Source: Brevibacillus brevis
GTDB lineage: Bacteria > Bacillota > Bacilli > Brevibacillales > Brevibacillaceae
Assembly: GCF_031583145.1 (NCBI RefSeq)
Contig: NZ_CP134050.1
Span: forward strand, 2,307,501-2,371,500
Direction of reading: 5' to 3'
Length of the DNA: 64,000 nucleotides
The position numbers and the translations under genes are program-made. Below are positions 1 through 64,000 of the stretch, in pieces (within the stretch, counting starts at the first letter, position 1; each line of letters starts with the position of its first letter). The notes beneath the pieces are model-generated. The model saw only the letters and a list, made by a program, of their open reading frames with translations. It did no database searches and was not told where the DNA came from.

Positions 1-889
<889 letters not shown>

Positions 890-940
890 ACACAATCTTG
901 GCAATCATGCAGATCCAGTTTTGAAGGTACATATGATCGC

Positions 941-1031
941 GGAGAGTTACCCAAGAGGCCGAAGGGGACGGTTTGCTAAACCGTTAGTATGCGCAAGCGT
1001 AGCGAGGGTTCGAATCCCTCACTCTCCGCCA
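941..1031 (+). tRNA. tRNA-Ser (GCT)
   Basis: Acceptor arms GGAGAGT (941-947) and ACTCTCC (1021-1027) pair. The anticodon loop TTGCTAA gives GCT. A long variable arm marks a class II tRNA, the T-arm is GAGGG-TTCGAAT-CCCTC, and CCA is encoded at 1029-1031. It starts about 50 nt after the 23S end, so it is probably cotranscribed with the rRNA operon. Confidence 0.97.
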
Positions 1032-1042
1032 TTTTTTATTTT

Positions 1043-1119
1043 GGCGGCGTAGCTCAGCTGGTTAGAGCGTTCGGTTCATACCCGAAAGGTCGGGGGTTCG
1101 ATTCCCTCCACCGCTACCA
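1043..1119 (+). tRNA. tRNA-Met (CAT, elongator type)
   Basis: Cloverleaf with anticodon CAT in the loop TTCATAC, a T-loop TTCGATT and an encoded CCA at 1117-1119. The acceptor starts GGCGGCG and resembles the Bacillus elongator tRNA-Met. It lacks the initiator signature of three G:C pairs below the anticodon loop. A C-A mismatch appears at the sixth acceptor pair. Confidence 0.93.
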
Positions 1120-1120
1120 A

Positions 1121-1194
1121 AGGGGCATAGTTTAAAGGTAGAACGAAGGTCTCCAAAACCTTTGGTGTGGGTTCGATTCCTACTGCCCCTGCCA
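1121..1194 (+). tRNA. tRNA-Trp (CCA)
   Basis: Acceptor AGGGGCA pairs with TGCCCCT, the anticodon loop is CTCCAAA, and CCA is encoded at 1192-1194. It follows tRNA-Met after one base. Confidence 0.96.
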
Positions 1195-1220
1195 GAAGCC
1201 GTTCTGGCGATAGTGACGAT

Positions 1221-1297
1221 GGCGGTCGTGGCGAAGTGGTTAACGCACCGGATTGTGGCTCCGGCACTCGTGGGTTCGATTCCCATCGATCGCCCCA
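1221..1297 (+). tRNA. tRNA-His (GTG)
   Basis: Acceptor GCGGTCG (1222-1228) pairs with CGATCGC. An extra G at 1221 opposite C73 is the usual G-1 of tRNA-His. The anticodon loop is TTGTGGC and CCA is encoded at 1295-1297. Confidence 0.96.
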
Positions 1298-1302
1298 TGC
1301 AT

Positions 1303-1376
1303 GGGAGTATAGCCAAGTGGTAAGGCACGGGTCTGCAAAACCTTCACCCCCGGTTCGAATCCGGGTACTCCCTCCA
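1303..1376 (+). tRNA. tRNA-Cys (GCA)
   Basis: Acceptor GGGAGTA pairs with TACTCCC, the anticodon loop TCTGCAAAA contains GCA, the T-arm is TTCGAAT, and CCA is encoded at 1374-1376. Confidence 0.96.
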
Positions 1377-1382
1377 AAGTAA

Positions 1383-1459
<77 letters not shown>

Positions 1460-1468
1460 TCTGCATAC

Positions 1469-1522
1469 GAAAAACCTCCTATCCACTCCAGTTTGAAACT
1501 TGAGTCGGTAGGAGGTTTTTTC
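1469..1522 (+). terminator. rho-independent terminator of the rRNA/tRNA operon
   Basis: Inverted repeat with arms AAAACCTCCTA (1471-1481) and TAGGAGGTTTTTT (from 1509). The 3' arm runs into a T tract. It probably ends the 23S-tRNA transcript. Confidence 0.85.
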
Positions 1523-1916
1523 ATGCAAGAATGAGCTTTGCAAGGGGACCACCTGCAAAGATAGGACACTGAGCACAAGGTCCTGAGTTAGAGCCGATTC
1601 CTTTTCTTCTATATAGAGTAGAAATGATAGGGCATGAGGGTTCCTCAGTGCCCGCTTTCGTACGCTATCCTAGTCAGTGAGGCAAACTCCCTTGTTCCCA
1701 ACTGTTTCACCTAATCTCGGCAAACCGAACCAAATGGGAAAGATCATGAGACGATCTCCGCATCGAATGCCAGGCAGGGGGTACGCCTCCCATCATAAGG
1801 TCAAGAAGCAAGACAGCCGGAATGGATCAGAGGTGGGAGTGAGAAAGAAAAGGAGGAGACACAGGAAGGAAAACCGAGACTATTTTCCTAGAAGAAAACG
1901 GCGGAATCTGTCGGAA
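1523..1916. other. intergenic stretch without a supported gene
   Basis: No ribosome binding site followed by a convincing frame was found here. A long frame on the plus strand from about 1677 runs antisense through the gene at 1917-2174, is very rich in Arg/Lys, and lacks a good ribosome binding site, so I read it as spurious. Confidence 0.5.
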
Positions 1917-2174
1917 TCAAATAAACGGGTTGGAGTAGTAGAGACCGTGAAGGTACCGTTTCTCCGCTTTGTTCAAGGCAATCTCCTTCTGGGCTTCCAA
2001 GGAGGCACGGAGCTTCTCCCAAAATTCTGGCGTGGCATCACTGGAGTCCACCGCCAGCTCATCTCCTACCAGGCTGCGGATGAGCTGCCAGTCATCGGAG
2101 AGCTCGTATTCCTTCATGCCACCACCGATCAGCCTGATGTCATGCAGCACACCCTTGATATCATCTGGAATCAT
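1917..2174 (-). CDS. small conserved-looking protein, 85 aa, unknown function
   Basis: Start ATG at 2174 has a good ribosome binding site, GGATAGGAGATTGCC. The product is acidic and soluble, with no signal peptide, membrane segment or cysteine motif. It opens MIPDDIKGVLHDIRLIGGGM and contains an aromatic, charged middle (ELSDDWQLIRSL). I do not recognise a family. It stands alone between the rRNA/tRNA operon and the tRNA-Leu/Glu unit, a common place for acquired single genes. The coding call rests on the ribosome binding site and the ordinary residue composition. Confidence 0.6.
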   Translation of the reverse strand: MIPDDIKGVLHDIRLIGGGMKEYELSDDWQLIRSLVGDELAVDSSDATPEFWEKLRASLEAQKEIALNKAEKRYLHGLYYSNPFI

Positions 2175-2363
2175 GGCAATCTCCTATCCAATCGAATTGC
2201 AAAAAGGAGAGGCTCCTTCCTGCCAGTTGTCGCTCCTATTTTTCCACCATTGCCATAAACTATGTAACAAGAGGAAAATAAATTTTGACAAAAATCGGGT
2301 TTGTGACGAATTCATGATATTTTGAATAACAGATGCCGGGTACCTTATTAAAATTTTTCTACA

Positions 2364-2415
2364 TTGATAGACTTTTTTCGACCATCTGTATAATTAAGGA
2401 AGAATCAAGTGATTC
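2364..2415 (+). promoter_or_regulatory. weak sigma-A-like promoter followed by a perfect palindrome
   Basis: A TATAAT box at 2389-2394 has TTGATA 19 nt upstream (2364-2369), a longer spacer than usual. Eight bases downstream lies the perfect palindrome GAATCAAGTGATTC at 2402-2415, placed like a repressor site. No coding sequence begins before the tRNAs at 2524, so what is transcribed from here is unclear. Confidence 0.35.
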
Positions 2416-2466
2416 AAGGAGAGCTTCAGTCCAAGTAAAATAGGCTAGAATGACCGAAAAATCGTA

Positions 2467-2495
2467 TTGACTTACAAAAACGGATTGTGTATACT
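2467..2495 (+). promoter_or_regulatory. sigma-A promoter of the tRNA-Leu/tRNA-Glu unit
   Basis: TTGACT (2467-2472), a 17-nt spacer and TATACT (2490-2495) form a near-consensus vegetative promoter about 28 nt before tRNA-Leu. Confidence 0.85.
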
Positions 2496-2523
2496 CGAGA
2501 ACGTGATTGGGGAATGAATGTTT

Positions 2524-2608
2524 GCGGTCGTGGTGGAATTGGCAGACACACCATCTTGAGGGGGTGGCGGGGCGACCCGTGCGAGTTCGAGTCTCGCCGA
2601 CCGCACCA
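2524..2608 (+). tRNA. tRNA-Leu (GAG)
   Basis: Acceptor GCGGTCG pairs with CGACCGC. The anticodon stem CCATC/GGTGG encloses loop TTGAGGG, giving GAG. A long variable arm and an encoded CCA at 2606-2608 agree with a class II tRNA. Confidence 0.95.
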
Positions 2609-2621
2609 TAGCGTTTGTCTT

Positions 2622-2698
2622 GGCCCGTTGGTGAAGCGGTTTAACACAGCAGCCTTTCACGCTGTCATACAGGGGTTCGAATCCCCTACGGGTCACCA
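2622..2698 (+). tRNA. tRNA-Glu (TTC)
   Basis: Acceptor GGCCCGT pairs with ACGGGTC, the anticodon loop CTTTCAC gives TTC, and CCA is encoded at 2696-2698. It is cotranscribed with tRNA-Leu, 13 nt upstream. Confidence 0.95.
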
Positions 2699-2723
2699 CA
2701 TCTTTAAGCAAGATTGAAAAACT

Positions 2724-2753
2724 GAAGCCTTTTATCACGAAGGCTTTTTTTTC
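2724..2753 (+). terminator. terminator after tRNA-Glu
   Basis: Arms AAGCCTT and AAGGCTT (about 2726-2746) are followed by eight T residues. Confidence 0.85.
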
Positions 2754-2838
2754 TGCTCACTGTCGTGAGATGTCGAATAGAAAGAAGAAAAGGTGGGAAA
2801 GGTGATAGCAGTGCCTTCTTTTTCCCACTTTTGGGTCA

Positions 2839-2867
2839 TTGCGAATGCAGCGCATTTGATGTACACT
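2839..2867 (+). promoter_or_regulatory. candidate sigma-A promoter of the glycosyltransferase gene
   Basis: TTGCGA (2839-2844), a 17-nt spacer and TACACT (2862-2867). It would give a leader of about 90 nt containing the hairpin at 2911-2945. Confidence 0.5.
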
Positions 2868-2910
2868 CCCAATTGAAAGAAAAACAAGAGAGAAATGATG
2901 GAAAAACACT

Positions 2911-2945
2911 ACCTGAATCAAAACCGACCCAAATTTGATTCAGGT
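2911..2945 (+). other. 12-bp leader hairpin before the glycosyltransferase
   Basis: ACCTGAATCAAA (2911-2922) and TTTGATTCAGGT (2934-2945) are perfect inverted repeats with an 11-nt loop. The hairpin ends directly before the ribosome binding site CGAGGAGAAG. There is no T tract, so it is not a simple terminator. It argues that the coding region starts at 2961 and not at the upstream in-frame ATG near 2895. Confidence 0.6.
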
Positions 2946-2960
2946 CGAGGAGAAGAACCC

Positions 2961-4199
2961 ATGAGTGTATTTAGAGAGATCATTGAGGGATTATTCATCG
3001 GATTTAGTTCAACGGTAGGTGTCATCAGCACATACCAAACTCTGATCTCATGCGCCGGTTTGTTTCGGAAAAAAGAGCAAGTCACGCATGAACCAGAGAA
3101 AACATTTGCGGTGCTCATCGCCGCGCACAACGAGAGTGCTGTTATCGCACCCTTGATTGAAAACCTGAAGCAGCTCGATTACCCCCGCGAGAAGTACGAC
3201 ATCTTTGTCATTTGCGACAACTGTACGGACAACACCGCGGAAATCAGCCGTGCTCACGGAGCATACGCCTGTGAACGTTTTGATACGTCCAAGCGCGGAA
3301 AAGGCTACGGGATCGAGTGGATGCTGGAAAACCTTTGGGCTAGACCTCAGCAGTACGATGCAGTCGTGATGTTTGACGCGGACAATCTGGTAGAAAAGAA
3401 CTTCCTGCGTGTCATGAATGACCGTCTTTGCAAAGGTGCTCGTGTGATTCAAGGCTACTTGGATTCCAAAAACCCGTTTGACTCCTGGATTACGCTGTCC
3501 TATGCCGTTACATACTGGTTCACTAACCGGATGTGGCAACTTGCAAGGCACAATCTGGGGCTGCCGAATACCCTTGGAGGGACCGGGCTGTGTATCGAGA
3601 GCAACCTGCTGAAAGAAATGGGCTGGGGAGCGACCAGCCTGACAGAGGATCTGGAGTTTGCGACCCGCTGCATTGAGCGGGGCATTTACCCGACATGGGC
3701 GCACGACACCAAAGTATGGGATGAAAAACCAATTGACCTGAAGGCCTCCATGCGTCAACGTCTGCGCTGGATGCAGGGACACTACGATGTCGCCGGCCGC
3801 TACATCGGTTCCGTATTGAAAAACGGGATTACAAAAGGACGATTGGGAATGCTGGACGCGGCTTTCTACTTGTTCCAGCCGATGTACGTGCTGATCGTGA
3901 CCTTTATGTCCCTCTTGTTCTTAGGCCGTTTCTTCGAAATTGACATGCTGATGCCGGCCGCGACCATTTTGCCAAGCTGGTTGGTATACACTTCGACCGC
4001 CGTATTTTATATGCTGCCGTTTCTGGCGCTCTATCTGGAAAAAGTACCGCTCAAAGGGTATTTGGGTATATTATTGCTCCCGTTCTTTTTCCTGACCTGG
4101 CTGCCGATTATGTTCTACGCGTTTTTCACCAAGAAAAACCAAGTGTGGAGTCATACGTCTCACAGCCGGGCGATCCGTATCGAGGAGATCCAGCAATAA
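2961..4199 (+). CDS. membrane glycosyltransferase, GT2 family
   Basis: 412-aa processive-type GT2 enzyme that probably transfers sugars from nucleotide donors at the cytoplasmic membrane; acceptor and product are unknown. Visible motifs are AAHNES (54-59), CDNCTD (85-90), the metal-binding FDADN (138-142), TED (228-230) and QRLRW (266-270), which together are the D, DxD, D, QxxRW set of the cellulose/hyaluronan synthase-like branch. An N-terminal hydrophobic segment (about 10-33) and three C-terminal membrane segments flank the catalytic domain. ATG 2961 is preferred because of GAGGAG ahead of it. It is monocistronic, with its own promoter and terminator. The family is sure; the polymer is not. 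Confidence 0.88.
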   Translation: MSVFREIIEGLFIGFSSTVGVISTYQTLISCAGLFRKKEQVTHEPEKTFAVLIAAHNESAVIAPLIENLKQLDYPREKYDIFVICDNCTDNTAEISRAHGAYACERFDTSKRGKGYGIEWMLENLWARPQQYDAVVMFDADNLVEKNFLRVMNDRLCKGARVIQGYLDSKNPFDSWITLSYAVTYWFTNRMWQLARHNLGLPNTLGGTGLCIESNLLKEMGWGATSLTEDLEFATRCIERGIYPTWAHDTKVWDEKPIDLKASMRQRLRWMQGHYDVAGRYIGSVLKNGITKGRLGMLDAAFYLFQPMYVLIVTFMSLLFLGRFFEIDMLMPAATILPSWLVYTSTAVFYMLPFLALYLEKVPLKGYLGILLLPFFFLTWLPIMFYAFFTKKNQVWSHTSHSRAIRIEEIQQ

Positions 4200-4212
4200 C
4201 AGGCACATGGGC

Positions 4213-4242
4213 AAAAACCACAGGGAAACCTGTGGTTTTTTC
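4213..4242 (+). terminator. terminator after the GT2 gene
   Basis: AAAAACCACAGG / CCTGTGGTTTTTT with a GAAA tetraloop. Confidence 0.9.
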
Positions 4243-4276
4243 TACTTTTTTCGAGTGGCGGCAATCCATGTCTATT

Positions 4277-4285
4277 TGGTATAAT
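4277..4285 (+). promoter_or_regulatory. extended -10 promoter for the YtqA-type gene
   Basis: TGGTATAAT (TATAAT at 4280-4285) is an extended -10 element. No good -35 box lies 17 nt upstream. The leader before the start codon is about 95 nt. Confidence 0.5.
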
Positions 4286-4388
4286 GACAAGATTGAAGAG
4301 AGATTTTTATGAGCAGCCAGGCAAGATCGAAGGGTGCTCACAGATAGTGGCCGCCAGAAGAATCAGGCCACGAGGAGGGAATACCGCA

Positions 4389-5360
4389 ATGAAGCTTGCA
4401 CCACATGCATGCAACAGCGAAGCTCCGCAATTGTGGGGCGACAAACGATACCATACATGGAATTACCACTTGCGCAACACCTTTCACGAAAAGATCTTCA
4501 AGGTTCCCCTGGATGGCGGCTTCAGCTGCCCCAATCGCGATGGAAAAGTGGCGACAGGAGGGTGCACGTTTTGCAGCGCTCGGGGATCCGGTGACTTTGC
4601 CGGAGACCGCCGGATGGATCTCGAACGCCAATTTCACGTCGTCAAGAACCGCATGCACGAGAAGTGGCCAAACGCCAAGTACCTCGGATTCTTCCAGGCG
4701 TATACAAACACGTACGCACCAGTAGAAGAGCTCCGGGACATGTACGAAGTGATTCTCAAGCAGGACGGCGTGGTAGGGCTCTCGATTGCGACCCGCCCCG
4801 ACTGTTTGCCCGATGACGTCGTAGAATATTTGGCAGAGTTGAACGAACGCACGTATCTGTGGGTCGAGCTCGGCCTGCAAACCATTCACGAACACACCGC
4901 CCAATTGATTAACAGGGCTCATGATTACGAGTGCTATTTGCAGGCAGTCGAAAAGCTGCGCAAGCACAACATCCGCATTTGCTCGCACATTATTTACGGA
5001 CTGCCGGGAGAAACCCATGAAGAGATGATGCAGACAGCCGACGCGGTGGCTCATCTCGATGTACAGGGAATCAAAATCCACCTGCTCCATTTGCTGCGAA
5101 AGACGCCAATGGTCAAACAGTACGAGGCGGGTCTGCTGGAGTTCCTGTCACAGGAAGAGTACACGAAGCTGGTCGTCGATACATTGGAAATCCTGCCTCC
5201 GGAAATGATCGTTCACCGCATCACTGGGGACGGCCCACCGGATTTGTTGATCGGTCCGATGTGGAGCCGCAAAAAGTGGGAAGTACTCAACGGAATCGAC
5301 GCGGAGTTGAAAAACCGGAATACGTGGCAGGGCAAGTTTTATGTCCCTGCACAGAACTAG
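4389..5360 (+). CDS. ytqA: radical SAM protein, TIGR01212/YtqA family
   Basis: 323 aa, about the length of B. subtilis YtqA. The cluster-binding cysteines are Cys47, Cys59 and Cys62, spaced CPNRDGKVATGGCTFC, which is the wide C-x11-C-x2-C spacing of this family and not the common Cx3Cx2C. The middle of the protein has the radical SAM barrel (YLGFFQAYTNTYAP, LSIATRPDCL, GLQTIHE, IIYGLPGET). ATG 4389 is preferred over upstream in-frame starts because of GAGGAGGG. The biochemical role is not clear to me from sequence. A terminator follows. Confidence 0.88.
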   Translation: MKLAPHACNSEAPQLWGDKRYHTWNYHLRNTFHEKIFKVPLDGGFSCPNRDGKVATGGCTFCSARGSGDFAGDRRMDLERQFHVVKNRMHEKWPNAKYLGFFQAYTNTYAPVEELRDMYEVILKQDGVVGLSIATRPDCLPDDVVEYLAELNERTYLWVELGLQTIHEHTAQLINRAHDYECYLQAVEKLRKHNIRICSHIIYGLPGETHEEMMQTADAVAHLDVQGIKIHLLHLLRKTPMVKQYEAGLLEFLSQEEYTKLVVDTLEILPPEMIVHRITGDGPPDLLIGPMWSRKKWEVLNGIDAELKNRNTWQGKFYVPAQN

Positions 5361-5389
5361 CCAAGCAAGCGCTAAGGAGCATTGCAAAA

Positions 5390-5435
5390 CGCCAAAGGGA
5401 GCCCCATGGGAGGCTCCCTTTTTTTGTCTTTGGCG
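5390..5435. terminator. shared terminator between ytqA and the GDPD gene
   Basis: Inner stem GGGAGCC (5397-5403) / GGCTCCC (5412-5418) followed by seven T. Outer arms CGCCAAAG and CTTTGGCG extend the symmetry, so it may also serve the convergent gene ending at 5471. Confidence 0.8.
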
Positions 5436-5470
5436 TAGGACAGGCTAATCCATGCCAAGAAACAGAAGAT

Positions 5471-6202
5471 TTACGATCGGGCCCGCCATATTTTTCTGGC
5501 CCGTCCGGGGTAATTCGTAATGATTCCGTCCACGCCCAAATCAAGTGCGGTCTGAATCTCCCTGGAGCTGTTGACGGTCCACCCCAAAACCGTGAGTCCG
5601 TGCTGCTTCGTGCTTTTCACCAGATCGGCGGAAAGCTGATCCATTGGCACGTGGAGTTGATCGGCACTATAGCGGCTCGCCACTTCCCAAGGACGGGAAA
5701 GAGGGCCGACATACAGGAGACCAGTCGTCTGGGCGGGGTCCAGTTCCTTGACCCGCAGGAGACTGTCGAAGTTGAAGGTGGAGATGACCGTTCGTTCCGT
5801 CAGCTGGAAGCGCCGGATTTGTTCAATGACAAGCTCCTCGAGATTTGGCTGATCGGACAAAAAGTTTTTTAGTTCAATGATAAAGCGTAAAGGCGTGACG
5901 GAAAAAGCCTGAAAGACTTCGCGGAGCGTAGGAATCTTCGCTTTCGGATAGCGAGATGAGGAGCTGCGGTCAGCCCGGACCTGCCGCAGCTCTTGAAGCG
6001 TATAGCGGCGAACCGGGCCAGAGCCTGTCGTAGTCCGATCCAGCGTATGATCGTGAATGACGACGAGCTTGTTGTCCCGGCTCAGCTGAACGTCCAGCTC
6101 GATGCCGTCAGCACGGCGACGGACGGCAGCGTAAAACGACTCCATGGTGTTTTCCGGAAAAAGGCCGGAAGCACCGCGATGAGCGTAGATAAGTGGGGCC
6201 AC
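5471..6202 (-). CDS. glycerophosphodiester phosphodiesterase (UgpQ/GDPD family)
   Basis: 243 aa, cytoplasmic, no signal peptide. It hydrolyses glycerophosphodiesters to glycerol 3-phosphate and an alcohol. The family's catalytic set is visible: HRGASG (His8-Arg9), PENTMESF (Glu17), GIELDVQ (Glu35, Asp37) and HDHTLDRTT (His50, His52), near the start as expected. The C-terminal part carries GVDGIITNYPG. The start is GTG at 6202 with AAAGGAGGAAGCTCAC ahead. A 20-bp palindrome lies about 25 nt upstream. It is monocistronic. Confidence 0.92.
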   Translation of the reverse strand: MAPLIYAHRGASGLFPENTMESFYAAVRRRADGIELDVQLSRDNKLVVIHDHTLDRTTTGSGPVRRYTLQELRQVRADRSSSSRYPKAKIPTLREVFQAFSVTPLRFIIELKNFLSDQPNLEELVIEQIRRFQLTERTVISTFNFDSLLRVKELDPAQTTGLLYVGPLSRPWEVASRYSADQLHVPMDQLSADLVKSTKQHGLTVLGWTVNSSREIQTALDLGVDGIITNYPGRARKIWRARS

Positions 6203-6226
6203 GTGAGCTTCCTCCTTTCACTGTCT

Positions 6227-6246
6227 TTTTACATACCTATGTAAAA
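6227..6246 (-). promoter_or_regulatory. perfect palindrome upstream of the GDPD gene
   Basis: TTTTACATA-CC-TATGTAAAA, arms of nine bases with a 2-nt centre, lies 25-44 nt before the GTG start. Its position and symmetry suit a dimeric repressor site overlapping the promoter. The regulator is unknown. Confidence 0.45.
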
Positions 6247-6248
6247 GA

Positions 6249-6275
6249 CCCCTCGATAACTACATGGCGGAGGGG
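6249..6275 (-). terminator. weak terminator after the YjcZ-type micropeptide
   Basis: On the minus strand CCCCTC...GAGGGG forms a stem followed by TCTTTT. Confidence 0.5.
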
Positions 6276-6288
6276 CAAAACATCCCGC

Positions 6289-6369
6289 TTACCCGATCGC
6301 GGTGAGCACAATCACCAAGAGGACAAACAAAACCAATACAAGAATGAAGTTGTTATTGCCGCAGCTCAT
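6289..6369 (-). CDS. YjcZ-family spore micropeptide, 26 aa
   Basis: A 27-codon frame reading MSCGNNNF followed by a single hydrophobic helix (ILVLVLFVLLVIVLTAIG). This layout, a short Gly/Asn-rich head and one membrane helix, is typical of the YjcZ-type sporulation micropeptides in Bacillales. The ribosome binding site GGAAGGAG sits nine bases before the ATG at 6369, and a weak terminator follows. The family is expected to be made in the developing spore, though its molecular role is unknown. Confidence 0.75.
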   Translation of the reverse strand: MSCGNNNFILVLVLFVLLVIVLTAIG

Positions 6370-6527
6370 GACTATCTGCTCCTTCCCAAGGGCGCTTCCT
6401 TTCTCATCCTATGAAGCTACCGTACAAATGGCTCTCATCGAATACCCAGTCGCTGGATGTTTTCGTCACGTCAAGCAGAACGGACGTGCGTTTTATACAG
6501 ATTGGCAGATGACGAGGGAAGGCATTT

Positions 6528-6536
6528 TGCTACAAT
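6528..6536 (+). promoter_or_regulatory. extended -10 element before ablB
   Basis: TGCTACAAT lies about 33 nt before the ATG. It fits an extended sigma-A -10 and also matches 6 of 8 positions of the sigma-E -10 CATACAAT, but no clear -35 was found for either. Confidence 0.35.
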
Positions 6537-6568
6537 GAAACAAGAAGGAAAGAGGGGGGAGTGCTTGC

Positions 6569-7414
6569 ATGATCAATGTGGAAGAGATGCTGGCCGCAGG
6601 CGATGTGGTCGTGGACAGCCAAAATCGGAGGGTGAAGCTGCACGTATACGACCCGTCGCAAATCGCTGAGCTGGATCAGCTGCTCCGAAAGCTGGCCGCA
6701 GAAGCGGATGCCACCAAGCTGATCGTCTACGGGAAAAAGGCGGACGCGGAGCGGTGGATTGCACTTGGCTATCGACAGGAAGGTGTCATTGAAGGCTTTT
6801 TCCGCGGGGAACATGCGCAAATGCTCTCCTGCTTTTTGACCGAGGAGAGGGCTACGTCCGTCGCTCCCGAGCTGGCAGAGGAAATTTTGGCGATGAGTTT
6901 GAAGAAAAAAGGCAACGGGGAAGAGAAGCCGCTGCCTTTGGGGTATTCCATGCGCGAGGCGGGGGAAGCGGATGCGGAGGAACTGGCCCAGTTGTATGGC
7001 TTGGTGTTTGCGACCTACCCGACCCCGATGAACGACCCTGCTTACGTACGTAAAACGATGCAGGAAGGCACTTGCTATATGGTGGTCGAGCATGAAGGGA
7101 AAATCGCCTGCGCAGCGTCGGCGGAGGTCAGCGAGCGCATGGGGTCCGCAGAGATGACGGACTGCGCTACCCATCCGGACCATGCCGGCAAGGGACTTCT
7201 CCAGCCTCTGTTTACCGCGTTGGAGCGGAAGATGGAGGAGGCCGGGATTTACTACCTGTACACGTTGACGCGAGCCCAGTCGCCTGGGATGAATGTGACC
7301 GCGTCCAAGATGGGGTATCGGTACCGGGGGCGTCTGATCAACAACTGCACCATTTTCTCCGGCTATGAAGACATGAACATTTGGGTGAAACCGCTCCGCC
7401 CTACATGGGAGTAA
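6569..7414 (+). CDS. ablB: beta-lysine N6-acetyltransferase (AblB/YodP family)
   Basis: 281 aa. It is predicted to acetylate the terminal amino group of beta-lysine. The C-terminal half (about 125-265) is a GNAT fold with the acetyl-CoA loop THPDHAGKGLL (201-211) followed by the family-typical TRAQSPGMN and KMGYRYRGRLINN. The N-terminal half is the AblB-specific extension containing FFRGEHA. ATG 6569 has GGGGGGAG seven bases upstream. In B. subtilis yodP lies in the yodT-S-R-Q-P-kamA cluster; here the homologues of yodT, S, R and Q start 1.7 kb downstream, separated by a divergent regulator. No lysine 2,3-aminomutase gene is in the window. Confidence 0.85.
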   Translation: MINVEEMLAAGDVVVDSQNRRVKLHVYDPSQIAELDQLLRKLAAEADATKLIVYGKKADAERWIALGYRQEGVIEGFFRGEHAQMLSCFLTEERATSVAPELAEEILAMSLKKKGNGEEKPLPLGYSMREAGEADAEELAQLYGLVFATYPTPMNDPAYVRKTMQEGTCYMVVEHEGKIACAASAEVSERMGSAEMTDCATHPDHAGKGLLQPLFTALERKMEEAGIYYLYTLTRAQSPGMNVTASKMGYRYRGRLINNCTIFSGYEDMNIWVKPLRPTWE

Positions 7415-7433
7415 ACGGACGGGGAAGAAAGGG

Positions 7434-8978
7434 CTACGCTGTAGGAGGATAGAGCTGCTGCTGAAGACGTTTGGCCATCAAGGCTAGTTGCAGCTGCCAG
7501 CGCTGATGCGCATCCTCCAGGCGGAAGCCCGTTTTTTCTTCAATCTGGGTTAATCGGTATTTCAGTGTGTGCCGGTGAATATATAAGGCTTGGGACGTCT
7601 GCAGTCCATTTCCGTTTTGCTGCAAATAGACGTCCAGCGTCTCAAGCAGCTGCTGGCCCATCCGGGTATCGTATCCGATCAACGGTTCCAGAAGCGGCAT
7701 CCACAGCGCCTGGAGCGAGTCCCGGCTGCGATGGTAAGGAAACAGGAACTGGTATCCTTGCATCTCCCCGTATCGCAGCAGGGCCGGGGATTTGGCCAAA
7801 AGCGGATACGCCTGCAAGGCAAACAACGCTTCTTCGGCAGCGGCAGCCACGTCCGTCAGGTGCCGGCGAGGGTTGCTGATCGCCAGATGCAGGGGAATGC
7901 CAGGGTGCAGCCCCTCCCATCGTGAGGCAAACCGCTCGAGAATCTGCAGGCTTTCCCGGTTGTCCGGAAAGACGAACAAAAGACAATGCGGTCGCTCGCG
8001 CAGCAAATACGAGCGCTGCTGGCGGTCGCACAGTCTGCGCAGCAGAATGATGGCGCTTTGATGCAGCTCGGCGAGGGCAGCTTCGGTCTGCACGTCGACC
8101 TTCAGCGCTGCGACCAGATGGCTACCCGCCGCTGGATATCCCAGCGTGCGGCAGCGGCTTTCCAGCTCAGACGCACTCATGGGTTTTCCGGTCAGGAGCT
8201 CTTCCACAAAGTCGCCCTTGAGACGCCATTCCGTGGCAGAGACAGCCCGTTCCTTTACATATTCCAACGCGCAGAGGGTAGAAGCGTGCCGGAGAGCTAC
8301 GTCGTCGAGCTCCTTCCACAGCAGCTTCGGCTTGGTGAGCGTTAGCGTGCCAAAGAGCTCGCGATTGGCCCGAATCGGTACCGAGTGGGAGCTCTCCTCG
8401 TCTGCCGATCCGGCGTGCTGCTTCTCGCACCCATGCTGCGTGACCTCGAAGCCAAGGGCATCGACCAACGTCACGGCCCCACCGGTCAGTGCAGCGAGCT
8501 CTCCGGTGATGGCGGACAGTCCGCCTTTGGACAGCGCGGCGTCGATCATTTGGTTGTGAATCGCTTGCGAATAGGCGAGAGTCTCGAACTGACGGTTGAC
8601 AATCGGCTGGAGGATGGCCTTCGTAATAGTGGAGAAGTTCATTTCCCCCGGGATTTCGATGAGGGGCAGCGCCAGGCGGTCCGCCATCTCGATAAAAGCT
8701 TCGGGAATTTCCCGCAGGTAAAACCCCGTATGGATAGCCACCCCGCTTAGCCTGCGGATCGCGAGGGAGGGGATAAAGGAGGCAAGACGCTCGGTGTCCC
8801 CGGAAAGACCAAAGCCGGTCGTGATGAGAAATTCCCCTTCTTGAAGGCGGGTGGTGTCTTCCAGCACTTCGACAATGGTGACCCAGCGGATGGGGTTGTC
8901 CAAACCGCCTGCACCCGCAATCAATCTCGTCTGGACCATATCAGGCAATTGCAGCGCCTCCCGAATGGTAAAAGTCAT
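7434..8978 (-). CDS. PucR-family transcriptional regulator of the yod/gab block
   Basis: 514 aa. The N-terminal part, starting MTFTIREALQLPDM, is the purine-catabolism (PucR) sensory domain (about 1-125) with GLDNPIRWV and GEFLITTG. The C-terminus (about 455-510) is the PucR helix-turn-helix with YIHRHTLKYRLTQIEEKTG. ATG 8978 has GGGAGGAA upstream; the same frame stays open towards 9356 but lacks a better start. It is convergent with ablB and divergent from yodT, sharing a 165-bp promoter region with an inverted repeat at 9033-9049. Proteins of this type usually activate adjacent catabolic genes in response to a substrate, so it probably controls the downstream operon. Confidence 0.88.
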   Translation of the reverse strand: MTFTIREALQLPDMVQTRLIAGAGGLDNPIRWVTIVEVLEDTTRLQEGEFLITTGFGLSGDTERLASFIPSLAIRRLSGVAIHTGFYLREIPEAFIEMADRLALPLIEIPGEMNFSTITKAILQPIVNRQFETLAYSQAIHNQMIDAALSKGGLSAITGELAALTGGAVTLVDALGFEVTQHGCEKQHAGSADEESSHSVPIRANRELFGTLTLTKPKLLWKELDDVALRHASTLCALEYVKERAVSATEWRLKGDFVEELLTGKPMSASELESRCRTLGYPAAGSHLVAALKVDVQTEAALAELHQSAIILLRRLCDRQQRSYLLRERPHCLLFVFPDNRESLQILERFASRWEGLHPGIPLHLAISNPRRHLTDVAAAAEEALFALQAYPLLAKSPALLRYGEMQGYQFLFPYHRSRDSLQALWMPLLEPLIGYDTRMGQQLLETLDVYLQQNGNGLQTSQALYIHRHTLKYRLTQIEEKTGFRLEDAHQRWQLQLALMAKRLQQQLYPPTA

Positions 8979-9032
8979 GAGCGTTCCTCCCGGAAGTAGG
9001 TTGGCAAGCTTCGATAGAAGTTTTCTTATACA

Positions 9033-9049
9033 AAATGTACAAAACATTT
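9033..9049. promoter_or_regulatory. inverted repeat in the pucR-yodT divergent promoter region
   Basis: AAATGT-ACAAA-ACATTT, six-base arms with a 5-nt centre, lies between the two divergent genes, 55 bp from one start and 95 bp from the other. It is a candidate site for the PucR-type regulator. Confidence 0.4.
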
Positions 9050-9143
9050 CGTCTCTTTTCCATGTTTTTTTGCCAGCTCGTCGGATGGCTTGAGCGCCCC
9101 GGTCGGATACGATGAAGGTAGTGAAAAGCGAGGTGGCGAGAGA

Positions 9144-10496
9144 ATGAAAAGAAGCTATGTAATCAAGCCTGAACTGGAAAAGATCTATCCGGTAATCTCT
9201 CACGGAAAAGGAATTTACCTCTTCGACCAAGAGGGGAAACGATACATCGACGGCTGCAGCGGAGCCGTTACGGTGAGCATTGGCCACGCGGTGGATGAAG
9301 TAGTCGAGGCGATGTACGCGCAAGCCAAGGAGGTCTCCTTTGCATACCGCTCCCATTTCAGCAGCGAGGCGGTGGAAGAGCTGGGAGCGAAGCTGGCCGA
9401 GTGGGCGCCCGGTTCATTGAACTGGACATTCTTCGTCAGCAGTGGCTCGGAGGCGACGGAGACCGCCCAAAAGATCGCGATCCAATATTGGCAGGAGCGC
9501 GGCAAGCCGACGAAAAACCGCATCATCTCCCGCTGGATGAGCTACCACGGGATCACGATGGGAGCGCTGTCGATGTCAGGACACGTGCTGCGGCGAAAAC
9601 GCTTTGTCCCGCTGCTGGAAGACTATCCGACAATCTCGGCCCCGTACCCGTATCGCAAGCCGGATGGCGTCAGTCTGGAAGATTACGCCCTGCAGTGCGC
9701 AAACGAGCTGGAGACGGCCATTCTGCGAGTCGGCCCCGAACAAGTGGCTGCTTTCATCGCGGAGCCGGTCATCGGAGCGTCGGGCGGAGCGGTCGTACCG
9801 CCGGACGGCTACTTCCAGCGGATTCGCGAAATTTGCGACAAGTACGAGGTGCTCTTTATCGCGGATGAAGTCATGACAGGGATTGGCCGGACCGGGAAAG
9901 CGTTCGGGATCGATCACTGGGGAGTCGTGCCCGACATGATCACACTCGGCAAAGGGATGAGCTCCGGGTACACGCCGATGGCGGCTACCGTGGTGTCGGA
10001 CGAAATCATCGAGACGATCAAGAACGGCAGCGGACTGATCATGGCCGGCCATACCTACAGCGCAAATCCACAGTCGGCAGCCGTCTCCCTCGCCGTGCTG
10101 AAGTATGTGGAAAAGCACAGTTTGTTCGAAAAAGCGGCAGAGCAAGGCGCCTATTTGCTGGAGCGCCTGCAGGAGCTCGCGGCCGAGCTGCCGCTGATCG
10201 GAGATGCGCGCGGCCTGGGCATGCTGTGCGGCCTGGAATTCGTCAAGGACAAAGACACCAAGGAGCCGTTCCCGCTCTCGCACAATGTGAGCGGACGGGT
10301 CATCGCCAAGGCGTTTGAAAAAGGCTTGCTCGTCTATCCGGCTGTCGGAGGGCTCGAAGGCATCGCAGGCGATAGTGTCATCATCGCACCCCCGCTGACC
10401 ATCACGAAAGCCGAAATCGACGAATTGATCGGCCTCCTGAAGGGGGCGGTCGAAAGCGTCCAGCAAGAGCTTCGGCAGCAGGCATCGATCGGATAG
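9144..10496 (+). CDS. yodT: class III aminotransferase, YodT family
   Basis: 450 aa, fold type I PLP enzyme. It has FVSSGSEATE (PLP phosphate site), IADEVMTGIGRTG (Asp that binds the pyridine nitrogen) and the Schiff-base Lys270 in LGKGMSSGYTP. Length and position match B. subtilis YodT. In this context the likely substrate is N6-acetyl-beta-lysine, giving 6-acetamido-3-oxohexanoate; that substrate is inferred, not read from the sequence. ATG 9144 follows AGGTGG; the frame is open to 9090 without a better start. It is the first gene of an operon with short gaps running to 16007. Confidence 0.85.
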   Translation: MKRSYVIKPELEKIYPVISHGKGIYLFDQEGKRYIDGCSGAVTVSIGHAVDEVVEAMYAQAKEVSFAYRSHFSSEAVEELGAKLAEWAPGSLNWTFFVSSGSEATETAQKIAIQYWQERGKPTKNRIISRWMSYHGITMGALSMSGHVLRRKRFVPLLEDYPTISAPYPYRKPDGVSLEDYALQCANELETAILRVGPEQVAAFIAEPVIGASGGAVVPPDGYFQRIREICDKYEVLFIADEVMTGIGRTGKAFGIDHWGVVPDMITLGKGMSSGYTPMAATVVSDEIIETIKNGSGLIMAGHTYSANPQSAAVSLAVLKYVEKHSLFEKAAEQGAYLLERLQELAAELPLIGDARGLGMLCGLEFVKDKDTKEPFPLSHNVSGRVIAKAFEKGLLVYPAVGGLEGIAGDSVIIAPPLTITKAEIDELIGLLKGAVESVQQELRQQASIG

Positions 10497-10513
10497 GAAG
10501 GGAGAGAGCGCGT

Positions 10514-11206
10514 GTGACCAATCGATTGGAAAAAGTGATTTCCATAACGGAAGCACTGGAGCATTTTCACGATGGAATGACATTGATGGCGGGAGGATTT
10601 GGCGGCGTAGGAAATCCGCCGACGCTCATCCAAGGAATCCTGGAGAAGGGTGTCAAAGACTTGACGCTCATCAGCAACGACACGGCGTTTCCGTACATCG
10701 GCGTCGGCAAGCTGGTGACGGAGAAACGCGTCAAAAAGGTGATCGCTTCGCACATCGGCTCCAATCCGAATGCAGGGGCGCAGATGACGGCGGGAGAGCT
10801 GGAGGTGGAATTTTGCCCGCAGGGGATCCTGGCCGAGCGCGTGCGTGCGGGCGGAGTCGGACTGGGTGGCATCCTGTCCGATGTCGGCATCGGTACGATC
10901 GCGGAAAAGGGGAAGCAGAAAGTCGTGCTGGACGGCAAGGAGTACTTGCTGGAGACGCCGCTTACGGCAGAGGTGTCCATCCTCTATGCGAAAAAGGCGG
11001 ATCGCTACGGCAACCTGGTCTACGACACGAGCGCCCGCAACTTCAACCCGCTGGTGGCGATGGCTGGAGACATCACGATCGTGGAAGCGGAGGAAATCGT
11101 CGAGATCGGCGAGCTGTCGCCGGAGGAAATTGTGACCCCCGGCGTCTTCATCAACTTTATCGTGCAAAGTGAAGGGGTGAACTGGCAATGGGCATGGGAG
11201 AAGTAA
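10514..11206 (+). CDS. yodS: 3-oxoacid CoA-transferase subunit A, YodS family
   Basis: 230 aa, alpha subunit of a class I CoA-transferase. The glycine-rich CoA-binding stretch GGFGGVGNPPTLI (about 28-40) and SHIGSNPNAGAQM are typical. It pairs with YodR, whose start overlaps its 3' end by 19 bases, so translation is probably coupled and the two form a heteromeric enzyme. In the proposed pathway it would activate a 3-oxo acid to its CoA thioester. The start is GTG 10514 with GGGAGAGA upstream, 17 nt after yodT. Confidence 0.88.
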   Translation: MTNRLEKVISITEALEHFHDGMTLMAGGFGGVGNPPTLIQGILEKGVKDLTLISNDTAFPYIGVGKLVTEKRVKKVIASHIGSNPNAGAQMTAGELEVEFCPQGILAERVRAGGVGLGGILSDVGIGTIAEKGKQKVVLDGKEYLLETPLTAEVSILYAKKADRYGNLVYDTSARNFNPLVAMAGDITIVEAEEIVEIGELSPEEIVTPGVFINFIVQSEGVNWQWAWEK

Positions 11207-11865
11207 AGGAGACGGAGACCTATCGAGAGCGGATCGCCCGGCGTGCGGCCCTGGAGGTCGAGGACGGCATGATCATCAACCTAGGCATCGGCATCCCTAC
11301 GCTTGTGGCTGATTTTATCCCGCCGCAGGTGCGCGTGATGTTCCACGCCGAGAACGGGATCCTGGGGACCGGACCGAGCCCGAAAAAGGGAGAAGAAAAT
11401 CCGATGCTGTGCAACGCCGGCGGTTTTCCCGTCACACTTGCCCTTGGAGCTTCCTTTTTTGACAGTGCCACGGCCTTTGCCATCATTCGCCGCGGCCTCT
11501 TGGATATGACGATTCTGGGTGTTCTGGAAGTAAGCCAAAGCGGCGATATCGCCAACTGGATCGTCCCGGGCAAGCGTGTGCCGGGAATGGGCGGGGCGAT
11601 GGAGCTCGCGCAGAAGGCAAAAAAGGTGATGGTCGTCACGACTCATCTGGACAAAAACGGCCGATCCAAAATCGTTCGGGAATGCTCGCTGCCGCTCACG
11701 GCACGCGGCGCTGCCGACTGGATCATCACGGATATGGCCGTCATGCAGGTGATGCCAGACGGGCTGTATCTACGCGAGGTCATGTATCCGTACTGCGTGG
11801 CGGACGTCATTGGCGCGACGGAGGCCGAGCTGAAGATCGAAGGCGAAGTAGGCGTATTTCGCTGA
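11188..11865 (+). CDS. yodR: 3-oxoacid CoA-transferase subunit B, YodR family
   Basis: 225 aa, beta subunit of the class I CoA-transferase. Glu55 in AENGILG is the catalytic glutamate that carries CoA as a thioester intermediate. NLGIGIPTLV and GAMELAQKAKKVMV are further family stretches. It overlaps yodS at its start and precedes yodQ by 42 bp. Close paralogues act on acetoacetate; the acceptor here is inferred from the cluster. Confidence 0.88.
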   Translation: MGMGEVKETETYRERIARRAALEVEDGMIINLGIGIPTLVADFIPPQVRVMFHAENGILGTGPSPKKGEENPMLCNAGGFPVTLALGASFFDSATAFAIIRRGLLDMTILGVLEVSQSGDIANWIVPGKRVPGMGGAMELAQKAKKVMVVTTHLDKNGRSKIVRECSLPLTARGAADWIITDMAVMQVMPDGLYLREVMYPYCVADVIGATEAELKIEGEVGVFR

Positions 11866-11907
11866 GAACAAAAGGCGTACAAAATTCCGCGAGTCAGGGG
11901 GAGAAAC

Positions 11908-13197
11908 ATGGCAAACTGGCAGTCTATCATTCGGGAACAGTTGGAAAAGGATCGGGAAGAAGCGGTCGCTTTGCTTCAGGACTGGGTCAGACATCCGAGT
12001 GTGCAGGGCGAGGAAGAGTCGATACAGGAGAGCATCGCTCAGAAGCTGGCCTCTATGGGACTGGACGTAGACCTGTGGGTGATGGAAGGCGAGGAGCTGC
12101 TGAAGCATCCGTATTTTGTTTCTCCGCGTGAGCAGTTCGCGGGCAGTCCGAACGTAGTCGGAGTCTGGAGGGGAAGCGGCAAAGGCCGCTCGATCATCCT
12201 GAATGGTCACGTCGACGTGGTGCCGGCAGGAGACCGCGCCCAGTGGAGCGACGATCCTTTCAGCGGAAAGGTAGAGGCAGGCAAGCTGTTCGGGCGCGGG
12301 GCAACGGACATGAAAGGGGGGAATCTGTCTTCTCTTCTGGCGATCCAGGTGCTGCAAAAATTAGGGGTGAAGCTGAAAGGCGACGTCATCTTCCAGAGCG
12401 TGGTGGAAGAGGAGAGCGGGGGCGCAGGTACGCTTGCGACGATTCTGCGGGGGTACAAGGCGGACGCTGCTCTCATCCCGGAGCCGACAAACATGAAGAT
12501 TTTCCCGAAGCAGCAAGGCTCCATGTGGTTCCGTCTGCATGTGAAAGGCAGATCCGCCCACGGAGGGACGCGCTACGAAGGCGTGAGTGCCATCGAAAAG
12601 TGCTTGCAGGTCGTCCAGGCAGTCGGGAAGCTGGAGAAGGAACGCAATGAGCGCCTGGAGGATCCGCTTTACGCCAAATTGCCGATCCCTATTCCGATCA
12701 ACATCGGGGTCATTGAAGGAGGCAAATGGCCGTCTTCCGTAGCAGACCTCGTCAAGCTGGAAGGACGTATGGGGGTCGCGCCGGGAGAGCGGATGGACGA
12801 TGCCAAAGCGGAGATGGCAGCAGCGTTGAAAGGGCTCGCCGAGGTCGATCCGTGGTTTGCGGAGCACCCGGTCGAACTGGAATGGTACGGGGCGAGATGG
12901 GTGCCGGGAGCGGTTGCGGAGGAACATCCGCTGATGGAGATCCTGCAACGCCAGTTTGAAGTGGTCCGTGGGGAGCGCGCCGTGGTGGAAGCATCTCCAT
13001 GGGGAACGGACGGCGGACTTTTGACAGCGTTGGCCGATACCCCTGCGATTGTCGTAGGGCCAGGTGTAACACAGGTCGCGCATTACCCCGACGAATTCAT
13101 TGTGCTGGACGACGTATTTGACTGCGCTGAGATCTTTGCGCTCGCGCTGATCGAATGGTGCGGGCTGGACGATACGCAAAGCGATAGCGATAAGTAG
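11908..13197 (+). CDS. yodQ: M20/ArgE-family deacylase, YodQ family
   Basis: 429 aa metal-dependent amidohydrolase. Metal ligands are visible as His101 and Asp103 in GHVDVVP, Asp134 in GRGATDMKGG, and EEES (Glu167-Glu169) containing the catalytic base and a ligand. SAHGGTRYEG marks the lid/dimerisation domain. YodQ of B. subtilis has been described as an N-formyl-lysine deacylase. In this operon, deacetylation of 4-acetamidobutyrate to 4-aminobutyrate would fit the next gene, a 4-aminobutyrate-type aminotransferase, but the substrate cannot be told from sequence. It is in-line with yodR and 15 nt before gabT. Confidence 0.83.
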   Translation: MANWQSIIREQLEKDREEAVALLQDWVRHPSVQGEEESIQESIAQKLASMGLDVDLWVMEGEELLKHPYFVSPREQFAGSPNVVGVWRGSGKGRSIILNGHVDVVPAGDRAQWSDDPFSGKVEAGKLFGRGATDMKGGNLSSLLAIQVLQKLGVKLKGDVIFQSVVEEESGGAGTLATILRGYKADAALIPEPTNMKIFPKQQGSMWFRLHVKGRSAHGGTRYEGVSAIEKCLQVVQAVGKLEKERNERLEDPLYAKLPIPIPINIGVIEGGKWPSSVADLVKLEGRMGVAPGERMDDAKAEMAAALKGLAEVDPWFAEHPVELEWYGARWVPGAVAEEHPLMEILQRQFEVVRGERAVVEASPWGTDGGLLTALADTPAIVVGPGVTQVAHYPDEFIVLDDVFDCAEIFALALIEWCGLDDTQSDSDK

Positions 13198-13212
13198 AGG
13201 AGAGGGTTATCC

Positions 13213-14571
13213 ATGAGTCCAATTACGACGAAATTCATCCAACTCAAAACGGCGGTTCCCGGACCCAAATCGCAGGAAATGCTCGCCAAAAAGGAAGCGA
13301 ACGTGCCGCGCGGGCCGTCCAATACGACTCCTGCGTTCGTAGCCAAGGCGGAAGGGGCGCTGCTGACGGATCTGGATGGCAACACGTTCATCGACTTTGC
13401 CGGGGCGATCGGATCGATCAATGCGGGACACTGTCCACCAGCAGTCGTAGAGGCGCTCAAGGCGCAGCTGGATCAGTACATACACACATGCTTTCATGTG
13501 ATGATGTACGAACCATACGTGCAGCTGGCCGAAAAATTGAACCAGATCACCCCGGGTGACCACCCGAAAAAGACATTCTTCCTCAACAGCGGAGCGGAAG
13601 CGGTGGAGAACGCGGTAAAAATCGCCCGCAAGTATACAGGGCGTAAGGCAATCATCTCGTTCGAGCGCGGCTTCCACGGACGCACGCTGCTCGCAATGTC
13701 GCTGACGAGCAAAGTGCGCCCGTACAAATACGAATTCGGCCCTTTTGCTCCCGATACGTACAAAATGACCTATCCGTACTATTACCGCGCCCCCTATGGC
13801 GCTTCTCCGGAAGAGACAGACGCGGAAGTGCTGCGCCGCTTCGAAGACTTCTTCCTGGCGGAGGTCGCGGCCGACAACGTCGCTGCCATCATCATGGAGC
13901 CTGTGCAGGGCGAAGGAGGATTCGTCGTCCCATCGAAAACGTTCGTCCAGGGTGTCAAGGCCATCTGCGAGAAGTACGGCATTCTTTTCATTGCAGACGA
14001 GGTGCAGACCGGCTTTGGCCGTACCGGCAAAATGTTTGCGATGGAGCATTACGGCGTCGTTCCTGATATCGTAACGATGTCCAAATCGATGGGAGCAGGC
14101 GTGCCGATCAGTGCAGTGACCGGTCGGGCGGAAATCATGGACGCCCCGAATCCGGGCGAAATCGGTGGCACGTACGGCGGCAGCCCGCTCGGCTGCGTAG
14201 CTGCTCTGAAAGTCATCGAGATGATGGAGCAGGACGGGTTCCTGGACCGGGCGAATACCATCGGCGACACGATTCTGAAACGCTTCGGGGAATTCAAAGA
14301 GAAGTTCGCCGAAGTGGGGGATGTCCGCGGTCTGGGCGCGATGTGCGCCATCGAACTGGTAAAGGACAAAGCGAGCAAGGAACCGAACAAGGAGCTGACG
14401 GTCAAAATCGTGCAGGCATGCTACCAAAACGGCCTGGTCGTCATGTCTGCGGGCCTGTACAGCAACGTGATCCGGATTCTGTCTCCGCTGGTGATCACGG
14501 ATGAACAGCTGGAGGAAGGCTTGAATGTGCTGGAGAATGTCCTGGCTGGACTGTGCACACCAAATCGTTGA
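13213..14571 (+). CDS. gabT: 4-aminobutyrate aminotransferase (GabT type)
   Basis: 452 aa class III PLP aminotransferase. It shows FLNSGAEAVENAVKIAR, GFHGRTLLAMSLT, IADEVQTGFGRTG and the PLP lysine Lys291 in SKSMGAGVP, the last with the wording of GabT enzymes. It would convert 4-aminobutyrate and 2-oxoglutarate to succinate semialdehyde and glutamate. RBS GAGGAGAGGG precedes ATG 13213. It follows yodQ by 15 nt and precedes an aldehyde dehydrogenase by 17 nt, the classical gabT-gabD order. B. subtilis keeps gabT-gabD away from the yod genes, so their union here is informative. Confidence 0.87.
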   Translation: MSPITTKFIQLKTAVPGPKSQEMLAKKEANVPRGPSNTTPAFVAKAEGALLTDLDGNTFIDFAGAIGSINAGHCPPAVVEALKAQLDQYIHTCFHVMMYEPYVQLAEKLNQITPGDHPKKTFFLNSGAEAVENAVKIARKYTGRKAIISFERGFHGRTLLAMSLTSKVRPYKYEFGPFAPDTYKMTYPYYYRAPYGASPEETDAEVLRRFEDFFLAEVAADNVAAIIMEPVQGEGGFVVPSKTFVQGVKAICEKYGILFIADEVQTGFGRTGKMFAMEHYGVVPDIVTMSKSMGAGVPISAVTGRAEIMDAPNPGEIGGTYGGSPLGCVAALKVIEMMEQDGFLDRANTIGDTILKRFGEFKEKFAEVGDVRGLGAMCAIELVKDKASKEPNKELTVKIVQACYQNGLVVMSAGLYSNVIRILSPLVITDEQLEEGLNVLENVLAGLCTPNR

Positions 14572-14588
14572 TGGACGGAGGGATTGCC

Positions 14589-16007
14589 ATGAAAAAAGCA
14601 TGCTTTATCGGCGGCGAATGGCTGGAGACGGCATCGTACGCTCCCCTGTATTCCCCTTATAGCGGGGAAGAGATTGCCCAGGTCCCGCAGGCGGATGCGG
14701 GGACGGTACAAAAGGCGATTGCGGCTGCTGAAGAAGCGGCGGCTATCATGCGGCGGATGCCTGCCTACCAACGGGCGGCCATTTTGGAAAAAATGTCGCT
14801 GCTGATGAATGAAAGGCTGGAGGAAGCCGCGAAAATCATCGCGTTGGAAGCCGGCAAGCCGATCAAGACAGCACGCGGCGAAGTGATTCGCACGATCCAG
14901 ACCTACAAGTTCGCCGCCGAAGAAGCCAAGCGCATCCACGGGGAGACGCTGCCGCTGGATGCGGCGATCGGCGGGGAAGGTAGACTGGCGTACACGGTTC
15001 GAGAGCCCCTTGGCGTAATCGGGGCGATCACGCCGTTCAACTTTCCGATGAACCTCGTGGCGCACAAGGTGGGGCCGGCACTGGCAGCCGGGAACACCGT
15101 CGTCCTGAAACCGGCTTCCCAGACGCCGCTCTCCGCTTTCTTTCTGGCGGAAATCGCCCAGCAGGCAGGAGTGCCGGCAGGGGCACTCAACGTCGTGACA
15201 GGCAGCGGGGCGACTGTAGGCGATCTCTTGGTCAAGGACCCTCGCGTAAAAGCTCTGACATTCACAGGGAGTCCGGCTGTCGGGATCGACATCCGGAACC
15301 GTGCAGGACTCAAGCGCGTCACTCTTGAACTGGGCTCCAATTCCGCCGTCATCGTCGACCGGGACGTGAATCTCGACGAGGTGATTCCGCGCTGCATCTT
15401 CGGGGCCTTCGCCTATTCCGGTCAAGTATGCATTTCCGTTCAACGCATTTACGTGGTCAAGGAGCGATTTGAGGAGTTCGTCAGCCGCTTCACGGAAGAG
15501 ACGTGCAAGCTGCGCGGAGGCGACTCCCTGTCCGAGGAGGCCGACTACTCTGCGATGATCAGTCCGCGTGAAACAGAGCGGGCATTGGCGTGGATCGAGG
15601 AAGCCAAGCAGCAGGGTGCACGGGTGGAATGCGGCGGCGAGGTCATGGGACGCGTCCTGCAACCAACGGTTTTGACTGGTGTGCCAGCGGAAGCGAAGGT
15701 TTCCTGCCAGGAAGTGTTCGGGCCCGTCGTTCTTATCAATGCGGTCGATTCGGTACAAGAAGCCATCACGCTGGTGAACGATTCCCGCTATGGTCTGCAG
15801 GCAGGCGTCTACACCAATAATCTGGCTGTTGCCATGCAGGCTGCCGACGAGCTCCATGTAGGCGGCGTGATGATCAACGACATCCCGACCTTCCGCGTAG
15901 ACCATATGCCGTACGGCGGCGTGAAAGAAAGCGGGATGGGCCGCGAAGGAGTCAAGTACGCGATCGAAGAACTGACAGAGCTCAAATTGGTCGTCGTCAA
16001 AAAATAA
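14589..16007 (+). CDS. aldehyde dehydrogenase, probably succinate-semialdehyde dehydrogenase
   Basis: 472 aa NAD(P)-dependent aldehyde dehydrogenase. The nucleophile is Cys281 in GQVCIS and the general base lies in TLELGSN. Other motifs are ITPFNFPMN, KPASQTPLSA, FTGSPAVG and EVFGPVV. The sequence falls in the semialdehyde/lactaldehyde dehydrogenase group. Its place directly after gabT suggests succinate semialdehyde as substrate. ATG 14589 with GGAGGG is preferred over the in-frame upstream start that overlaps gabT. It is the last gene of the operon; a GC-rich hairpin follows. Confidence 0.82.
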   Translation: MKKACFIGGEWLETASYAPLYSPYSGEEIAQVPQADAGTVQKAIAAAEEAAAIMRRMPAYQRAAILEKMSLLMNERLEEAAKIIALEAGKPIKTARGEVIRTIQTYKFAAEEAKRIHGETLPLDAAIGGEGRLAYTVREPLGVIGAITPFNFPMNLVAHKVGPALAAGNTVVLKPASQTPLSAFFLAEIAQQAGVPAGALNVVTGSGATVGDLLVKDPRVKALTFTGSPAVGIDIRNRAGLKRVTLELGSNSAVIVDRDVNLDEVIPRCIFGAFAYSGQVCISVQRIYVVKERFEEFVSRFTEETCKLRGGDSLSEEADYSAMISPRETERALAWIEEAKQQGARVECGGEVMGRVLQPTVLTGVPAEAKVSCQEVFGPVVLINAVDSVQEAITLVNDSRYGLQAGVYTNNLAVAMQAADELHVGGVMINDIPTFRVDHMPYGGVKESGMGREGVKYAIEELTELKLVVVKK

Positions 16008-16016
16008 AGCCACAGG

Positions 16017-16047
16017 GAGCTGCCGGCTACTCATTGCCCGGCGGCTC
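16017..16047 (+). terminator. GC-rich hairpin after the yod/gab operon
   Basis: GAGCTGCCGG (16017-16026) and CCGGCGGCTC (16038-16047). There is no T tract after it, so termination activity is uncertain. Confidence 0.45.
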
Positions 16048-16094
16048 TTGCCATGTGAAAGTCAGGTGTGGTATAGTAAAACTTGTTGAAACGC

Positions 16095-16183
16095 GGAGGG
16101 ATACCGAAGTGGTCATAACGGGGCGGTCTTGAAAACCGTTAGAGTGCAAGCTCACGCGGGTTCGAATCCTGCTCCCTCCGCCA
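16095..16183 (+). tRNA. tRNA-Ser (TGA)
   Basis: Acceptor GGAGGGA pairs with TCCCTCC, loop CTTGAAA gives anticodon TGA, there is a long variable arm, and CCA is encoded at 16181-16183. It is the second serine tRNA in the window and stands alone. Confidence 0.96.
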
Positions 16184-16220
16184 TATTTCGCAAAAGCCCA
16201 ACATCATAGTGAAGAAAGCC

Positions 16221-16257
16221 AACAACCTCACGTTTTCACATGATGGTTGTTTTTTTG
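16221..16257 (+). terminator. terminator after tRNA-Ser
   Basis: ACAACC / GGTTGT stem with a 17-nt loop, followed by seven T. Confidence 0.75.
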
Positions 16258-16271
16258 TATGTATAAACCTG

Positions 16272-16314
16272 CGCCCGAAGAGCGGAAACATTCCGTTCTG
16301 AGGGCGTTTTTTTT
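16272..16314 (+). terminator. second, stronger terminator after tRNA-Ser
   Basis: CGCCCGAAGAGCGGAA and TTCCGTTCTGAGGGCG form a long, nearly perfect stem followed by eight T. Confidence 0.85.
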
Positions 16315-16474
16315 GTTTAGGCACTGGGGCCGGTATGATTTTTAACTATGGCCTTCCTCTATTACCACTATTTACTTGTAGAACCAATGACTCACCAGAG
16401 GCATAATGGATTTGTAAGGAAAATCATCTAGTTAAACATCTGGGGAAATTGCGGCGTACTAATCCGTGCAGGCG

Positions 16475-16480
16475 GTCGTC
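16475..16480 (+). repeat. target-site duplication, left copy
   Basis: GTCGTC directly precedes the left end of the IS21-family element and is repeated at 18935-18940. Confidence 0.85.
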
Positions 16481-16556
16481 TGTATTTTGCAACTCAAAAA
16501 TGCAGAGTTTGGCGGCCAATTTATGCAGAACACTGCCAACATCAATACAAAAGAAT

Positions 16557-18787
<2,231 letters not shown>

Positions 18788-18934
18788 TCCTCTCACTCCC
18801 TCAGATTTTCGCCAAATCCAAGGGTAGATTTTGTAGGGGGATGTTGGCAAGTGCCTTTTTCATGGCCTCAGAATTGCGGTGGAACTCTGCAGTTTTCCGC
18901 CGCAATTCTCTGCACTTTTATCCTGCCATAAACA

Positions 18935-18940
18935 GTCGTC
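18935..18940 (+). repeat. target-site duplication, right copy
   Basis: GTCGTC directly follows the right end of the IS21-family element. Confidence 0.85.
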
Positions 18941-19052
18941 GCTATTTTTTTGCGCAAATGTGGCAGGGTTGCCTTTATCTACTGGTATTCAAACAAGGGA
19001 TCATCGTGTATCTTGTTACTATTCACGTAAGTACGATACGTACTATCCCTTT

Positions 19053-19085
19053 CTCCAACCCGACCAGGTTGGAGCTTTTTTTATT
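19053..19085 (+). terminator. orphan rho-independent terminator
   Basis: CTCCAACC / GGTTGGAG with a 6-nt loop and a T tract. No gene is seen upstream on the plus strand other than the inserted element, so it may end an unrecognised RNA or have belonged to the unit interrupted by the IS. Confidence 0.7.
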
Positions 19086-19191
19086 TCAGCCATCTCCGTA
19101 TTTTTCCTCAAAATCCAGAAGATCAATGTCGATGGATAGGCCTCAATGAGATATGCTGTATGTAAGGACTCGATTGTTTCTTGGGGCCCTG

Positions 19192-19230
19192 CGGCAGCTT
19201 CAAAAATGCAGAGGAAGCTGCCGTCTTTTT
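19192..19230 (+). terminator. second orphan terminator before the acyl-CoA ligase
   Basis: CGGCAGCTTC (19192-19201) / GAAGCTGCCG (19214-19223) followed by TCTTTTTTG. Its loop contains a 14-base match to the left end of the IS21 element. Confidence 0.75.
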
Positions 19231-19310
19231 TGTCTCCAAATGTCTGAATATACTCGCAATATTGAAAATTGTAGTATACTTAGAGAAAAGGGCACAGGGG
19301 GGTACGTGGC

Positions 19311-20879
19311 ATGATCGAGTCCAGAAGGGTAAGGAGAAATACGCTAGGCGATATTTTGAGGCGGAGTCGCGGACGTTTTCCTGACAAACCGGCCTTGCGG
19401 TTCGAAGAAGAGGTTCTTACATACAGTCAGCTTGACCGGATCGTCAATCAAGCTGCCAACGCTTTGATCAGCAGCGGGATCCAAAAAGGAGAAAGGGCAG
19501 CTGTCCTGTCCCGCAATTCCATGGACTTCGCGATTCTCAACTTCGCGCTGGCAAAAGCGGGCATCATCATGGTGCCAATCAACTTCATGCTGAATGCTGA
19601 TGATGTGGCGTTCATTCTCGGGCATTCGGAAGTGAGCGCGGTGTTTGCTTCGCCGGAGTTCCATCAGGTTGCACAGATAGCAATCAAGCAGGCGGGTGTG
19701 GCACCGCGCTTGCTGTCTTTAATCTCCAAGCCGGCTGTTCGGGAGGGGGAGTGGCTGCCGTTTCGTTCATGGCTCGAGGGAGCAGACGAGAGCGAGCCGG
19801 AAGTAGAACTCGATGATGAAGATGTCGTACATATACTCTATACGAGCGGCACAGAGTCAAAACCAAAGGGGGTCATGCTCACGCACAAAAGCGTCATCTC
19901 CGAGTATGTCAGCACGATCGTGGAAGGGGACATGAGCGGTGACGACGTGGCGATTCATGCGCTCCCGTTGTTTCACAGTGCACAGCTCCACTGCTTCTTG
20001 GGCCCTTACATTTACCTGGGTGGAAGCGGTATCATTCTCGAACAAGCGACTCCGGCGCTCATGCTGGAGACAGTCGAGACATACCGCGCGACACAGCTTT
20101 TTTGCCCACCGACTGTCTGGATCGCGCTTTTGCGATCGCCGGATTTTGCTTCGCGCAATCTCGGTTCGCTGAAAAAATGCTACTACGGCGCTGCCATCAT
20201 GCCTGTAGAGGTGCTGAAAGAACTGAGCCAACGGTTGCCTGGCGCACAGTTTTACAATTTTTACGGACAGACGGAAGTTGCCCCGCTGGCTACGGTGCTC
20301 AAGCCCGCAGAACAGATCCGCAAGGCGGGATCGGCGGGCAAGCCGGCCTTAAATGTGGAAACGAAGATCGTGGACGACGACGGGAACGAGGTGCCGCGTG
20401 GAAGCATAGGGGAGATCGTACACCGGACCAGCCATGCCATGGTCGGCTATTTCCGCGATCCCGAAAAGACTCAGGCAGCCTTTTTCGGCGGATGGTTCCA
20501 CAGCGGTGACTTGGGGATCATGGACGAGGAAGGATTCATCACAGTGGTCGATCGGAAAAAGGACATGATCAAATCAGGCGGAGAAAATGTGGCAAGCCGG
20601 GAAGTCGAGGAGATGATTTACCAGCATCCGAAAGTATCCGAGGTGGCCGTCATCGGGATCCCGCATCCGTACTGGATTGAAGCCGTGACAGCAGTGGTGG
20701 TGCCGAAAGCCGGCGAAGCGTTGACAGAGGAAGAAATGCTCGCTTTCTGCAAAGACCGTCTCGCTCCGTTTAAAGCTCCGAAATTTGTCGTGATCGCTGA
20801 CAACCTCCCGCGCAATCCAAGCGGAAAGATCTTGAAAAGGGAGCTGCGTCTTCGCTACGATGCGCTGGCACAGCCATGA
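19311..20879 (+). CDS. AMP-forming acyl-CoA ligase (fatty acyl-CoA synthetase type)
   Basis: 522 aa member of the ANL superfamily. It activates a carboxylic acid with ATP and CoA. Motifs are YTSGTESKPKGVMLTHK (P-loop, Thr178-Ser179), FYGQTE, HSGDLG, DRKKDMIKSGGENV and the C-terminal lysine in PRNPSGKILKREL. These resemble medium/long-chain acyl-CoA synthetases; chain length cannot be told. ATG 19311 lies shortly after a GGGGGG ribosome binding site. It is monocistronic, closed by a strong terminator. Confidence 0.88.
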   Translation: MIESRRVRRNTLGDILRRSRGRFPDKPALRFEEEVLTYSQLDRIVNQAANALISSGIQKGERAAVLSRNSMDFAILNFALAKAGIIMVPINFMLNADDVAFILGHSEVSAVFASPEFHQVAQIAIKQAGVAPRLLSLISKPAVREGEWLPFRSWLEGADESEPEVELDDEDVVHILYTSGTESKPKGVMLTHKSVISEYVSTIVEGDMSGDDVAIHALPLFHSAQLHCFLGPYIYLGGSGIILEQATPALMLETVETYRATQLFCPPTVWIALLRSPDFASRNLGSLKKCYYGAAIMPVEVLKELSQRLPGAQFYNFYGQTEVAPLATVLKPAEQIRKAGSAGKPALNVETKIVDDDGNEVPRGSIGEIVHRTSHAMVGYFRDPEKTQAAFFGGWFHSGDLGIMDEEGFITVVDRKKDMIKSGGENVASREVEEMIYQHPKVSEVAVIGIPHPYWIEAVTAVVVPKAGEALTEEEMLAFCKDRLAPFKAPKFVVIADNLPRNPSGKILKRELRLRYDALAQP

Positions 20880-20898
20880 CAGAACCACATTCATAGAA

Positions 20899-20940
20899 GA
20901 GCCCGCCAAGCGGTATCCCAAACCGCTGGCGGGCTTTTCT
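20899..20940. terminator. shared terminator between the acyl-CoA ligase and the NamZ-CE4 gene
   Basis: AGCCCGCCAAGCGGT / ACCGCTGGCGGGCT, a long stem followed by TTTTCT on the plus strand and only 6-10 bases from the end of the convergent gene. Confidence 0.85.
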
Positions 20941-20946
20941 GTATAG

Positions 20947-23121
20947 TTATTTCACTGTGGAAACGGTCGGATGATCCGGTTTGATCGCTTCAAAGCGGTA
21001 TCCCTTCGCCTTCAAGAACGAAATGACCTCCGGGAGCGCTTGGGCTGTCGGTGACTTCGTGCTGGAGTCGTGCATCAGGATGACGATTTCCTTCTGGTTT
21101 TTCACCTGCTGCTTGATGTTGGCGAGCGCGCCCTGCGCAGTGTAACGGTTGCTTCGGGCATCGCCGTTGGTCACGTTCCAGTCGATAAAGATGTACCCGC
21201 GTTCATTCGCCTCCGCCTTGATCGCGCTCATGACGGGATGCTCCAGATTGTACAGCTTTGGATCCTGGTATTTGTGGCTGACGGTGTTCGTGCTGCCGCC
21301 AGGATAGCGGAACACGACAGGCTTGACCCCGATTGCCTTTTCAATCAGCTGGTTGCCTTTTTCCAGGTCTGCGAAGAATGCTTCCTTGCTCTTGTACACA
21401 ATTTTGTAGTCGTGCGAGTACGTATGGCCGCCAATCGTGTGGCCTTCCGCATACGCTCGCTTGAGGATGGCCTCATGTCCCGGCACGCTGCGGCCGACAA
21501 TGAAGAACGTTGCCTTGATTCCATACTTTTTCAATGTATCGAGCACTTGCGGCGTGACTACGGAAGGGCCGTCGTCAAATGTCAGATAGGCGACTTTGTC
21601 TGTTGCGGGCTTGGAAGGCGCCGGCGGCTTGACGGTCGGCTGCTGTGTTGTCCCGCCTGATGTTCCAGGCTTTGGCGTCGGCGTAGCTGGCTTCTGCCCA
21701 GTGGCGCCTGGCTTGGCAGTCGGTTTTGTTGAAGGCTGCTGTGTCGTCCCGCCTGGCTTGGCGGTTGGTTGAGTAGCTGGCTGCTGTCCTGTTCCTGGCT
21801 TGGGTAAAGCAGGGGACGTGGCAGGCTGCCCGGTTGCGCCTGGCTTGGTTCCTCCCTGCTGGGCGCCAGCTGGCTGCTGATCTTGCCCGCCGGCCGGCTT
21901 GCTGTGAATCGGTAGAACGGGCTGGTAGGGCTCCTCACCGTAAATGAAAAATGATTTTCGCAGTTCGGCAAAACGAGCCAGCTGCGGAGCGTAGGACGCC
22001 TCGATTTCCTGCGGGCTTTTCTCTTGTTCAAGACTTTGCCCGATAGCATGGGTGCCCATGCGCTTGTCAAACAGGGTGATCTGTCCATCCACGCTTTTGG
22101 GCACGGGGAAATGGCTGAGCTGGTGGGCGTATGCGAGCACATACATACCCGTCTTGGCCGGGTTGAAAACACGCGGGTCGTTGATTTGCAAGCGAACCCC
22201 GCCTGCCGTCCCTTTCATCTCCGGCAAGAAAACGACCCCGGGCAGCAGGCTGGAATTAAGCAGGTCCGCAAAACGGACAGCATCCAGTCCCTCTAGGCCT
22301 ACCCACGCATAGTCGTCTCGCTGCTGCAGCTCCGTTCCTTCTCCGATGCCTGTGGCCAAATAGCTCACGACAGTGTGCAGCGTAGGGAGCTCGGGAGCGC
22401 TTTGCACCCACGGGAGCCCCGTTTCCGGATAGAGCATGCTGCGCGTATACCCTTTCATGGGAATGACGGTCAGGTCCACTCCGATCTCCCGGTTGAAGAA
22501 CAGGGCGAGCTCGCCGATCGTCAAGCCGTGGGCCATTGGCAAGGTATCCGCCCCGATATAGGAGAGGTACGGCGGCTCGAGAAGAGGTCCATCGACGATC
22601 TTTCCGCCAAGGGGGTTGGGGCGATCGAGGACGATGACGGGCTTCCCTTGTTTCTTGGCTGCTTCCATGCAGTCGCGCAAAGCCGTTATGTACGGATTCA
22701 TGCGAAAACCGGTATCTTGCAGGTCGACGAGAAGCACATCCATCCCTGCATACAGTTCCGCTGCGGGCACCCGATTTGCTTCACTCAGGCCGTACACGGG
22801 GATGCCATACACCGGATGTACGTAGGAACCGGCTGGCTGCGCTACGCCCGCCTTGCCATCCAACCCGTTTTCCGGGGTGATCAAGGAGACCAGGGTCACC
22901 TGGCGATCGCGACGCAACAGGTCGATCGTGCTTACGCCCCGGCTGTTTCCCCCCGTCTGATTGGTGAGGAGCCCCACTTTCTTGCCCTCGATCCACGAAT
23001 GAAATTGATCGAACAGTACATCGCTTCCCAATTGAATGGCAGCCGTGTTGGCTGAGCTACCGCCCGGTGGGACCATACATAAGATGAGTGCGAGGATGAG
23101 GAAAGGAATGATTCTTTTCAT
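20947..23121 (-). CDS. secreted two-domain cell-wall enzyme: NamZ-like DUF1343 domain fused to a polysaccharide deacetylase
   Basis: 724 aa. Residues 1-25 are a signal peptide. About 27-400 is DUF1343, the family of exo-beta-N-acetylmuramidase NamZ, with LLTNQTGG, TPENGLDG (usually PEHG), LLVDLQDTGFR and VLDRPNPLGG. About 405-507 is a low-complexity linker of Pro, Thr, Gln, Gly and Lys with short repeats. From 508 on is a CE4 deacetylase with TFDDG (514-518), HTYSH (566-570), RYPGG (605-609), DWNVTNGD and LMHDS (His684). The product is probably secreted and acts on peptidoglycan or its fragments. The third in-frame ATG at 23121, with AGAGG eight bases upstream and a proper signal peptide, is the best start. 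Confidence 0.9.
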   Translation of the reverse strand: MKRIIPFLILALILCMVPPGGSSANTAAIQLGSDVLFDQFHSWIEGKKVGLLTNQTGGNSRGVSTIDLLRRDRQVTLVSLITPENGLDGKAGVAQPAGSYVHPVYGIPVYGLSEANRVPAAELYAGMDVLLVDLQDTGFRMNPYITALRDCMEAAKKQGKPVIVLDRPNPLGGKIVDGPLLEPPYLSYIGADTLPMAHGLTIGELALFFNREIGVDLTVIPMKGYTRSMLYPETGLPWVQSAPELPTLHTVVSYLATGIGEGTELQQRDDYAWVGLEGLDAVRFADLLNSSLLPGVVFLPEMKGTAGGVRLQINDPRVFNPAKTGMYVLAYAHQLSHFPVPKSVDGQITLFDKRMGTHAIGQSLEQEKSPQEIEASYAPQLARFAELRKSFFIYGEEPYQPVLPIHSKPAGGQDQQPAGAQQGGTKPGATGQPATSPALPKPGTGQQPATQPTAKPGGTTQQPSTKPTAKPGATGQKPATPTPKPGTSGGTTQQPTVKPPAPSKPATDKVAYLTFDDGPSVVTPQVLDTLKKYGIKATFFIVGRSVPGHEAILKRAYAEGHTIGGHTYSHDYKIVYKSKEAFFADLEKGNQLIEKAIGVKPVVFRYPGGSTNTVSHKYQDPKLYNLEHPVMSAIKAEANERGYIFIDWNVTNGDARSNRYTAQGALANIKQQVKNQKEIVILMHDSSTKSPTAQALPEVISFLKAKGYRFEAIKPDHPTVSTVK
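21610..21890 (-). repeat. degenerate tandem repeats encoding the Pro/Thr/Gln-rich linker
   Basis: The DNA repeats degenerate units coding for KPG-(A/G)-T-(G/T)-Q and TTQQP. Such repeats may vary in copy number between strains. Confidence 0.6.
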
Positions 23122-23194
23122 CGGCATTGCCTCTTTCAACATGAAAATTTCGTCGTTGCATGTCTATTGTAACGGTTTTTTGAAGCAAGATGGT

Positions 23195-23345
23195 TGCATT
23201 TTTGTAACAATTTGAAATTGGGTCGAAAGGACGGGGACAAGCTTCGGTTCCAGGAAAAACGAGGGCGATTTTCTGGGGCGAAATGCTTATCGCCTGCAGG
23301 AAATCCTACAGGAACACTAACCTTGCCTCGAGCTACATCTTATAG
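23195..23345 (+). promoter_or_regulatory. possible structured leader of the copper-amine-oxidase-like gene
   Basis: About 200 nt precede the start codon. Complementary segments are CGAGG near 23261 with CCTCG near 23326, and CCTGCAGGA with TCCTACAGG near 23292-23312. Two short conserved-looking strings, GGGGCGAAA and CACTAACC, recall boxes of the c-di-AMP (ydaO) riboswitch, but the intervening arms do not align well by eye. I can support a structured leader only, not a class. Confidence 0.3.
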
Positions 23346-23390
23346 TAGATTTAAAACCATGCGAATCTTTTTTGAAATGGAGTGGACTAC

Positions 23391-24167
23391 ATGCTAAAAA
23401 AATTGGCCTCGTTTGTGCTCGCGGTCGCGCTTGTACCCGTAGCGGCTTTTTCTGCTTCCGCCGCTTCCGCCCCGGCTACTATTAAGGTCGAATACAATCA
23501 AAAGGCGATTGCATTCCCGGATCAAAAACCAGTAATCCGTGACAGCCGTACTCTGGTGCCTATCCGTCCGATCGCGGAAAGCCTTGGTTTTGATGTCGAT
23601 TGGAACGAACAAACACGAACGGTGACGATCAACAAAGGAACGAACAATGTCCGTCTTGTCGTCACGCAAAAAATCGCCAAGAAAAATGGACAAACCATCA
23701 ATCTGGACGTTCCTGCGCAAATCATCAACCAACGCACGATGGTGCCCGTTCGTTTCATCGCAGAAGCGTTGAGCTACGGCGTAAACTGGGACCAAGCCAC
23801 GCAAACCGTTAAAATTTCGGACGGGCAGTCGGTTACCCAGCCTTCCGCCACAACGGAGCAGCCGAAGGGCAATGCCACGCAAACCCAAAACAATGGGAAC
23901 ACGACCACATTAATCGACCGGGATTCGATTAAAGGCAAGACATTCACCATCGCCACAATTGGTCTTTATCGGGTGAGTGGTAAGGTAGAACCTGGCAGCG
24001 ACGTTGCCGTTACACTCGAAGACAACACCTTCGAAGTCGACGTGAACGCAGACGGGACTTTCGAGTTCAACAAAGACACGTATGACGGCATCCGCACATT
24101 TACGCTGAAAGCGGAAAAAGACGGCAAGGTAGATACATTCGAAGGCGAGTTTATAAGTAATTCGTAA
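23391..24167 (+). CDS. secreted protein with copper amine oxidase N-terminal-like repeats
   Basis: 258 aa. It has a signal peptide (1-25, AFSASA). Two repeats of the Cu-amine-oxidase N-terminal-like fold follow, centred on RTLVPIRPIAESLGF (53-67) and RTMVPVRFIAEALSYG (115-130). Despite the name this domain is a small cell-surface module in Firmicutes and has no oxidase activity. A Gln/Thr/Asn-rich spacer (about 146-180) leads to an unrecognised acidic beta-rich domain (about 183-258). ATG 23391 follows ATGGAG. The function is probably at the cell wall, but unknown. Confidence 0.82.
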   Translation: MLKKLASFVLAVALVPVAAFSASAASAPATIKVEYNQKAIAFPDQKPVIRDSRTLVPIRPIAESLGFDVDWNEQTRTVTINKGTNNVRLVVTQKIAKKNGQTINLDVPAQIINQRTMVPVRFIAEALSYGVNWDQATQTVKISDGQSVTQPSATTEQPKGNATQTQNNGNTTTLIDRDSIKGKTFTIATIGLYRVSGKVEPGSDVAVTLEDNTFEVDVNADGTFEFNKDTYDGIRTFTLKAEKDGKVDTFEGEFISNS

Positions 24168-24193
24168 GGATAGGCTTTCATTACCGGAGTAAG

Positions 24194-24236
24194 AACACCT
24201 CCTGCACACCACACTATGTGCAAGGAGGTGTTTTTG
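24194..24236 (+). terminator. strong hairpin that also contains the next gene's ribosome binding site
   Basis: AACACCTCCTGCACA (24194-24208) and TGTGCAAGGAGGTGTT (24217-24232) pair with a single bulge, followed by TTTTTGG. The 3' arm contains AAGGAGGTG, the ribosome binding site of the TTG start at 24238. Confidence 0.8.
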
Positions 24237-24237
24237 G

Positions 24238-24861
24238 TTGAAACGAATTCAAGCAGGGGTATTCGCTACGATGATGCTCGCAGGCCTGTTTGCAGGCTGT
24301 TCACCAAACAAAGAGCAAGGCTCCGAGGATTTGCACGGCAACCAGGCCAAATACGAGTCATATGGTATCAACTACCGCAATGACAACGCGGGGATGGACA
24401 AGGGGCCTGCGGCGATGATCAGCCAGAAAATGGTCCATCAGCGCGAGCCGCATCTGGTGTCCCGTCTGGAGAGACATGCGGAGAACATCCCTGGCGTTGT
24501 CGATATCAAAGTGCTTGCCTACAAAGACACGCTGCTGGTCGGGGTACTGCCTACGCATACGCCAAAGCCGGATGAAGTCAATCCAACCCCATCCATTCCC
24601 CATACGCCTGGAAAAATTGTCCGGGTCGACAATGGCCATACGGACTCGCTCCAGAAGCGCGTTGTGGACCGGATGAGAGTCCGGCTGCAAACGGAATCGC
24701 GCTACAACCTGATGTATGTTTCCACCAACCGGGCTGTTTACGACCGTGTCGCGGATCTGCACGAACGGATCTTGCGCGGTGAGCCGGTAAGCGAAGAGGA
24801 GTTCCAGGTATTGATCAACGACATCGGTTATACGAACAAAGGCTACAATCTGGTCGACTAA
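24238..24861 (+). CDS. YhcN/YlaJ-family sporulation lipoprotein
   Basis: 207 aa. The lipobox LFAGC places the lipidated cysteine at residue 21. The body (RLERHAENIPGVVDIKVLAYKDTLLVGV) and the C-terminal stretch from VDRMRVRL to NLMYVSTN match the YhcN/YlaJ family of spore lipoproteins, several of which act in the inner spore membrane or germination. The start is TTG with a perfect ribosome binding site AAGGAGGTG, buried in a hairpin arm. A His/Pro-rich insert (PTHTPKPDEVNPTPSIPHTP) lies in the middle. Terminator follows. Confidence 0.85.
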   Translation: MKRIQAGVFATMMLAGLFAGCSPNKEQGSEDLHGNQAKYESYGINYRNDNAGMDKGPAAMISQKMVHQREPHLVSRLERHAENIPGVVDIKVLAYKDTLLVGVLPTHTPKPDEVNPTPSIPHTPGKIVRVDNGHTDSLQKRVVDRMRVRLQTESRYNLMYVSTNRAVYDRVADLHERILRGEPVSEEEFQVLINDIGYTNKGYNLVD

Positions 24862-24865
24862 CAAA

Positions 24866-24902
24866 GCGCCACCTGGCTGCCCCCGGGTGGGCTTTTTGGC
24901 GT
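24866..24902 (+). terminator. terminator after the spore lipoprotein
   Basis: GCCACCTGG / CCGGGTGGGC followed by TTTTT, with outer arms CGCC and GGCG. Confidence 0.7.
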
Positions 24903-24983
24903 TTGCCCCGGCGAAGCAGGAAATGCGGGCATGAATGGGGAAATGAATCCGGGAGAGAAGGAGAACGGCGAGGAGTGCAATTC

Positions 24984-27900
24984 ATGAAGACACCGCAGGT
25001 TTCGATCACCAAAATTACGCCGCCCAGACCGAAGCCCTACGTCCTGAGACGCCCGGCACTGGCCAAAAAGCTTCGATTTCTCCATCACGTGCCACTCTGT
25101 CTGGTCCATGCTGCAATCGGCTACGGGAAGACGATGGCCGTGGCCACGCATGTGGATGATGCAAAGCTCCAGGTATCGTGGTACTTCCTGACGGAGGAGG
25201 ATGGGCAGCTCTCCGTCTTTTTGTACGGCTTGGTGGAAAGTTTGCGGCAAGCGTATCCCGATTTTGGGCAGACGATCGCAGGCCGGATCGAGTCAGCGAA
25301 CGGCGAGGAACTGGAACCGCTCGGCATGGCAGAGCTGTTTGTACGGGAGTGGCTTGCCCTACAGCCCCACCAAGATCATCTGCTCGTCCTGGACGACTAT
25401 CATCACATCGTGGGGGACAGCCGCGTCGATCAGTTCGTCCGAAAGCTGGCTGGGCAATTGCCCCATCATCTCAAGCTGATCGTGCTGTCCCGCTCCCGCC
25501 CGGCTTGGCCCGAACTGGAAATGTGGAGGGCGCGGGGAGAGTGCCTCGATATTGCAACCGATGATTTGACGTTTTCCCGCGAGGAGAGCGAGGCCTTTTA
25601 TCAGGACGAATACGATGTCTCGCTCACAGAGGAAGAGTGGAATCGCGTAGAGCAGGTTTCTCGCGGCTGGGTGTTGGCATTGCGGTTTTTCGGCGAGAAA
25701 ATGGCTGGCGGCGCTACTGTATCCGACAGTCTTCGCGATGTATCCCGGCTTCTGCATTTGCTGGAGGCCGAAGTGTGGGTCCGATTGAGTGAGCGGCTCC
25801 GGACATTTTTGATGAAGGGGGCGGTGCTCGAACGGTTCACACTGGAGGACTGCCGCCAGGTCCTTGGAGAAGAAGGAGCGGCTTTCCTGAAACAGGCCTA
25901 TGAAAGCGATCTGTTTCTCTTGGTCGATTCCGGCGGGAGCTATTCGTTCCATCCTTTGTTCCATCGGTTGCTCGCAAGCAAGCTGACGACGGAAAGCGCT
26001 CTATACCTGCAAGTGAATGAAGCTGCAGCTGCCTGGTACTGGAAAAAAGGGGACGAAGAGAAGGCGTTTGAGCATCTTCATTTTGCCGAGAAGTGGGAGG
26101 AGCTGGGGGAATGGCTCTGCCAAGCGGGGCAGCAATTGCTGACGGACGGCAAGCTCGACGTCTTGTACCGCTGGATCACGCTCTTGCCTGACGCGATCAA
26201 GGAAAAGAAGCACTGGCTGTGGTTTTACCAGGCCGAGGTCGAGCGGTATCGCTGCCATTACTTCAAGGCGTTCAGCTCCTATCAGCACTTTTTGGAACGG
26301 TGCGAGCAAGCACACGACCTGATCGGTCAATGCTGCGGCCTGGAAGGAATGGCGCGAGTTCACCTCGACAGTGTCCAAGGGGTGCGGGCCGAGACCTTGC
26401 TGAAGCAGGCGATTGAGCTGCTCCCTCCGGCTGAGCAAGGACAGGAGATGGCCCCACGGCTATACCGGCTGCTCGCGGAGATTTACACCAATCGAGGGGA
26501 TGCCAAGCAGGCCGCCGAATGGTACAGGCGCAGCCAGGAGCTCGAGCAGATGACCGAGGTGGAGCTGGAGTCCCGGCTGTTGTTCCGGACGGGACGCCTG
26601 CAATCCTCGATCCAGCTGTTGGAAAACAAGTCGCTTGCGGAGCGAACCAAGCATCCGAAATTGACGAGGTCGTACCGGGAAACGTCGCTTCTGCTGTCGT
26701 TCGTGTACGCACTGAACGGGGAGTGGGAGCGCGGCTGGCAAGCGGCCGAAACAGCGATCGAGCTGGGGCGGGCAGCCGGTTCTCCTTTTGTGGAAGCGAA
26801 CGGCTATGTCCGGCTTGCTCACGCCGCTCTGATCGGTCAGCAGCTTCCCGCGGATGAAATTCGCCTCTTGTACGAAAAAGGGCTGCGCATGATGGAAGAG
26901 CTCCAGTCAACGCGAGGGAAATCGGAGACACTGCTGGGTCTGACGCTGCTGCACGGCAGGGAAAAGGCTTTGGATTTGGCGCTTCACTACGGGGAGTGGG
27001 GAAAGCAGGAGACGGAAGCGATGCGCGATGACTGGCTCAACAGCCTCGTGCGCATGGCCATCGGCGTAGCCTATGCCGCCTACGGAAAAGAAAGGGAGGC
27101 ACAAGAGGTGTTTCAGGATTGCGCGGAGCGGCTCAGCCGCTGCGGAGACAGCTATGGCGTAGTGACCTGCCAGCTGTGGCTCAGTTTTTTGGCGTACCGA
27201 AGCAAGCAGTGGGACCTGTTTGTTCCCGCCATGACGCAGGCTCTTTCGCTCATGCAGTCGGGCGAGTACCACTTCCTGCTGCGCCGCCCGACACTTCTGA
27301 CGCCCCGCGATGTCCAGCAGCTGATGCCTGTACTGATCGAGGCGGAGCGAAGGCACGTCTATCCGGACTATGTGTCACAGCTCTTGACGGACTTGGGACT
27401 GCAAAATGTCACGTTTCATCCCGGTTATACGTTGCGTATCCAGACGTTCGGGCAATTCCGTGTCTGGCTGGGAGAGCGCGAGCTGAGCGAAAAGGCATGG
27501 CAGCGAGGAACGGCCAAGCTGCTTTTCCAGTTGCTGTTGACCAAACGGCAGCATTTGCTGACGCGCGAGGAAATCATGACGCGCCTGTGGGCAGACAGTG
27601 ATGAAGAGTCGGCGGTTCGCGACTTCAAAGTAGCGCTGAACGCGTTGAACAAGGCGCTGGAACCCGATCGGGCGGCGAGGGCCGAAACGTTTTTCATCCA
27701 AAGGCACGGCAGCTCGTACGGCTTTAATCTGGCATCCGGGTACCATATCGATGCAGAAGAATTCGAACGGCTGGTCACGCTCGGGATGGCGGAGGAAGAA
27801 CCGACACAGGCGGCAATACTGCTGGAAAAAGGGCTTGGCTACTACCAGGGCGAATACTTGCCGGAATGTCGCTACGACGATTGGTGCGTGGAAGAGCGCG

Positions 27901-28184
27901 AACGGCTGCAGGTGTTGTTCCTGCGGGGAGCGGAGCGGTTGGCCAAGCTCAGGCTCGAGGAGAATCGGCTGGAGGGAGCTATCCGCTGGTGCGAGGCGAT
28001 GCTCCGGGTGGACGACTGCTGGGAAGAAGCGTACCGGCTGTTGATGACCGCTTACTACCGGCTCAACAACCGGGCTCAAGCGATCCGCTGGTACGAAAAG
28101 TGTGTGGCCAAGCTGCACGAACAGCTGGGGGTAGCCCCGATGCCGGCCACGCAGGAGACCTATCAAAAAATCATGATGCCATGA
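24984..28184 (+). CDS. STAND-type transcriptional activator with C-terminal winged helix and BTAD domain
   Basis: 1066 aa. The N-terminus is a MalT-like nucleotide-binding domain: Walker A IGYGKT (about 45-50), Walker B LLVLDDYH (133-140), and a FSREESEAFY stretch typical of LuxR/MalT regulators. The centre (about 390-800) is helical with TPR-like repeats. Around 813-915 is an OmpR/SARP-like winged helix (LRIQTFGQFRVW) and 919-1066 the bacterial transcriptional activator domain. Such proteins change state on ATP and inducer binding and activate nearby genes. ATG 24984 has GAGGAG. No obvious target is adjacent; the next operon has its own TetR regulator. Confidence 0.85.
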   Translation: MKTPQVSITKITPPRPKPYVLRRPALAKKLRFLHHVPLCLVHAAIGYGKTMAVATHVDDAKLQVSWYFLTEEDGQLSVFLYGLVESLRQAYPDFGQTIAGRIESANGEELEPLGMAELFVREWLALQPHQDHLLVLDDYHHIVGDSRVDQFVRKLAGQLPHHLKLIVLSRSRPAWPELEMWRARGECLDIATDDLTFSREESEAFYQDEYDVSLTEEEWNRVEQVSRGWVLALRFFGEKMAGGATVSDSLRDVSRLLHLLEAEVWVRLSERLRTFLMKGAVLERFTLEDCRQVLGEEGAAFLKQAYESDLFLLVDSGGSYSFHPLFHRLLASKLTTESALYLQVNEAAAAWYWKKGDEEKAFEHLHFAEKWEELGEWLCQAGQQLLTDGKLDVLYRWITLLPDAIKEKKHWLWFYQAEVERYRCHYFKAFSSYQHFLERCEQAHDLIGQCCGLEGMARVHLDSVQGVRAETLLKQAIELLPPAEQGQEMAPRLYRLLAEIYTNRGDAKQAAEWYRRSQELEQMTEVELESRLLFRTGRLQSSIQLLENKSLAERTKHPKLTRSYRETSLLLSFVYALNGEWERGWQAAETAIELGRAAGSPFVEANGYVRLAHAALIGQQLPADEIRLLYEKGLRMMEELQSTRGKSETLLGLTLLHGREKALDLALHYGEWGKQETEAMRDDWLNSLVRMAIGVAYAAYGKEREAQEVFQDCAERLSRCGDSYGVVTCQLWLSFLAYRSKQWDLFVPAMTQALSLMQSGEYHFLLRRPTLLTPRDVQQLMPVLIEAERRHVYPDYVSQLLTDLGLQNVTFHPGYTLRIQTFGQFRVWLGERELSEKAWQRGTAKLLFQLLLTKRQHLLTREEIMTRLWADSDEESAVRDFKVALNALNKALEPDRAARAETFFIQRHGSSYGFNLASGYHIDAEEFERLVTLGMAEEEPTQAAILLEKGLGYYQGEYLPECRYDDWCVEERERLQVLFLRGAERLAKLRLEENRLEGAIRWCEAMLRVDDCWEEAYRLLMTAYYRLNNRAQAIRWYEKCVAKLHEQLGVAPMPATQETYQKIMMP

Positions 28185-28208
28185 GACCGCTGATCTGCGG
28201 TCTTTTTT
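28184..28208 (+). terminator. terminator after the BTAD regulator
   Basis: GACCGC (28185-28190) / GCGGTC (28197-28202) followed by six T. Confidence 0.85.
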
Positions 28209-28249
28209 CATGCACAAAAAAAGGCTCGCGCAAATAAGGAGAGAGCGTC

Positions 28250-28278
28250 TTGACAAAACTAGGAAGGAGCTTTAGACT
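28250..28278 (+). promoter_or_regulatory. sigma-A promoter of the TetR-HlyD-permease operon
   Basis: TTGACA (28250-28255), an exact 17-nt spacer and TAGACT (28273-28278). Confidence 0.85.
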
Positions 28279-28287
28279 ATCGTTTGT

Positions 28288-28301
28288 ACTGACCAGTCAG
28301 T
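28288..28301 (+). promoter_or_regulatory. TetR-type operator
   Basis: The perfect palindrome ACTGAC-CA-GTCAGT lies 9 bases after the -10 box, over the transcription start. It has the form of sites bound by TetR/AcrR regulators and sits directly before such a gene. Confidence 0.75.
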
Positions 28302-28329
28302 TCAAAAAACGGCGAGGAGGATGGGAGTG

Positions 28330-28914
28330 ATGTCAGCTTCAAAAAAGGATCAGATTGCGCAGGGAGCGTTGACCGCTTTTTCCCAATACGGATTCAGCGA
28401 AACTTCGATGGATACGATTGCGGAAGTGGCACAGGTGGCCAAGGGCACGCTTTACTATCATTTTTCCACGAAAGAAGAGCTGTTTTTGTACGTGATTGAA
28501 AAAGGCGTGAAGATGCTGATTTACCATGTGGACAGCGTCATGCAGAAGGACGAATTGTCCTTGGAGGACCGCATGATGAGTGTGTTGGATGAGCATCTTC
28601 GCTTCTTTTCCGAGAACCAGGAGCTCTGCTTCCTGCTGCTGAGCTTTTTCACCGGTGACGAACAGCGGGACCAGATGGTCGGCAAGCTGCTGACCGATTA
28701 CTTTACGACGATGGAAAACTACATGACCGATTTGCAGCAGCAGGGCTACATCCGCGCTGATGCCGAAATTCGAACGCTTGCTTCGGCCCTGTTCGGCATG
28801 ATCGGATTTACCGTGCTGCGCAAGCAATTCCGCAAAGAGCCGCTGCAAAGCGAGGCGGGAAGACAGACGCTTCGCCACATGCTGGCGGGTATTTTGCAAA
28901 AGGACTGCAAGTAA
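28330..28914 (+). CDS. TetR/AcrR-family repressor
   Basis: 194 aa. The N-terminal helix-turn-helix (about 8-52) has the family form ALTAFSQYGFSETSMDTIAE followed by GTLYYHFSTKEELF. The C-terminal ligand-binding part is all helical. ATG 28330 is preferred: the upstream ATG 28321 abuts the ribosome binding site AGGAGG. The operator at 28288-28301 suggests autorepression and control of the downstream HlyD and permease genes. Confidence 0.92.
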   Translation: MSASKKDQIAQGALTAFSQYGFSETSMDTIAEVAQVAKGTLYYHFSTKEELFLYVIEKGVKMLIYHVDSVMQKDELSLEDRMMSVLDEHLRFFSENQELCFLLLSFFTGDEQRDQMVGKLLTDYFTTMENYMTDLQQQGYIRADAEIRTLASALFGMIGFTVLRKQFRKEPLQSEAGRQTLRHMLAGILQKDCK

Positions 28915-28954
28915 TCGACAAACTTCACCACAACGGCAAAAGAGGGGAAACAGA

Positions 28955-30145
28955 ATGAAAAAACGTGCATGGATCGGGGTGGCCGGTTTTGTGGCCGGCA
29001 TTGCGGTACTGGGGACGGTGTTGTTCGGACCGGGAGTGGGGAATGTCTCCGGCCAACGCGCCGATAAGGTCACAGGCGTGATCGAAGGAACGGAAGTGGA
29101 TCTGTCGTTCAAGATGGGAGGCTCCATCGAACAGCTCTCACTCGCCGAAGGGGACGAGGTAAAGGCCGGGCAGGTCGTTGCCACACTGAACAGCGAGGAG
29201 CTGCTGGCCAAGAAAGAGCAAGCGGAGGCAGCCTATCATCTGGCGCAAGTGAAGCTGGAGCAGGCAAAGAAAGGGGTTTCCATCACGGACAGCTCCAGTG
29301 ATGCGCAGATCGATCAAGCCAAGGCTGTCGTCAATTCGGCGCAGGCTCAGCTGAACGCAAACAAAAACGGAGCGCGAGCGGAGGAGATTTCCCAGCTGAA
29401 AGCAAAGGTGCAGGCGACCGAGACAGCCAAGCAGATCGCATCAACCAACCTCGAACGGATGAAAAAACTGTTGGCTGAGGGGGCAGTTCCACAAGTGAAA
29501 GTGGAAGAAGCCCAAATGCAGTACGACCAGGCCTCCGCGGAAAACAAGGCAGCGGCGGAGCAGCTCAAAATGGCGCAGTCCGGAGCGAGACAGGAACAAG
29601 TGGACGCGGCCCAAGCACAGCTCGACCAGGCCAAGGCAGCCTACAATCAGGCGGTTGCGGCCAGGGGGCAGGTAGGCCTGAAAGAGCTGGACGTAAAATC
29701 CGCGGAAGCCGGCGTTCAGCAAGCCAAAGGGGCTCTGGCAGAAATCGAAGCGTACCTGAACAACACGAAACTGACTGCTCCAGTAGACGGGATCGTGAAG
29801 TCGATTGCCGTCCAAAAAGGCGAGCTGGTCTCCCAAGGCTTTACCGTACTGACAATCCAGTCCAAAGCGGATAACTTCGTGAAGTTTTACGTGAATGAGT
29901 ACGCCTTGTCGGCCGTCAAAACAGGGGATACGGTCAATCTGTACGTGCCGGCCTTGAAACGCGAAGTGGCAGCCAAAGTGGTGACCGTCGCTCCAGCAGC
30001 GGATTTTGCCGTGAAAAAAGCGACACAGGAATTGGGCGACCGCGACATCCGCTCCTTCCAGGTGAAAATGGTCGTATCGGATCCGGAATTGCGTCCGGGT
30101 CTGACAGTGGAGTGGAACGTCGAAGGGGCTGATAGCGGTGCATAA
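28955..30145 (+). CDS. HlyD-family efflux adaptor
   Basis: 396 aa. A single N-terminal membrane anchor (about 7-27) is followed by a lipoyl half (GGSIEQLSLAEGDEVKAGQVVA), a long coiled coil with Ala/Gln/Lys-rich repeats (about 95-255), the second lipoyl half (LTAPVDGIVKSIAVQKGELV) and a beta barrel. Such adaptors couple an inner-membrane transporter to export. The downstream permease starts inside its last codons, so the two are made together. Confidence 0.88.
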   Translation: MKKRAWIGVAGFVAGIAVLGTVLFGPGVGNVSGQRADKVTGVIEGTEVDLSFKMGGSIEQLSLAEGDEVKAGQVVATLNSEELLAKKEQAEAAYHLAQVKLEQAKKGVSITDSSSDAQIDQAKAVVNSAQAQLNANKNGARAEEISQLKAKVQATETAKQIASTNLERMKKLLAEGAVPQVKVEEAQMQYDQASAENKAAAEQLKMAQSGARQEQVDAAQAQLDQAKAAYNQAVAARGQVGLKELDVKSAEAGVQQAKGALAEIEAYLNNTKLTAPVDGIVKSIAVQKGELVSQGFTVLTIQSKADNFVKFYVNEYALSAVKTGDTVNLYVPALKREVAAKVVTVAPAADFAVKKATQELGDRDIRSFQVKMVVSDPELRPGLTVEWNVEGADSGA

Positions 30146-31313
30146 TTTCCCCCGCCTCTTCTGGACGGAATGGCAAAAACTTTTTACCAATAAAACAATT
30201 CGTTCGATCGTCTTTATCGTGCCGCTGATGTATTTGACCTTGTTCGGATTTTTGTACGGCGAGAAAAAAGTGATGCACATCCCTACAGTCATGGTGGACG
30301 CTGACCAGTCGGAGCTCAGCCGTGAGCTGTACCGAGCCTTCGAGGTCGATCAGACGTTTCGGATCAACACCATCGTAGGGACGGAGGACGAGGCGATGAA
30401 GCTGATCGACCAAGGTGAAGCGAACATCGCCTTGATCATCCCGCCGGACCTCGAAAAGAACGTCAAGGCTGGACGGGAGGCGGAAGTCCTCACCGTCATC
30501 GACGGCAGTAACATGATGATCTCCAATACGGCGGTACGGTCTGCGAGCACGGTCGTCAAGACGGTATCGGCAGGGGCGACGCTCAAGAAGCTGGAGGCTA
30601 ACGGAGACTGGGGCGAAGCGGGGAAAAATCTGTATACCGGCATTGACTACCGCTACCGCGTTTTGTACAATCCGACGTTCAGCTATATGTCGTTCATGGT
30701 ATTCGGCCTGGCGGGAACGGTTCTGCAGCAAGTCCTGTTCCTCGGGATCGCCATCTCGGTGACCCAGCAAAAAGAGGAGGGGACCTGGGGTCAGACGCTG
30801 GCGAACAACAGCTTCTGGGCAATTACCGCAAGCAAAATGCTGCCCTACTTTTTGGCGGGGACACTCAACATGTTCCTCGGGTTTACGCTTCTTTTAAAAG
30901 TGTTCGGAATCCCGTATTACGGCAGTACGGTCCACCTGATGCTCGTCGCCAGCGCTTTCAACCTGGCCGTTTTGGCCATCGGGTACGCAATCTCGTTCTT
31001 CTCCAAAGACCAGCTGCAGGCGACACAGACAGCGATGCTCATCGCCGTTCCGTCCTTTATGCTGTCGGGCTTCACATGGCCGTTCATGTCCATGCCGACT
31101 GTCGTTGCCGCCATCGGAAAATCTTTGCCGTTGACCTATTTTCTGCATGGGACGAGAGAGATTTTGAACAAAGGACACGGCCTTCCGGCAGTCAGCTCCG
31201 ATCTGCTCGTACTGTGCCTGATGACGGTGCTCGGCCTGTTTGCGGCCTATGTCTTTTACCTCCTGCAGACCAGGAAAAAGGCGGCAGCCACCAGTGAATC
31301 GGCGGCCGTTTAG
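30138..31313 (+). CDS. ABC-2 type export permease
   Basis: 391 aa. One N-terminal membrane helix (about 24-40), a large extracytoplasmic domain (about 45-180), and five to six C-terminal helices form the ABC-2/YhhJ layout. The C-terminal core has SVTQQKEEGTWGQTL and PSFMLSGFTWPFMSMP. The start is GTG 30138, overlapping the HlyD gene by eight bases. No ATP-binding subunit is encoded next to it, so the ATPase must come from elsewhere or the family works with an unlinked one. The substrate is unknown, perhaps a toxic compound given TetR control. Confidence 0.83.
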   Translation: MHNFPRLFWTEWQKLFTNKTIRSIVFIVPLMYLTLFGFLYGEKKVMHIPTVMVDADQSELSRELYRAFEVDQTFRINTIVGTEDEAMKLIDQGEANIALIIPPDLEKNVKAGREAEVLTVIDGSNMMISNTAVRSASTVVKTVSAGATLKKLEANGDWGEAGKNLYTGIDYRYRVLYNPTFSYMSFMVFGLAGTVLQQVLFLGIAISVTQQKEEGTWGQTLANNSFWAITASKMLPYFLAGTLNMFLGFTLLLKVFGIPYYGSTVHLMLVASAFNLAVLAIGYAISFFSKDQLQATQTAMLIAVPSFMLSGFTWPFMSMPTVVAAIGKSLPLTYFLHGTREILNKGHGLPAVSSDLLVLCLMTVLGLFAAYVFYLLQTRKKAAATSESAAV

Positions 31314-31338
31314 GGAGAGATTGGGAGAAAAGAAACGC

Positions 31339-31368
31339 TTGTGCAATAAAGAATCTTTCCTTTATACT
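31339..31368 (+). promoter_or_regulatory. sigma-A-like promoter of the DUF3907 gene
   Basis: TTGTGC (31339-31344), 18-nt spacer, TATACT (31363-31368). Confidence 0.6.
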
Positions 31369-31408
31369 TTACTTTAAAAAGGCAGATTCTAGGCGCAAGG
31401 GGGACATT

Positions 31409-31921
31409 ATGTCAGCGACTCATCTGAAACAATTGTGCGAAGAGACGTATACCAAGTTGAAAAGGGTAAGCATGGAAGTGGAACGCTACTTGAACCAGGT
31501 GACCTTGTCCGGTCTCGTTGCTCAGTCCGGTGATCCGGAAGAGTATGAATCTTACTATCGGAGCTACCTTTCTGACCTGCGCCATTTACTTGTCTACTGC
31601 GAAAATGCGTACGAACGGCTGGGAGTTTCCCTTCGCCGAGCACGATTTAACGAGGAGTTTGCCGAAGAAGTGTTGTATCAGGTTTACCATACCTGTATCA
31701 ACAACTTTTACTACCCCAAGGGCGAGGTTTATGACGAAGACGGCCGCTATGCCTATACCGGCCAGAATGCGATTGTTTTCCGCAAGCAGGTCACTCCTGA
31801 ACTGCAGCAGCTGACGCTTACCTTGTCAAAGGTCTTTGAACAAATGCGTGACGACCTGCAATATTACGAAACGGATTATATTACGAAAAAACGAATGCAA
31901 ACCGAACAAGCACAGGCGTAA
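31409..31921 (+). CDS. DUF3907 family protein (YpuI-like)
   Basis: 170 aa soluble, mostly helical protein. The stretch from NNFYYPKGEVYDEDGR through YAYTGQNAIVF resembles the conserved part of DUF3907/YpuI proteins of Bacillales. RBS AAGGGGG precedes ATG 31409. Its function is unknown. It is monocistronic with its own promoter and terminator. The family call is from memory of the motif and moderate in certainty. Confidence 0.62.
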   Translation: MSATHLKQLCEETYTKLKRVSMEVERYLNQVTLSGLVAQSGDPEEYESYYRSYLSDLRHLLVYCENAYERLGVSLRRARFNEEFAEEVLYQVYHTCINNFYYPKGEVYDEDGRYAYTGQNAIVFRKQVTPELQQLTLTLSKVFEQMRDDLQYYETDYITKKRMQTEQAQA

Positions 31922-31942
31922 CTGCCCGTGCTTGTTTTTTCT
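31905..31942 (+). terminator. terminator overlapping the end of the DUF3907 gene
   Basis: AACAAGCAC and GTGCTTGTT arms with an internal CAGG/CCCG extension, followed by TTTTTTC. The stop codon lies in the loop. Confidence 0.8.
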
Positions 31943-31985
31943 TTATCCGGTTGGACCCAAGCCAAGAGGCTTCGTGGAAAGCTTT

Positions 31986-33383
31986 TTATTGGAAGCCGAG
32001 GCGCAGTCGGAGGAAAAATTTGTTCAAGAGTCCGCCGATCGTTCGGGGCGGCTCCGGGGTCTTCGCCGTCTCGGCCTGAAGCTGTTTCAGCGTCTGGTTT
32101 ACGTCGATCATCCCGTGGCCATACAGCTTGTCGGGGCCAGGGGGACCGAGATCAAGCGCAGAGTTGCGGATGACATCCATCACGTCGCTGTTTTTCATCC
32201 CGAGATGCACCGACCGGACCAGGGCCGCCAGCGCGGTTACGTGCGGACAAGCCATGGAAGTCCCCGAGAGGGAAGCGTAGTCGCTGTAAATGTACGTGCT
32301 GGGAATGTCGACGCCCGGTGCGGCGACATCCACATAGTCGCCGTAGTTGGAAAAGTCGGCGCGCTCCTTGAGGTGGTCAACAGCGGCGACGGAAAGTACT
32401 TCATCGTAGGCAGCCGGATAGCTCGGCTGGTCCGACGCGTCGTTTCCAGAGGCGGCCACCAGAACAACGTTGTGATCAAAAGCGTATCGGCAGGCCTCCT
32501 TGAGGGCAGCCGACGAAGTGTAGTTGCCGACACTCAGGTTGATGACATCGGCTCCGTGATCCGTCGCCCAGTAAATTCCTTGAGCGATGTCGACGGCCGA
32601 TCCCGATCCATCCGCTCCAATCGCCTTGACAGGCATGAGCTTGCTTTTCCAGGTCATGCCGGCGATGCCGTCCTTGTTGTTCGTTTTGGCTGCGATGATT
32701 CCGGAGACGTGAGTGCCGTGTCCGTTGTCATCCATCGGATGGTTGTTGTCCTTCAGCACATTGTAGCCTTCCACGAGCTTTCCTTTGAATTCCGGATGAT
32801 TCATGTCGACGCCGGTGTCTACCACTGCGACGATGACATCGCTGCTGCCTTCACTTATATTCCAGCTTTGCTCCATGCCGATCAGCGGAAGGTTCCACTG
32901 GTATTCGCTGTAATACGGATCGTTTGGTTTCCGGTTGGGCAGCAGCAAAAAATTCGGCTCGGCATAGACCGAATCGGGATGCTCCGCCACCTTTTTTATC
33001 ATTTCTTGCGTCGTCATGCTGCGCGACTTGATGATGAGGAACTTGTCAAAATCCCGCTTGACCTTGGCATCGAGTGAGGATACCAGCTTGTCGATCGTCT
33101 TTTGGTCAGGTCTGGGGTGGAAGCGGACCACGACCTCGTGTTCGACATAATGGCTCCGATCCCGTGGATTGTGATGGAGCGTCTGCACGTGGCTGCTGTT
33201 TTCCAGGCCGCGGCGTATGTCTTTTACTTGCTCAATGTAGTTGATGCGGGGAATTTTCGATGCTACGGAGGTGACCCTGGGATGAGGCTCACGCATCTCT
33301 TGCTGGGCATGTTGGCGGATGCCATACGGAATGGCGACCAGCCCGACTAAAACTACCGCAATGACAATCGGGGCCACTCGCAA
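31986..33383 (-). CDS. S8 family serine protease (subtilase), membrane-anchored or secreted
   Basis: 465 aa from a TTG start with GAGGGAG eight bases upstream; a GTG nine bases earlier lacks spacing. An N-terminal hydrophobic segment (about 3-20) is a signal or anchor. An inhibitor-like I9 propeptide (about 80-148) precedes the catalytic domain. The triad is Asp189 (VAVVDTGVD), His222 (NGHGTHVSG) and Ser376 (LSGTSMACPH), with oxyanion Asn314 (AASGND). It looks active. Substrate unknown. It is followed by the convergent DUF3907 gene. Confidence 0.92.
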   Translation of the reverse strand: MRVAPIVIAVVLVGLVAIPYGIRQHAQQEMREPHPRVTSVASKIPRINYIEQVKDIRRGLENSSHVQTLHHNPRDRSHYVEHEVVVRFHPRPDQKTIDKLVSSLDAKVKRDFDKFLIIKSRSMTTQEMIKKVAEHPDSVYAEPNFLLLPNRKPNDPYYSEYQWNLPLIGMEQSWNISEGSSDVIVAVVDTGVDMNHPEFKGKLVEGYNVLKDNNHPMDDNGHGTHVSGIIAAKTNNKDGIAGMTWKSKLMPVKAIGADGSGSAVDIAQGIYWATDHGADVINLSVGNYTSSAALKEACRYAFDHNVVLVAASGNDASDQPSYPAAYDEVLSVAAVDHLKERADFSNYGDYVDVAAPGVDIPSTYIYSDYASLSGTSMACPHVTALAALVRSVHLGMKNSDVMDVIRNSALDLGPPGPDKLYGHGMIDVNQTLKQLQAETAKTPEPPRTIGGLLNKFFLRLRLGFQ

Positions 33384-33452
33384 AAAAATCACTCCCTCAT
33401 GTGCTTATGGATATAGCCTGCACATCGAGAGAGTGATTATGAAGGGAAAAGC

Positions 33453-34091
33453 TTACATTCGATCGTTCAGCGGCCGGGCGGGAACGGAAGCGGGACGCAA
33501 GGAGCGGCGGGGTAGTTTCCAGCCGCGATAGACGGAAACCATGCGGCAGACGATGATGGCGCTGAACAGCGTGTACAGTTCGGGGATGGAGGTCGCCCAT
33601 TTCATTCCGACAGCCACACCTGCGACCATCGCCCAGACTGCGTAAATTTCTTCTTTGAAAACGAGCGGCTTGCGGCCAGCGAGCACGTCGCGGATAATTC
33701 CGCCGCCGATCCCGGTCAACACGGCAGCGACGATCGTCGCGCTGAGCGGATAGTGCATCTGCGTCGCGTACATGGCGCCCTGAATCGCGAAAGCGGAGAG
33801 GCCTACCGCGTCAAAAAACAGTCCCCAGCGGTTCCAATAGTGGATGTATTTATGCGGGAGAACGAAGACAATCAGCATAGAGACGAGTGCAATGGTGAAT
33901 AAGGTGCCTTGATTCCAAAAAGCGGTGAGCGGAATCCCGAGCAAAATGTTGCGCAAGATCCCGCCGCCAAAAGCGGTTGCCATGCCAAGCACGATGACGC
34001 CGAGGAGATCGTACTCCTCCTCCATGGCGATGACGGCGCCGCTGATGACAAACGCCACCGTTCCGATGATGTTGAACCATTCCCAAGACAT
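33453..34091 (-). CDS. TRIC-type cation channel family protein (UPF0126, YvgT-like)
   Basis: 212 aa integral membrane protein with about seven helices. It has the two internally repeated glycine-rich units of the family, FGGGILRNILLG and GIGGGIIRDVLAG. Bacterial TRIC proteins form homotrimeric K+/Na+ channels. The ribosome binding site AAGGAAGG is rather far (about 14 nt) from ATG 34091. Same strand as the HAD phosphatase upstream. Confidence 0.88.
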   Translation of the reverse strand: MSWEWFNIIGTVAFVISGAVIAMEEEYDLLGVIVLGMATAFGGGILRNILLGIPLTAFWNQGTLFTIALVSMLIVFVLPHKYIHYWNRWGLFFDAVGLSAFAIQGAMYATQMHYPLSATIVAAVLTGIGGGIIRDVLAGRKPLVFKEEIYAVWAMVAGVAVGMKWATSIPELYTLFSAIIVCRMVSVYRGWKLPRRSLRPASVPARPLNDRM

Positions 34092-34113
34092 TCGAAAATC
34101 TACATCCTTCCTT

Positions 34114-34887
34114 CTAGATCAAACCGAGCTGGGCCAAACCAAAATGAATGCCGTCCTCATCGACGTGACGGGTGATCCGGTTGGCGAGGGGCTTCAATTC
34201 TTCATGCGCATTTCCCATCGCGACTCCCATTCCTACATAGGAGAGCATTTCCTTGTCGTTCAGCCCGTCGCCAAACGCAACCGCCTCGTCAGGACTGTAT
34301 CCGAAATGGGAAAGCAGCGCCTCGATCCCTCGTGCTTTGGAGCCCTGCGGAGGCAAGACGTCCAGCGTGTATTTGTGCCAGCGGACGTAGGATACTTCGC
34401 GAAAACCTCCCACATAAGGCGCTTCTTCCTGTGTATTGCAATAGAGGAAGGCTTGGTAGATCGGGGCTTCCTCCCAGTAGCGGTCGCGTTTTTGCGGAGC
34501 AGGCAAGCGGAGCGAATCGAACGATTCTATGACGTGAGGGTGATCGCTGACGTTTGCAAAGCAGCCTTCCGCACTTAGGAAAACCATCGGGTGATGGTTG
34601 CGATTCGCCATGGCTTCCAGCTTTTCGAGCGTCTGGATCTCAAACGGTGTGTGATGGACGACTCGGCCTTGGCTTACGACGTACGAGCCGTTGAAGCTGA
34701 CGAATGTATCGATCTGAAGCTCTTTGGCAATCGGCATCAGATGATACGGGGAACGGCCGGTCGCTATGGCAATTTGCACGCCGTTTTTCCGCAAGCGCCG
34801 TACGGCTTCGATGGTCGCTGATGGAATGACGTGCCGGGTGTTGAGCAAGGTGCCGTCGATGTCAAAAAAGACGATTTTGTACGCCAT
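34114..34887 (-). CDS. Cof-type HAD-IIB phosphatase
   Basis: 257 aa cytoplasmic sugar-phosphate phosphatase-like protein. Motif I is FFDIDGTL (Asp9, Asp11), motif II ATGRSP, motif III the lysine in QGSKARGIEALL, and motif IV AFGDGLNDKEML. The IIB cap domain lies between motifs II and III. ATG 34887 with GAGAGGAA is preferred. The substrate is not predictable. It lies 22 nt before the TRIC gene and probably forms a unit with it. Confidence 0.9.
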   Translation of the reverse strand: MAYKIVFFDIDGTLLNTRHVIPSATIEAVRRLRKNGVQIAIATGRSPYHLMPIAKELQIDTFVSFNGSYVVSQGRVVHHTPFEIQTLEKLEAMANRNHHPMVFLSAEGCFANVSDHPHVIESFDSLRLPAPQKRDRYWEEAPIYQAFLYCNTQEEAPYVGGFREVSYVRWHKYTLDVLPPQGSKARGIEALLSHFGYSPDEAVAFGDGLNDKEMLSYVGMGVAMGNAHEELKPLANRITRHVDEDGIHFGLAQLGLI

Positions 34888-34957
34888 TTCTCTTTCCTCT
34901 CCACTCTTCTCTCTTTGGTACAAGCTAGGGGACCCTAAGCGAGTCGGTCTTCACAAC

Positions 34958-34992
34958 AAAAAAGGAATGCCCGGAAAAGACATTCCTTTTCA
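34958..34992 (-). terminator. terminator after the UgpC/MsmX gene
   Basis: AAAAGGAATG (34960-34969) and CATTCCTTTT (34981-34990). On the minus strand the stem runs into TTTTTTG. Confidence 0.85.
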
Positions 34993-35000
34993 CTTTGCTA

Positions 35001-36116
35001 CTAGAATACAGCCAGCTGTGTCTCGCTGTCAAATACGTGGCACTTGGCCAGATCCATCCCCAATTTCACTGTCATACGGGGCTTCAAGCCTTCCCGGGCG
35101 TCTACGCGAGCCACCATTTGCGTGCTGCCAATATTATGAAAGTACACGTACAGCTCGGATCCCATGTTCTCCACGACGTCAATTTCCGCATCGAGGTAGC
35201 TTTCAAACGGATTGGCTTCCAGAAATTGCGCGTCGCTGTACAAATCTTCGGGGCGGATGCCGAAGATGACGGATTTGCCCGCGTAACCCCGCTCGCGCAG
35301 CTGCTTCGCCTTGTCCTCGGGGAAGGTCACCTGGATATGCTCGGCGGAAAAGACGAGCTTGCCCTCCTGTTCGCTGATCGTTCCGTTTACGAAGTTCATC
35401 GCCGGGGACCCGATAAAGCTGGCGACGAAAAGGTTCACGGGATGGTTGTAGATTTCGGTCGGGGTAGCGACCTGCTGGATCAGTCCGTCCTTCATCACCA
35501 CGATGCGGTCGCCCATCGTCATCGCTTCCGTCTGATCGTGGGTCACATAGATGATGGTCGTGTTCAGCCGCTGATGCAGCTTCAGAATTTCCGTGCGCAT
35601 CTGGACGCGCAGCTTGGCGTCTAGGTTGGACAACGGTTCGTCCATGAGAAACACTTGCGGCTCCCGCACGATGGCGCGGCCAAGGGCGACGCGTTGCCGC
35701 TGACCGCCGGACAACGCTTTCGGCTTGCGATCAAGCAAATGGGAAATGTCCAGAATGCGAGCGGCATCCTGAATGCGCTTTTCGATCTCCTGTTTGGAAA
35801 ATTTGCGCAATTTCAGGCCGAATGCCATGTTTTCGTAGACGTTCATGTGCGGGTATAGGGCATAGCTCTGAAAAACCATGGCGATGTCCCGATCCTTGGG
35901 AGCGACATCGTTGACCAGCCTGTCACCGATGTACATCTCGCCTTCCGATATTTCCTCCAGTCCGGCGATCATGCGCAGCGTGGTCGATTTTCCGCAGCCG
36001 GATGGCCCGACCAGCACCAAAAATTCCCGATCCTTGATTTCGAGATGAAAGTCGTTCACTGCCGTAACGTTGTTTCCGTATCGTTTGTAAATGTGGTTCA
36101 AGGTTACTTTCGCCAT
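35001..36116 (-). CDS. ABC transporter ATP-binding protein, UgpC/MsmX (sugar) type
   Basis: 371 aa ATPase of the carbohydrate uptake family CUT1. Walker A is GPSGCGKST (37-45), Q-loop [10 protein letters not shown], signature LSGGQRQR (135-142), Walker B VFLMDEP (156-162), H-loop [10 protein letters not shown], and a C-terminal regulatory OB domain (about 240-371, FGIRPEDL). No permease or binding protein is nearby, which fits the shared multi-purpose ATPase role of MsmX in Bacillus. ATG 36116 is preferred. The gene upstream is a PucR-type regulator on the same strand. Confidence 0.9.
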
Positions 36117-36229
36117 CTCTTTTGGCACCTCCCAGTCATCGTCATAGGAGCGGTCGCTATGCTGTCTCTGACCAGAATGTACCAAACCTGCCAAAAAGGC
36201 TCTACGGTCAAATTGCACGAATTGTTTGG

Positions 36230-37246
36230 TCAATTTTGCCGAAAAAGGAGCAGCAGCTGCAGCAGCACGGCATCGGGAAACTGCCTGGGATCCAGCCCGG
36301 TCTGCTCCGTCAGCTTGTCCAGCCGATACTGGAGGGTATTGCGGTGCAGGTAGAGCTGTCTGGCGGCATCACTGACATTGAGCTGGCAGCGAAAGAGCGT
36401 CTCGAGCGTTTCGATTTGCTCCGGACTGAGCGGAAGGGATGCGACAGCCGATCGGATGGCCTGCGAGATGCTTTCCGCAGCATCGGAAGAAAGACAGGCC
36501 GCCCACTGCTCCAGCGGATATTGCCAGCTACCGGCGACCATGACGCGGGGATGGTGCTGGACGAGGGCCCGAGAGAGAGACCTGAGCCGGCCAAGTGCCG
36601 CCGGAAGCGACGTTGGTGCGGTGATCGGCTTGTCGACCAAAAGCCGGACGTTCTCCATACGTTCGGTAGAAATAAGGTCGTGCAGCCCGGAGGCCCAATC
36701 GAGCAGCTCAGCCGGCTCGCATTGATTTCCCAGCATGGAGAGGGGAACTACAAGCAAATAATAGAGAGGACTCAGAGGAATCAACGCCAAGGAACCGCGT
36801 TCCCCTTTAAAAAAGTCCTGCAGCATCGGCTGCAGGGAATGCATGTCCAGGATGCCGTCCGGCCGGCATTGTTCGATGAGGAAGGAAGCCCGTTTCTCCC
36901 GCCACGGCCATTGCTGGTCAATCCGTGAGGGCGGCGGGACAGGGGCGCCAAAGAAGGCCCCCTGCAGCCATGCCGTGATTTGTTCGGCAAAGGGCTCCTC
37001 CGATTTCCGCGGCTCCTGGGAGAAAAACAGACGCAGCAGCGCTCTGGCGGGACCGTCCCAAGCCTCTTTCCCGATCAGGACGAGACAGGCCGAGCCGTTT
37101 TCTGCAGAGCTTGCAGCCAGCTCCCAGCCGAGCATCGCTTGCTCACGGAGCACTTGCTCCATCTCGTCCGCCGAAGCGAGCCGGCACATGATCGGCAGCC
37201 CGGTTTCGAGCCGTATGCGTTCGCAATCTCTGATCCATTGTTCCAT
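36230..37246 (-). CDS. PucR/CdaR-type helix-turn-helix regulator
   Basis: 338 aa. The C-terminus (about 285-335) is the PucR helix-turn-helix with [29 protein letters not shown]. The N-terminal 270 residues are divergent and lack a recognisable PucR sensory domain. ATG 37246 has GGAGGGGCG upstream. It lies 113 bp before the UgpC/MsmX gene on the same strand, so regulation of a sugar or sugar-acid uptake gene is possible. Confidence 0.78.
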
Positions 37247-37288
37247 GTCGCCCCTCCGTCCCACACTCGTTCCTGCAGTTATTATACC

Positions 37289-38200
37289 TTAATCGAGCGC
37301 GAGTGCGGCAGACGCTTCTTGAAGCGGACCAGATACGGCAGCTTCGTTTTCCGGAGAAAAGAATGGGCCGCCAGCCAGTGTGTGCAGCGTGATTTCCGGA
37401 CGGGAGCGAAGGCGTATATTGAGACCGGTTTGCCCCAATCCCTCGCTGATGTAAAAGGGGGTGCCTGCTGCGTAATGCAGCCCCTTGACGATATTTTGCT
37501 TCGGCAGCTCGCCCATTTTCGCGAGGTGGAACGGCCGCGGCCAGTGGATCTGTCCGCCGTGGAAGTGGCCGGACAGCAAGTAGTCGTATGCGTAGTCTTT
37601 CATGTGCAGGACGACGTTCGGATCGTGGGTCAATACCAAGCGAGCCCCGGTGGAAGGTACGTTCTGAAACGATTCGGCGAGTCGGCTGTGCCCGGTGGAG
37701 AAGTTGTCGACGCCGATGATGTGGAGCTGCTGGCCGCGATGGCTGACCGTCACGTGCTCATTGACCAGGACGCGGCAGCCGATTCTCTCGAGCTCGGATT
37801 GGAGCAGGGCGAGCTTCGGACCAGGCAAGACGTAATCGTGATTGCCGAAAACGACGTACGTACCCTGCGCCGGCTCGAGACGCATGACGGTCTGAACGAA
37901 GGCGACCGCCCTCGGAATGTTTTTGTGCCGGTCCAACAGGTCGCCGGTGATGGCGATCAGGTCGATGGGACGAGAGGAGAAGCGCGCGACGATATCGGAT
38001 GCGTCTACCGACAAATTTTCCATGTGCAAATCGGACAGATGCAAGATCGAAAGCGGTTCCCAATCGGCAGGGTCGGGCAGACGGCGGGAAGGCTGCAGCG
38101 GGATCGATACATATTCGGTACGAACATCAAACGTATTGCGGTGCGCACGGACGAGCAGCAGGGCGACCGCAGCTATAAGGATGAACCAGATCATTGCCAT
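37289..38200 (-). CDS. membrane-anchored metallophosphoesterase (YkuE/YkoQ-like)
   Basis: 303 aa. A single N-terminal helix (about 3-18) anchors the protein. The calcineurin-like motifs are SDLHMEN (Asp57, His59), TGDLLDRH, GNHD, LTHDP and SGHFHGGQ. B. subtilis relatives are envelope-associated and some act on lipid intermediates; the substrate here is unknown. RBS AAAGGAGAC precedes ATG 38200. It is divergent from acsA. Confidence 0.88.
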   Translation of the reverse strand: MAMIWFILIAAVALLLVRAHRNTFDVRTEYVSIPLQPSRRLPDPADWEPLSILHLSDLHMENLSVDASDIVARFSSRPIDLIAITGDLLDRHKNIPRAVAFVQTVMRLEPAQGTYVVFGNHDYVLPGPKLALLQSELERIGCRVLVNEHVTVSHRGQQLHIIGVDNFSTGHSRLAESFQNVPSTGARLVLTHDPNVVLHMKDYAYDYLLSGHFHGGQIHWPRPFHLAKMGELPKQNIVKGLHYAAGTPFYISEGLGQTGLNIRLRSRPEITLHTLAGGPFFSPENEAAVSGPLQEASAALALD

Positions 38201-38369
38201 TTGCTGTCTCCTTTCGTATATCGCAATCTCGGTGAATACCGACCATTATACTCGATTTTTACCGCCTCCGAATAAGTAGGTTATTGGTAGAAGGAATTTC
38301 GGAAAAAGTGCAGAAATATTATGAAAGTTGAACGAAAAAGAATCCATTGGAGTCTAGGAGAGTGAAAGT

Positions 38370-40085
38370 ATGAACGTGGAAAAAATTCCGGCAACGGAAG
38401 GTCGGTTCAATCTGAACAATTACGACGAAGTCTACGCGAACTTTGATTGGGCTGAAGTGGAGAAACAGTTCACCTGGCACGAGACCGGAAAGGTGAACAT
38501 GGCGTACGAGGCAATCGATCGCCATCTTTTGACGGATCGGAAAAATAAAACAGCGTTGATATACAGTGATTTGACACGGGACGAAAGCTATACGTTTGCA
38601 CAGCTGAGCGAGCTGTCCAACAAGTTCGGGAATGTGCTTCGCGGTCTGGGAATCGCCAAGGGCGACCGCGTTTTCGTCTTCATGCCGCGCACGCCGGAGC
38701 TTTATGTAAGCGTTTTAGGGACATTGAAAGTAGGAGCGATCGTCGGTCCGCTGTTTGAGGCATTCATGGAGGCAGCCGTTCGCGACCGTCTGGAAAACAG
38801 CGAGGCCGTCGCCATCGTGACGACGCCTGCCCTCTTGCCGCGCGTCCCCGTAGCCGAACTCCCGGCTCTCAAGCACGTGATCGTCGTCGGTTCCAAAGAC
38901 GAGCTCCCTGAAGGGCAAATCAGCTTTGAAGCTGAAATGGCAAAAGCGTCCCCTGAGCTCGAAATCGAGTGGGTAGACAGGGAAGACGGCATGATTCTGC
39001 ACTACACCTCCGGCTCTACCGGCAAGCCAAAAGGCGTACTGCATGTCCATAATGCGATGATTCAGCACTACCAGACAGGAAAATGGGTGCTGGACCTGCA
39101 GGAGGACGACATCTACTGGTGCACGGCCGACCCGGGCTGGGTGACGGGAACGGCTTACGGCATCTTCGCTCCATGGCTGAACGGCGCCACGAACGTCGTG
39201 CGGGGAGGACGCTTCACGCCGGAATCGTGGTATGAAACGGTAGAAAAGTACAAAGTCAGCGTCTGGTACAGCGCTCCGACCTCTTTCCGCATGCTGATGG
39301 GAGCAGGCGACGAGCTCGTCAAGAAATACGATTTCTCCCACCTGCGCCACATCCTCAGCGTGGGCGAGCCGCTCAACCCCGAAGTCGTATACTGGGGAAT
39401 GCGCGTCTTCAACCACCGCATCCACGACACATGGTGGATGACGGAGACAGGCGGCCAACTGATTTGCAACTACAAATGCATGCCGATCAAGCCCGGCTCA
39501 ATGGGCAAGCCGATTCCGGGCGTGTACGCTTCGATCATCGACGACCAAGGAAACGAGCTGCCGCCGAACCGGATGGGGAATTTGGCCATACGCGTAGGCT
39601 GGCCGGCCATGATGAGACAAATCTGGAACAACCCGTCCAAATACCAGGAGTACTTCCACATTCCGGGCTGGTACGTGTCCGGCGATTCGGCCTACAAGGA
39701 TGAAGAAGGATACTTCTGGTTCCAGGGCAGGATCGACGACGTCATCAATACCTCTGGCGAGCGGGTCGGTCCGTTCGAAGTGGAAAGCAAGCTGGTGGAG
39801 CATCCGGCCGTAGCCGAAGCGGGAGTCATCGGCAAGCCCGATCCGGTCCGGGGAGAGATTATCAAGGCATTTATCTCCTTGCGTGCCGGATACGAACCGA
39901 GCGACGAGCTGATGGAGGAAATCCGCAAGTTTGTGAAGGAAGGTCTGGCGGCTCACGCAGCGCCGCGCGAGATCGAATTCCGCGACAAGCTGCCGAAGAC
40001 TCGCTCGGGAAAAATCATGCGCCGCGTCCTCAAAGCGTGGGAGCTGGGCTTGCCGACCGGCGACCTGTCCACGATGGAAGACTGA
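38370..40085 (+). CDS. acsA: acetyl-CoA synthetase (AMP-forming)
   Basis: 571 aa, about the length of B. subtilis AcsA. It makes acetyl-CoA from acetate, ATP and CoA. Motifs are HYTSGSTGKPKGV, WCTADPGWVTGTAYG, WWMTETGG, SGDSAY and PKTRSGKIMRR, with Lys548 as the catalytic lysine that protein acetylation can silence. No acuABC operon is adjacent, although it neighbours acsA in B. subtilis. RBS AGGAG precedes ATG 38370. Confidence 0.93.
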   Translation: MNVEKIPATEGRFNLNNYDEVYANFDWAEVEKQFTWHETGKVNMAYEAIDRHLLTDRKNKTALIYSDLTRDESYTFAQLSELSNKFGNVLRGLGIAKGDRVFVFMPRTPELYVSVLGTLKVGAIVGPLFEAFMEAAVRDRLENSEAVAIVTTPALLPRVPVAELPALKHVIVVGSKDELPEGQISFEAEMAKASPELEIEWVDREDGMILHYTSGSTGKPKGVLHVHNAMIQHYQTGKWVLDLQEDDIYWCTADPGWVTGTAYGIFAPWLNGATNVVRGGRFTPESWYETVEKYKVSVWYSAPTSFRMLMGAGDELVKKYDFSHLRHILSVGEPLNPEVVYWGMRVFNHRIHDTWWMTETGGQLICNYKCMPIKPGSMGKPIPGVYASIIDDQGNELPPNRMGNLAIRVGWPAMMRQIWNNPSKYQEYFHIPGWYVSGDSAYKDEEGYFWFQGRIDDVINTSGERVGPFEVESKLVEHPAVAEAGVIGKPDPVRGEIIKAFISLRAGYEPSDELMEEIRKFVKEGLAAHAAPREIEFRDKLPKTRSGKIMRRVLKAWELGLPTGDLSTMED

Positions 40086-40105
40086 TACCAAGTCGAAGAA
40101 AAGAC

Positions 40106-40141
40106 AAAACCATCTCCTGTGTTCGGGAGATGGTTTTTTTT
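40106..40141. terminator. shared terminator between acsA and czcD
   Basis: AAAACCATCTCC / GGGAGATGGTTTT with eight T on the plus strand; AAAAC on the other side may let it serve czcD as well. Confidence 0.85.
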
Positions 40142-40149
40142 CATGGTGG

Positions 40150-41133
40150 CTAATGAGCGTGATCGTGGGAGCCATCGTCATGATGGTGGCCGTTTTCTTC
40201 GCGGTTGCCTTCCATACAATGCAAGCCGTCGTGCTTGACCGTCGAGTTTTCGATCTGGATCGTGGCGTGGGTGATACCAAACTCGTGCTGCAGCAGGTGA
40301 AGGGCATCGGACAGGATCGGATAGCTGGCCAAGTCGTCCTCGACGATCAAATGGCAAGTCAATGATTCGAAGCCCGATGTGACGGTCCAGACATGCAGGT
40401 CGTGCACGGCCGTGACCCCCGGCAGCTGATTCAGTTTCTCGGCAATGCGGGTCGTATCAAGCCGACCGGGTGCGCCCTCCAGCAGGATGTGCACCGATTC
40501 CTTGGTCACCCGCCATGCGCTCGCTATGATGAGGATGGCCACGATGATGCTGATCAGAGGGTCGGCGATATACCAGCCAAACGCCCACATGAAAATCCCG
40601 CCGATGATGGCCCCGACAGACCCCAACAGGTCGCCGAGTACATGCAGAAAGGCGCTTCGCACGTTCATGTTTTCCTTGTAGTCGCCGCGCATCAGAACGA
40701 AGGCAGCGGCGATGTTGGCGAGCAGGCCGATGGTCGCGATCAGGATCATCATGCCGCTCGCGACCTTTGGTGGCTGAAGAAGACGCTGGTACGCTTCCCA
40801 CAAAATAAATACCGATATGACCACCAGTGTTACCCCGTTGATCAAAGCCGCCAATATTTCAAAACGGTGCATGCCAAACGTTTTCCTGGCCGAAGGAGGG
40901 CTGGAAGCAAAATGCAAGGCCAGCAGGCTGAGCAGCAGGGCCGAAGCGTCGCTCAGCATATGTCCCGCGTCCGATAGTAAGGCCAGGCTGTTGGTGAGAA
41001 AGCCGCCGATGATTTCGACGATCAAAAACAGCGAAATGATGAGGAGCGATGAGAGCAGCGCCTTTTTGCTCGCTCCTCTCCCGTGATGATGGTGGTGCCC
41101 ATGCGCGTGATCGTGATCATGGTCATGTCCCAT
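40150..41133 (-). CDS. czcD: cation diffusion facilitator, CzcD type
   Basis: 327 aa metal(II)/proton antiporter with six membrane helices. His-rich stretches occur at the N-terminus (HDHDHDHAHGHHHHHG) and C-terminus (GHHHDDGSHDHAH). The metal-site motifs are SDAGHMLSD in helix 2 and LHVLGDLLGS in helix 5, H/D-type as in zinc, cobalt and cadmium exporters. ATG 41133 follows AGGAGGT. It is downstream of czcO in an operon driven from an ArsR-type operator/promoter at 42258-42300. Confidence 0.93.
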   Translation of the reverse strand: MGHDHDHDHAHGHHHHHGRGASKKALLSSLLIISLFLIVEIIGGFLTNSLALLSDAGHMLSDASALLLSLLALHFASSPPSARKTFGMHRFEILAALINGVTLVVISVFILWEAYQRLLQPPKVASGMMILIATIGLLANIAAAFVLMRGDYKENMNVRSAFLHVLGDLLGSVGAIIGGIFMWAFGWYIADPLISIIVAILIIASAWRVTKESVHILLEGAPGRLDTTRIAEKLNQLPGVTAVHDLHVWTVTSGFESLTCHLIVEDDLASYPILSDALHLLQHEFGITHATIQIENSTVKHDGLHCMEGNREENGHHHDDGSHDHAH

Positions 41134-41159
41134 TTTATTTCTACCTCCTGCAAATAGGA

Positions 41160-42218
41160 TCATCCTCGCAGAAATGCTGCGATTTCGTCTGCCAGCAGCC
41201 GAGCGTCGTGACCGACACCCCCGATGAGAGCGGATTGGCGATTGCGCTGCCAGGGCAGACCGAGAAAGAACAGGCCCGAAATCGGTGAGACTCCCCGGCG
41301 GTGATGGGGCCGTCCGAGTTCATCCAGAACATCCGGGATGTCCAGCCAATGATAATCAGGCCGGTAACCGGTCGCCCATACGATTTGCGAAAATGTCTCT
41401 GTGCTGCCGTCCGCAAAGGTGGCAACGCGTCCGGAAAAGGAAGTCAAACGCGGAACGATTCGTAGCTTGCCCGCTTTCTGCATCTGACGGAGCTCGTTTC
41501 CATAGCCGAAGATCGGATCGGGCAGGGATCGATACAGCCTGCCGAGCCAGGATGAAGCGGGTACCGTCAGGATGCCAAGTGCCCGCATGTAGGCAAAGAT
41601 AGTTTTGCCCAAAATGGAGCGGGGCAGAAAGGGACCTGTACGTCCCATCGACAACATCACGGGACGATCCCGGGCAAGCTCAACGGCGATCTGCACGCCT
41701 GAATTGCCCCCGCCAACGACCAGAACCGGCTCGTTCGACAGCTGCTGTTCGTTCCGATAGGTCGCCGTATGCCACTGCGTCACATCATAATCTACATTCA
41801 TATGATCTGTGGGTACGTAAGGCGTGTGAAACGGGCCCGTCGCGACGACAACGGTCCGAGCCTGATACGTCCTCGCTTGCGTGTATATCCGGAAGCCTTC
41901 TTCTGTTTTTTCCAAGCGCGAGACTTCTGCTCCAAGCTGGATTGGCAACCCGAAATGATGGGCATAGTTCTCCAGGTAGTCTGCGGCTTCGTTTTTGTCA
42001 GGCAGCCCGTCCCGTTGTCCCGGGAAGGGAAGGCCAGGCAGATCATTAAAGCGGCGGGGAGTAAAAAGGACGAGTGAGTCGTAGCGTTCCCGCCAGCTTT
42101 CCCCGACGCGCCCGCGTTTATCCAGGATGGTGAAGCGAAGCCCTTGCTGTTGCAAATAGTACCCCATGGCCAACCCAGCCTGGCCCCCGCCGATCACAAT
42201 TGCATCATAGTCGGGCAT
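41160..42218 (-). CDS. czcO: flavin-dependent oxidoreductase, CzcO type
   Basis: 352 aa FAD/NAD(P)-binding protein of the flavin monooxygenase-like group. The FAD dinucleotide motif is IGGGQAGLAMGYYL at the N-terminus, the second is VVGGGNSGVQIAVELA, and VWATGYRPDY is the family's ATGY motif. In B. subtilis the same gene pair czcD-czcO exists; the reaction and the reason for pairing with a metal exporter are not known to me. It is the promoter-proximal gene. Confidence 0.88.
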   Translation of the reverse strand: MPDYDAIVIGGGQAGLAMGYYLQQQGLRFTILDKRGRVGESWRERYDSLVLFTPRRFNDLPGLPFPGQRDGLPDKNEAADYLENYAHHFGLPIQLGAEVSRLEKTEEGFRIYTQARTYQARTVVVATGPFHTPYVPTDHMNVDYDVTQWHTATYRNEQQLSNEPVLVVGGGNSGVQIAVELARDRPVMLSMGRTGPFLPRSILGKTIFAYMRALGILTVPASSWLGRLYRSLPDPIFGYGNELRQMQKAGKLRIVPRLTSFSGRVATFADGSTETFSQIVWATGYRPDYHWLDIPDVLDELGRPHHRRGVSPISGLFFLGLPWQRNRQSALIGGVGHDARLLADEIAAFLRG

Positions 42219-42257
42219 GAGAGCCTCCTTCTTTCATCGTTGCTGTTGTTTACCTAA

Positions 42258-42300
42258 ATCATACCAGATATATTCAAACATTCAAGTGATTATTTGAATG
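42258..42300 (-). promoter_or_regulatory. czcO-czcD promoter with ArsR/CzrA-type operator
   Basis: On the minus strand TTGAAT (42280-42285), 16 nt, TATGAT (42258-42263). The -35 lies inside the palindrome CATTCAA-N8-TTGAATG (42279-42300), which closely resembles operators of ArsR/SmtB zinc-cadmium sensors such as CzrA and CadC. A half-site ATTCAAA lies next to it. Confidence 0.75.
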
Positions 42301-42310
42301 TTTTTTGCAA

Positions 42311-42342
42311 AAACAAAAGCCGTTGCGGTGGTGAGCAACGGC
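42311..42342 (-). terminator. terminator after the HEXXGH protein gene
   Basis: GCCGTTGC (42319-42326) / GCAACGGC (42335-42342); on the minus strand the stem runs into TTTTGTTTTT. Confidence 0.8.
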
Positions 42343-42372
42343 CTGCATTCTTATGGGATCTAGGACGCAATC

Positions 42373-43734
42373 TCAGCTCGCTGTACGAGAGTAGATCCGG
42401 TGTGGTGTCAGATCGCCGCGATGGCGAACGTAGAGGGGACCCCAGGAAGGATTGGCATCGTGCATGCTTTTGAGCAGTGTCACCATGCCGCGAAAAGCGG
42501 ACTGAACTTCGATCTCTCCCGCGATTGCCGAGGTGACAGCTGCCGCGACGACGTGAGCGGCGTACATGCCGGAGACCACGCAGTCATGGACAGCGGAGGA
42601 GTCTGCGAAATGGGACTGGATGTCACGCACAATTCGCTCGTCGTGATTGTCCCAGTTCTGGATTTGCCCCAGCGCGTGTCCTTCCAGGCTGAGCAAGCGA
42701 GCTTCCGCGATCGTGCGGGCAACGATGACGGCCGACTTTTTCGCCGTTTCGGCATCCAAAGCAGCTCTGCCGATCGTGATGCCTTCCAGGTCGCGGCTCG
42801 TTTCCTCCAGCAAGGCGTCCGCCCATTCTGCGGCGTTGTCGAATTGGAGCAGGCGCACGGTTTCGGCAGCGAGATAGCCGCGCAAAATGTCTGCGGGATG
42901 GGGATCGCTCGCCGGACCTGCATTGCGCAGTTTGGCTTTGCCGGTATACGCCTTGTTCAGGCCGCGGAAGTACCCGATCAGTCCGATGCCTGCCGCGGGG
43001 CCGTTGTTCAGGATGCCAAGCACGTCTGAGGCGGTCTCGTCTATTCGAAGCGACCAATATTCGGCCAGGGAACGGCTGTGCAGCTCCGTCGACAAGGCAT
43101 CAAATACCGCATGCTGCAGCTCGCCAAGCAAGCCGGTGTCTGCGTGCAAAATGTCGTGGCCGGCTGTTTCGTGGCCCAAGGCTGACCAGGCGAGCAGGCC
43201 CTGACGCGCATTGGCAGGAGGAAGATTCACAATCCCGGTCCTGACGCCGAAATGAGAGGCGGCCTCTGCCGTCCAGGTATATGGACCGAACTGCGGGCGG
43301 CCCCATTTGACGAGAGGCGCAATCAAGCTTTCATCCGGCGGTTTGATGCCTTTTCGGTCTTCCTCGCTTAAAAAGCCGTCGTACAAATCGCTGACTACTT
43401 CCTGAAAAGCATCTGTCGCTTCGCGTTCATACGCTTCGCCGTTTTGCAGAATGGCTTGGGCGATGTCGCAAAACAGTCCGGCTTCCCTTTCCCTGTCAGG
43501 GTCGCGTCGCAGCATTTCATTAAATCCGGACTCGGACAGCTTGTCCAGCGACTGGAGAAACGGATAATAGACGTGTTCACGGTAAAGAGGGGGTAGGGTT
43601 TCGGCAACATCTTGCAGGCGACCGTACAAAGAGCGGAACTCGGTAGGATCTTGCGGGCCGTTGTTGTCATCCAAGGCAGCAACAACTACGTCTTCCATGC
43701 ATGCTGGCAGATGGCGAAAATCAGGATGGTTCAT
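42373..43734 (-). CDS. unrecognised 453-aa protein with a HEXXGH metallopeptidase-like motif
   Basis: Cytoplasmic by sequence: no signal peptide or membrane helix. The centre reads ALGHETAGHDILH, i.e. HEXXGH at 188-193 with a further His197. About 38 residues later is IDETASDVLG (Asp232, Glu233). The one peptidase family I know with HEXXGH is M49 (dipeptidyl peptidase III), whose second motif EECRAE also lies downstream; overall similarity to M49 is not evident and the protein is shorter. The family is unknown to me. RBS AGGAGGCG precedes ATG 43734. It has its own terminator and is divergent from ycgR. Confidence 0.72.
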   Translation of the reverse strand: MNHPDFRHLPACMEDVVVAALDDNNGPQDPTEFRSLYGRLQDVAETLPPLYREHVYYPFLQSLDKLSESGFNEMLRRDPDREREAGLFCDIAQAILQNGEAYEREATDAFQEVVSDLYDGFLSEEDRKGIKPPDESLIAPLVKWGRPQFGPYTWTAEAASHFGVRTGIVNLPPANARQGLLAWSALGHETAGHDILHADTGLLGELQHAVFDALSTELHSRSLAEYWSLRIDETASDVLGILNNGPAAGIGLIGYFRGLNKAYTGKAKLRNAGPASDPHPADILRGYLAAETVRLLQFDNAAEWADALLEETSRDLEGITIGRAALDAETAKKSAVIVARTIAEARLLSLEGHALGQIQNWDNHDERIVRDIQSHFADSSAVHDCVVSGMYAAHVVAAAVTSAIAGEIEVQSAFRGMVTLLKSMHDANPSWGPLYVRHRGDLTPHRIYSRTAS

Positions 43735-43942
43735 GCGTGACGCCTCCTATCGTCTAGAGAATGTAAGGCTCTGGACACGAGTTACGTCAAAGGTGTGCGC
43801 GGCTTTTTGGGGGACCCACCTCCTTTCCAGATCCGGACGGGCGGTTGGTTTCTTTATTATAAAACGGGGGAAATGGAAAAAAAAGGGGAGGTTCGGAGCA
43901 TTTCTCGTGTAAAATCGTAGTAAGGTTGTCCTGTTGCGCATA

Positions 43943-43965
43943 TAAATCGAAATGATTATGATTTA
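43943..43965 (+). promoter_or_regulatory. Zur-box-like operator
   Basis: TAAATCGAAATGATTATGATTTA is a 23-bp imperfect palindrome. It matches the B. subtilis-type Zur box (AAATCGTAATNATTACGATTT) at most positions and lies 20 bp before the GTG start of the permease gene. Confidence 0.75.
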
Positions 43966-43984
43966 GTGAGAGAGGAGGGAAAAG

Positions 43985-44989
43985 GTGGTAACGAAGCTTC
44001 GTCAATTTTTTGTGGAGATTCTGGGGGCGGTCCTGTTGGGAGTGGCAGCCGTCTGGCTCACAACCGGCGGAAGAGGCGGAGAGTGGTCCGGATGGAAGGT
44101 GGAGTGGTCTCCCCGCTGGCTGGATGTCAAAACGCTGTTTCTCTCGATCCTCTTGGAAGCCATCCCCTTTGTTTTGCTCGGCGTTTTCTTCTCCGCTTTT
44201 ATTCAGACGTTCATTACGGAAGAGCAGGTGCGCCGCTGGACGCCGAAGCATTTGCTGGCGGCATTGCCGTTCGGTGCTCTTCTCGGGTTTTTGTTCCCCG
44301 TGTGTGAATGCGCGATCATTCCCGTCGTTCGCCGTCTGATTCAAAAAGGGATGCCGCTTCATGTCGGGATCGCATTTTTGCTGGCTGGCCCCGTCGTCAA
44401 TCCGGTCGTCATGTCCTCGACGTACATCGCCTTTGCACGGCAGCCGGATCTGGCTTTCCATCGAGCTGCCGCCGCCTTTGTCGTCGCCATGATCGCGGGT
44501 TTGCTCGCGTATGGGTTCGTTCGCAAAAATCCGCTGCGGCTCGGGGTAGAGTCCAGGCTTCGTCACGAGGCAGCTCATGCGGAGGCGGTACGGGGCAAGC
44601 TGTCCGCTACCTTCTCCCATGCGATCGACGAATTTTTCGACATGGGGAAGTATTTGTTGTTCGGGGCTTTGGTCAGCGCCATTCTCCAGGTGTACGTCAG
44701 TCGGGAAACGATGGTCGAAATCGGTCAGACACCTTTTGCGTCACAGCTGGTCATGATGGGGATGGCCTACCTGTTTTCATTGTGCTCGGAGGCGGACGCG
44801 TTCATCGCCGCATCGTTTGGGAGCACCTTTCAGGCGAAATCCATTCTTGCTTTTCTCGTATTTGGCCCCATGCTGGATATGAAAACGACACTCATGCTGC
44901 TGGGCACGTTTCGCTTCGGCTTTGTCGTCAAGCTGGTGATAGCCGTCACGGTACTGGTCATCGTGGTGACAGGGCTATGGCCGCTTTAG
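43985..44989 (+). CDS. ycgR: UPF0718-family permease, YcgR-like
   Basis: 334 aa with eight or so membrane helices. The family hallmark FPVCECAIIPVVRR (Cys107, Cys109) and FLLAGPVVNPVV are present; a second CxE/A element, SLCSEADAF, lies in the C-terminal half. Start GTG 43985 with AGGAGGG. It is followed by ycgQ with a 16-nt gap, the same pair as in B. subtilis. The Zur-box-like site ahead suggests a role in zinc-limited cells; transport substrate unknown. Confidence 0.85.
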   Translation: MVTKLRQFFVEILGAVLLGVAAVWLTTGGRGGEWSGWKVEWSPRWLDVKTLFLSILLEAIPFVLLGVFFSAFIQTFITEEQVRRWTPKHLLAALPFGALLGFLFPVCECAIIPVVRRLIQKGMPLHVGIAFLLAGPVVNPVVMSSTYIAFARQPDLAFHRAAAAFVVAMIAGLLAYGFVRKNPLRLGVESRLRHEAAHAEAVRGKLSATFSHAIDEFFDMGKYLLFGALVSAILQVYVSRETMVEIGQTPFASQLVMMGMAYLFSLCSEADAFIAASFGSTFQAKSILAFLVFGPMLDMKTTLMLLGTFRFGFVVKLVIAVTVLVIVVTGLWPL

Positions 44990-45005
44990 AGGGGAGGTGT
45001 GGAAA

Positions 45006-46049
45006 ATGGAAGAAGCGAGAGCGAAGCGCCATTACTTTTTGCGGACACTGATCCTGATCGGTTTCACCTCGCTCCTGGCTGAGTTGATCATCACGGATCG
45101 TCTGAGCCACTACTTGGCTCCCCGTCTGCACATGTTCAGTTATGTCACGCTTGGAATTTTGGCATTGCTCACTCTCGTCAGCTTGCGGCAGGCCATAACG
45201 GGAACCAATGCGTACGACTGCGACTGCGAGGATGCGCACAAGCTGCCGCGCTCCCTGTGGCGATCCGTTTTTGGTTACGGACTGTTCCTTTTGCCTTTGG
45301 CCATGGCGTTTCTGCTCCCGGATCAACTGCTTGGCAGTGACTTGGCGGAGAAGCGGGGCATCACCCTGCTTTCCAATGATGTGAAAAAGCTGGCGGAAGC
45401 GGCCGGCAAGGCAAATACGGAAGCGGATGCCCGGAAGAACGCCAGTCCGCCGGTTCAATCGGAAAAGCCGGGAAATGGCAACGGAAGCGCTTCGGCCGAG
45501 CAACAGCCGCCGATGCCGTCACCGACGGAAAAAACGGCACAATCTTCTGGGAAACAGTCTGCCATGACCGACGAGGGGCTGCGTCAAAAATTTGCTACGG
45601 GCTTCGGCGATTTTTACGCCGATATCGCGGTCTCCCTATACAAACAGCCGGTCATTCGGCTCGATGAAACGGTATTTCTGGACGGGCTGACTACAATGGA
45701 GCTGTACGCCAAGGAGTTTGCGGGAAAGGAGCTGGAGACGCTCGGCTTCGTCTACCGCCAGCCGGATTTTACGCCGCAGCAATTTGTGGTGGCCCGCTTT
45801 TCCGTGACGTGCTGCACGGCCGATGCCAACGTATTCGGTATTTTGGTGGAAAATGGGCAGGCGGACAGATGGGCCAAGGACAGCTGGGTGAAGGTGCGTG
45901 GAAGACTGGAATTGCGTCAGGTGGACGGATACGACATGCTGGTCTTGAAGGCTTCCAAAGTCGAACAGGTGAAGGCGCCCAAAGACCCGTATGTGTACTA
46001 CAGTTATGATCCTGCGGGAACAAACGCATCGAAAGGAGACGGACTATGA
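45006..46049 (+). CDS. ycgQ: TIGR03943-family membrane protein, YcgQ-like
   Basis: 347 aa. Two or three N-terminal helices (about 10-105) surround a cysteine motif YDCDCEDAH. A Pro/Ser/Gln-rich extracytoplasmic spacer (about 140-185) leads to a C-terminal OB-like domain with ARFSVTCCTADA and WVKVRGRLE. These cysteines and acidic residues could bind a metal. ATG 45006 follows GGGGAGG. It overlaps the start of the GNAT gene by four bases. Confidence 0.83.
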   Translation: MEEARAKRHYFLRTLILIGFTSLLAELIITDRLSHYLAPRLHMFSYVTLGILALLTLVSLRQAITGTNAYDCDCEDAHKLPRSLWRSVFGYGLFLLPLAMAFLLPDQLLGSDLAEKRGITLLSNDVKKLAEAAGKANTEADARKNASPPVQSEKPGNGNGSASAEQQPPMPSPTEKTAQSSGKQSAMTDEGLRQKFATGFGDFYADIAVSLYKQPVIRLDETVFLDGLTTMELYAKEFAGKELETLGFVYRQPDFTPQQFVVARFSVTCCTADANVFGILVENGQADRWAKDSWVKVRGRLELRQVDGYDMLVLKASKVEQVKAPKDPYVYYSYDPAGTNASKGDGL

Positions 46050-46498
46050 TAGAACGCTATGAAATAACCAGCTACGACGCCGCCCAGCGGATGTGGCAGC
46101 TGCAGCAGGCGGCATACCGGATCGAGGCCGAACGGATCGGGTGGCCGGATTTGCCGCCGCTGCGCGAATCGGCAGAGGAGCTGATGGAGTGCGGGGAGAC
46201 GTTTTACGCCGCGATTCTAGCCGGTGACCTGGCAGGGGCCGTGTCCTTCAAAAAAGTCGGGCAGACGCTGGATATTCACCGAATGGTAGTGGATCCGAAG
46301 CACTTTCGCAAAGGGATTGCGAGCAATCTGCTCGTCCATCTCGAGAAAGCCAATCCGGAAGCCAGTTCCATTATCGTATCCACTGCGGCTCGCAATGAAC
46401 CCGCCGTCAAGCTCTACCAGCGTCATGGCTACGTGACGACCGGTACAAAGGAAGTCGCCCCCGAACTCGTTCTCCAATTTTTCAAAAAGGACCTGTAA
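46046..46498 (+). CDS. GNAT-family N-acetyltransferase
   Basis: 150 aa single-domain acetyltransferase. The acetyl-CoA site is MVVDPKHFRKGIASNLL (about 79-95), followed by AARNEPAVKLYQRHGYV. The start overlaps the ycgQ stop (ATGA), so it is translationally coupled to the Zur-controlled operon. Substrate unknown. Confidence 0.85.
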   Translation: MIERYEITSYDAAQRMWQLQQAAYRIEAERIGWPDLPPLRESAEELMECGETFYAAILAGDLAGAVSFKKVGQTLDIHRMVVDPKHFRKGIASNLLVHLEKANPEASSIIVSTAARNEPAVKLYQRHGYVTTGTKEVAPELVLQFFKKDL

Positions 46499-46567
46499 AC
46501 GTTCTCCGGTCAGGAGGATTCAGGTTTGGCCTCGCAGCGGGAAAAAAGCTCGTACGGTTTGGCAAGC

Positions 46568-46605
46568 AAAAAGCTGACGCACTATTTTTTGTGACGTCAG
46601 CTTTT
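46568..46605. terminator. bidirectional terminator between the GNAT gene and mntD
   Basis: AAAAGCTGACG / CGTCAGCTTTT, symmetric A and T runs on both sides of a 14-nt loop. Confidence 0.85.
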
Positions 46606-46609
46606 GCGT

Positions 46610-47497
46610 TTACTTTTCCGCCGCACCCAAGGTCGCGGCGCGCCGGGCCGCCATTTTGCCGACGAGGCCGTGGCGGGGCGAAAAGAGAAAGGCCAAAAGG
46701 AACAGCGCACCCGAGACGGCGGTCATCGCTCCGGCGATCGAGCTGTCCAGCCACGAGGCGAGGAAGTAGCCCAAGACGGCGGAGAGGACTCCTGCCCCCA
46801 TGCTGCCAAAAAGCATGACGTGGAGCCTGTCTGTGAGCAAATAAGCAGTCGCGCTGGGAACCACAAGCATGGCGACGACGAGGATGGCGCCCACGCTCTC
46901 AAAAGCGGCGACCGTCGTGAGCGAGACCAGTGTCATCAGCAAGTAATGAAAGAGCATGACGGGAATGCCGATCGCCGCGGCGAGCGCCGGGTCGAAGCTG
47001 CACAGCTTGAACTGTTTGAAAAATACGCCGACGACGAGAAGACTAAGCAGAAACACCCCGCCGATGCCCCACAGGGCGCGCGGTCCCATTTCCATGCCGC
47101 CGAGCTGCCACGTATCCCAGGGAACATACGCAATCTCCCCGTACAGGACGCAGTCCAGATCAAGATCCACTTGCTGCGTGTAGAGCGAGACGAGGACGAC
47201 TCCAATGGAGAAAAGGGCCGTAAAGGTCACTCCGATCGCTGCATCCGACTTGACGCCGCTTTGATGCAGGAGCTGGACCAGAAAAACGGTGGCAAGCCCA
47301 ATGATGGCGGCACCGATGAGCATGACGATGATGTCGCGGCTGCCGGAAAAGAGAAAGGCGAGCACGATTCCGGGCAGAATGGCGTGGCTGATCGCATCGC
47401 CGAGCATCGCCATCCGCCGCAGGATAAGGAAGCAGCCGAGAAATCCGCAGGATGCGGCGACCAGGGAGCCTGTCAAGATAATCCAGAATGTATTCAC
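46610..47497 (-). CDS. mntD: manganese ABC transporter permease MntD
   Basis: 295 aa, the length of B. subtilis MntD. Eight or nine membrane helices of the ABC-3 (metal) permease family, with GDAISHAILPGIVLAF and VSLTTVAAFESVGAILVVAMLV. The GTG start at 47497 has AAGGAGGGG and overlaps mntC by four bases. It is the last gene of mntABCD. Confidence 0.9.
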   Translation of the reverse strand: MNTFWIILTGSLVAASCGFLGCFLILRRMAMLGDAISHAILPGIVLAFLFSGSRDIIVMLIGAAIIGLATVFLVQLLHQSGVKSDAAIGVTFTALFSIGVVLVSLYTQQVDLDLDCVLYGEIAYVPWDTWQLGGMEMGPRALWGIGGVFLLSLLVVGVFFKQFKLCSFDPALAAAIGIPVMLFHYLLMTLVSLTTVAAFESVGAILVVAMLVVPSATAYLLTDRLHVMLFGSMGAGVLSAVLGYFLASWLDSSIAGAMTAVSGALFLLAFLFSPRHGLVGKMAARRAATLGAAEK

Positions 47498-48849
47498 AGG
47501 GTCACCCCTCCTTGTTTGGAAGGCTTGAGCAGATGAGAGACGCTGTGAGGGTCCGCTAGCCTAGGCGTCAGATCGTAGGCGCGGAGCTGCGCGAGCATCT
47601 GGGACAACGCCTCGTCGGATAGCTGCGGGACGAGCTCCTCCTGATTCACGTCGATCGCAAGGCCGTCGTATTGATTCTGATTCATGTGGTACAAATCCCA
47701 CAGGCGCTGGTTCAATACGAGACGATGGGCTTCCTTCAGGCCTTCTGTCGTGAACGTCCAGAACTCCTCCTCAGAAATAAGCGTGCGTTCCGTCACATAG
47801 CTGCGCTTTTGCAAAAGGCGCAATGCTTTGCGGACAGCAGCCGGCTTCTTTCCGCTCGTTCGGGCGAGCTGCTCTGGGCTGAAGCCGCGAAGAACGCCGG
47901 TGGGGCGGTTTTTCGCCTGCTCTTCCAGCCGCTCGTACAACGCCTGCATGACATCCTCGCACAAAAGTCTGCTGCGCATCCGCAAAAAACGTGCCATCCG
48001 TGCGACTACGCCCCGGCTCGGAGAAAACAGCAAGGAGAAGAGAAAGAATGCCGTCGCTGACAGTACGATGGTCGGGCCGGTCGGCAGATTTTCCTGCTGC
48101 GTGCTGATCAGCGTACCAAGCGCGCCACTGAGAGCTCCGAACAATCCGGAGAGCCCGACCATTCTGCCGAGCTTGTCGGTCCAGTAGCGTGCAGTGACGG
48201 ACGGGACGATGAGCATGGCGGCGACCAGTACGACGCCGACCGCTTGAAGCCCGATGACGACGGACATGAGGAGCATCAGCATGAGCACGCCATCCAGCAG
48301 GCCCATGGGAAATCCCAGTCCCCGCCCGAAGGCAGGATCGAAAGCGAGCAGCGCAAATTCTTTGAACAGCAGGGCTGTGATACCGATCAAGACGATGGAG
48401 ACGATCATGATGGTGATCACGTCGCGAAAGACGAGTGAAGCGGCCTGCCCGAACAGAAATTTGTCCAGACCGCTCTGGTTGCCGCTCGCATTGTGCTGAA
48501 TGTACGTCAAGAGTACGATGCCGATCCCGAAAAAGACGGAGAGAGTGAGCGCGAGGGAAGTGTCTTCCTTGATCCGCGTATGCCGGGATATGGCCGTGAT
48601 GCAGTAGGTAGCCAAAAGGCCCGCTACACCTGCGCCGATCATAAAGAGTCCGATCGATTTGGAGCCGGTCAAGAGGTACACCAGGCAAACGCCGGGCAGG
48701 GCGGCATGGGCCAGGGCGTCGCCTACCAGAGAACGTCCACGCAGAAAGGCGAAGCAGCCGAGGACGCCGCTGCTGATGCCGAGCAATACGCACCCAGCGA
48801 GCACCCACATCGTGTTGGGATCTTGCAGGGCGAGCCAGATGCTCATCAT
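47494..48849 (-). CDS. mntC: manganese ABC transporter permease MntC with C-terminal winged-helix extension
   Basis: 451 aa, like the long B. subtilis MntC. The first 290 residues are an ABC-3 permease (GDALAHAALPGVCLVYL, VVIGLQAVGVVLVAAMLIVPS). The remaining 150 residues are soluble, with RTSGKKPAAVRKALRLLQKRSYV, resembling the winged helix of iron/manganese-dependent repressors. What this extension does is unknown. It starts four bases inside mntB. Confidence 0.9.
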   Translation of the reverse strand: MMSIWLALQDPNTMWVLAGCVLLGISSGVLGCFAFLRGRSLVGDALAHAALPGVCLVYLLTGSKSIGLFMIGAGVAGLLATYCITAISRHTRIKEDTSLALTLSVFFGIGIVLLTYIQHNASGNQSGLDKFLFGQAASLVFRDVITIMIVSIVLIGITALLFKEFALLAFDPAFGRGLGFPMGLLDGVLMLMLLMSVVIGLQAVGVVLVAAMLIVPSVTARYWTDKLGRMVGLSGLFGALSGALGTLISTQQENLPTGPTIVLSATAFFLFSLLFSPSRGVVARMARFLRMRSRLLCEDVMQALYERLEEQAKNRPTGVLRGFSPEQLARTSGKKPAAVRKALRLLQKRSYVTERTLISEEEFWTFTTEGLKEAHRLVLNQRLWDLYHMNQNQYDGLAIDVNQEELVPQLSDEALSQMLAQLRAYDLTPRLADPHSVSHLLKPSKQGGVTL

Positions 48850-49637
48850 GATTCCGTCTCCTCCTTCGGGGCAGCGCCGGTCAGGAGTACCTGATTGCCC
48901 ATGATATGCAGGCGTCCGCCGTACGTCTTTTGCAAGTGATCGGGGGTGAACGCCTCGGGAGTAGGACCGGCTGCGATGACTCGCCGATTCAGCAGAATCA
49001 CCCAGTCGAAATACTCTTCCACCGTTTGCAAATCGTGATGGACGACCAGCACGGTTTTTTTCTGCTGCTTCAGCTCGCCGAGCAGTTGGATGATCGCTTT
49101 TTCCGTCGCCGCATCGACACCCGCGAACGGTTCATCCATGAAGTACAGCTGAGCCTCCTGGGCCAAGGCACGAGCCAAAAAGACACGCTGCTGCTGGCCG
49201 CCTGAGAGCTGGCTGATCTGCCGATGGGCGAAATCGGCCATTCCTACCTTTGCCAGGCATTCCCATGCAAAGTCCCGGTCGGCTTTTCCAGGGCGTCGAA
49301 ACCAGCCCAGACGGCCATAGCGGCCCATCAAGACCACATCCAGCGCATCGGTGGGGAAGTCCCAATCCACGGATTCGCGCTGCGGTACGTAGCCGACCAG
49401 CTTCCGCGCTTGTTTGTAAGGCTTGCCGTAAATTTCGGTCTCGCCGGAAGCGACCGGGATGAGCCCTTGTACGGCTTTGATAAAGGTGGATTTCCCTGCG
49501 CCGTTTGGCCCGATGATCCCGATGAGCTTGCCCTCGGGTACTTCCACGTGCACGTTTCGGAGCACCGGCTTCTTTTGATAGGCCACGGTCAAGTCCTTGA
49601 CCCGCAGCGGTGCAATTACGGAGGGATTAGTAGCCAT
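48846..49637 (-). CDS. mntB: manganese ABC transporter ATPase MntB
   Basis: 263 aa. Walker A GPNGAGKST, signature LSGGQQQR, Walker B LYFMDEPFAGVD and H-loop VVHHDL are all present, in the form found in zinc/manganese importers. ATG 49637 lies 22 nt after mntA. Confidence 0.92.
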   Translation of the reverse strand: MATNPSVIAPLRVKDLTVAYQKKPVLRNVHVEVPEGKLIGIIGPNGAGKSTFIKAVQGLIPVASGETEIYGKPYKQARKLVGYVPQRESVDWDFPTDALDVVLMGRYGRLGWFRRPGKADRDFAWECLAKVGMADFAHRQISQLSGGQQQRVFLARALAQEAQLYFMDEPFAGVDAATEKAIIQLLGELKQQKKTVLVVHHDLQTVEEYFDWVILLNRRVIAAGPTPEAFTPDHLQKTYGGRLHIMGNQVLLTGAAPKEETES

Positions 49638-49659
49638 TTCTCATTCATTCCTTCCCGGA

Positions 49660-50607
49660 CTATTTCAAAGCTCCTACGATCGTATCGACATTGTGCTTCA
49701 CCATGCCGATATAGCTGCCCTCGGGTGTTCCGGGCTCGCCCATTGCATCCGAGAACAGTTCACCGCCAATGGACACCGTATGGTTTTTCGCAGCCGCTCC
49801 CTGAACGACGGCTTCGATGGAGCGTTTGGGGACAGAGGACTCGATGAAGACGGCTTTGATCCGGCGCTGGACGAGCGTATCGACGAGCTGCTGGACATCT
49901 TTGAGCCCGTACTCGGACGCCGTGCTGATCCCTTGCAAGCCCAGTACCTCCACATCGTAGGCGCGGCCAAAATATTGGAAGGCGTCGTGTGCCGTGACGA
50001 GCACGCGCTGCTCTTTTGGAATGGAAGCGAGCTGCGTTCGGGCGTATTCATCCAGTTTTTTCAGCTCCTGCAAATACGTTTGGGCATTGGCTTGATACGC
50101 GTCTTGGTGCACAGGGTCGATCGCGGCTAAATCATCCCGGACTTGCTCCACGGATTTCATCCATAGGGAGACGTCAAACCAGACGTGCGGATCCGGATTT
50201 TCCGGAGCGGCCGGGTCGGCCAGCAAATCTTCCTTGGCCAGTTTGGCGGTGACGGCCTTGACCGGTTTTGTCTTGCCGATTTTCTCGAATATTTCGCCCA
50301 TTTTCCCTTCGAGGTGCTGACCGGAGTAGAAGAGGATATCTGCTTCGTCGATTCGTCTGATATCTCCCTCGGAAGCTTTGTACAAGTGCGGATCCACTCC
50401 CGGACCCATCAACTGCGTCACCTCGACATGCTCGCCGCCCACCTGCTTGACGATGTCGGCGACCATCCCTGTCGTCGCGGTGACTTTCCATTTCCCTTCT
50501 GTTGCTTCCGGAGCCGTGCCGCCGGAGCAGCCGGCCATGAGCGAGGAAGCAGTGATTGCAGCGGCAAAGAGTCCTGCTCGAAAGCGAGTCAAGTATGTAG
50601 GTTTCAA
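49660..50607 (-). CDS. mntA: manganese-binding lipoprotein MntA
   Basis: 315 aa from a TTG start at 50607 with GGGGTGAG seven bases upstream; a GTG twelve bases earlier has no spacing. The lipobox LMAGC gives the lipid-modified Cys27. The cluster A-I fold shows DPHLYKASEGD, PDPHVWFDVSLW and the C-terminal AVFIESSVPKRS, supplying the His, His, Glu and Asp metal ligands. It delivers Mn(II) to MntCD. MntR-box-like repeats lie upstream. Confidence 0.9.
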   Translation of the reverse strand: MKPTYLTRFRAGLFAAAITASSLMAGCSGGTAPEATEGKWKVTATTGMVADIVKQVGGEHVEVTQLMGPGVDPHLYKASEGDIRRIDEADILFYSGQHLEGKMGEIFEKIGKTKPVKAVTAKLAKEDLLADPAAPENPDPHVWFDVSLWMKSVEQVRDDLAAIDPVHQDAYQANAQTYLQELKKLDEYARTQLASIPKEQRVLVTAHDAFQYFGRAYDVEVLGLQGISTASEYGLKDVQQLVDTLVQRRIKAVFIESSVPKRSIEAVVQGAAAKNHTVSIGGELFSDAMGEPGTPEGSYIGMVKHNVDTIVGALK

Positions 50608-50644
50608 TGTTTGTCTCACCCCAATTATTTTTTATATGCGCCTA

Positions 50645-50730
50645 AATGTTTCCTTTGTGCAACTTTAGCACATAATGATTCCTTGATGCAACAATATTCC
50701 CTATGGATAAAAAAGTTGCCTATGAACAAA
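50645..50730 (-). promoter_or_regulatory. mntA upstream region with three MntR-box-like repeats
   Basis: Read on the minus strand: AGTTGCACAAAGGAAACAT (50646-50664), GTTGCATCAAGGAATCAT (50675-50692) and a related TTTGTTCATAGGCAACTT (50713-50730). The first two follow the form of the B. subtilis mntA site (TTTGCATGAGGGAAACTT). They surround the likely promoter. Confidence 0.6.
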
Positions 50731-50771
50731 ATGTTTATCTTTGGTCAACTTTCTGAAAGCAATCAGGGCAT

Positions 50772-50802
50772 GCAAAAGGCAGGTGTAGGTGCCACCCGCC
50801 TT
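50772..50802 (-). terminator. terminator after the response regulator gene
   Basis: On the minus strand AAGGCGGGTG / CACCTGCCTT with one G-T pair, followed by TTTTGC. Confidence 0.7.
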
Positions 50803-51454
50803 ATTTTTTCATTACCATATGATGCCGGACTGCGTATGCCGCCAGCTGTACTCTGTTGGCGAGCTGCAGCTTGTCCAGGATGTTTTTCACGTGGTTTTTG
50901 ACCGTATTTTCCGCGATGACGAGCGCCTCGCTGATTTCCCGATTGGTTTTGCCCGACCCCACGTACATGACGATTTCCCGCTCGCGAGGGGTCAAGATCT
51001 CCGGCACCGCCTCGTCCGTGCGCGCGTCGTCCTGACGGAAGCGGTGGAGCAGCTTGTTTGCCATTTCCCTCGACCAATCGCTGTCTTCGCCGAGCAAAGC
51101 GTGCAAATAATTGATCCAGTCGTCCGGCTCGAGGTTTTTCAGCAAGTAGCCCTGGGCCCCGAACTGGATGGCTGTGATCAGATCGCCTACATCCTCGGAG
51201 ACGCTCAAGATGACGACTTTGATATGGGGATACGCTTTTTTTACTTCACGGGTCGCTTCCAGGCCGCTCCACTTGGGCATGTTGATGTCCATCAGCACGA
51301 GATCGGGCTGCAGCTCGCCGCACAGCTGAAAGGCTTGTTCACCGTTTTCCGCTTCCCCCACGACTTCAAAGGCGGGGTCGGGATCGAGCAAGCTGCGGAT
51401 CGCAGAGCGGGCCATCGGGTGATCGTCGGCAATCAAAACACGGTAACCGTTCAT
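50801..51454 (-). CDS. NarL/LuxR-family response regulator
   Basis: 217 aa. The receiver domain has Asp10-Asp11 and the phospho-acceptor Asp56 in VLMDINMP. The GerE-type helix-turn-helix (about 150-212) reads LTPREREIVMYVGSGKTNREI followed by IAENTVKNHVKNIL. It overlaps the end of the histidine kinase gene by four bases; the two form a two-component system. Target genes are unknown. Confidence 0.93.
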   Translation of the reverse strand: MNGYRVLIADDHPMARSAIRSLLDPDPAFEVVGEAENGEQAFQLCGELQPDLVLMDINMPKWSGLEATREVKKAYPHIKVVILSVSEDVGDLITAIQFGAQGYLLKNLEPDDWINYLHALLGEDSDWSREMANKLLHRFRQDDARTDEAVPEILTPREREIVMYVGSGKTNREISEALVIAENTVKNHVKNILDKLQLANRVQLAAYAVRHHMVMKK

Positions 51455-52257
51455 TTGGGATATCCTCCTGTTTGTGATGTCAAGGCGATCATCGTACCGC
51501 CTTCCGCGCGAGGACGGATTTCGAGCGAGGCGTGCAGCTGCTTGGCCCGATCCTTCATCATCGACAGCCCGTACTTTTTGGATACTTCGGAGGCGGCAGG
51601 CATGCCAATTCCGTCATCCTCCACCTCGAGCATCCATCCGCGCGGCTCGTTCGTCTTCAGCCGCAGCCAGGCGTGCTGGGCCTGGGCGTGCTTGCGGATG
51701 TTGGCAAACGCCTCCTGGATGATTCCAAAGAGCTGGACTTCTTCGGCGGGAGTAAAATAATTCTCCTTGATCTGCAGTTCGCAAGAGACATCCGTGCCAG
51801 ACAATGCGCTCCACTGGGCCAGCCATTTTTCCAGGCGCTGCGCGAGGCTGCCTTCTTCGGGCAGCGAACGCAGGTTGAAAATCGCTTGCCTGACGTGGTT
51901 GTCGATGGCAGAGACGGCGACACGTGCGTCGTCGAGCTGGCCCTGCCGCAGCTTGACATTCAAAAAGAACAGGGATTGAGCGATTCCGTCGTGCAGCTCG
52001 CGAGCCAGCCTCTCCCGTTCCTCATAGACGGCACGCCGGGCCTGTTCCTCTACGATTCTGGCGTTCATGCGTTCAATTGTGCGAAACATCCACGTAGCAA
52101 AGAGAAACGACAAGAACAGGGTCAACAGGGTGATGTATACGTTGCCTGTTTCCATGGACATATACGGCAGCAAAAAGTCGTGTCGGACAAATTCAAAGCC
52201 CCCGATAATGATTGTGGGGATGAGCACCGTCAGCCAATAAAAAATACGGTAAGACAT
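51451..52257 (-). CDS. sensor histidine kinase (HisKA_3 type)
   Basis: 268 aa. Two N-terminal membrane helices (about 8-24 and 40-57) with almost no extracytoplasmic domain, so the signal is probably sensed in the membrane. The phospho-acceptor is His89 in RLARELHDGIAQSL, and the ATPase has ANIRKHAQAQ and VEDDGIGMP. ATG 52257 is chosen on the ribosome binding site. Partner is the following response regulator. Confidence 0.9.
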   Translation of the reverse strand: MSYRIFYWLTVLIPTIIIGGFEFVRHDFLLPYMSMETGNVYITLLTLFLSFLFATWMFRTIERMNARIVEEQARRAVYEERERLARELHDGIAQSLFFLNVKLRQGQLDDARVAVSAIDNHVRQAIFNLRSLPEEGSLAQRLEKWLAQWSALSGTDVSCELQIKENYFTPAEEVQLFGIIQEAFANIRKHAQAQHAWLRLKTNEPRGWMLEVEDDGIGMPAASEVSKKYGLSMMKDRAKQLHASLEIRPRAEGGTMIALTSQTGGYPK

Positions 52258-52365
52258 AATGGCAATCCCTTCCTCGCATGCAGCAATCATTCCTAGTATA
52301 CCGAAGCTGGCAGACGGATGATATACTCGGTAGTAAAACAAGCGTGAGTAGCAGGAGGCAGGAAC

Positions 52366-53160
52366 ATGGAGAAGATTGCGACAGCGTTAACGATAGCGGG
52401 TTCCGACAGCGGCGGCGGAGCCGGCATTCAAGCCGACCTCAAAACGTTTCATCAGCTTGGTGTCTACGGCATGAGCGCCATCACAGCGGTGACCGCACAA
52501 AATACGCTGGGAGTGGCAGGCGTGTACCCGCTGCCGGTGGAAGCCGTGTCTGAGCAGATGCGCGAGGTGCTGCGCGATATTGGCGCGGATGCCGCCAAGA
52601 CTGGCATGCTGTTCAATGCGGCGATTATCCAGGCCGTTGCTGAGGAAGTCCGAGCCTTTGGCGTACGCAAGCTGGTGGTCGACCCGGTCATGGTGGCCAA
52701 AGGGGGAGCCAAGCTCTTGCTCGACGAGGCCATCGCTGCTTTGAAGCAGCATCTGCTGCCGGTCGCCGAAGTCGTCACGCCGAACTTGCCGGAGGCGGAG
52801 TGCCTGACAGGGTTGAGTATCCGTACACCTTCCGACATGCGAGAGGGCGCTCGTGCGATTCACGCTCTCGGCGTCCGCAATGTCCTGATGAAAGGCGGAC
52901 ACCTGGAAGGGGATGTGGTGGTGGACATCCTGTTTGACGGACAAGCCTTCCATGAAATCTCGCATGAGCGTATACAGACACGCCACACGCATGGAACGGG
53001 CTGCACGTTCTCGGCGGCCTTGACGGCTGAGCTGGCAAAAGGAACGCCATTGGTGCAAGCGGTCGAGCGAGCCAACCGGTTTATTTTTGAAGCGATCAAG
53101 ACGGCTCCACAGCTGGGCGGCGGCCACGGGCCGACCAACCATTGGGCAGTCGTTGACTAG
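52366..53160 (+). CDS. thiD: hydroxymethylpyrimidine/phosphomethylpyrimidine kinase ThiD
   Basis: 264 aa ribokinase-fold kinase of thiamine biosynthesis; it phosphorylates HMP and HMP-P. Motifs are TIAGSDSGGGAGIQADLKTF at the N-terminus, VVDPVMVAKGG, and the catalytic THGTGCTFSAALTAELAKG. No other thiamine gene and no TPP riboswitch is seen here. A pyridoxal kinase role, as in the close paralogue PdxK, cannot be excluded. It is monocistronic. Confidence 0.88.
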   Translation: MEKIATALTIAGSDSGGGAGIQADLKTFHQLGVYGMSAITAVTAQNTLGVAGVYPLPVEAVSEQMREVLRDIGADAAKTGMLFNAAIIQAVAEEVRAFGVRKLVVDPVMVAKGGAKLLLDEAIAALKQHLLPVAEVVTPNLPEAECLTGLSIRTPSDMREGARAIHALGVRNVLMKGGHLEGDVVVDILFDGQAFHEISHERIQTRHTHGTGCTFSAALTAELAKGTPLVQAVERANRFIFEAIKTAPQLGGGHGPTNHWAVVD

Positions 53161-53161
53161 C

Positions 53162-53205
53162 GAAAAAGAGTCCCCAAGCAGAGTTTTTGCTCGGGGACTC
53201 TTCGC
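53162..53205. terminator. shared terminator between thiD and the anti-sigma gene
   Basis: GCGAAAAAGAGTCCCC(A)AGC / GCTCGGGGACTCTTCGC with the loop AGAGTTTTT; the anti-sigma gene's stop lies at its right edge. Confidence 0.8.
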
Positions 53206-54587
53206 TATTTGATTGGGACTGTAAAGCCGGCGGACAGGCGAGTGGGATAGTCGTTCAACGTGAAGCTGTACTGGCCGGGTGTGCCTTTGTCCGTCGTCCG
53301 TTTGAAGAGTTCGCCATAGTATTGGACAGGGGATACGTCGTCCTGTGAATCTCCTGAATGCGACGATCCGCTGACGTTCTGGTAGCTGTTTCCCCGATCG
53401 TCTGTAAGCTCGCTGGTCAACGAGATGAAGCGCTTCTCGTCCTGTTTCTCCACTTCCAAGGAGAAATCCATCCCCACCGCATCGCTGTTTTGCCGAATGG
53501 CCACCAGTTTCAGTCGGGAGTCGGGAGCTTTGCTCAGCGTCCCTTTGGCAGCATCGATCTGGACGTCCAGCTTGTCTTTGTCCAACGCCCGGATGCCGTC
53601 GGCTTTCAAAAACAGCCGCTGCGGATCGGCAAAGTAGCAGCTCTCCAGGTTGTAGACGACACCGTGCTCTCCATCTGGCCTCGACGGGATGCCGTTGCCC
53701 CAAAATTGGTAGGTGCGCCCCTTTTCATCTACCAGGCGCAAGCGATCGAAGCCGAAAACGTGCTTGGTATTGGCGGGGTCGAACTGGATGGTCACCTCGG
53801 TTTGCGTAGGATAAACCACGATTTTCGAAACGGTAAAACGCTGGCCGTCTACCGTCACGCCCTGACCAACCGGATAGACGATCTCCTTCAAGCTGCCGAA
53901 TTTGGTTTTGTTGATGGGAAAGGTGACCGCAAAGGGGGTGTCCAGCTGGATTCCGTCCACGGAGAGAGTCACTTTCGCCGTCAAAGAATCCGGAATTTCC
54001 GTCTCGTCGTTCAAAAAGATGTCCAGCCGGTTTTGTTCGATGCTCGCCTCTCGCTGGGAGCTCCCCGACCACGAATACCCGGCTTGCCATTCTGCTCCGT
54101 CCACCGTGTAAAAGCTGACTTTCTCCAGTTCGACGCGGTGCCCGTCTTGCTTGTGGCGGATCGTGTAAAACATCAGCATCCGTTTCTGGTCCATCAGCAC
54201 CTGATCGACCGAGAAGCTCACGTCTCCATGGGCAGCTACCGCGCCGATCGGCTGAACGAGGTCATGCTCTGCCGCCAGCTGCAAGCCTCGGTCGTCGCTG
54301 ATCAGTTCGACGAGCTTTTCCATGCCAGGGAGATGGCTCACATAGGCAGCGATCGCAGGTGAAAGGCGAATGGAGCACAACAACCCGACGAAAGCGAGGC
54401 AAGCGGCAATCCCAGACCCCCACCTGACCCACGCCATGCGGCGACGATGAAATTGCCGTTGTTTTGCCTGCTGGATGCCGCTACGAATGTACAAATCGAT
54501 GTCGTCTGGGACGGATACCGTGGCTAATCGTTCTTTTTCTTCGTGCAATGCCTCTTCCAGCGGATTTTGAAGCTGTCCTTCCTTCAT
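53205..54587 (-). CDS. DUF4179-type membrane anti-sigma factor
   Basis: 460 aa. A charged cytoplasmic N-terminus (1-52) precedes one membrane helix (about 56-74). The rest is a large extracytoplasmic DUF4179/Ig-like region. This is the layout of anti-sigma factors that hold an ECF sigma at the membrane. ATG 54587 lies four bases after the sigma factor's stop with GGAGTGG upstream, so the pair is cotranscribed. What signal releases the sigma is unknown. Confidence 0.8.
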   Translation of the reverse strand: MKEGQLQNPLEEALHEEKERLATVSVPDDIDLYIRSGIQQAKQRQFHRRRMAWVRWGSGIAACLAFVGLLCSIRLSPAIAAYVSHLPGMEKLVELISDDRGLQLAAEHDLVQPIGAVAAHGDVSFSVDQVLMDQKRMLMFYTIRHKQDGHRVELEKVSFYTVDGAEWQAGYSWSGSSQREASIEQNRLDIFLNDETEIPDSLTAKVTLSVDGIQLDTPFAVTFPINKTKFGSLKEIVYPVGQGVTVDGQRFTVSKIVVYPTQTEVTIQFDPANTKHVFGFDRLRLVDEKGRTYQFWGNGIPSRPDGEHGVVYNLESCYFADPQRLFLKADGIRALDKDKLDVQIDAAKGTLSKAPDSRLKLVAIRQNSDAVGMDFSLEVEKQDEKRFISLTSELTDDRGNSYQNVSGSSHSGDSQDDVSPVQYYGELFKRTTDKGTPGQYSFTLNDYPTRLSAGFTVPIK

Positions 54588-54591
54588 CCCG

Positions 54592-55116
54592 TCACCACTC
54601 CTTTCCCAGATCCTGCCGAAGCGCTCCCAGCGCTTTGTGCAGCCACGTCTTGACGGTACCTTCCGGATGCCCGAGGACTGAGGCAATTTCCCGAATCGTC
54701 CAGTCCTCAAAATACTTCAAAATAATGATCCGGCGATGCAGGGGACTCAGCCTGTCGAGCGCTTCTTCGAGATGAAGGCGGGTAGCTGCCCGTTCGGCTT
54801 CCCAAGCTTCGCCCTCCCGCAGCGTTTCCCGATGGGACGAATCCAAAACAATCCGATTTTTCCGTTTCCGTTCATCCGTACAAAGATGGATCACGATACG
54901 GGTCAGCCAAGTAGTGATGTACGCCGGCTGCTTCAGGGAAGTCAGCTTCAGGTAGGCGCGGCAGGTGGTCTCCTGAATGGCTTCCAGCGCATCCGTCTCA
55001 TTGCGCAAAAACGCGTACGCTACCTTGTACAGCTTTTCCTTGTGCAGGCTCATGATTTGGTAAAAGGCTTCGTCATCTCCCCGCTGCGCCTCCTTTACCA
55101 GTTGCTCCAGATTCAC
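54592..55116 (-). CDS. ECF-type RNA polymerase sigma factor
   Basis: 174 aa with only regions 2 and 4. Region 2 includes AYAFLRNETDALEAIQETTCRAY and region 4 LSPLHRRIIILKYFEDWTIREI...GHPEGTVKTWLHKA. The start is GTG 55116 with AGGAGGGG. Another GTG lies two codons upstream. It precedes its anti-sigma gene, and the promoter at 55136-55165 has ECF form, pointing to autoregulation. Confidence 0.9.
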   Translation of the reverse strand: MNLEQLVKEAQRGDDEAFYQIMSLHKEKLYKVAYAFLRNETDALEAIQETTCRAYLKLTSLKQPAYITTWLTRIVIHLCTDERKRKNRIVLDSSHRETLREGEAWEAERAATRLHLEEALDRLSPLHRRIIILKYFEDWTIREIASVLGHPEGTVKTWLHKALGALRQDLGKEW

Positions 55117-55135
55117 GTGCACCCCTCCTGTAGGA

Positions 55136-55165
55136 TTAGACGCGCGAGGGTAGGAAACGGTTTTC
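55136..55165 (-). promoter_or_regulatory. ECF-type promoter of the sigma/anti-sigma operon
   Basis: On the minus strand GAAAACC (55165-55159), exactly 16 nt, then CGTCTAA (55142-55136). AAC and CGTC motifs at this spacing are those of ECF-sigma promoters such as those of SigX, SigW and SigM. Confidence 0.7.
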
Positions 55166-55257
55166 GAAAAAGGCGAAAAAAGGGAGGAGCCCCTTGCGAA
55201 CCAAAGGCCCAATCCGTGCTTACTTTAGTAAAGAGAGCAAAAGGCGAGGGGAAACGA

Positions 55258-55470
55258 ATGTGGATCAAATGGGTCACGATTCATGAGTCGTACGGACTTC
55301 CGCGAGTGGCGCAGGAGTGCCGCAGATACTTGGAGAGGCAGGGGGTAAGGGTCAGACTACTGTCCAGGCAGACGAAACGGGCAGGCCATCTCTACATGCT
55401 GCAAGTCCCGTCCAATCAGGAAGAACAAGCCCGGGAATCGCTTCGCGAGTTTAAAAGCACGCTTCAGTAA
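55258..55470 (+). CDS. small basic protein, 70 aa, unknown function
   Basis: ATG 55258 with GAGGGG upstream; the frame stays open upstream but has no better start. The product is basic, with an alternating beta-alpha-beta look (MWIKWVTIHESYGLPRVAQE and HLYMLQVPSNQEEQARESL). It lies 79 nt before splB in the same direction. B. subtilis has splA at this place, but the sequence here does not resemble SplA as I remember it. Confidence 0.6.
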   Translation: MWIKWVTIHESYGLPRVAQECRRYLERQGVRVRLLSRQTKRAGHLYMLQVPSNQEEQARESLREFKSTLQ

Positions 55471-55549
55471 AATGAGTTCCTTGCCAGTCTCCTCCTGACC
55501 TTTGGAGCTTCCGAAGCGGCCATACTAACGGGAGGAGGAGAGTTTGAAT

Positions 55550-56617
55550 ATGGCCACGATTGTACAAGAACCGCTCCACGCCGAGAAAAAAGCGGGTCTC
55601 TTTGTTCCCGACTTTGTATTCGTCGAGCCGAACGCGCTGAATTATCCGCTCGGGCGCGAGCTGTACGAGCGGTTTCAAGCGGAAGGCATTCCGATCCAAA
55701 TGACGACAAGCCACAATCAGGTGCGCGGAATCCCTGGGGAAACAGAGGTCGAGAAGTACCGCAACGCCAAGAGAACCTTGGTGATCGGCGTTCGGAAAAC
55801 GCTCGCATTTGAGACGAGCAAACCTTCGGCAGAGTACGCATTGCCGCTAGCCACCGGGTGCGCGGCGCACTGCCATTACTGCTACTTGAATACCAATCTC
55901 GGGTCGAAGCCATATATTCGCGTGTATGTCAATACCGATGAGATCCTCAGACAGGCAGAAGCCTATATTGTGGAGCGGCCAGGGGAAATTACGCGCTTCG
56001 AGGCTGCTTGTACATCCGATCCGGTGAGCATCGAGCATATCACCGGCAGCCTGAAGCGAGCCATCGAGTTTATGGGCACGCAGGAATTCGGCAGACTGCG
56101 CTTTGTCACCAAATTTCACCATGTGGATTCCTTGCTGGACGCCAGACATAACAAACACACTCGGTTCCGCTTCAGTATGAATGCGGATTATGTGATCAAA
56201 AACTTCGAACCGGGGACGTCCACCTATGAACAGCGATTGGAAGCAGCCGGCAAGGTGGCGAAGGCAGGCTATCCCCTCGGATTCATCCTGGCTCCGCTCT
56301 ACTGGTTTGAAGGCTGGGAAGCGGGGTACACGGACCTGCTGGAACGGCTGCGCAGCCAATTGGTTCCGGAGGCTTTGCATGACCTCACCTTCGAGCTGAT
56401 CCAGCATCGCTTTACCAAGATCGCCAAAAAGCTGATCCTGCAGCGCTACCCAAAAACCAAGCTGGAGATGGTAGAGGAAGAGAGGAAGTACAAGTGGGGC
56501 AAGTACGGAAGAGGGAAATACGTCTATCCCGACGTCAAGGCGAAGGCGCTGCAAGCTCACCTGGAAAAAGAGATCCGGCGGTTGTTTCCGGACAGCAAGA
56601 TCGAATATTTCACTTGA
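55550..56617 (+). CDS. splB: spore photoproduct lyase
   Basis: 355 aa radical SAM enzyme that repairs the 5-thyminyl-dihydrothymine lesion during germination. The cluster cysteines are Cys104, Cys108 and Cys111 (CAAHCHYC). Cys154 in EAACTSDP corresponds to the hydrogen-donor cysteine 141 of the B. subtilis enzyme. FVTKFHHVD and GFILAPLYWFEGW are further family stretches. ATG 55550 is preferred over TTG 55544 by spacing from GGAGGAGGAG. It marks the host as an endospore former. Confidence 0.96.
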   Translation: MATIVQEPLHAEKKAGLFVPDFVFVEPNALNYPLGRELYERFQAEGIPIQMTTSHNQVRGIPGETEVEKYRNAKRTLVIGVRKTLAFETSKPSAEYALPLATGCAAHCHYCYLNTNLGSKPYIRVYVNTDEILRQAEAYIVERPGEITRFEAACTSDPVSIEHITGSLKRAIEFMGTQEFGRLRFVTKFHHVDSLLDARHNKHTRFRFSMNADYVIKNFEPGTSTYEQRLEAAGKVAKAGYPLGFILAPLYWFEGWEAGYTDLLERLRSQLVPEALHDLTFELIQHRFTKIAKKLILQRYPKTKLEMVEEERKYKWGKYGRGKYVYPDVKAKALQAHLEKEIRRLFPDSKIEYFT

Positions 56618-56637
56618 GATGAGGGAAGAGAGGACAG

Positions 56638-56672
56638 ACTGCCCGCCGGGAAGGTTGCGGGCAGTTTGCTTT
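56638..56672 (+). terminator. terminator after splB
   Basis: ACTGCCCGC / GCGGGCAGT, followed by TTGCTTTT. Confidence 0.75.
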
Positions 56673-56763
56673 TGTGACAGAAAGCGAATCATTTCGACAA
56701 AAATATGTGCGGCATGCTACAATATGGGTTGCTCTCATATTCGTGAAAGGAACGTTACGCTAC

Positions 56764-57405
56764 ATGAAGTCCATATTGATTACCGTAGAGGGGCCCATTG
56801 GGATCGGCAAAACATCGTTGTCTCGGGAACTGAGCCGAGCCTTTCACCTGGAGCTTCTGGAAGAAATTGTTTACGAGAATCCGTTTTTGGGCAAATTCTA
56901 TGAAAATATTGCGGAATGGAGCTTTCAACTCGAAATGTTTTTCCTCTGCAACCGGTACAAACAGCTGCAGGACATTCATTCCAAGTATTTGAGCCAGGGG
57001 ACCTCCGTCGTCGCCGATTACAATATTTTCAAAAATACGATTTTTGCCAAACGTACCTTGTCCTCGGACAACCTGCCCAAATACCTCAAGATCTACGACA
57101 TTTTGACGGAGGATCTGCCGCAGGCCCATCTGGTCATCTATTTGACTGCTTCCATCGACACGGTGATGAAGCGCATTGCCATGCGGGACAGGGATGTTGA
57201 GCGGAGCATGGACGTCGCGTACATGGAAAATGTAATCGCGGACTACAACGAATTCATGCAGGCATTCGAAAAGCACCATCCGGATACGCCTGTCATCAAA
57301 TTTGATTGCGACGACCTGGACTTCGTGCACCGCCCGGAAGACCTGCGCTACGTCCTTGATACGATCGCACCGCGGATTGCGGAGCTCAGGGCGGACCGGA
57401 TGTAA
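56764..57405 (+). CDS. dgk: deoxyguanosine kinase-type deoxynucleoside kinase
   Basis: 213 aa. The P-loop is GPIGIGKTS (10-18). EIVYENPFLGKFYENIAEWSFQLEMFFL and the lid region ERSMDVAYME follow the Bacillus Dgk pattern. It salvages deoxyguanosine to dGMP. It is directly followed by a second deoxynucleoside kinase, the order of dgk and dck in Bacillus. ATG 56764 has AAAGGA rather far upstream. Confidence 0.85.
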   Translation: MKSILITVEGPIGIGKTSLSRELSRAFHLELLEEIVYENPFLGKFYENIAEWSFQLEMFFLCNRYKQLQDIHSKYLSQGTSVVADYNIFKNTIFAKRTLSSDNLPKYLKIYDILTEDLPQAHLVIYLTASIDTVMKRIAMRDRDVERSMDVAYMENVIADYNEFMQAFEKHHPDTPVIKFDCDDLDFVHRPEDLRYVLDTIAPRIAELRADRM

Positions 57406-57447
57406 AAGGCGAGTGGTCTCGCAGTATGTGAATAAGGAGTTGCGTAC

Positions 57448-58134
57448 ATGTCAAGGTTTCAAACCAACCATCTTCGTGAAAAATACGGGATCCCGAGCAA
57501 TGCGGTGATCACGATTGGGGGAACGGTAGGGGTAGGAAAGTCGACGTTCACCCATGCGCTTGCCGCACAGCTCAGCTTTCGCGTATCTGTCGAGAAAGTG
57601 GACAACAATCCGTACTTGGGCCGCTATTACAGCGATTTGTCGCGCTGGGGCTTTCATCTGCAAATCTTCTTCCTGGCGGAGCGATTCAAGGAACAGAAGC
57701 GGATGTTCGACTACGGAGGCGGATTCGTACAGGACCGTTCCATCTATGAAGATACGGGGATTTTTGCCCGGATGCTGTACGAGCAAGGGAACATGACCGA
57801 AGAAGATTACCGCACTTATACGGAGTTGTTTGAAGCAATGGTCATGACCCCGTACTTCCCGCATCCGGATATTTTGATCTATTTGGAGGGCAGCTTCGAC
57901 GACATCATCGACCGGGTGAAAGAGCGGGGCCGTCCGATGGAGCAGCAGACTCCGGTCGAATACTGGCAGGATTTGTACGAGCGCTATGAGAGCTGGATCG
58001 GTTCCTTCACTGCCTGTCCGATTCTGCGGGTCAACATCAACGAATACGATGTGGTAGATGATCCGGCATCCGTAGAGAGCATCATCTCCCGCATGGCGGA
58101 AAAAATCCGCCTCGGCCGGGCGACGCGTCCTTAG
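57448..58134 (+). CDS. dck: deoxyadenosine/deoxycytidine kinase
   Basis: 228 aa. The P-loop is GTVGVGKST (25-33), followed by EKVDNNPYLGRYYSDLSRWGFHLQIFFLAERFKEQ and GGGFVQDRSIYEDTGIFA, very similar to B. subtilis Dck. It phosphorylates deoxyadenosine and deoxycytidine. RBS AAGGAG; 42 nt after dgk. Confidence 0.92.
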   Translation: MSRFQTNHLREKYGIPSNAVITIGGTVGVGKSTFTHALAAQLSFRVSVEKVDNNPYLGRYYSDLSRWGFHLQIFFLAERFKEQKRMFDYGGGFVQDRSIYEDTGIFARMLYEQGNMTEEDYRTYTELFEAMVMTPYFPHPDILIYLEGSFDDIIDRVKERGRPMEQQTPVEYWQDLYERYESWIGSFTACPILRVNINEYDVVDDPASVESIISRMAEKIRLGRATRP

Positions 58135-58165
58135 GTGGGGTTGTCGGGTATAAACGTGAACTAGC

Positions 58166-58207
58166 AAGCCGCAAAAGCTGCTGCCACAGCTTTTCGCGGC
58201 TTTTTTG
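58166..58207 (+). terminator. terminator after dgk-dck
   Basis: AGCCGCAAAAGCTG / CAGCTTTTCGCGGCT followed by six T. Confidence 0.88.
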
Positions 58208-58239
58208 TTTGCGAATCGTGCAATCAGTTCCAGCAGCAG

Positions 58240-58269
58240 TTACAGACCGCGCATAAAATTCGGTATAAT
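58240..58269 (+). promoter_or_regulatory. sigma-A promoter of the methyltransferase gene
   Basis: TTACAG (58240-58245), 18-nt spacer, TATAAT (58264-58269). Confidence 0.65.
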
Positions 58270-58300
58270 GATCCTATCCTGGAAGTAAAGGAGCGCATAC

Positions 58301-59035
58301 ATGGCAGAATGGTTTGAACGCAGCTTTCGCGAAGATTACGTGCTGGTATACCGGCATCGTGACGATTTGGCGGCCGATTCGGAGATTGCCAATTTGCTGG
58401 CGCGACTGCCCATCAAGGAAACGGGGCGCGTGCTTGATCTTTGCTGCGGGAGCGGGCGTCATTCCCGTGCGCTGGCTCGCAGGGGGTACGAAGTGGTCGG
58501 AGTTGACCTTTCGCCCGTTCTTTTGCAGTTGGCAGAAGAGCAAAACGATTATCCAAACTTGCGCTTTTTACGCAGTGACATGCGCAGCATTCCGTTTCGC
58601 GATGAATTTGACATCGTCGTCAATTTGTTCACGAGCTTCGGCTATTTTTCGTCCGACGAGGAAAATGGAACAGTGGTGAAAAACATGGCTAGGGCGCTGA
58701 AACCGGGAGGCGAGGTCGTCATCGACTACCTGAATCCGTCGTACGTGATCGCCCATCTCGTGCCGCATTCCCGCAAGGAAACGGACGGAATGCTGATAGA
58801 AGAAGATCGATGGTTGGAAGAGGGATATGTAAAAAAGCGGATTTCCATTACGGATGGGAAGTCTGCGGAGCCGCGCAGGTATGTCGAGCAGGTACGGCTG
58901 TTTCGGATCGAAGAGATGACCGGCATGCTGGAGCAAGCCGGGTTCGGGCGCATACAGGTGTTCGGCAATTACCGGTTTGAGGCCTACGAGGAGGAACAAT
59001 CCTCCCGTATGATCTTTTACGCCACCAAGCAATAA
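58301..59035 (+). CDS. class I SAM-dependent methyltransferase
   Basis: 244 aa. SAM-binding motif I is VLDLCCGSGRHS (44-55), motif II is VVGVDLS, and GYFSSDEENGTVVKNMARALKPGGEVVIDYLNP contains the post-motif region. The substrate is unknown; the fold resembles UbiE/small-molecule methyltransferases. RBS AAAGGAG precedes ATG 58301. Monocistronic, with its own promoter. Confidence 0.86.
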   Translation: MAEWFERSFREDYVLVYRHRDDLAADSEIANLLARLPIKETGRVLDLCCGSGRHSRALARRGYEVVGVDLSPVLLQLAEEQNDYPNLRFLRSDMRSIPFRDEFDIVVNLFTSFGYFSSDEENGTVVKNMARALKPGGEVVIDYLNPSYVIAHLVPHSRKETDGMLIEEDRWLEEGYVKKRISITDGKSAEPRRYVEQVRLFRIEEMTGMLEQAGFGRIQVFGNYRFEAYEEEQSSRMIFYATKQ

Positions 59036-59130
59036 AGAGCGAGCAAGCAGCCGATCCGCGTGACTATCCTGCCTGTCCGGTGAATATGATGGTGTTACAA
59101 CCGTTCATCGGACAAAAGGGGGCGCTGCTT

Positions 59131-59415
59131 GTGAGCAAGCTGTCTTTGGAGCAGGTCAAACTGTATTTGGGCAAGGTGCCTGGCTGGAAGCTGATGGAAG
59201 ACCGGATGGCATTATCTCGAACGTATCATTGCAAGGATTTTTTAACAGCAGTCAGCTTCGTCAACCGGGTGGCTGAGCTTTTGGAGCACGACAACCAGCA
59301 TGTGGAAATTACCTTGAATGGCGGCACGGTCACGTTTACTCTGGCGTCACGGGAAGCCAGAGGGTTGACGGGCAAGGACTTTGCCTTGGCACAAACGATC
59401 AGCAAAGTCAGCTAG
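59131..59415 (+). CDS. pterin-4a-carbinolamine dehydratase homologue, divergent
   Basis: 94 aa. The frame LSLEQVKLYLGKVPGWKLMED, then KDFLTAVSFVNRVAELLEHDNQHVEI and ARGLTGKDFALA, has the length and pattern of the PCD/DCoH family. The usual catalytic His-His-Pro and the later His are replaced: the sequence reads EHDNQHVEI, and SREARG stands where TH...GG is expected. It may be inactive or do something else. GTG 59131 with AAAGGGGG is the likely start. No aromatic amino acid hydroxylase is nearby. Confidence 0.72.
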   Translation: MSKLSLEQVKLYLGKVPGWKLMEDRMALSRTYHCKDFLTAVSFVNRVAELLEHDNQHVEITLNGGTVTFTLASREARGLTGKDFALAQTISKVS

Positions 59416-59460
59416 GAAAGGACGAAATTGCCGCTCCCGCCTTGGGAAGCGGCATTTGTT

Positions 59461-59489
59461 TTGGCTTTCGCGCTCCGGTCTGATATGAT
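59461..59489 (+). promoter_or_regulatory. sigma-A-like promoter of the 107-aa acidic protein gene
   Basis: TTGGCT (59461-59466), 17-nt spacer, TATGAT (59484-59489). Confidence 0.6.
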
Positions 59490-59521
59490 GAGCGTACCAG
59501 CAACTTTTCGGAGGGATGAAC

Positions 59522-59845
59522 ATGGAAATCGAACAACACGCAAAGCTAATGCAGCTGCTGACCGACGAATTTGAGAATCGGCAGGCCACGATTACGTTTA
59601 CTCAATGGGATACGGAGAGCGAAGATGAAGAGGAAGTGGCGCAATTTACGGGGAAGCTGGTCGGGATCAAGCTGACGGACAACGAGTTTGACGAGAAAGA
59701 CTTGCTCTTGCTGTTTGCCGATGAGGAAGCGGAAACGGTGGAAATTCTCATGGAGATTCCGGGTGAAGAAGTGGATCTTGCGACATACGTAGACGGACGT
59801 TTGTCCATTTTCGGCACAGAAGCGGAAGTCGTTCTGGAAAAATGA
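59522..59845 (+). CDS. small acidic protein, 107 aa, unknown function
   Basis: ATG 59522 with GGAGGG six bases upstream. The product is strongly acidic (EDEEEVAQF, LTDNEFDEKDLLLLFADEEAETVEI), soluble, probably beta-rich, and has no cysteine. I do not recognise a family. Its stop overlaps the start of the DUF3109 gene by four bases, so the two are translationally coupled and may work together. Confidence 0.65.
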   Translation: MEIEQHAKLMQLLTDEFENRQATITFTQWDTESEDEEEVAQFTGKLVGIKLTDNEFDEKDLLLLFADEEAETVEILMEIPGEEVDLATYVDGRLSIFGTEAEVVLEK

Positions 59846-60639
59846 TGCGGCCAGAGCGGTTTCGTTTTGTAGGGACGCCTGATCCGATGACGCAAAAAGA
59901 GGCGTACCAGTGCGAAAAATACATGAAACGCAATCGGGAAAGCATCGTGCGTGTGGGTGATTTCCTGATCGATGTACCGGCACTGCTCTCCCCTTTTCAT
60001 CTGGACTGCTGGAACTGCCGTGCCGTACACGGGGCAACGTGCTGCGAAGACGGACAACCATATGCGGTAGACCATTGGCAAATCCCGGTGATCGAGGAGG
60101 AGCTGTCGGCTATTTCGGCGCGTCTGGAAGATCCGCGAGAGCGTGACAATTGGAGCGACCGGGGAATTTGGGAACCGGGGCAGCCGCCGGGAACGATCCG
60201 TACCCGCCATGGGGATTGCCTGTTCTTTCAGGAAATCGGCGGCAGGTACGGCTGCGCCATCCACGCCTATGCCGAGGCAGAGGGAAGCGATCTTTTCAGG
60301 CTCAAGCCGATTAGCTGCCAACTCTACCCGATTGATCTGATCGACACGGGAAGCGGGATCTTGTTTACGGCCGTGACGCCAGAGACGTCTTCCTTTTCAC
60401 GGTGGGGGACCGACTATTTGGAGCACTTTTATTGCGCGAGTCTGGAGAGGCGCAAGCTTGCCAGGCATTTGGACGATACTGCCTTTGCAGTGGACGGCTA
60501 CCGCCCTGCTTATGAGTGGAACCTTCCGCTGCTTCGCTACTTGCTGAAAGAACAGGCAAATCCTGTGGAAAGCATGCTGGCTGAGCAATCCAGAGCAAGG
60601 ACGCTCCGAGATGGAATTGGAACCACCGTGGCCTTGTGA
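59842..60639 (+). CDS. DUF3109 family cysteine-rich protein
   Basis: 265 aa. Cysteines fall in a metal-cluster-like order: Cys56 and Cys59 (CWNC), Cys67-Cys68 (TCCEDG), HGDCLFF, YGCAIH and KPISCQLYP. This spacing is that of DUF3109 and related YkgJ-type putative zinc or iron-sulfur cluster proteins. Function unknown. It is coupled to the acidic protein upstream; the promoter of the next gene lies within its 3' end. Confidence 0.8.
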   Translation: MMRPERFRFVGTPDPMTQKEAYQCEKYMKRNRESIVRVGDFLIDVPALLSPFHLDCWNCRAVHGATCCEDGQPYAVDHWQIPVIEEELSAISARLEDPRERDNWSDRGIWEPGQPPGTIRTRHGDCLFFQEIGGRYGCAIHAYAEAEGSDLFRLKPISCQLYPIDLIDTGSGILFTAVTPETSSFSRWGTDYLEHFYCASLERRKLARHLDDTAFAVDGYRPAYEWNLPLLRYLLKEQANPVESMLAEQSRARTLRDGIGTTVAL

Positions 60640-60645
60640 TATGAT
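60617..60645 (+). promoter_or_regulatory. sigma-A-like promoter of the thioesterase gene
   Basis: TTGGAA (60617-60622), 17-nt spacer, TATGAT (60640-60645). Confidence 0.65.
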
Positions 60646-60684
60646 GGGAACTGCGATTAGTAGATTCACAAAGGAGCAACAGCA

Positions 60685-61194
60685 ATGAAAATCAAGACAA
60701 CCCAAGACTCTCGAACCATCCAGGCTTCCCTGGTGCAACCATCGGATACGAATTATCACGGGACGATTTTTGGCGGAACAATGATGGCTTATATCGACGA
60801 GGTGGCAGCGATCGCAGCGATGCGGCACTCCCGCCGCCCGGTCGTGACGGCATCGATCGATTCCATCGATTTTTTGGCTCCGGTCAAAATGGGACATTCC
60901 ATTTGCCTCGAAGCGATCGTAACGGCTACGGGAAGAACATCGATGGAAATTTTCGTGAAAGTGATCTCGGAAAATCTGCAGACGGGCGAGCGGGTATTGA
61001 CTGCCACCTCGTTTCTCACTTTTGTCGCGCTGGACGAAGAAGGCAACCCGACGGAAGTGCCAGCAGTCGAACCACAAACGGACGAAGAGAAGCGGCTGAT
61101 GGCTTCCGCCGAAGAACGCAAGAAAATGCGCAAAGAACGCAAGGCGAGCACGCAGGAATTCATTAGCCAGTTGACGATCGAAAAGACGATCTAA
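60685..61194 (+). CDS. acyl-CoA thioesterase, YkhA-like hotdog protein
   Basis: 169 aa single hotdog domain. It has NYHGTIFGGTMMAYIDEVAAIAA with the catalytic Asp, and SIDFLAPVKMGH, as in YkhA/YciA-type thioesterases that hydrolyse acyl-CoA. A charged helical tail (about 130-169) follows. RBS AAAGGAGC precedes ATG 60685. Confidence 0.9.
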   Translation: MKIKTTQDSRTIQASLVQPSDTNYHGTIFGGTMMAYIDEVAAIAAMRHSRRPVVTASIDSIDFLAPVKMGHSICLEAIVTATGRTSMEIFVKVISENLQTGERVLTATSFLTFVALDEEGNPTEVPAVEPQTDEEKRLMASAEERKKMRKERKASTQEFISQLTIEKTI

Positions 61195-61267
61195 GCGCAT
61201 GGGCTTTTCCTGAGCGACAGTTCGCTCAGTTGCGATAAGACGCAGAAGAAAAAGGGGAGGGGTTTCG

Positions 61268-62188
61268 ATGAGATACCGCAGATTGGGAAAAACGGATCTG
61301 AACGTTTCGGTTGTCGGGCTTGGCACCTGGCAGTTCGGCGGAGAGTGGGGAATGGATTTTACCCAAAGCGAAGTCGATGCGATCCTGAACAAGGCGAAAG
61401 AACTCGGGATCAATCTGATCGATACCGCTGAATGCTACGGCGATCATCTGTCGGAGAGCCTGATCGGGGACTACCTGCAGAGAGACCGCAGAGAAGACTG
61501 GATCGTGGCAACCAAATTCGGCCATCACTTCCACGACAAGTTCAGCCGTACGGATCAATACGGGCCGGCCGAGGTACTGCAGCAGCTGGATCAGTCCTTG
61601 AAAGCCCTGAAAACGGACTACATCGATCTGTACCAGTTCCATTCCGGCCCGAATGAAGCGTTTGACAACGACGACCTCTGGACCATGCTTGACAAGCAGG
61701 TGCAGGCAGGGAAAATCAGGCATTTGGGCCTGTCGATCGCCAAAAACGGCAACCTCCACCAAACGGAGTCGGCATCCAAGGTAAATGCGAAGACGATTCA
61801 GGTCGTGTACAATCGCCTGGACCGCAAGCCGGAGGAAGAAGTATTCGCCTCTTGCCAGCAGCAAGATCTTGGCGTACTCGCTCGTGTCCCCCTGGCGAGC
61901 GGCTATTTGAGCGGAAAGTACAAGCCGGGTTCTGTGTTCGCCGGAAACGATGTCCGTCACCGCCACGACAAGCAGCATGTCGCGAGTCTGCTGGAGCAGG
62001 TGGAAGAAATCAAGCGTACGGAAGTGCCGGAAGGGATGGACATGGCGCAGTGGGCGCTGGCCTGGTGCCTGAAGCATCCTGCCGTCACCACCGTCATTCC
62101 GGGAAGCAAGAGTCCAGCTCAGGTGGAAGCCAATGCGAAAGCGGCAGAATTGGCGAGCGACGACCATCCGCAGGCAGTTGTAAAATAG
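61268..62188 (+). CDS. aldo/keto reductase
   Basis: 306 aa NADPH-dependent oxidoreductase of the AKR11/YhdN-like group. The catalytic residues are Asp52 and Tyr57 (DTAECYGDH), Lys83 (ATKFGHHF) and the His in LYQFHSG. The C-terminal cofactor site is VIPGSKSPAQVEAN. RBS GGGGAGGGG precedes ATG 61268. Substrate unknown. Confidence 0.9.
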   Translation: MRYRRLGKTDLNVSVVGLGTWQFGGEWGMDFTQSEVDAILNKAKELGINLIDTAECYGDHLSESLIGDYLQRDRREDWIVATKFGHHFHDKFSRTDQYGPAEVLQQLDQSLKALKTDYIDLYQFHSGPNEAFDNDDLWTMLDKQVQAGKIRHLGLSIAKNGNLHQTESASKVNAKTIQVVYNRLDRKPEEEVFASCQQQDLGVLARVPLASGYLSGKYKPGSVFAGNDVRHRHDKQHVASLLEQVEEIKRTEVPEGMDMAQWALAWCLKHPAVTTVIPGSKSPAQVEANAKAAELASDDHPQAVVK

Positions 62189-62208
62189 GCTGGGGCAAGA
62201 AAAAGAAA

Positions 62209-62242
62209 GAGGGCAGTGTCTCGACGGACACGCCCTTTTTTT
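62209..62242 (+). terminator. terminator after the aldo/keto reductase
   Basis: AGGGC(A)GTGTC / GACACGCCCT followed by seven T. Confidence 0.85.
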
Positions 62243-62251
62243 CATGCACAG

Positions 62252-62674
62252 TTATTCCAGAAAGCGGGCCCTTGCCTCAGGGGTAGGCAGCATACACTGC
62301 TTGGCTTGCCCCCACCAACGGTAGCGATTCCGGGCGATCCAATCATAGATCGGGTCGCGGAGGCTCCTTGGCAGCATCCTTGCGGCGGTTGCGAGGAAGG
62401 GCCAAGCTCCATTCAGCTTGCGGCCTACGCGCAGGATCGCATCAGATTTGGTATACAGCTTCCCATTCTCGATCAGTACCACGGATTGGAGGTTGCCCTC
62501 GTATTGAAAAGCGGACAGCAGTTCTTGACCTTTCGCCGATTGCAGGGATGCAAAGTGGATGCGGCCATGCGGGTCCCGGCGCAGAATGAACTGAACGGCG
62601 CCATTGCAAAAATGGCAGACGCCGTCAAACAACAAGATGGATGCGGTATGGCCCGGCTGTTGGGATGTTGGCAC
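62252..62674 (-). CDS. yuxK: DCC-family thiol-disulfide oxidoreductase-like protein (YuxK)
   Basis: 140 aa. The family name motif is seen as LLFDGVCHFCNG, with Cys20 and Cys23 as a CxxC pair, followed by FILRRDPHGRIHFASLQS. The C-terminal part ends PIYDWIARNRYRWWGQ. The start is GTG 62674 with GGGAGGA upstream. It lies about 100 nt after hutH on the same strand. Confidence 0.88.
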   Translation of the reverse strand: MPTSQQPGHTASILLFDGVCHFCNGAVQFILRRDPHGRIHFASLQSAKGQELLSAFQYEGNLQSVVLIENGKLYTKSDAILRVGRKLNGAWPFLATAARMLPRSLRDPIYDWIARNRYRWWGQAKQCMLPTPEARARFLE

Positions 62675-62773
62675 GGGGCAGTCCTCCCATTTTTCGACGA
62701 ATCGAGTCGATGTAGCTTCCTTTTTATCTTAGCAGAGCTTCACGCGAAAAAGAATAGGGCAGTCCGGGGTAAG

Positions 62774-64000
62774 CTACACCCAGAAGAGCGTCCCCTTGCG
62801 GATGAGCTCCTCCGCTCGCACGAGGTCGGGATTCATCTCCCGGTCATCAGTGAGGCGGGGAATGACCTTGCGCAGTTCTTTGAAAGCTCTCCGAGTTCCC
62901 GCTCCCAGATCACCGGTGCCAAAATCGATCGCTTGCGCCGCAGCCAAATATTCGATGGCAAGTACCTTTGCCGTATTGTCTACAATCGTACGCAGCTTGC
63001 GGGCAGCTGTCGTCCCCATGCTTACATGGTCTTCCTGATTTGCAGATGACGGGATCGAGTCTACAGACGCAGGATGGCAAAGCACTTTGTTTTCCGAGAC
63101 GATCGACGCTGCCACATACTGCGTGATCATGAATCCGGAGTGCAGTCCTCCGTTTTCCGTCAGAAAGCCGGGGAGGCCGCTCAATTGCGGGTTGACCAGG
63201 CGTTCGGTTCGGCGCTCGGAGATGTTCGCGAGCTCTGCGACGGCGATGGCCATAAAATCCGCTGCAAGTGCCATGGGCTGGCCGTGGAAGTTTCCTCCTG
63301 AAATAACATCGCCGGTTTCTGTGAACAGGACGGGATTGTCGGTCACGCTGTTGCATTCACGAGTGACCGTGGACCATACGTATTCGAGGGTGTCCCTCGT
63401 GGCTCCGTGCACCTGGGGAATGCACCGAAGGCTGTACGCGTCTTGCACACGCAGCTGTCCTTGCTCAGTCGTGCGCTCGCTCCCTGCAAGATGGATCAGA
63501 AGCTTGCGGGCGGACTCCTGTTGTCCCGGGTGAGGACGGACGAGATGCAGCTGCGGATCGAATGCCTTCGGAATGCCGCGCAGAGCTTCGATCGTCATGG
63601 CGGAAATCACTTCTGCGCTCTCCAGAAGGACTCGTGCGTCGTACAAAGCGAGGCAAAGCTGAGCCGTCATCGCTTGCGTACCGTTGATGAGTGCGAGCCC
63701 TTCCTTTGCCTGGAGAGTGATCGGCGAAAGGCCTGCCTGCTCCAGCGCTTCCTTTCCTGGCATGCGCCGGCCGTTCACCTCGGCCTCTCCCTTGCCAAGC
63801 ATCACGAGGACCATATGGGCGAGCGGGGCCAGGTCGCCGCTTGCTCCCAGCGAGCCTTGCTGGGGGATAATCGGGTGAACTCCCCTGTTGAGAAGCTCCA
63901 AAAGAAGCTGCAGCGTCTCTTCGCGGATGCCAGAGTAGCCCTTGGCCAGCGCATTGATGCGCAAAGCCATTATGGCCCGAACGACTTCCGACGGATACGG
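62774..64000 (-). CDS. hutH: histidine ammonia-lyase HutH, 5' part beyond the window
   Basis: The visible 408 residues include the MIO prosthetic-group motif GSLGASGDLAPLAH (Ala-Ser-Gly), LINGTQAMTAQLCLALYDA, ALRGIPKAFDPQLHLVRPHPGQ, QVHGATRDTLEY and CNSVTDNPVLF. It deaminates histidine to urocanate, the first step of histidine use. The coding frame continues unbroken to base 64000 (PYPSEVVRAIMALR at the edge), so the start lies outside. No other hut gene is in the window. Confidence 0.93.
   Translation of the reverse strand, partial: PYPSEVVRAIMALRINALAKGYSGIREETLQLLLELLNRGVHPIIPQQGSLGASGDLAPLAHMVLVMLGKGEAEVNGRRMPGKEALEQAGLSPITLQAKEGLALINGTQAMTAQLCLALYDARVLLESAEVISAMTIEALRGIPKAFDPQLHLVRPHPGQQESARKLLIHLAGSERTTEQGQLRVQDAYSLRCIPQVHGATRDTLEYVWSTVTRECNSVTDNPVLFTETGDVISGGNFHGQPMALAADFMAIAVAELANISERRTERLVNPQLSGLPGFLTENGGLHSGFMITQYVAASIVSENKVLCHPASVDSIPSSANQEDHVSMGTTAARKLRTIVDNTAKVLAIEYLAAAQAIDFGTGDLGAGTRRAFKELRKVIPRLTDDREMNPDLVRAEELIRKGTLFWV

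Follow-up and report, generated by a model that had tools for sequence, protein, structure and literature searches.

Fusion of a NamZ-like domain to a CE4 deacetylase in Brevibacillus, with repeated residue loss on the NamZ side

The window that we analysed, a 64,000-nucleotide stretch of a Brevibacillus brevis contig, encodes a protein in which a NamZ-like domain is joined in one chain to a CE4 polysaccharide deacetylase domain. The fusion recurs across the family Brevibacillaceae, its NamZ part belongs to a subfamily separate from ordinary NamZ, and residues at the NamZ site have been lost repeatedly among the fused proteins. With moderate confidence, we read the window's protein as a secreted deacetylase that is active through its CE4 domain, and whose NamZ-like domain has lost exo-muramidase activity and is kept as a binder of wall glycan.

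The fused protein and its distribution

The fusion gene is a single unbroken ORF on the minus strand (Table 1); residue numbers throughout refer to the 724-residue form. The sequence-only reading had described, at this position, a DUF1343 (NamZ) domain and a CE4 domain fused in one secreted protein with a repeat-rich linker between them. Its coordinates, domains and single-chain layout are borne out by the ORF and by Pfam: the two NamZ profiles PF07075 and PF20732 score 220.4 and 67.7 bits (cut-offs 26.9 and 25), and Polysacc_deac_1 (PF01522) matches residues 504-616 with an E-value of 9.3e-34. The linker is also as described, with the residues P, T, Q, G, A, S and K making up 91% of a stretch of 110, and secretion is supported by a signal peptide judged by eye. 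A PPGGSSAN stretch near the N-terminus is invariant in a four-row alignment. The best solved matches of the NamZ part in a sequence search are 4k05 (E = 5.2e-51) and 4jja, and an AF2 run on the window protein and three orthologs gave a low-confidence model (pLDDT 50.9, pTM 0.37). A scan for promoters and terminators found nothing above shuffled sequences. Elsewhere in the window, two overlapping minus-strand ORFs at 16557-18850 have, from their translations alone, the look of an IS21-type pair (ATPase plus transposase).

Table 1. Features of the fusion gene and its divergent neighbour, in window coordinates
Feature	Position	Strand	Basis or remark
NamZ-CE4 fusion ORF	20947..23142	-	731 aa from ATG 23142; 724 aa from ATG 23121; stop at 20947
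Sec-type signal peptide, residues 1-25	23047..23121	-	Judged by eye; no lipobox seen
NamZ_N (PF07075), residues 49-248	22378..22977	-	Pfam, E = 2.1e-65
PENG, residues 83-86 (Glu84, Asn85)	22864..22875	-	Sequence and alignment
GFRMNPY, residues 138-144 (GxRxYT[YF] in most relatives)	22690..22710	-	Alignment
EGTELQQRDDYAWVG loop, residues 261-275, replacing EGTNxSEGRGTxxPFExxGAP	22297..22341	-	Alignment
NamZ_C (PF20732), residues 254-394	21940..22362	-	Pfam, E = 2.6e-18
Pro/Thr/Gln/Gly/Lys linker, about residues 403-503	21613..21915	-	Composition
CE4 polysaccharide deacetylase domain, about residues 504-717 (TFDDGPS, HTYSH, RYPGGS, DWN, LMHD)	20971..21612	-	Pfam and motifs
Divergent neighbour with Cu_amine_oxidN1 (PF07833)	23382..24167	+	Pfam

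As the criterion for a deacetylase we take the CE4 motif set D-D, H..H, R, D-W and H. All of these residues are present in the window alongside the PF01522 match, and they are intact in all 38 CE4-fused rows of our alignment, except that the last His is seen in 37 and falls in a gap in the other. The best solved match, 5jmu (E = 1.7e-36), is named a peptidoglycan N-acetylglucosamine deacetylase. The equivalog model PgdA2_Bac (NCBIfam NF045822) gives 126 bits against a cut-off of 400, and because of this low score no named specificity can be assigned. We consider the CE4 domain to be a working enzyme, which would make the protein a secreted peptidoglycan N-deacetylase if peptidoglycan is, as we expect, its substrate. 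Peptidoglycan deacetylation affects lysozyme resistance and autolysis; to our knowledge, little has been established on how deacetylases are aimed.

NamZ and CE4 are found in one chain in 34 of 39 genomes of the family, comprising all 26 from Brevibacillus and 8 of the 13 others; the five genomes that do not have it belong to the family genera g5, g6 and g7. Beyond the family, a class sample of 398 genomes contained the pairing in at least three genomes of one other family (loci L071, L072 and L078), and in a phylum sample, also of 398 genomes, none of the listed matches reached CE4 apart from that of the window's own genome, with two candidates scored per genome in both samples, so that rarer cases can be missed. 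A scan of named genomes recovered five loci: full-length orthologs in Brevibacillus centrosporus, B. parabrevis and B. invocatus, and two partial CE4 relatives. These counts exclude L003, which is the same gene as L004, and L086-L088, which apparently duplicate L018, L007 and L010; NamZ is absent from rows L085, L089 and L090. With 37 genomes sharing the architecture (34 inside the family and 3 outside), each with both domains in one open frame, the fusion is neither a frameshift nor a chance join. The sequence-only reading would have been refuted by a fusion both common and characterised. Common it is within the family, but among the papers listed in our literature search, largely without subscription journals, we found no description of a NamZ/DUF1343 protein fused to a deacetylase.

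Two further loci were noted during these counts. Genome G001 carries a second NamZ-CE4 copy (L084), which has three site losses and whose CE4 match ends early, at query residue 675. A CE4 protein without NamZ, 51% identical to that of the fusion, is encoded at L085:1495-2730, in a family genus where no fusion was found.

The NamZ subfamily and its Cu_amine_oxidN1 partner

The window's NamZ domain and its relatives, 51 in all, are split from ordinary NamZ in a quick tree (SH-aLRT 100), and the N-terminal domain of the fusion descends from this distinct subfamily of NamZ (GH171). Every one of the 51 rows, including the window's, is missing the SEGRGT(-PF) loop of ordinary NamZ; in its place is a different loop, conserved within the subfamily and typically GEGTGxxQADxFKWIGG. 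Among 52 ordinary NamZ rows we found SEGRGT in 46, S[LV]GRGT in four and STGLGT in two. SEGRGT is present in 32 of 32 rows of our first ordinary set, which leans towards typical NamZ (the 30 best-scoring rows plus two from the window's own genome), and 20 weaker rows were then added. The trees took in 24, 15 and 13 of the 52 ordinary rows.

The same subfamily is present in other families of the phylum. Beyond the class, 39 genomes matched at 47% identity or more, and in the 20 that we examined each protein has a Cu_amine_oxidN1 domain, a call confirmed by Pfam for L111 and made for the other 19 through similarity to the window's neighbour protein. These 20 proteins all retain PEHG and RxYT[YF] (YTY in 19, YTF in one) and all lack SEGRGT, and 19 of them fit the subfamily's loop pattern, the exception being L129.

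Cu_amine_oxidN1 also recurs around the fusion. It is encoded by a divergent neighbour at 20 of 26 Brevibacillus loci, and a neighbour of this kind stands beside the standalone NamZ gene of L067; about 1.5 kb of flank at the family's eight remaining fused loci contains none. In L070 the domain is fused N-terminally to a subfamily NamZ, and L078 has NamZ, Cu_amine_oxidN1 and CE4 in one chain, with a weaker match at the same place in L071 and L072. A likely path is that CE4 was added to a protein consisting of NamZ plus Cu_amine_oxidN1, and that the linker later replaced Cu_amine_oxidN1; the CE4 state changes at least three times on the tree, which is compatible with more than one order and number of fusions. 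In the literature searched we found no assay of a NamZ of the subfamily tied to Cu_amine_oxidN1. The PF07833 domain itself has been studied for a role in dimerisation, as opposed to wall binding (PMC10432803).

Residue loss at the NamZ site

We scored losses at 11 conserved sites, which were chosen after viewing the alignments. At least one of them is lost in 22 of the 38 CE4-fused rows, and three or more in 11 of these rows. Among subfamily rows without CE4, 32 of 33 are free of losses (0/13 with a loss among 12 standalone proteins plus L070, and 1/20 among the Cu_amine_oxidN1 proteins). Of the 52 ordinary NamZ rows, 11 are altered at one or two sites and none at three or more. On trees built without the 11 columns, at least four changes are needed to account for rows with three or more losses, and six to account for any loss; since the outgroups retain the residues, we take the changes to be losses. 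One genus holds intact, half-changed and strongly changed forms of the domain. CE4 fusion and residue loss give only two independent pairs on the tree, which is too few for a test of association. Some change at the 11 sites seems to be tolerated in presumably working enzymes, since the solved relative 4k05 has Phe in place of the first Tyr of RxYTY, and in view of the 11 ordinary rows that depart.

The sequence-only reading had noticed PENG where PEHG is usual and suspected that this alters or kills the first activity. The observation is correct, and the suspicion gains support at the sequence level from several other conserved positions that are changed besides PENG, so a single-site oddity is ruled out. 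In ordinary NamZ the E, H and G of PEHG are invariant in 52 of 52 rows and the P in 50. The window's losses at the 11 sites are His85 to Asn, Tyr142 to Asn, Thr143 to Pro and Thr147 to Ala, the second and third of which turn RxYTY into RMNPY (residues 140-144); Gly94, Tyr113 and others are changed too, and the SEGRGT loop is absent. Five of the changed residues (His85, Gly94, Tyr113, Tyr142 and Thr143) are invariant in all 52 ordinary rows and in all 33 subfamily rows without CE4.

A second count is independent of the choice of sites. At 99 columns the 33 rows without CE4 show no variation, and 23 of these columns are changed in the window; since the baseline rows are unchanged by the way the columns were defined, a fair yardstick is given by the other fused rows, which have 0-36 changes. 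The window's clade mates L005 and L018 have 22 and 25, the intact-looking congeners L023-L031 have five or six, and L078 has none. The window's changes cluster in residues 79-147, which hold 14 changes in 30 invariant columns compared to 9 in the other 69 (Fisher P = 0.0006, for a segment chosen post hoc). Glu84, which we take to be the expected catalytic acid of NamZ, is retained, together with Asp133, Gln135, Asp136, Arg140, Asp166, Arg167, His198, Thr201, Glu204 and Arg227. Judged from the alignment, the window's NamZ site is changed and not erased.

With these residues gone, exo-muramidase activity of the window's NamZ domain is probably lost or poor. Under the reading that we favour, the domain would bind wall glycan, perhaps at non-reducing chain ends, and would thereby anchor the deacetylase, through its flexible linker, to the substrate. 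More tentatively, NamZ may have been converted repeatedly after fusion into a pseudo-glycosidase that reads non-reducing chain ends and targets the deacetylase there. If degraded NamZ domains are such readers, the genus offers a natural series from hydrolase to binding domain. We also speculate that, if NamZ catalysis uses the acetamido group of MurNAc, the protein's own deacetylation would block a muramidase, favouring a binding role.

The chief alternative is that both domains are active, NamZ still being an exo-muramidase or a related exo-glycosidase with an altered pocket, so that trimming is coupled to deacetylation. A bifunctional enzyme is conceivable mainly because Glu84 is retained, along with many other conserved residues, and the subfamily's conserved loop suggests a working site that is differently built. 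The window's NamZ is also at least as close to the outgroups as its CE4 is (0.72 compared to 0.80, a ratio of 0.91). Against this, the five invariant residues listed above are lost, and Glu itself is lost from PEHG in 3 of the 38 rows of the same architecture. We regard joint activity in the window's protein as possible but doubtful. Coupled trimming and deacetylation, which the sequence-only reading had proposed, is weakened for this protein by the loss of those five residues and by the presence of two ordinary namZ genes elsewhere in the genome; it may hold for the congeners L023-L031, L009 and L012, in which PEHG and RxYTY are intact.

The two ordinary namZ genes are each followed by a beta-lactamase-family gene and a GH3 gene (L131 and L132). 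We take these followers to belong to the families of AmiE and NagZ, respectively. Chain-end trimming is therefore probably supplied elsewhere in the window's genome. Genes with sigma-70 regions flank the first of these runs on both sides. An explanation compatible with the favoured reading, which we nevertheless think unlikely, is that ordinary NamZ took over trimming and the redundant fused copy then changed its role. Two or more losses are seen in the fused first copy of 5/5 Brevibacillus genomes that have an ordinary NamZ, compared to 4/21 of those that do not; however, just two clades account for all five. Moreover, G014, G015, G016 and G010, and outside the genus G026, G032 and G033, have lost residues but have no ordinary NamZ match, whereas G028-G030 have an ordinary NamZ and merely one or two losses.

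Across Brevibacillus (27 rows, one from each of the 26 genomes and the extra copy L084), NamZ domains that lie further from the outgroups tend to have more losses (rho = 0.70, P = 5e-5), and CE4 distance shows no such trend (rho = 0.11, P = 0.60); the rows are related, which makes these P-values too small. In the closest pairs that include the window's gene, synonymous divergence has reached saturation. In the pair L008/L011, dN/dS is 0.27 for NamZ and 0.15 for CE4. The strongly degraded pair L033/L034 has values of 0.048 and 0.072, and its NamZ, whose value lies in the range of intact pairs, is under purifying selection. Constraint on NamZ thus seems weaker where residues have been lost, yet is still evident in L033/L034, the only strongly degraded pair for which it could be measured. 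Least probable is that NamZ is a passenger under relaxed selection, with no present function and heading for loss: the greater NamZ divergence of degraded lineages, the L008/L011 ratio and the absence of the fusion from the five genomes of g5, g6 and g7 would fit, but L033/L034 does not, every one of the 38 fused rows matches NamZ_N from profile position 1 or 2 through to 201 or 202, and Asp133, Gln135, Asp166, His198 and Glu204 are retained in all 38.

Comparison with known systems

Both the NamZ and the CE4 families are already known; in the literature that we searched we found neither this architecture, nor a subfamily without SEGRGT, nor recurrent decay of NamZ after fusion. We take NamZ (YbbC) of Bacillus subtilis to be an exo-beta-N-acetylmuramidase of family GH171, corresponding to DUF1343, and the founding NamZ paper is reportedly that of Muller in 2021 in JBC. 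The window's protein shares both NamZ Pfam domains with it, and its NamZ part is 37-38% identical to each of the two ordinary NamZ proteins of its own genome. It differs from NamZ/YbbC in being fused to CE4, in having PENG for PEHG and RMNPY for RxYTY, and in lacking the SEGRGT loop. Next to its gene lie AMP-binding, Cu_amine_oxidN1 and YhcN-type genes, and not GH3 or beta-lactamase-family genes. Matches to PF07075 should be checked for PEHG, RxYTY and the SEGRGT loop before they are annotated as muramidases.

In B. subtilis, amiE, nagZ and ybbC (namZ) are adjacent in another order and lie behind murQRP (PMC5061867). Natural transformation was lost in a DUF1343 mutant of another bacterium (PMC8459023). 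Ordinary NamZ also occurs with other domains: at L107:752-3169, in another family genus, it shares a chain with a beta-lactamase-family domain, and at L036:1321-2850 it has a C-terminal FIMAH domain.

Closer in sequence are the proteins that combine NamZ with Cu_amine_oxidN1 (for example L111, L114, L122 and L128), which belong to the same subfamily as the window's NamZ (48-54% identity among the 20 examined) and have the same type of loop. They have a C-terminal Cu_amine_oxidN1 where the window has linker and CE4, and they keep PEHG and RxYT[YF]. L071, L072 and L078 resemble the window in carrying a subfamily NamZ and CE4 in one chain, but have an intervening Cu_amine_oxidN1 domain (above the Pfam threshold in L078) and no losses at the 11 sites. 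On the deacetylase side, the window shares all motif residues with the CE4 peptidoglycan deacetylases of the PgdA, PdaA, PdaB and PdaC type, and its CE4 domain differs from PgdA2_Bac, falling far under the equivalog cut-off.
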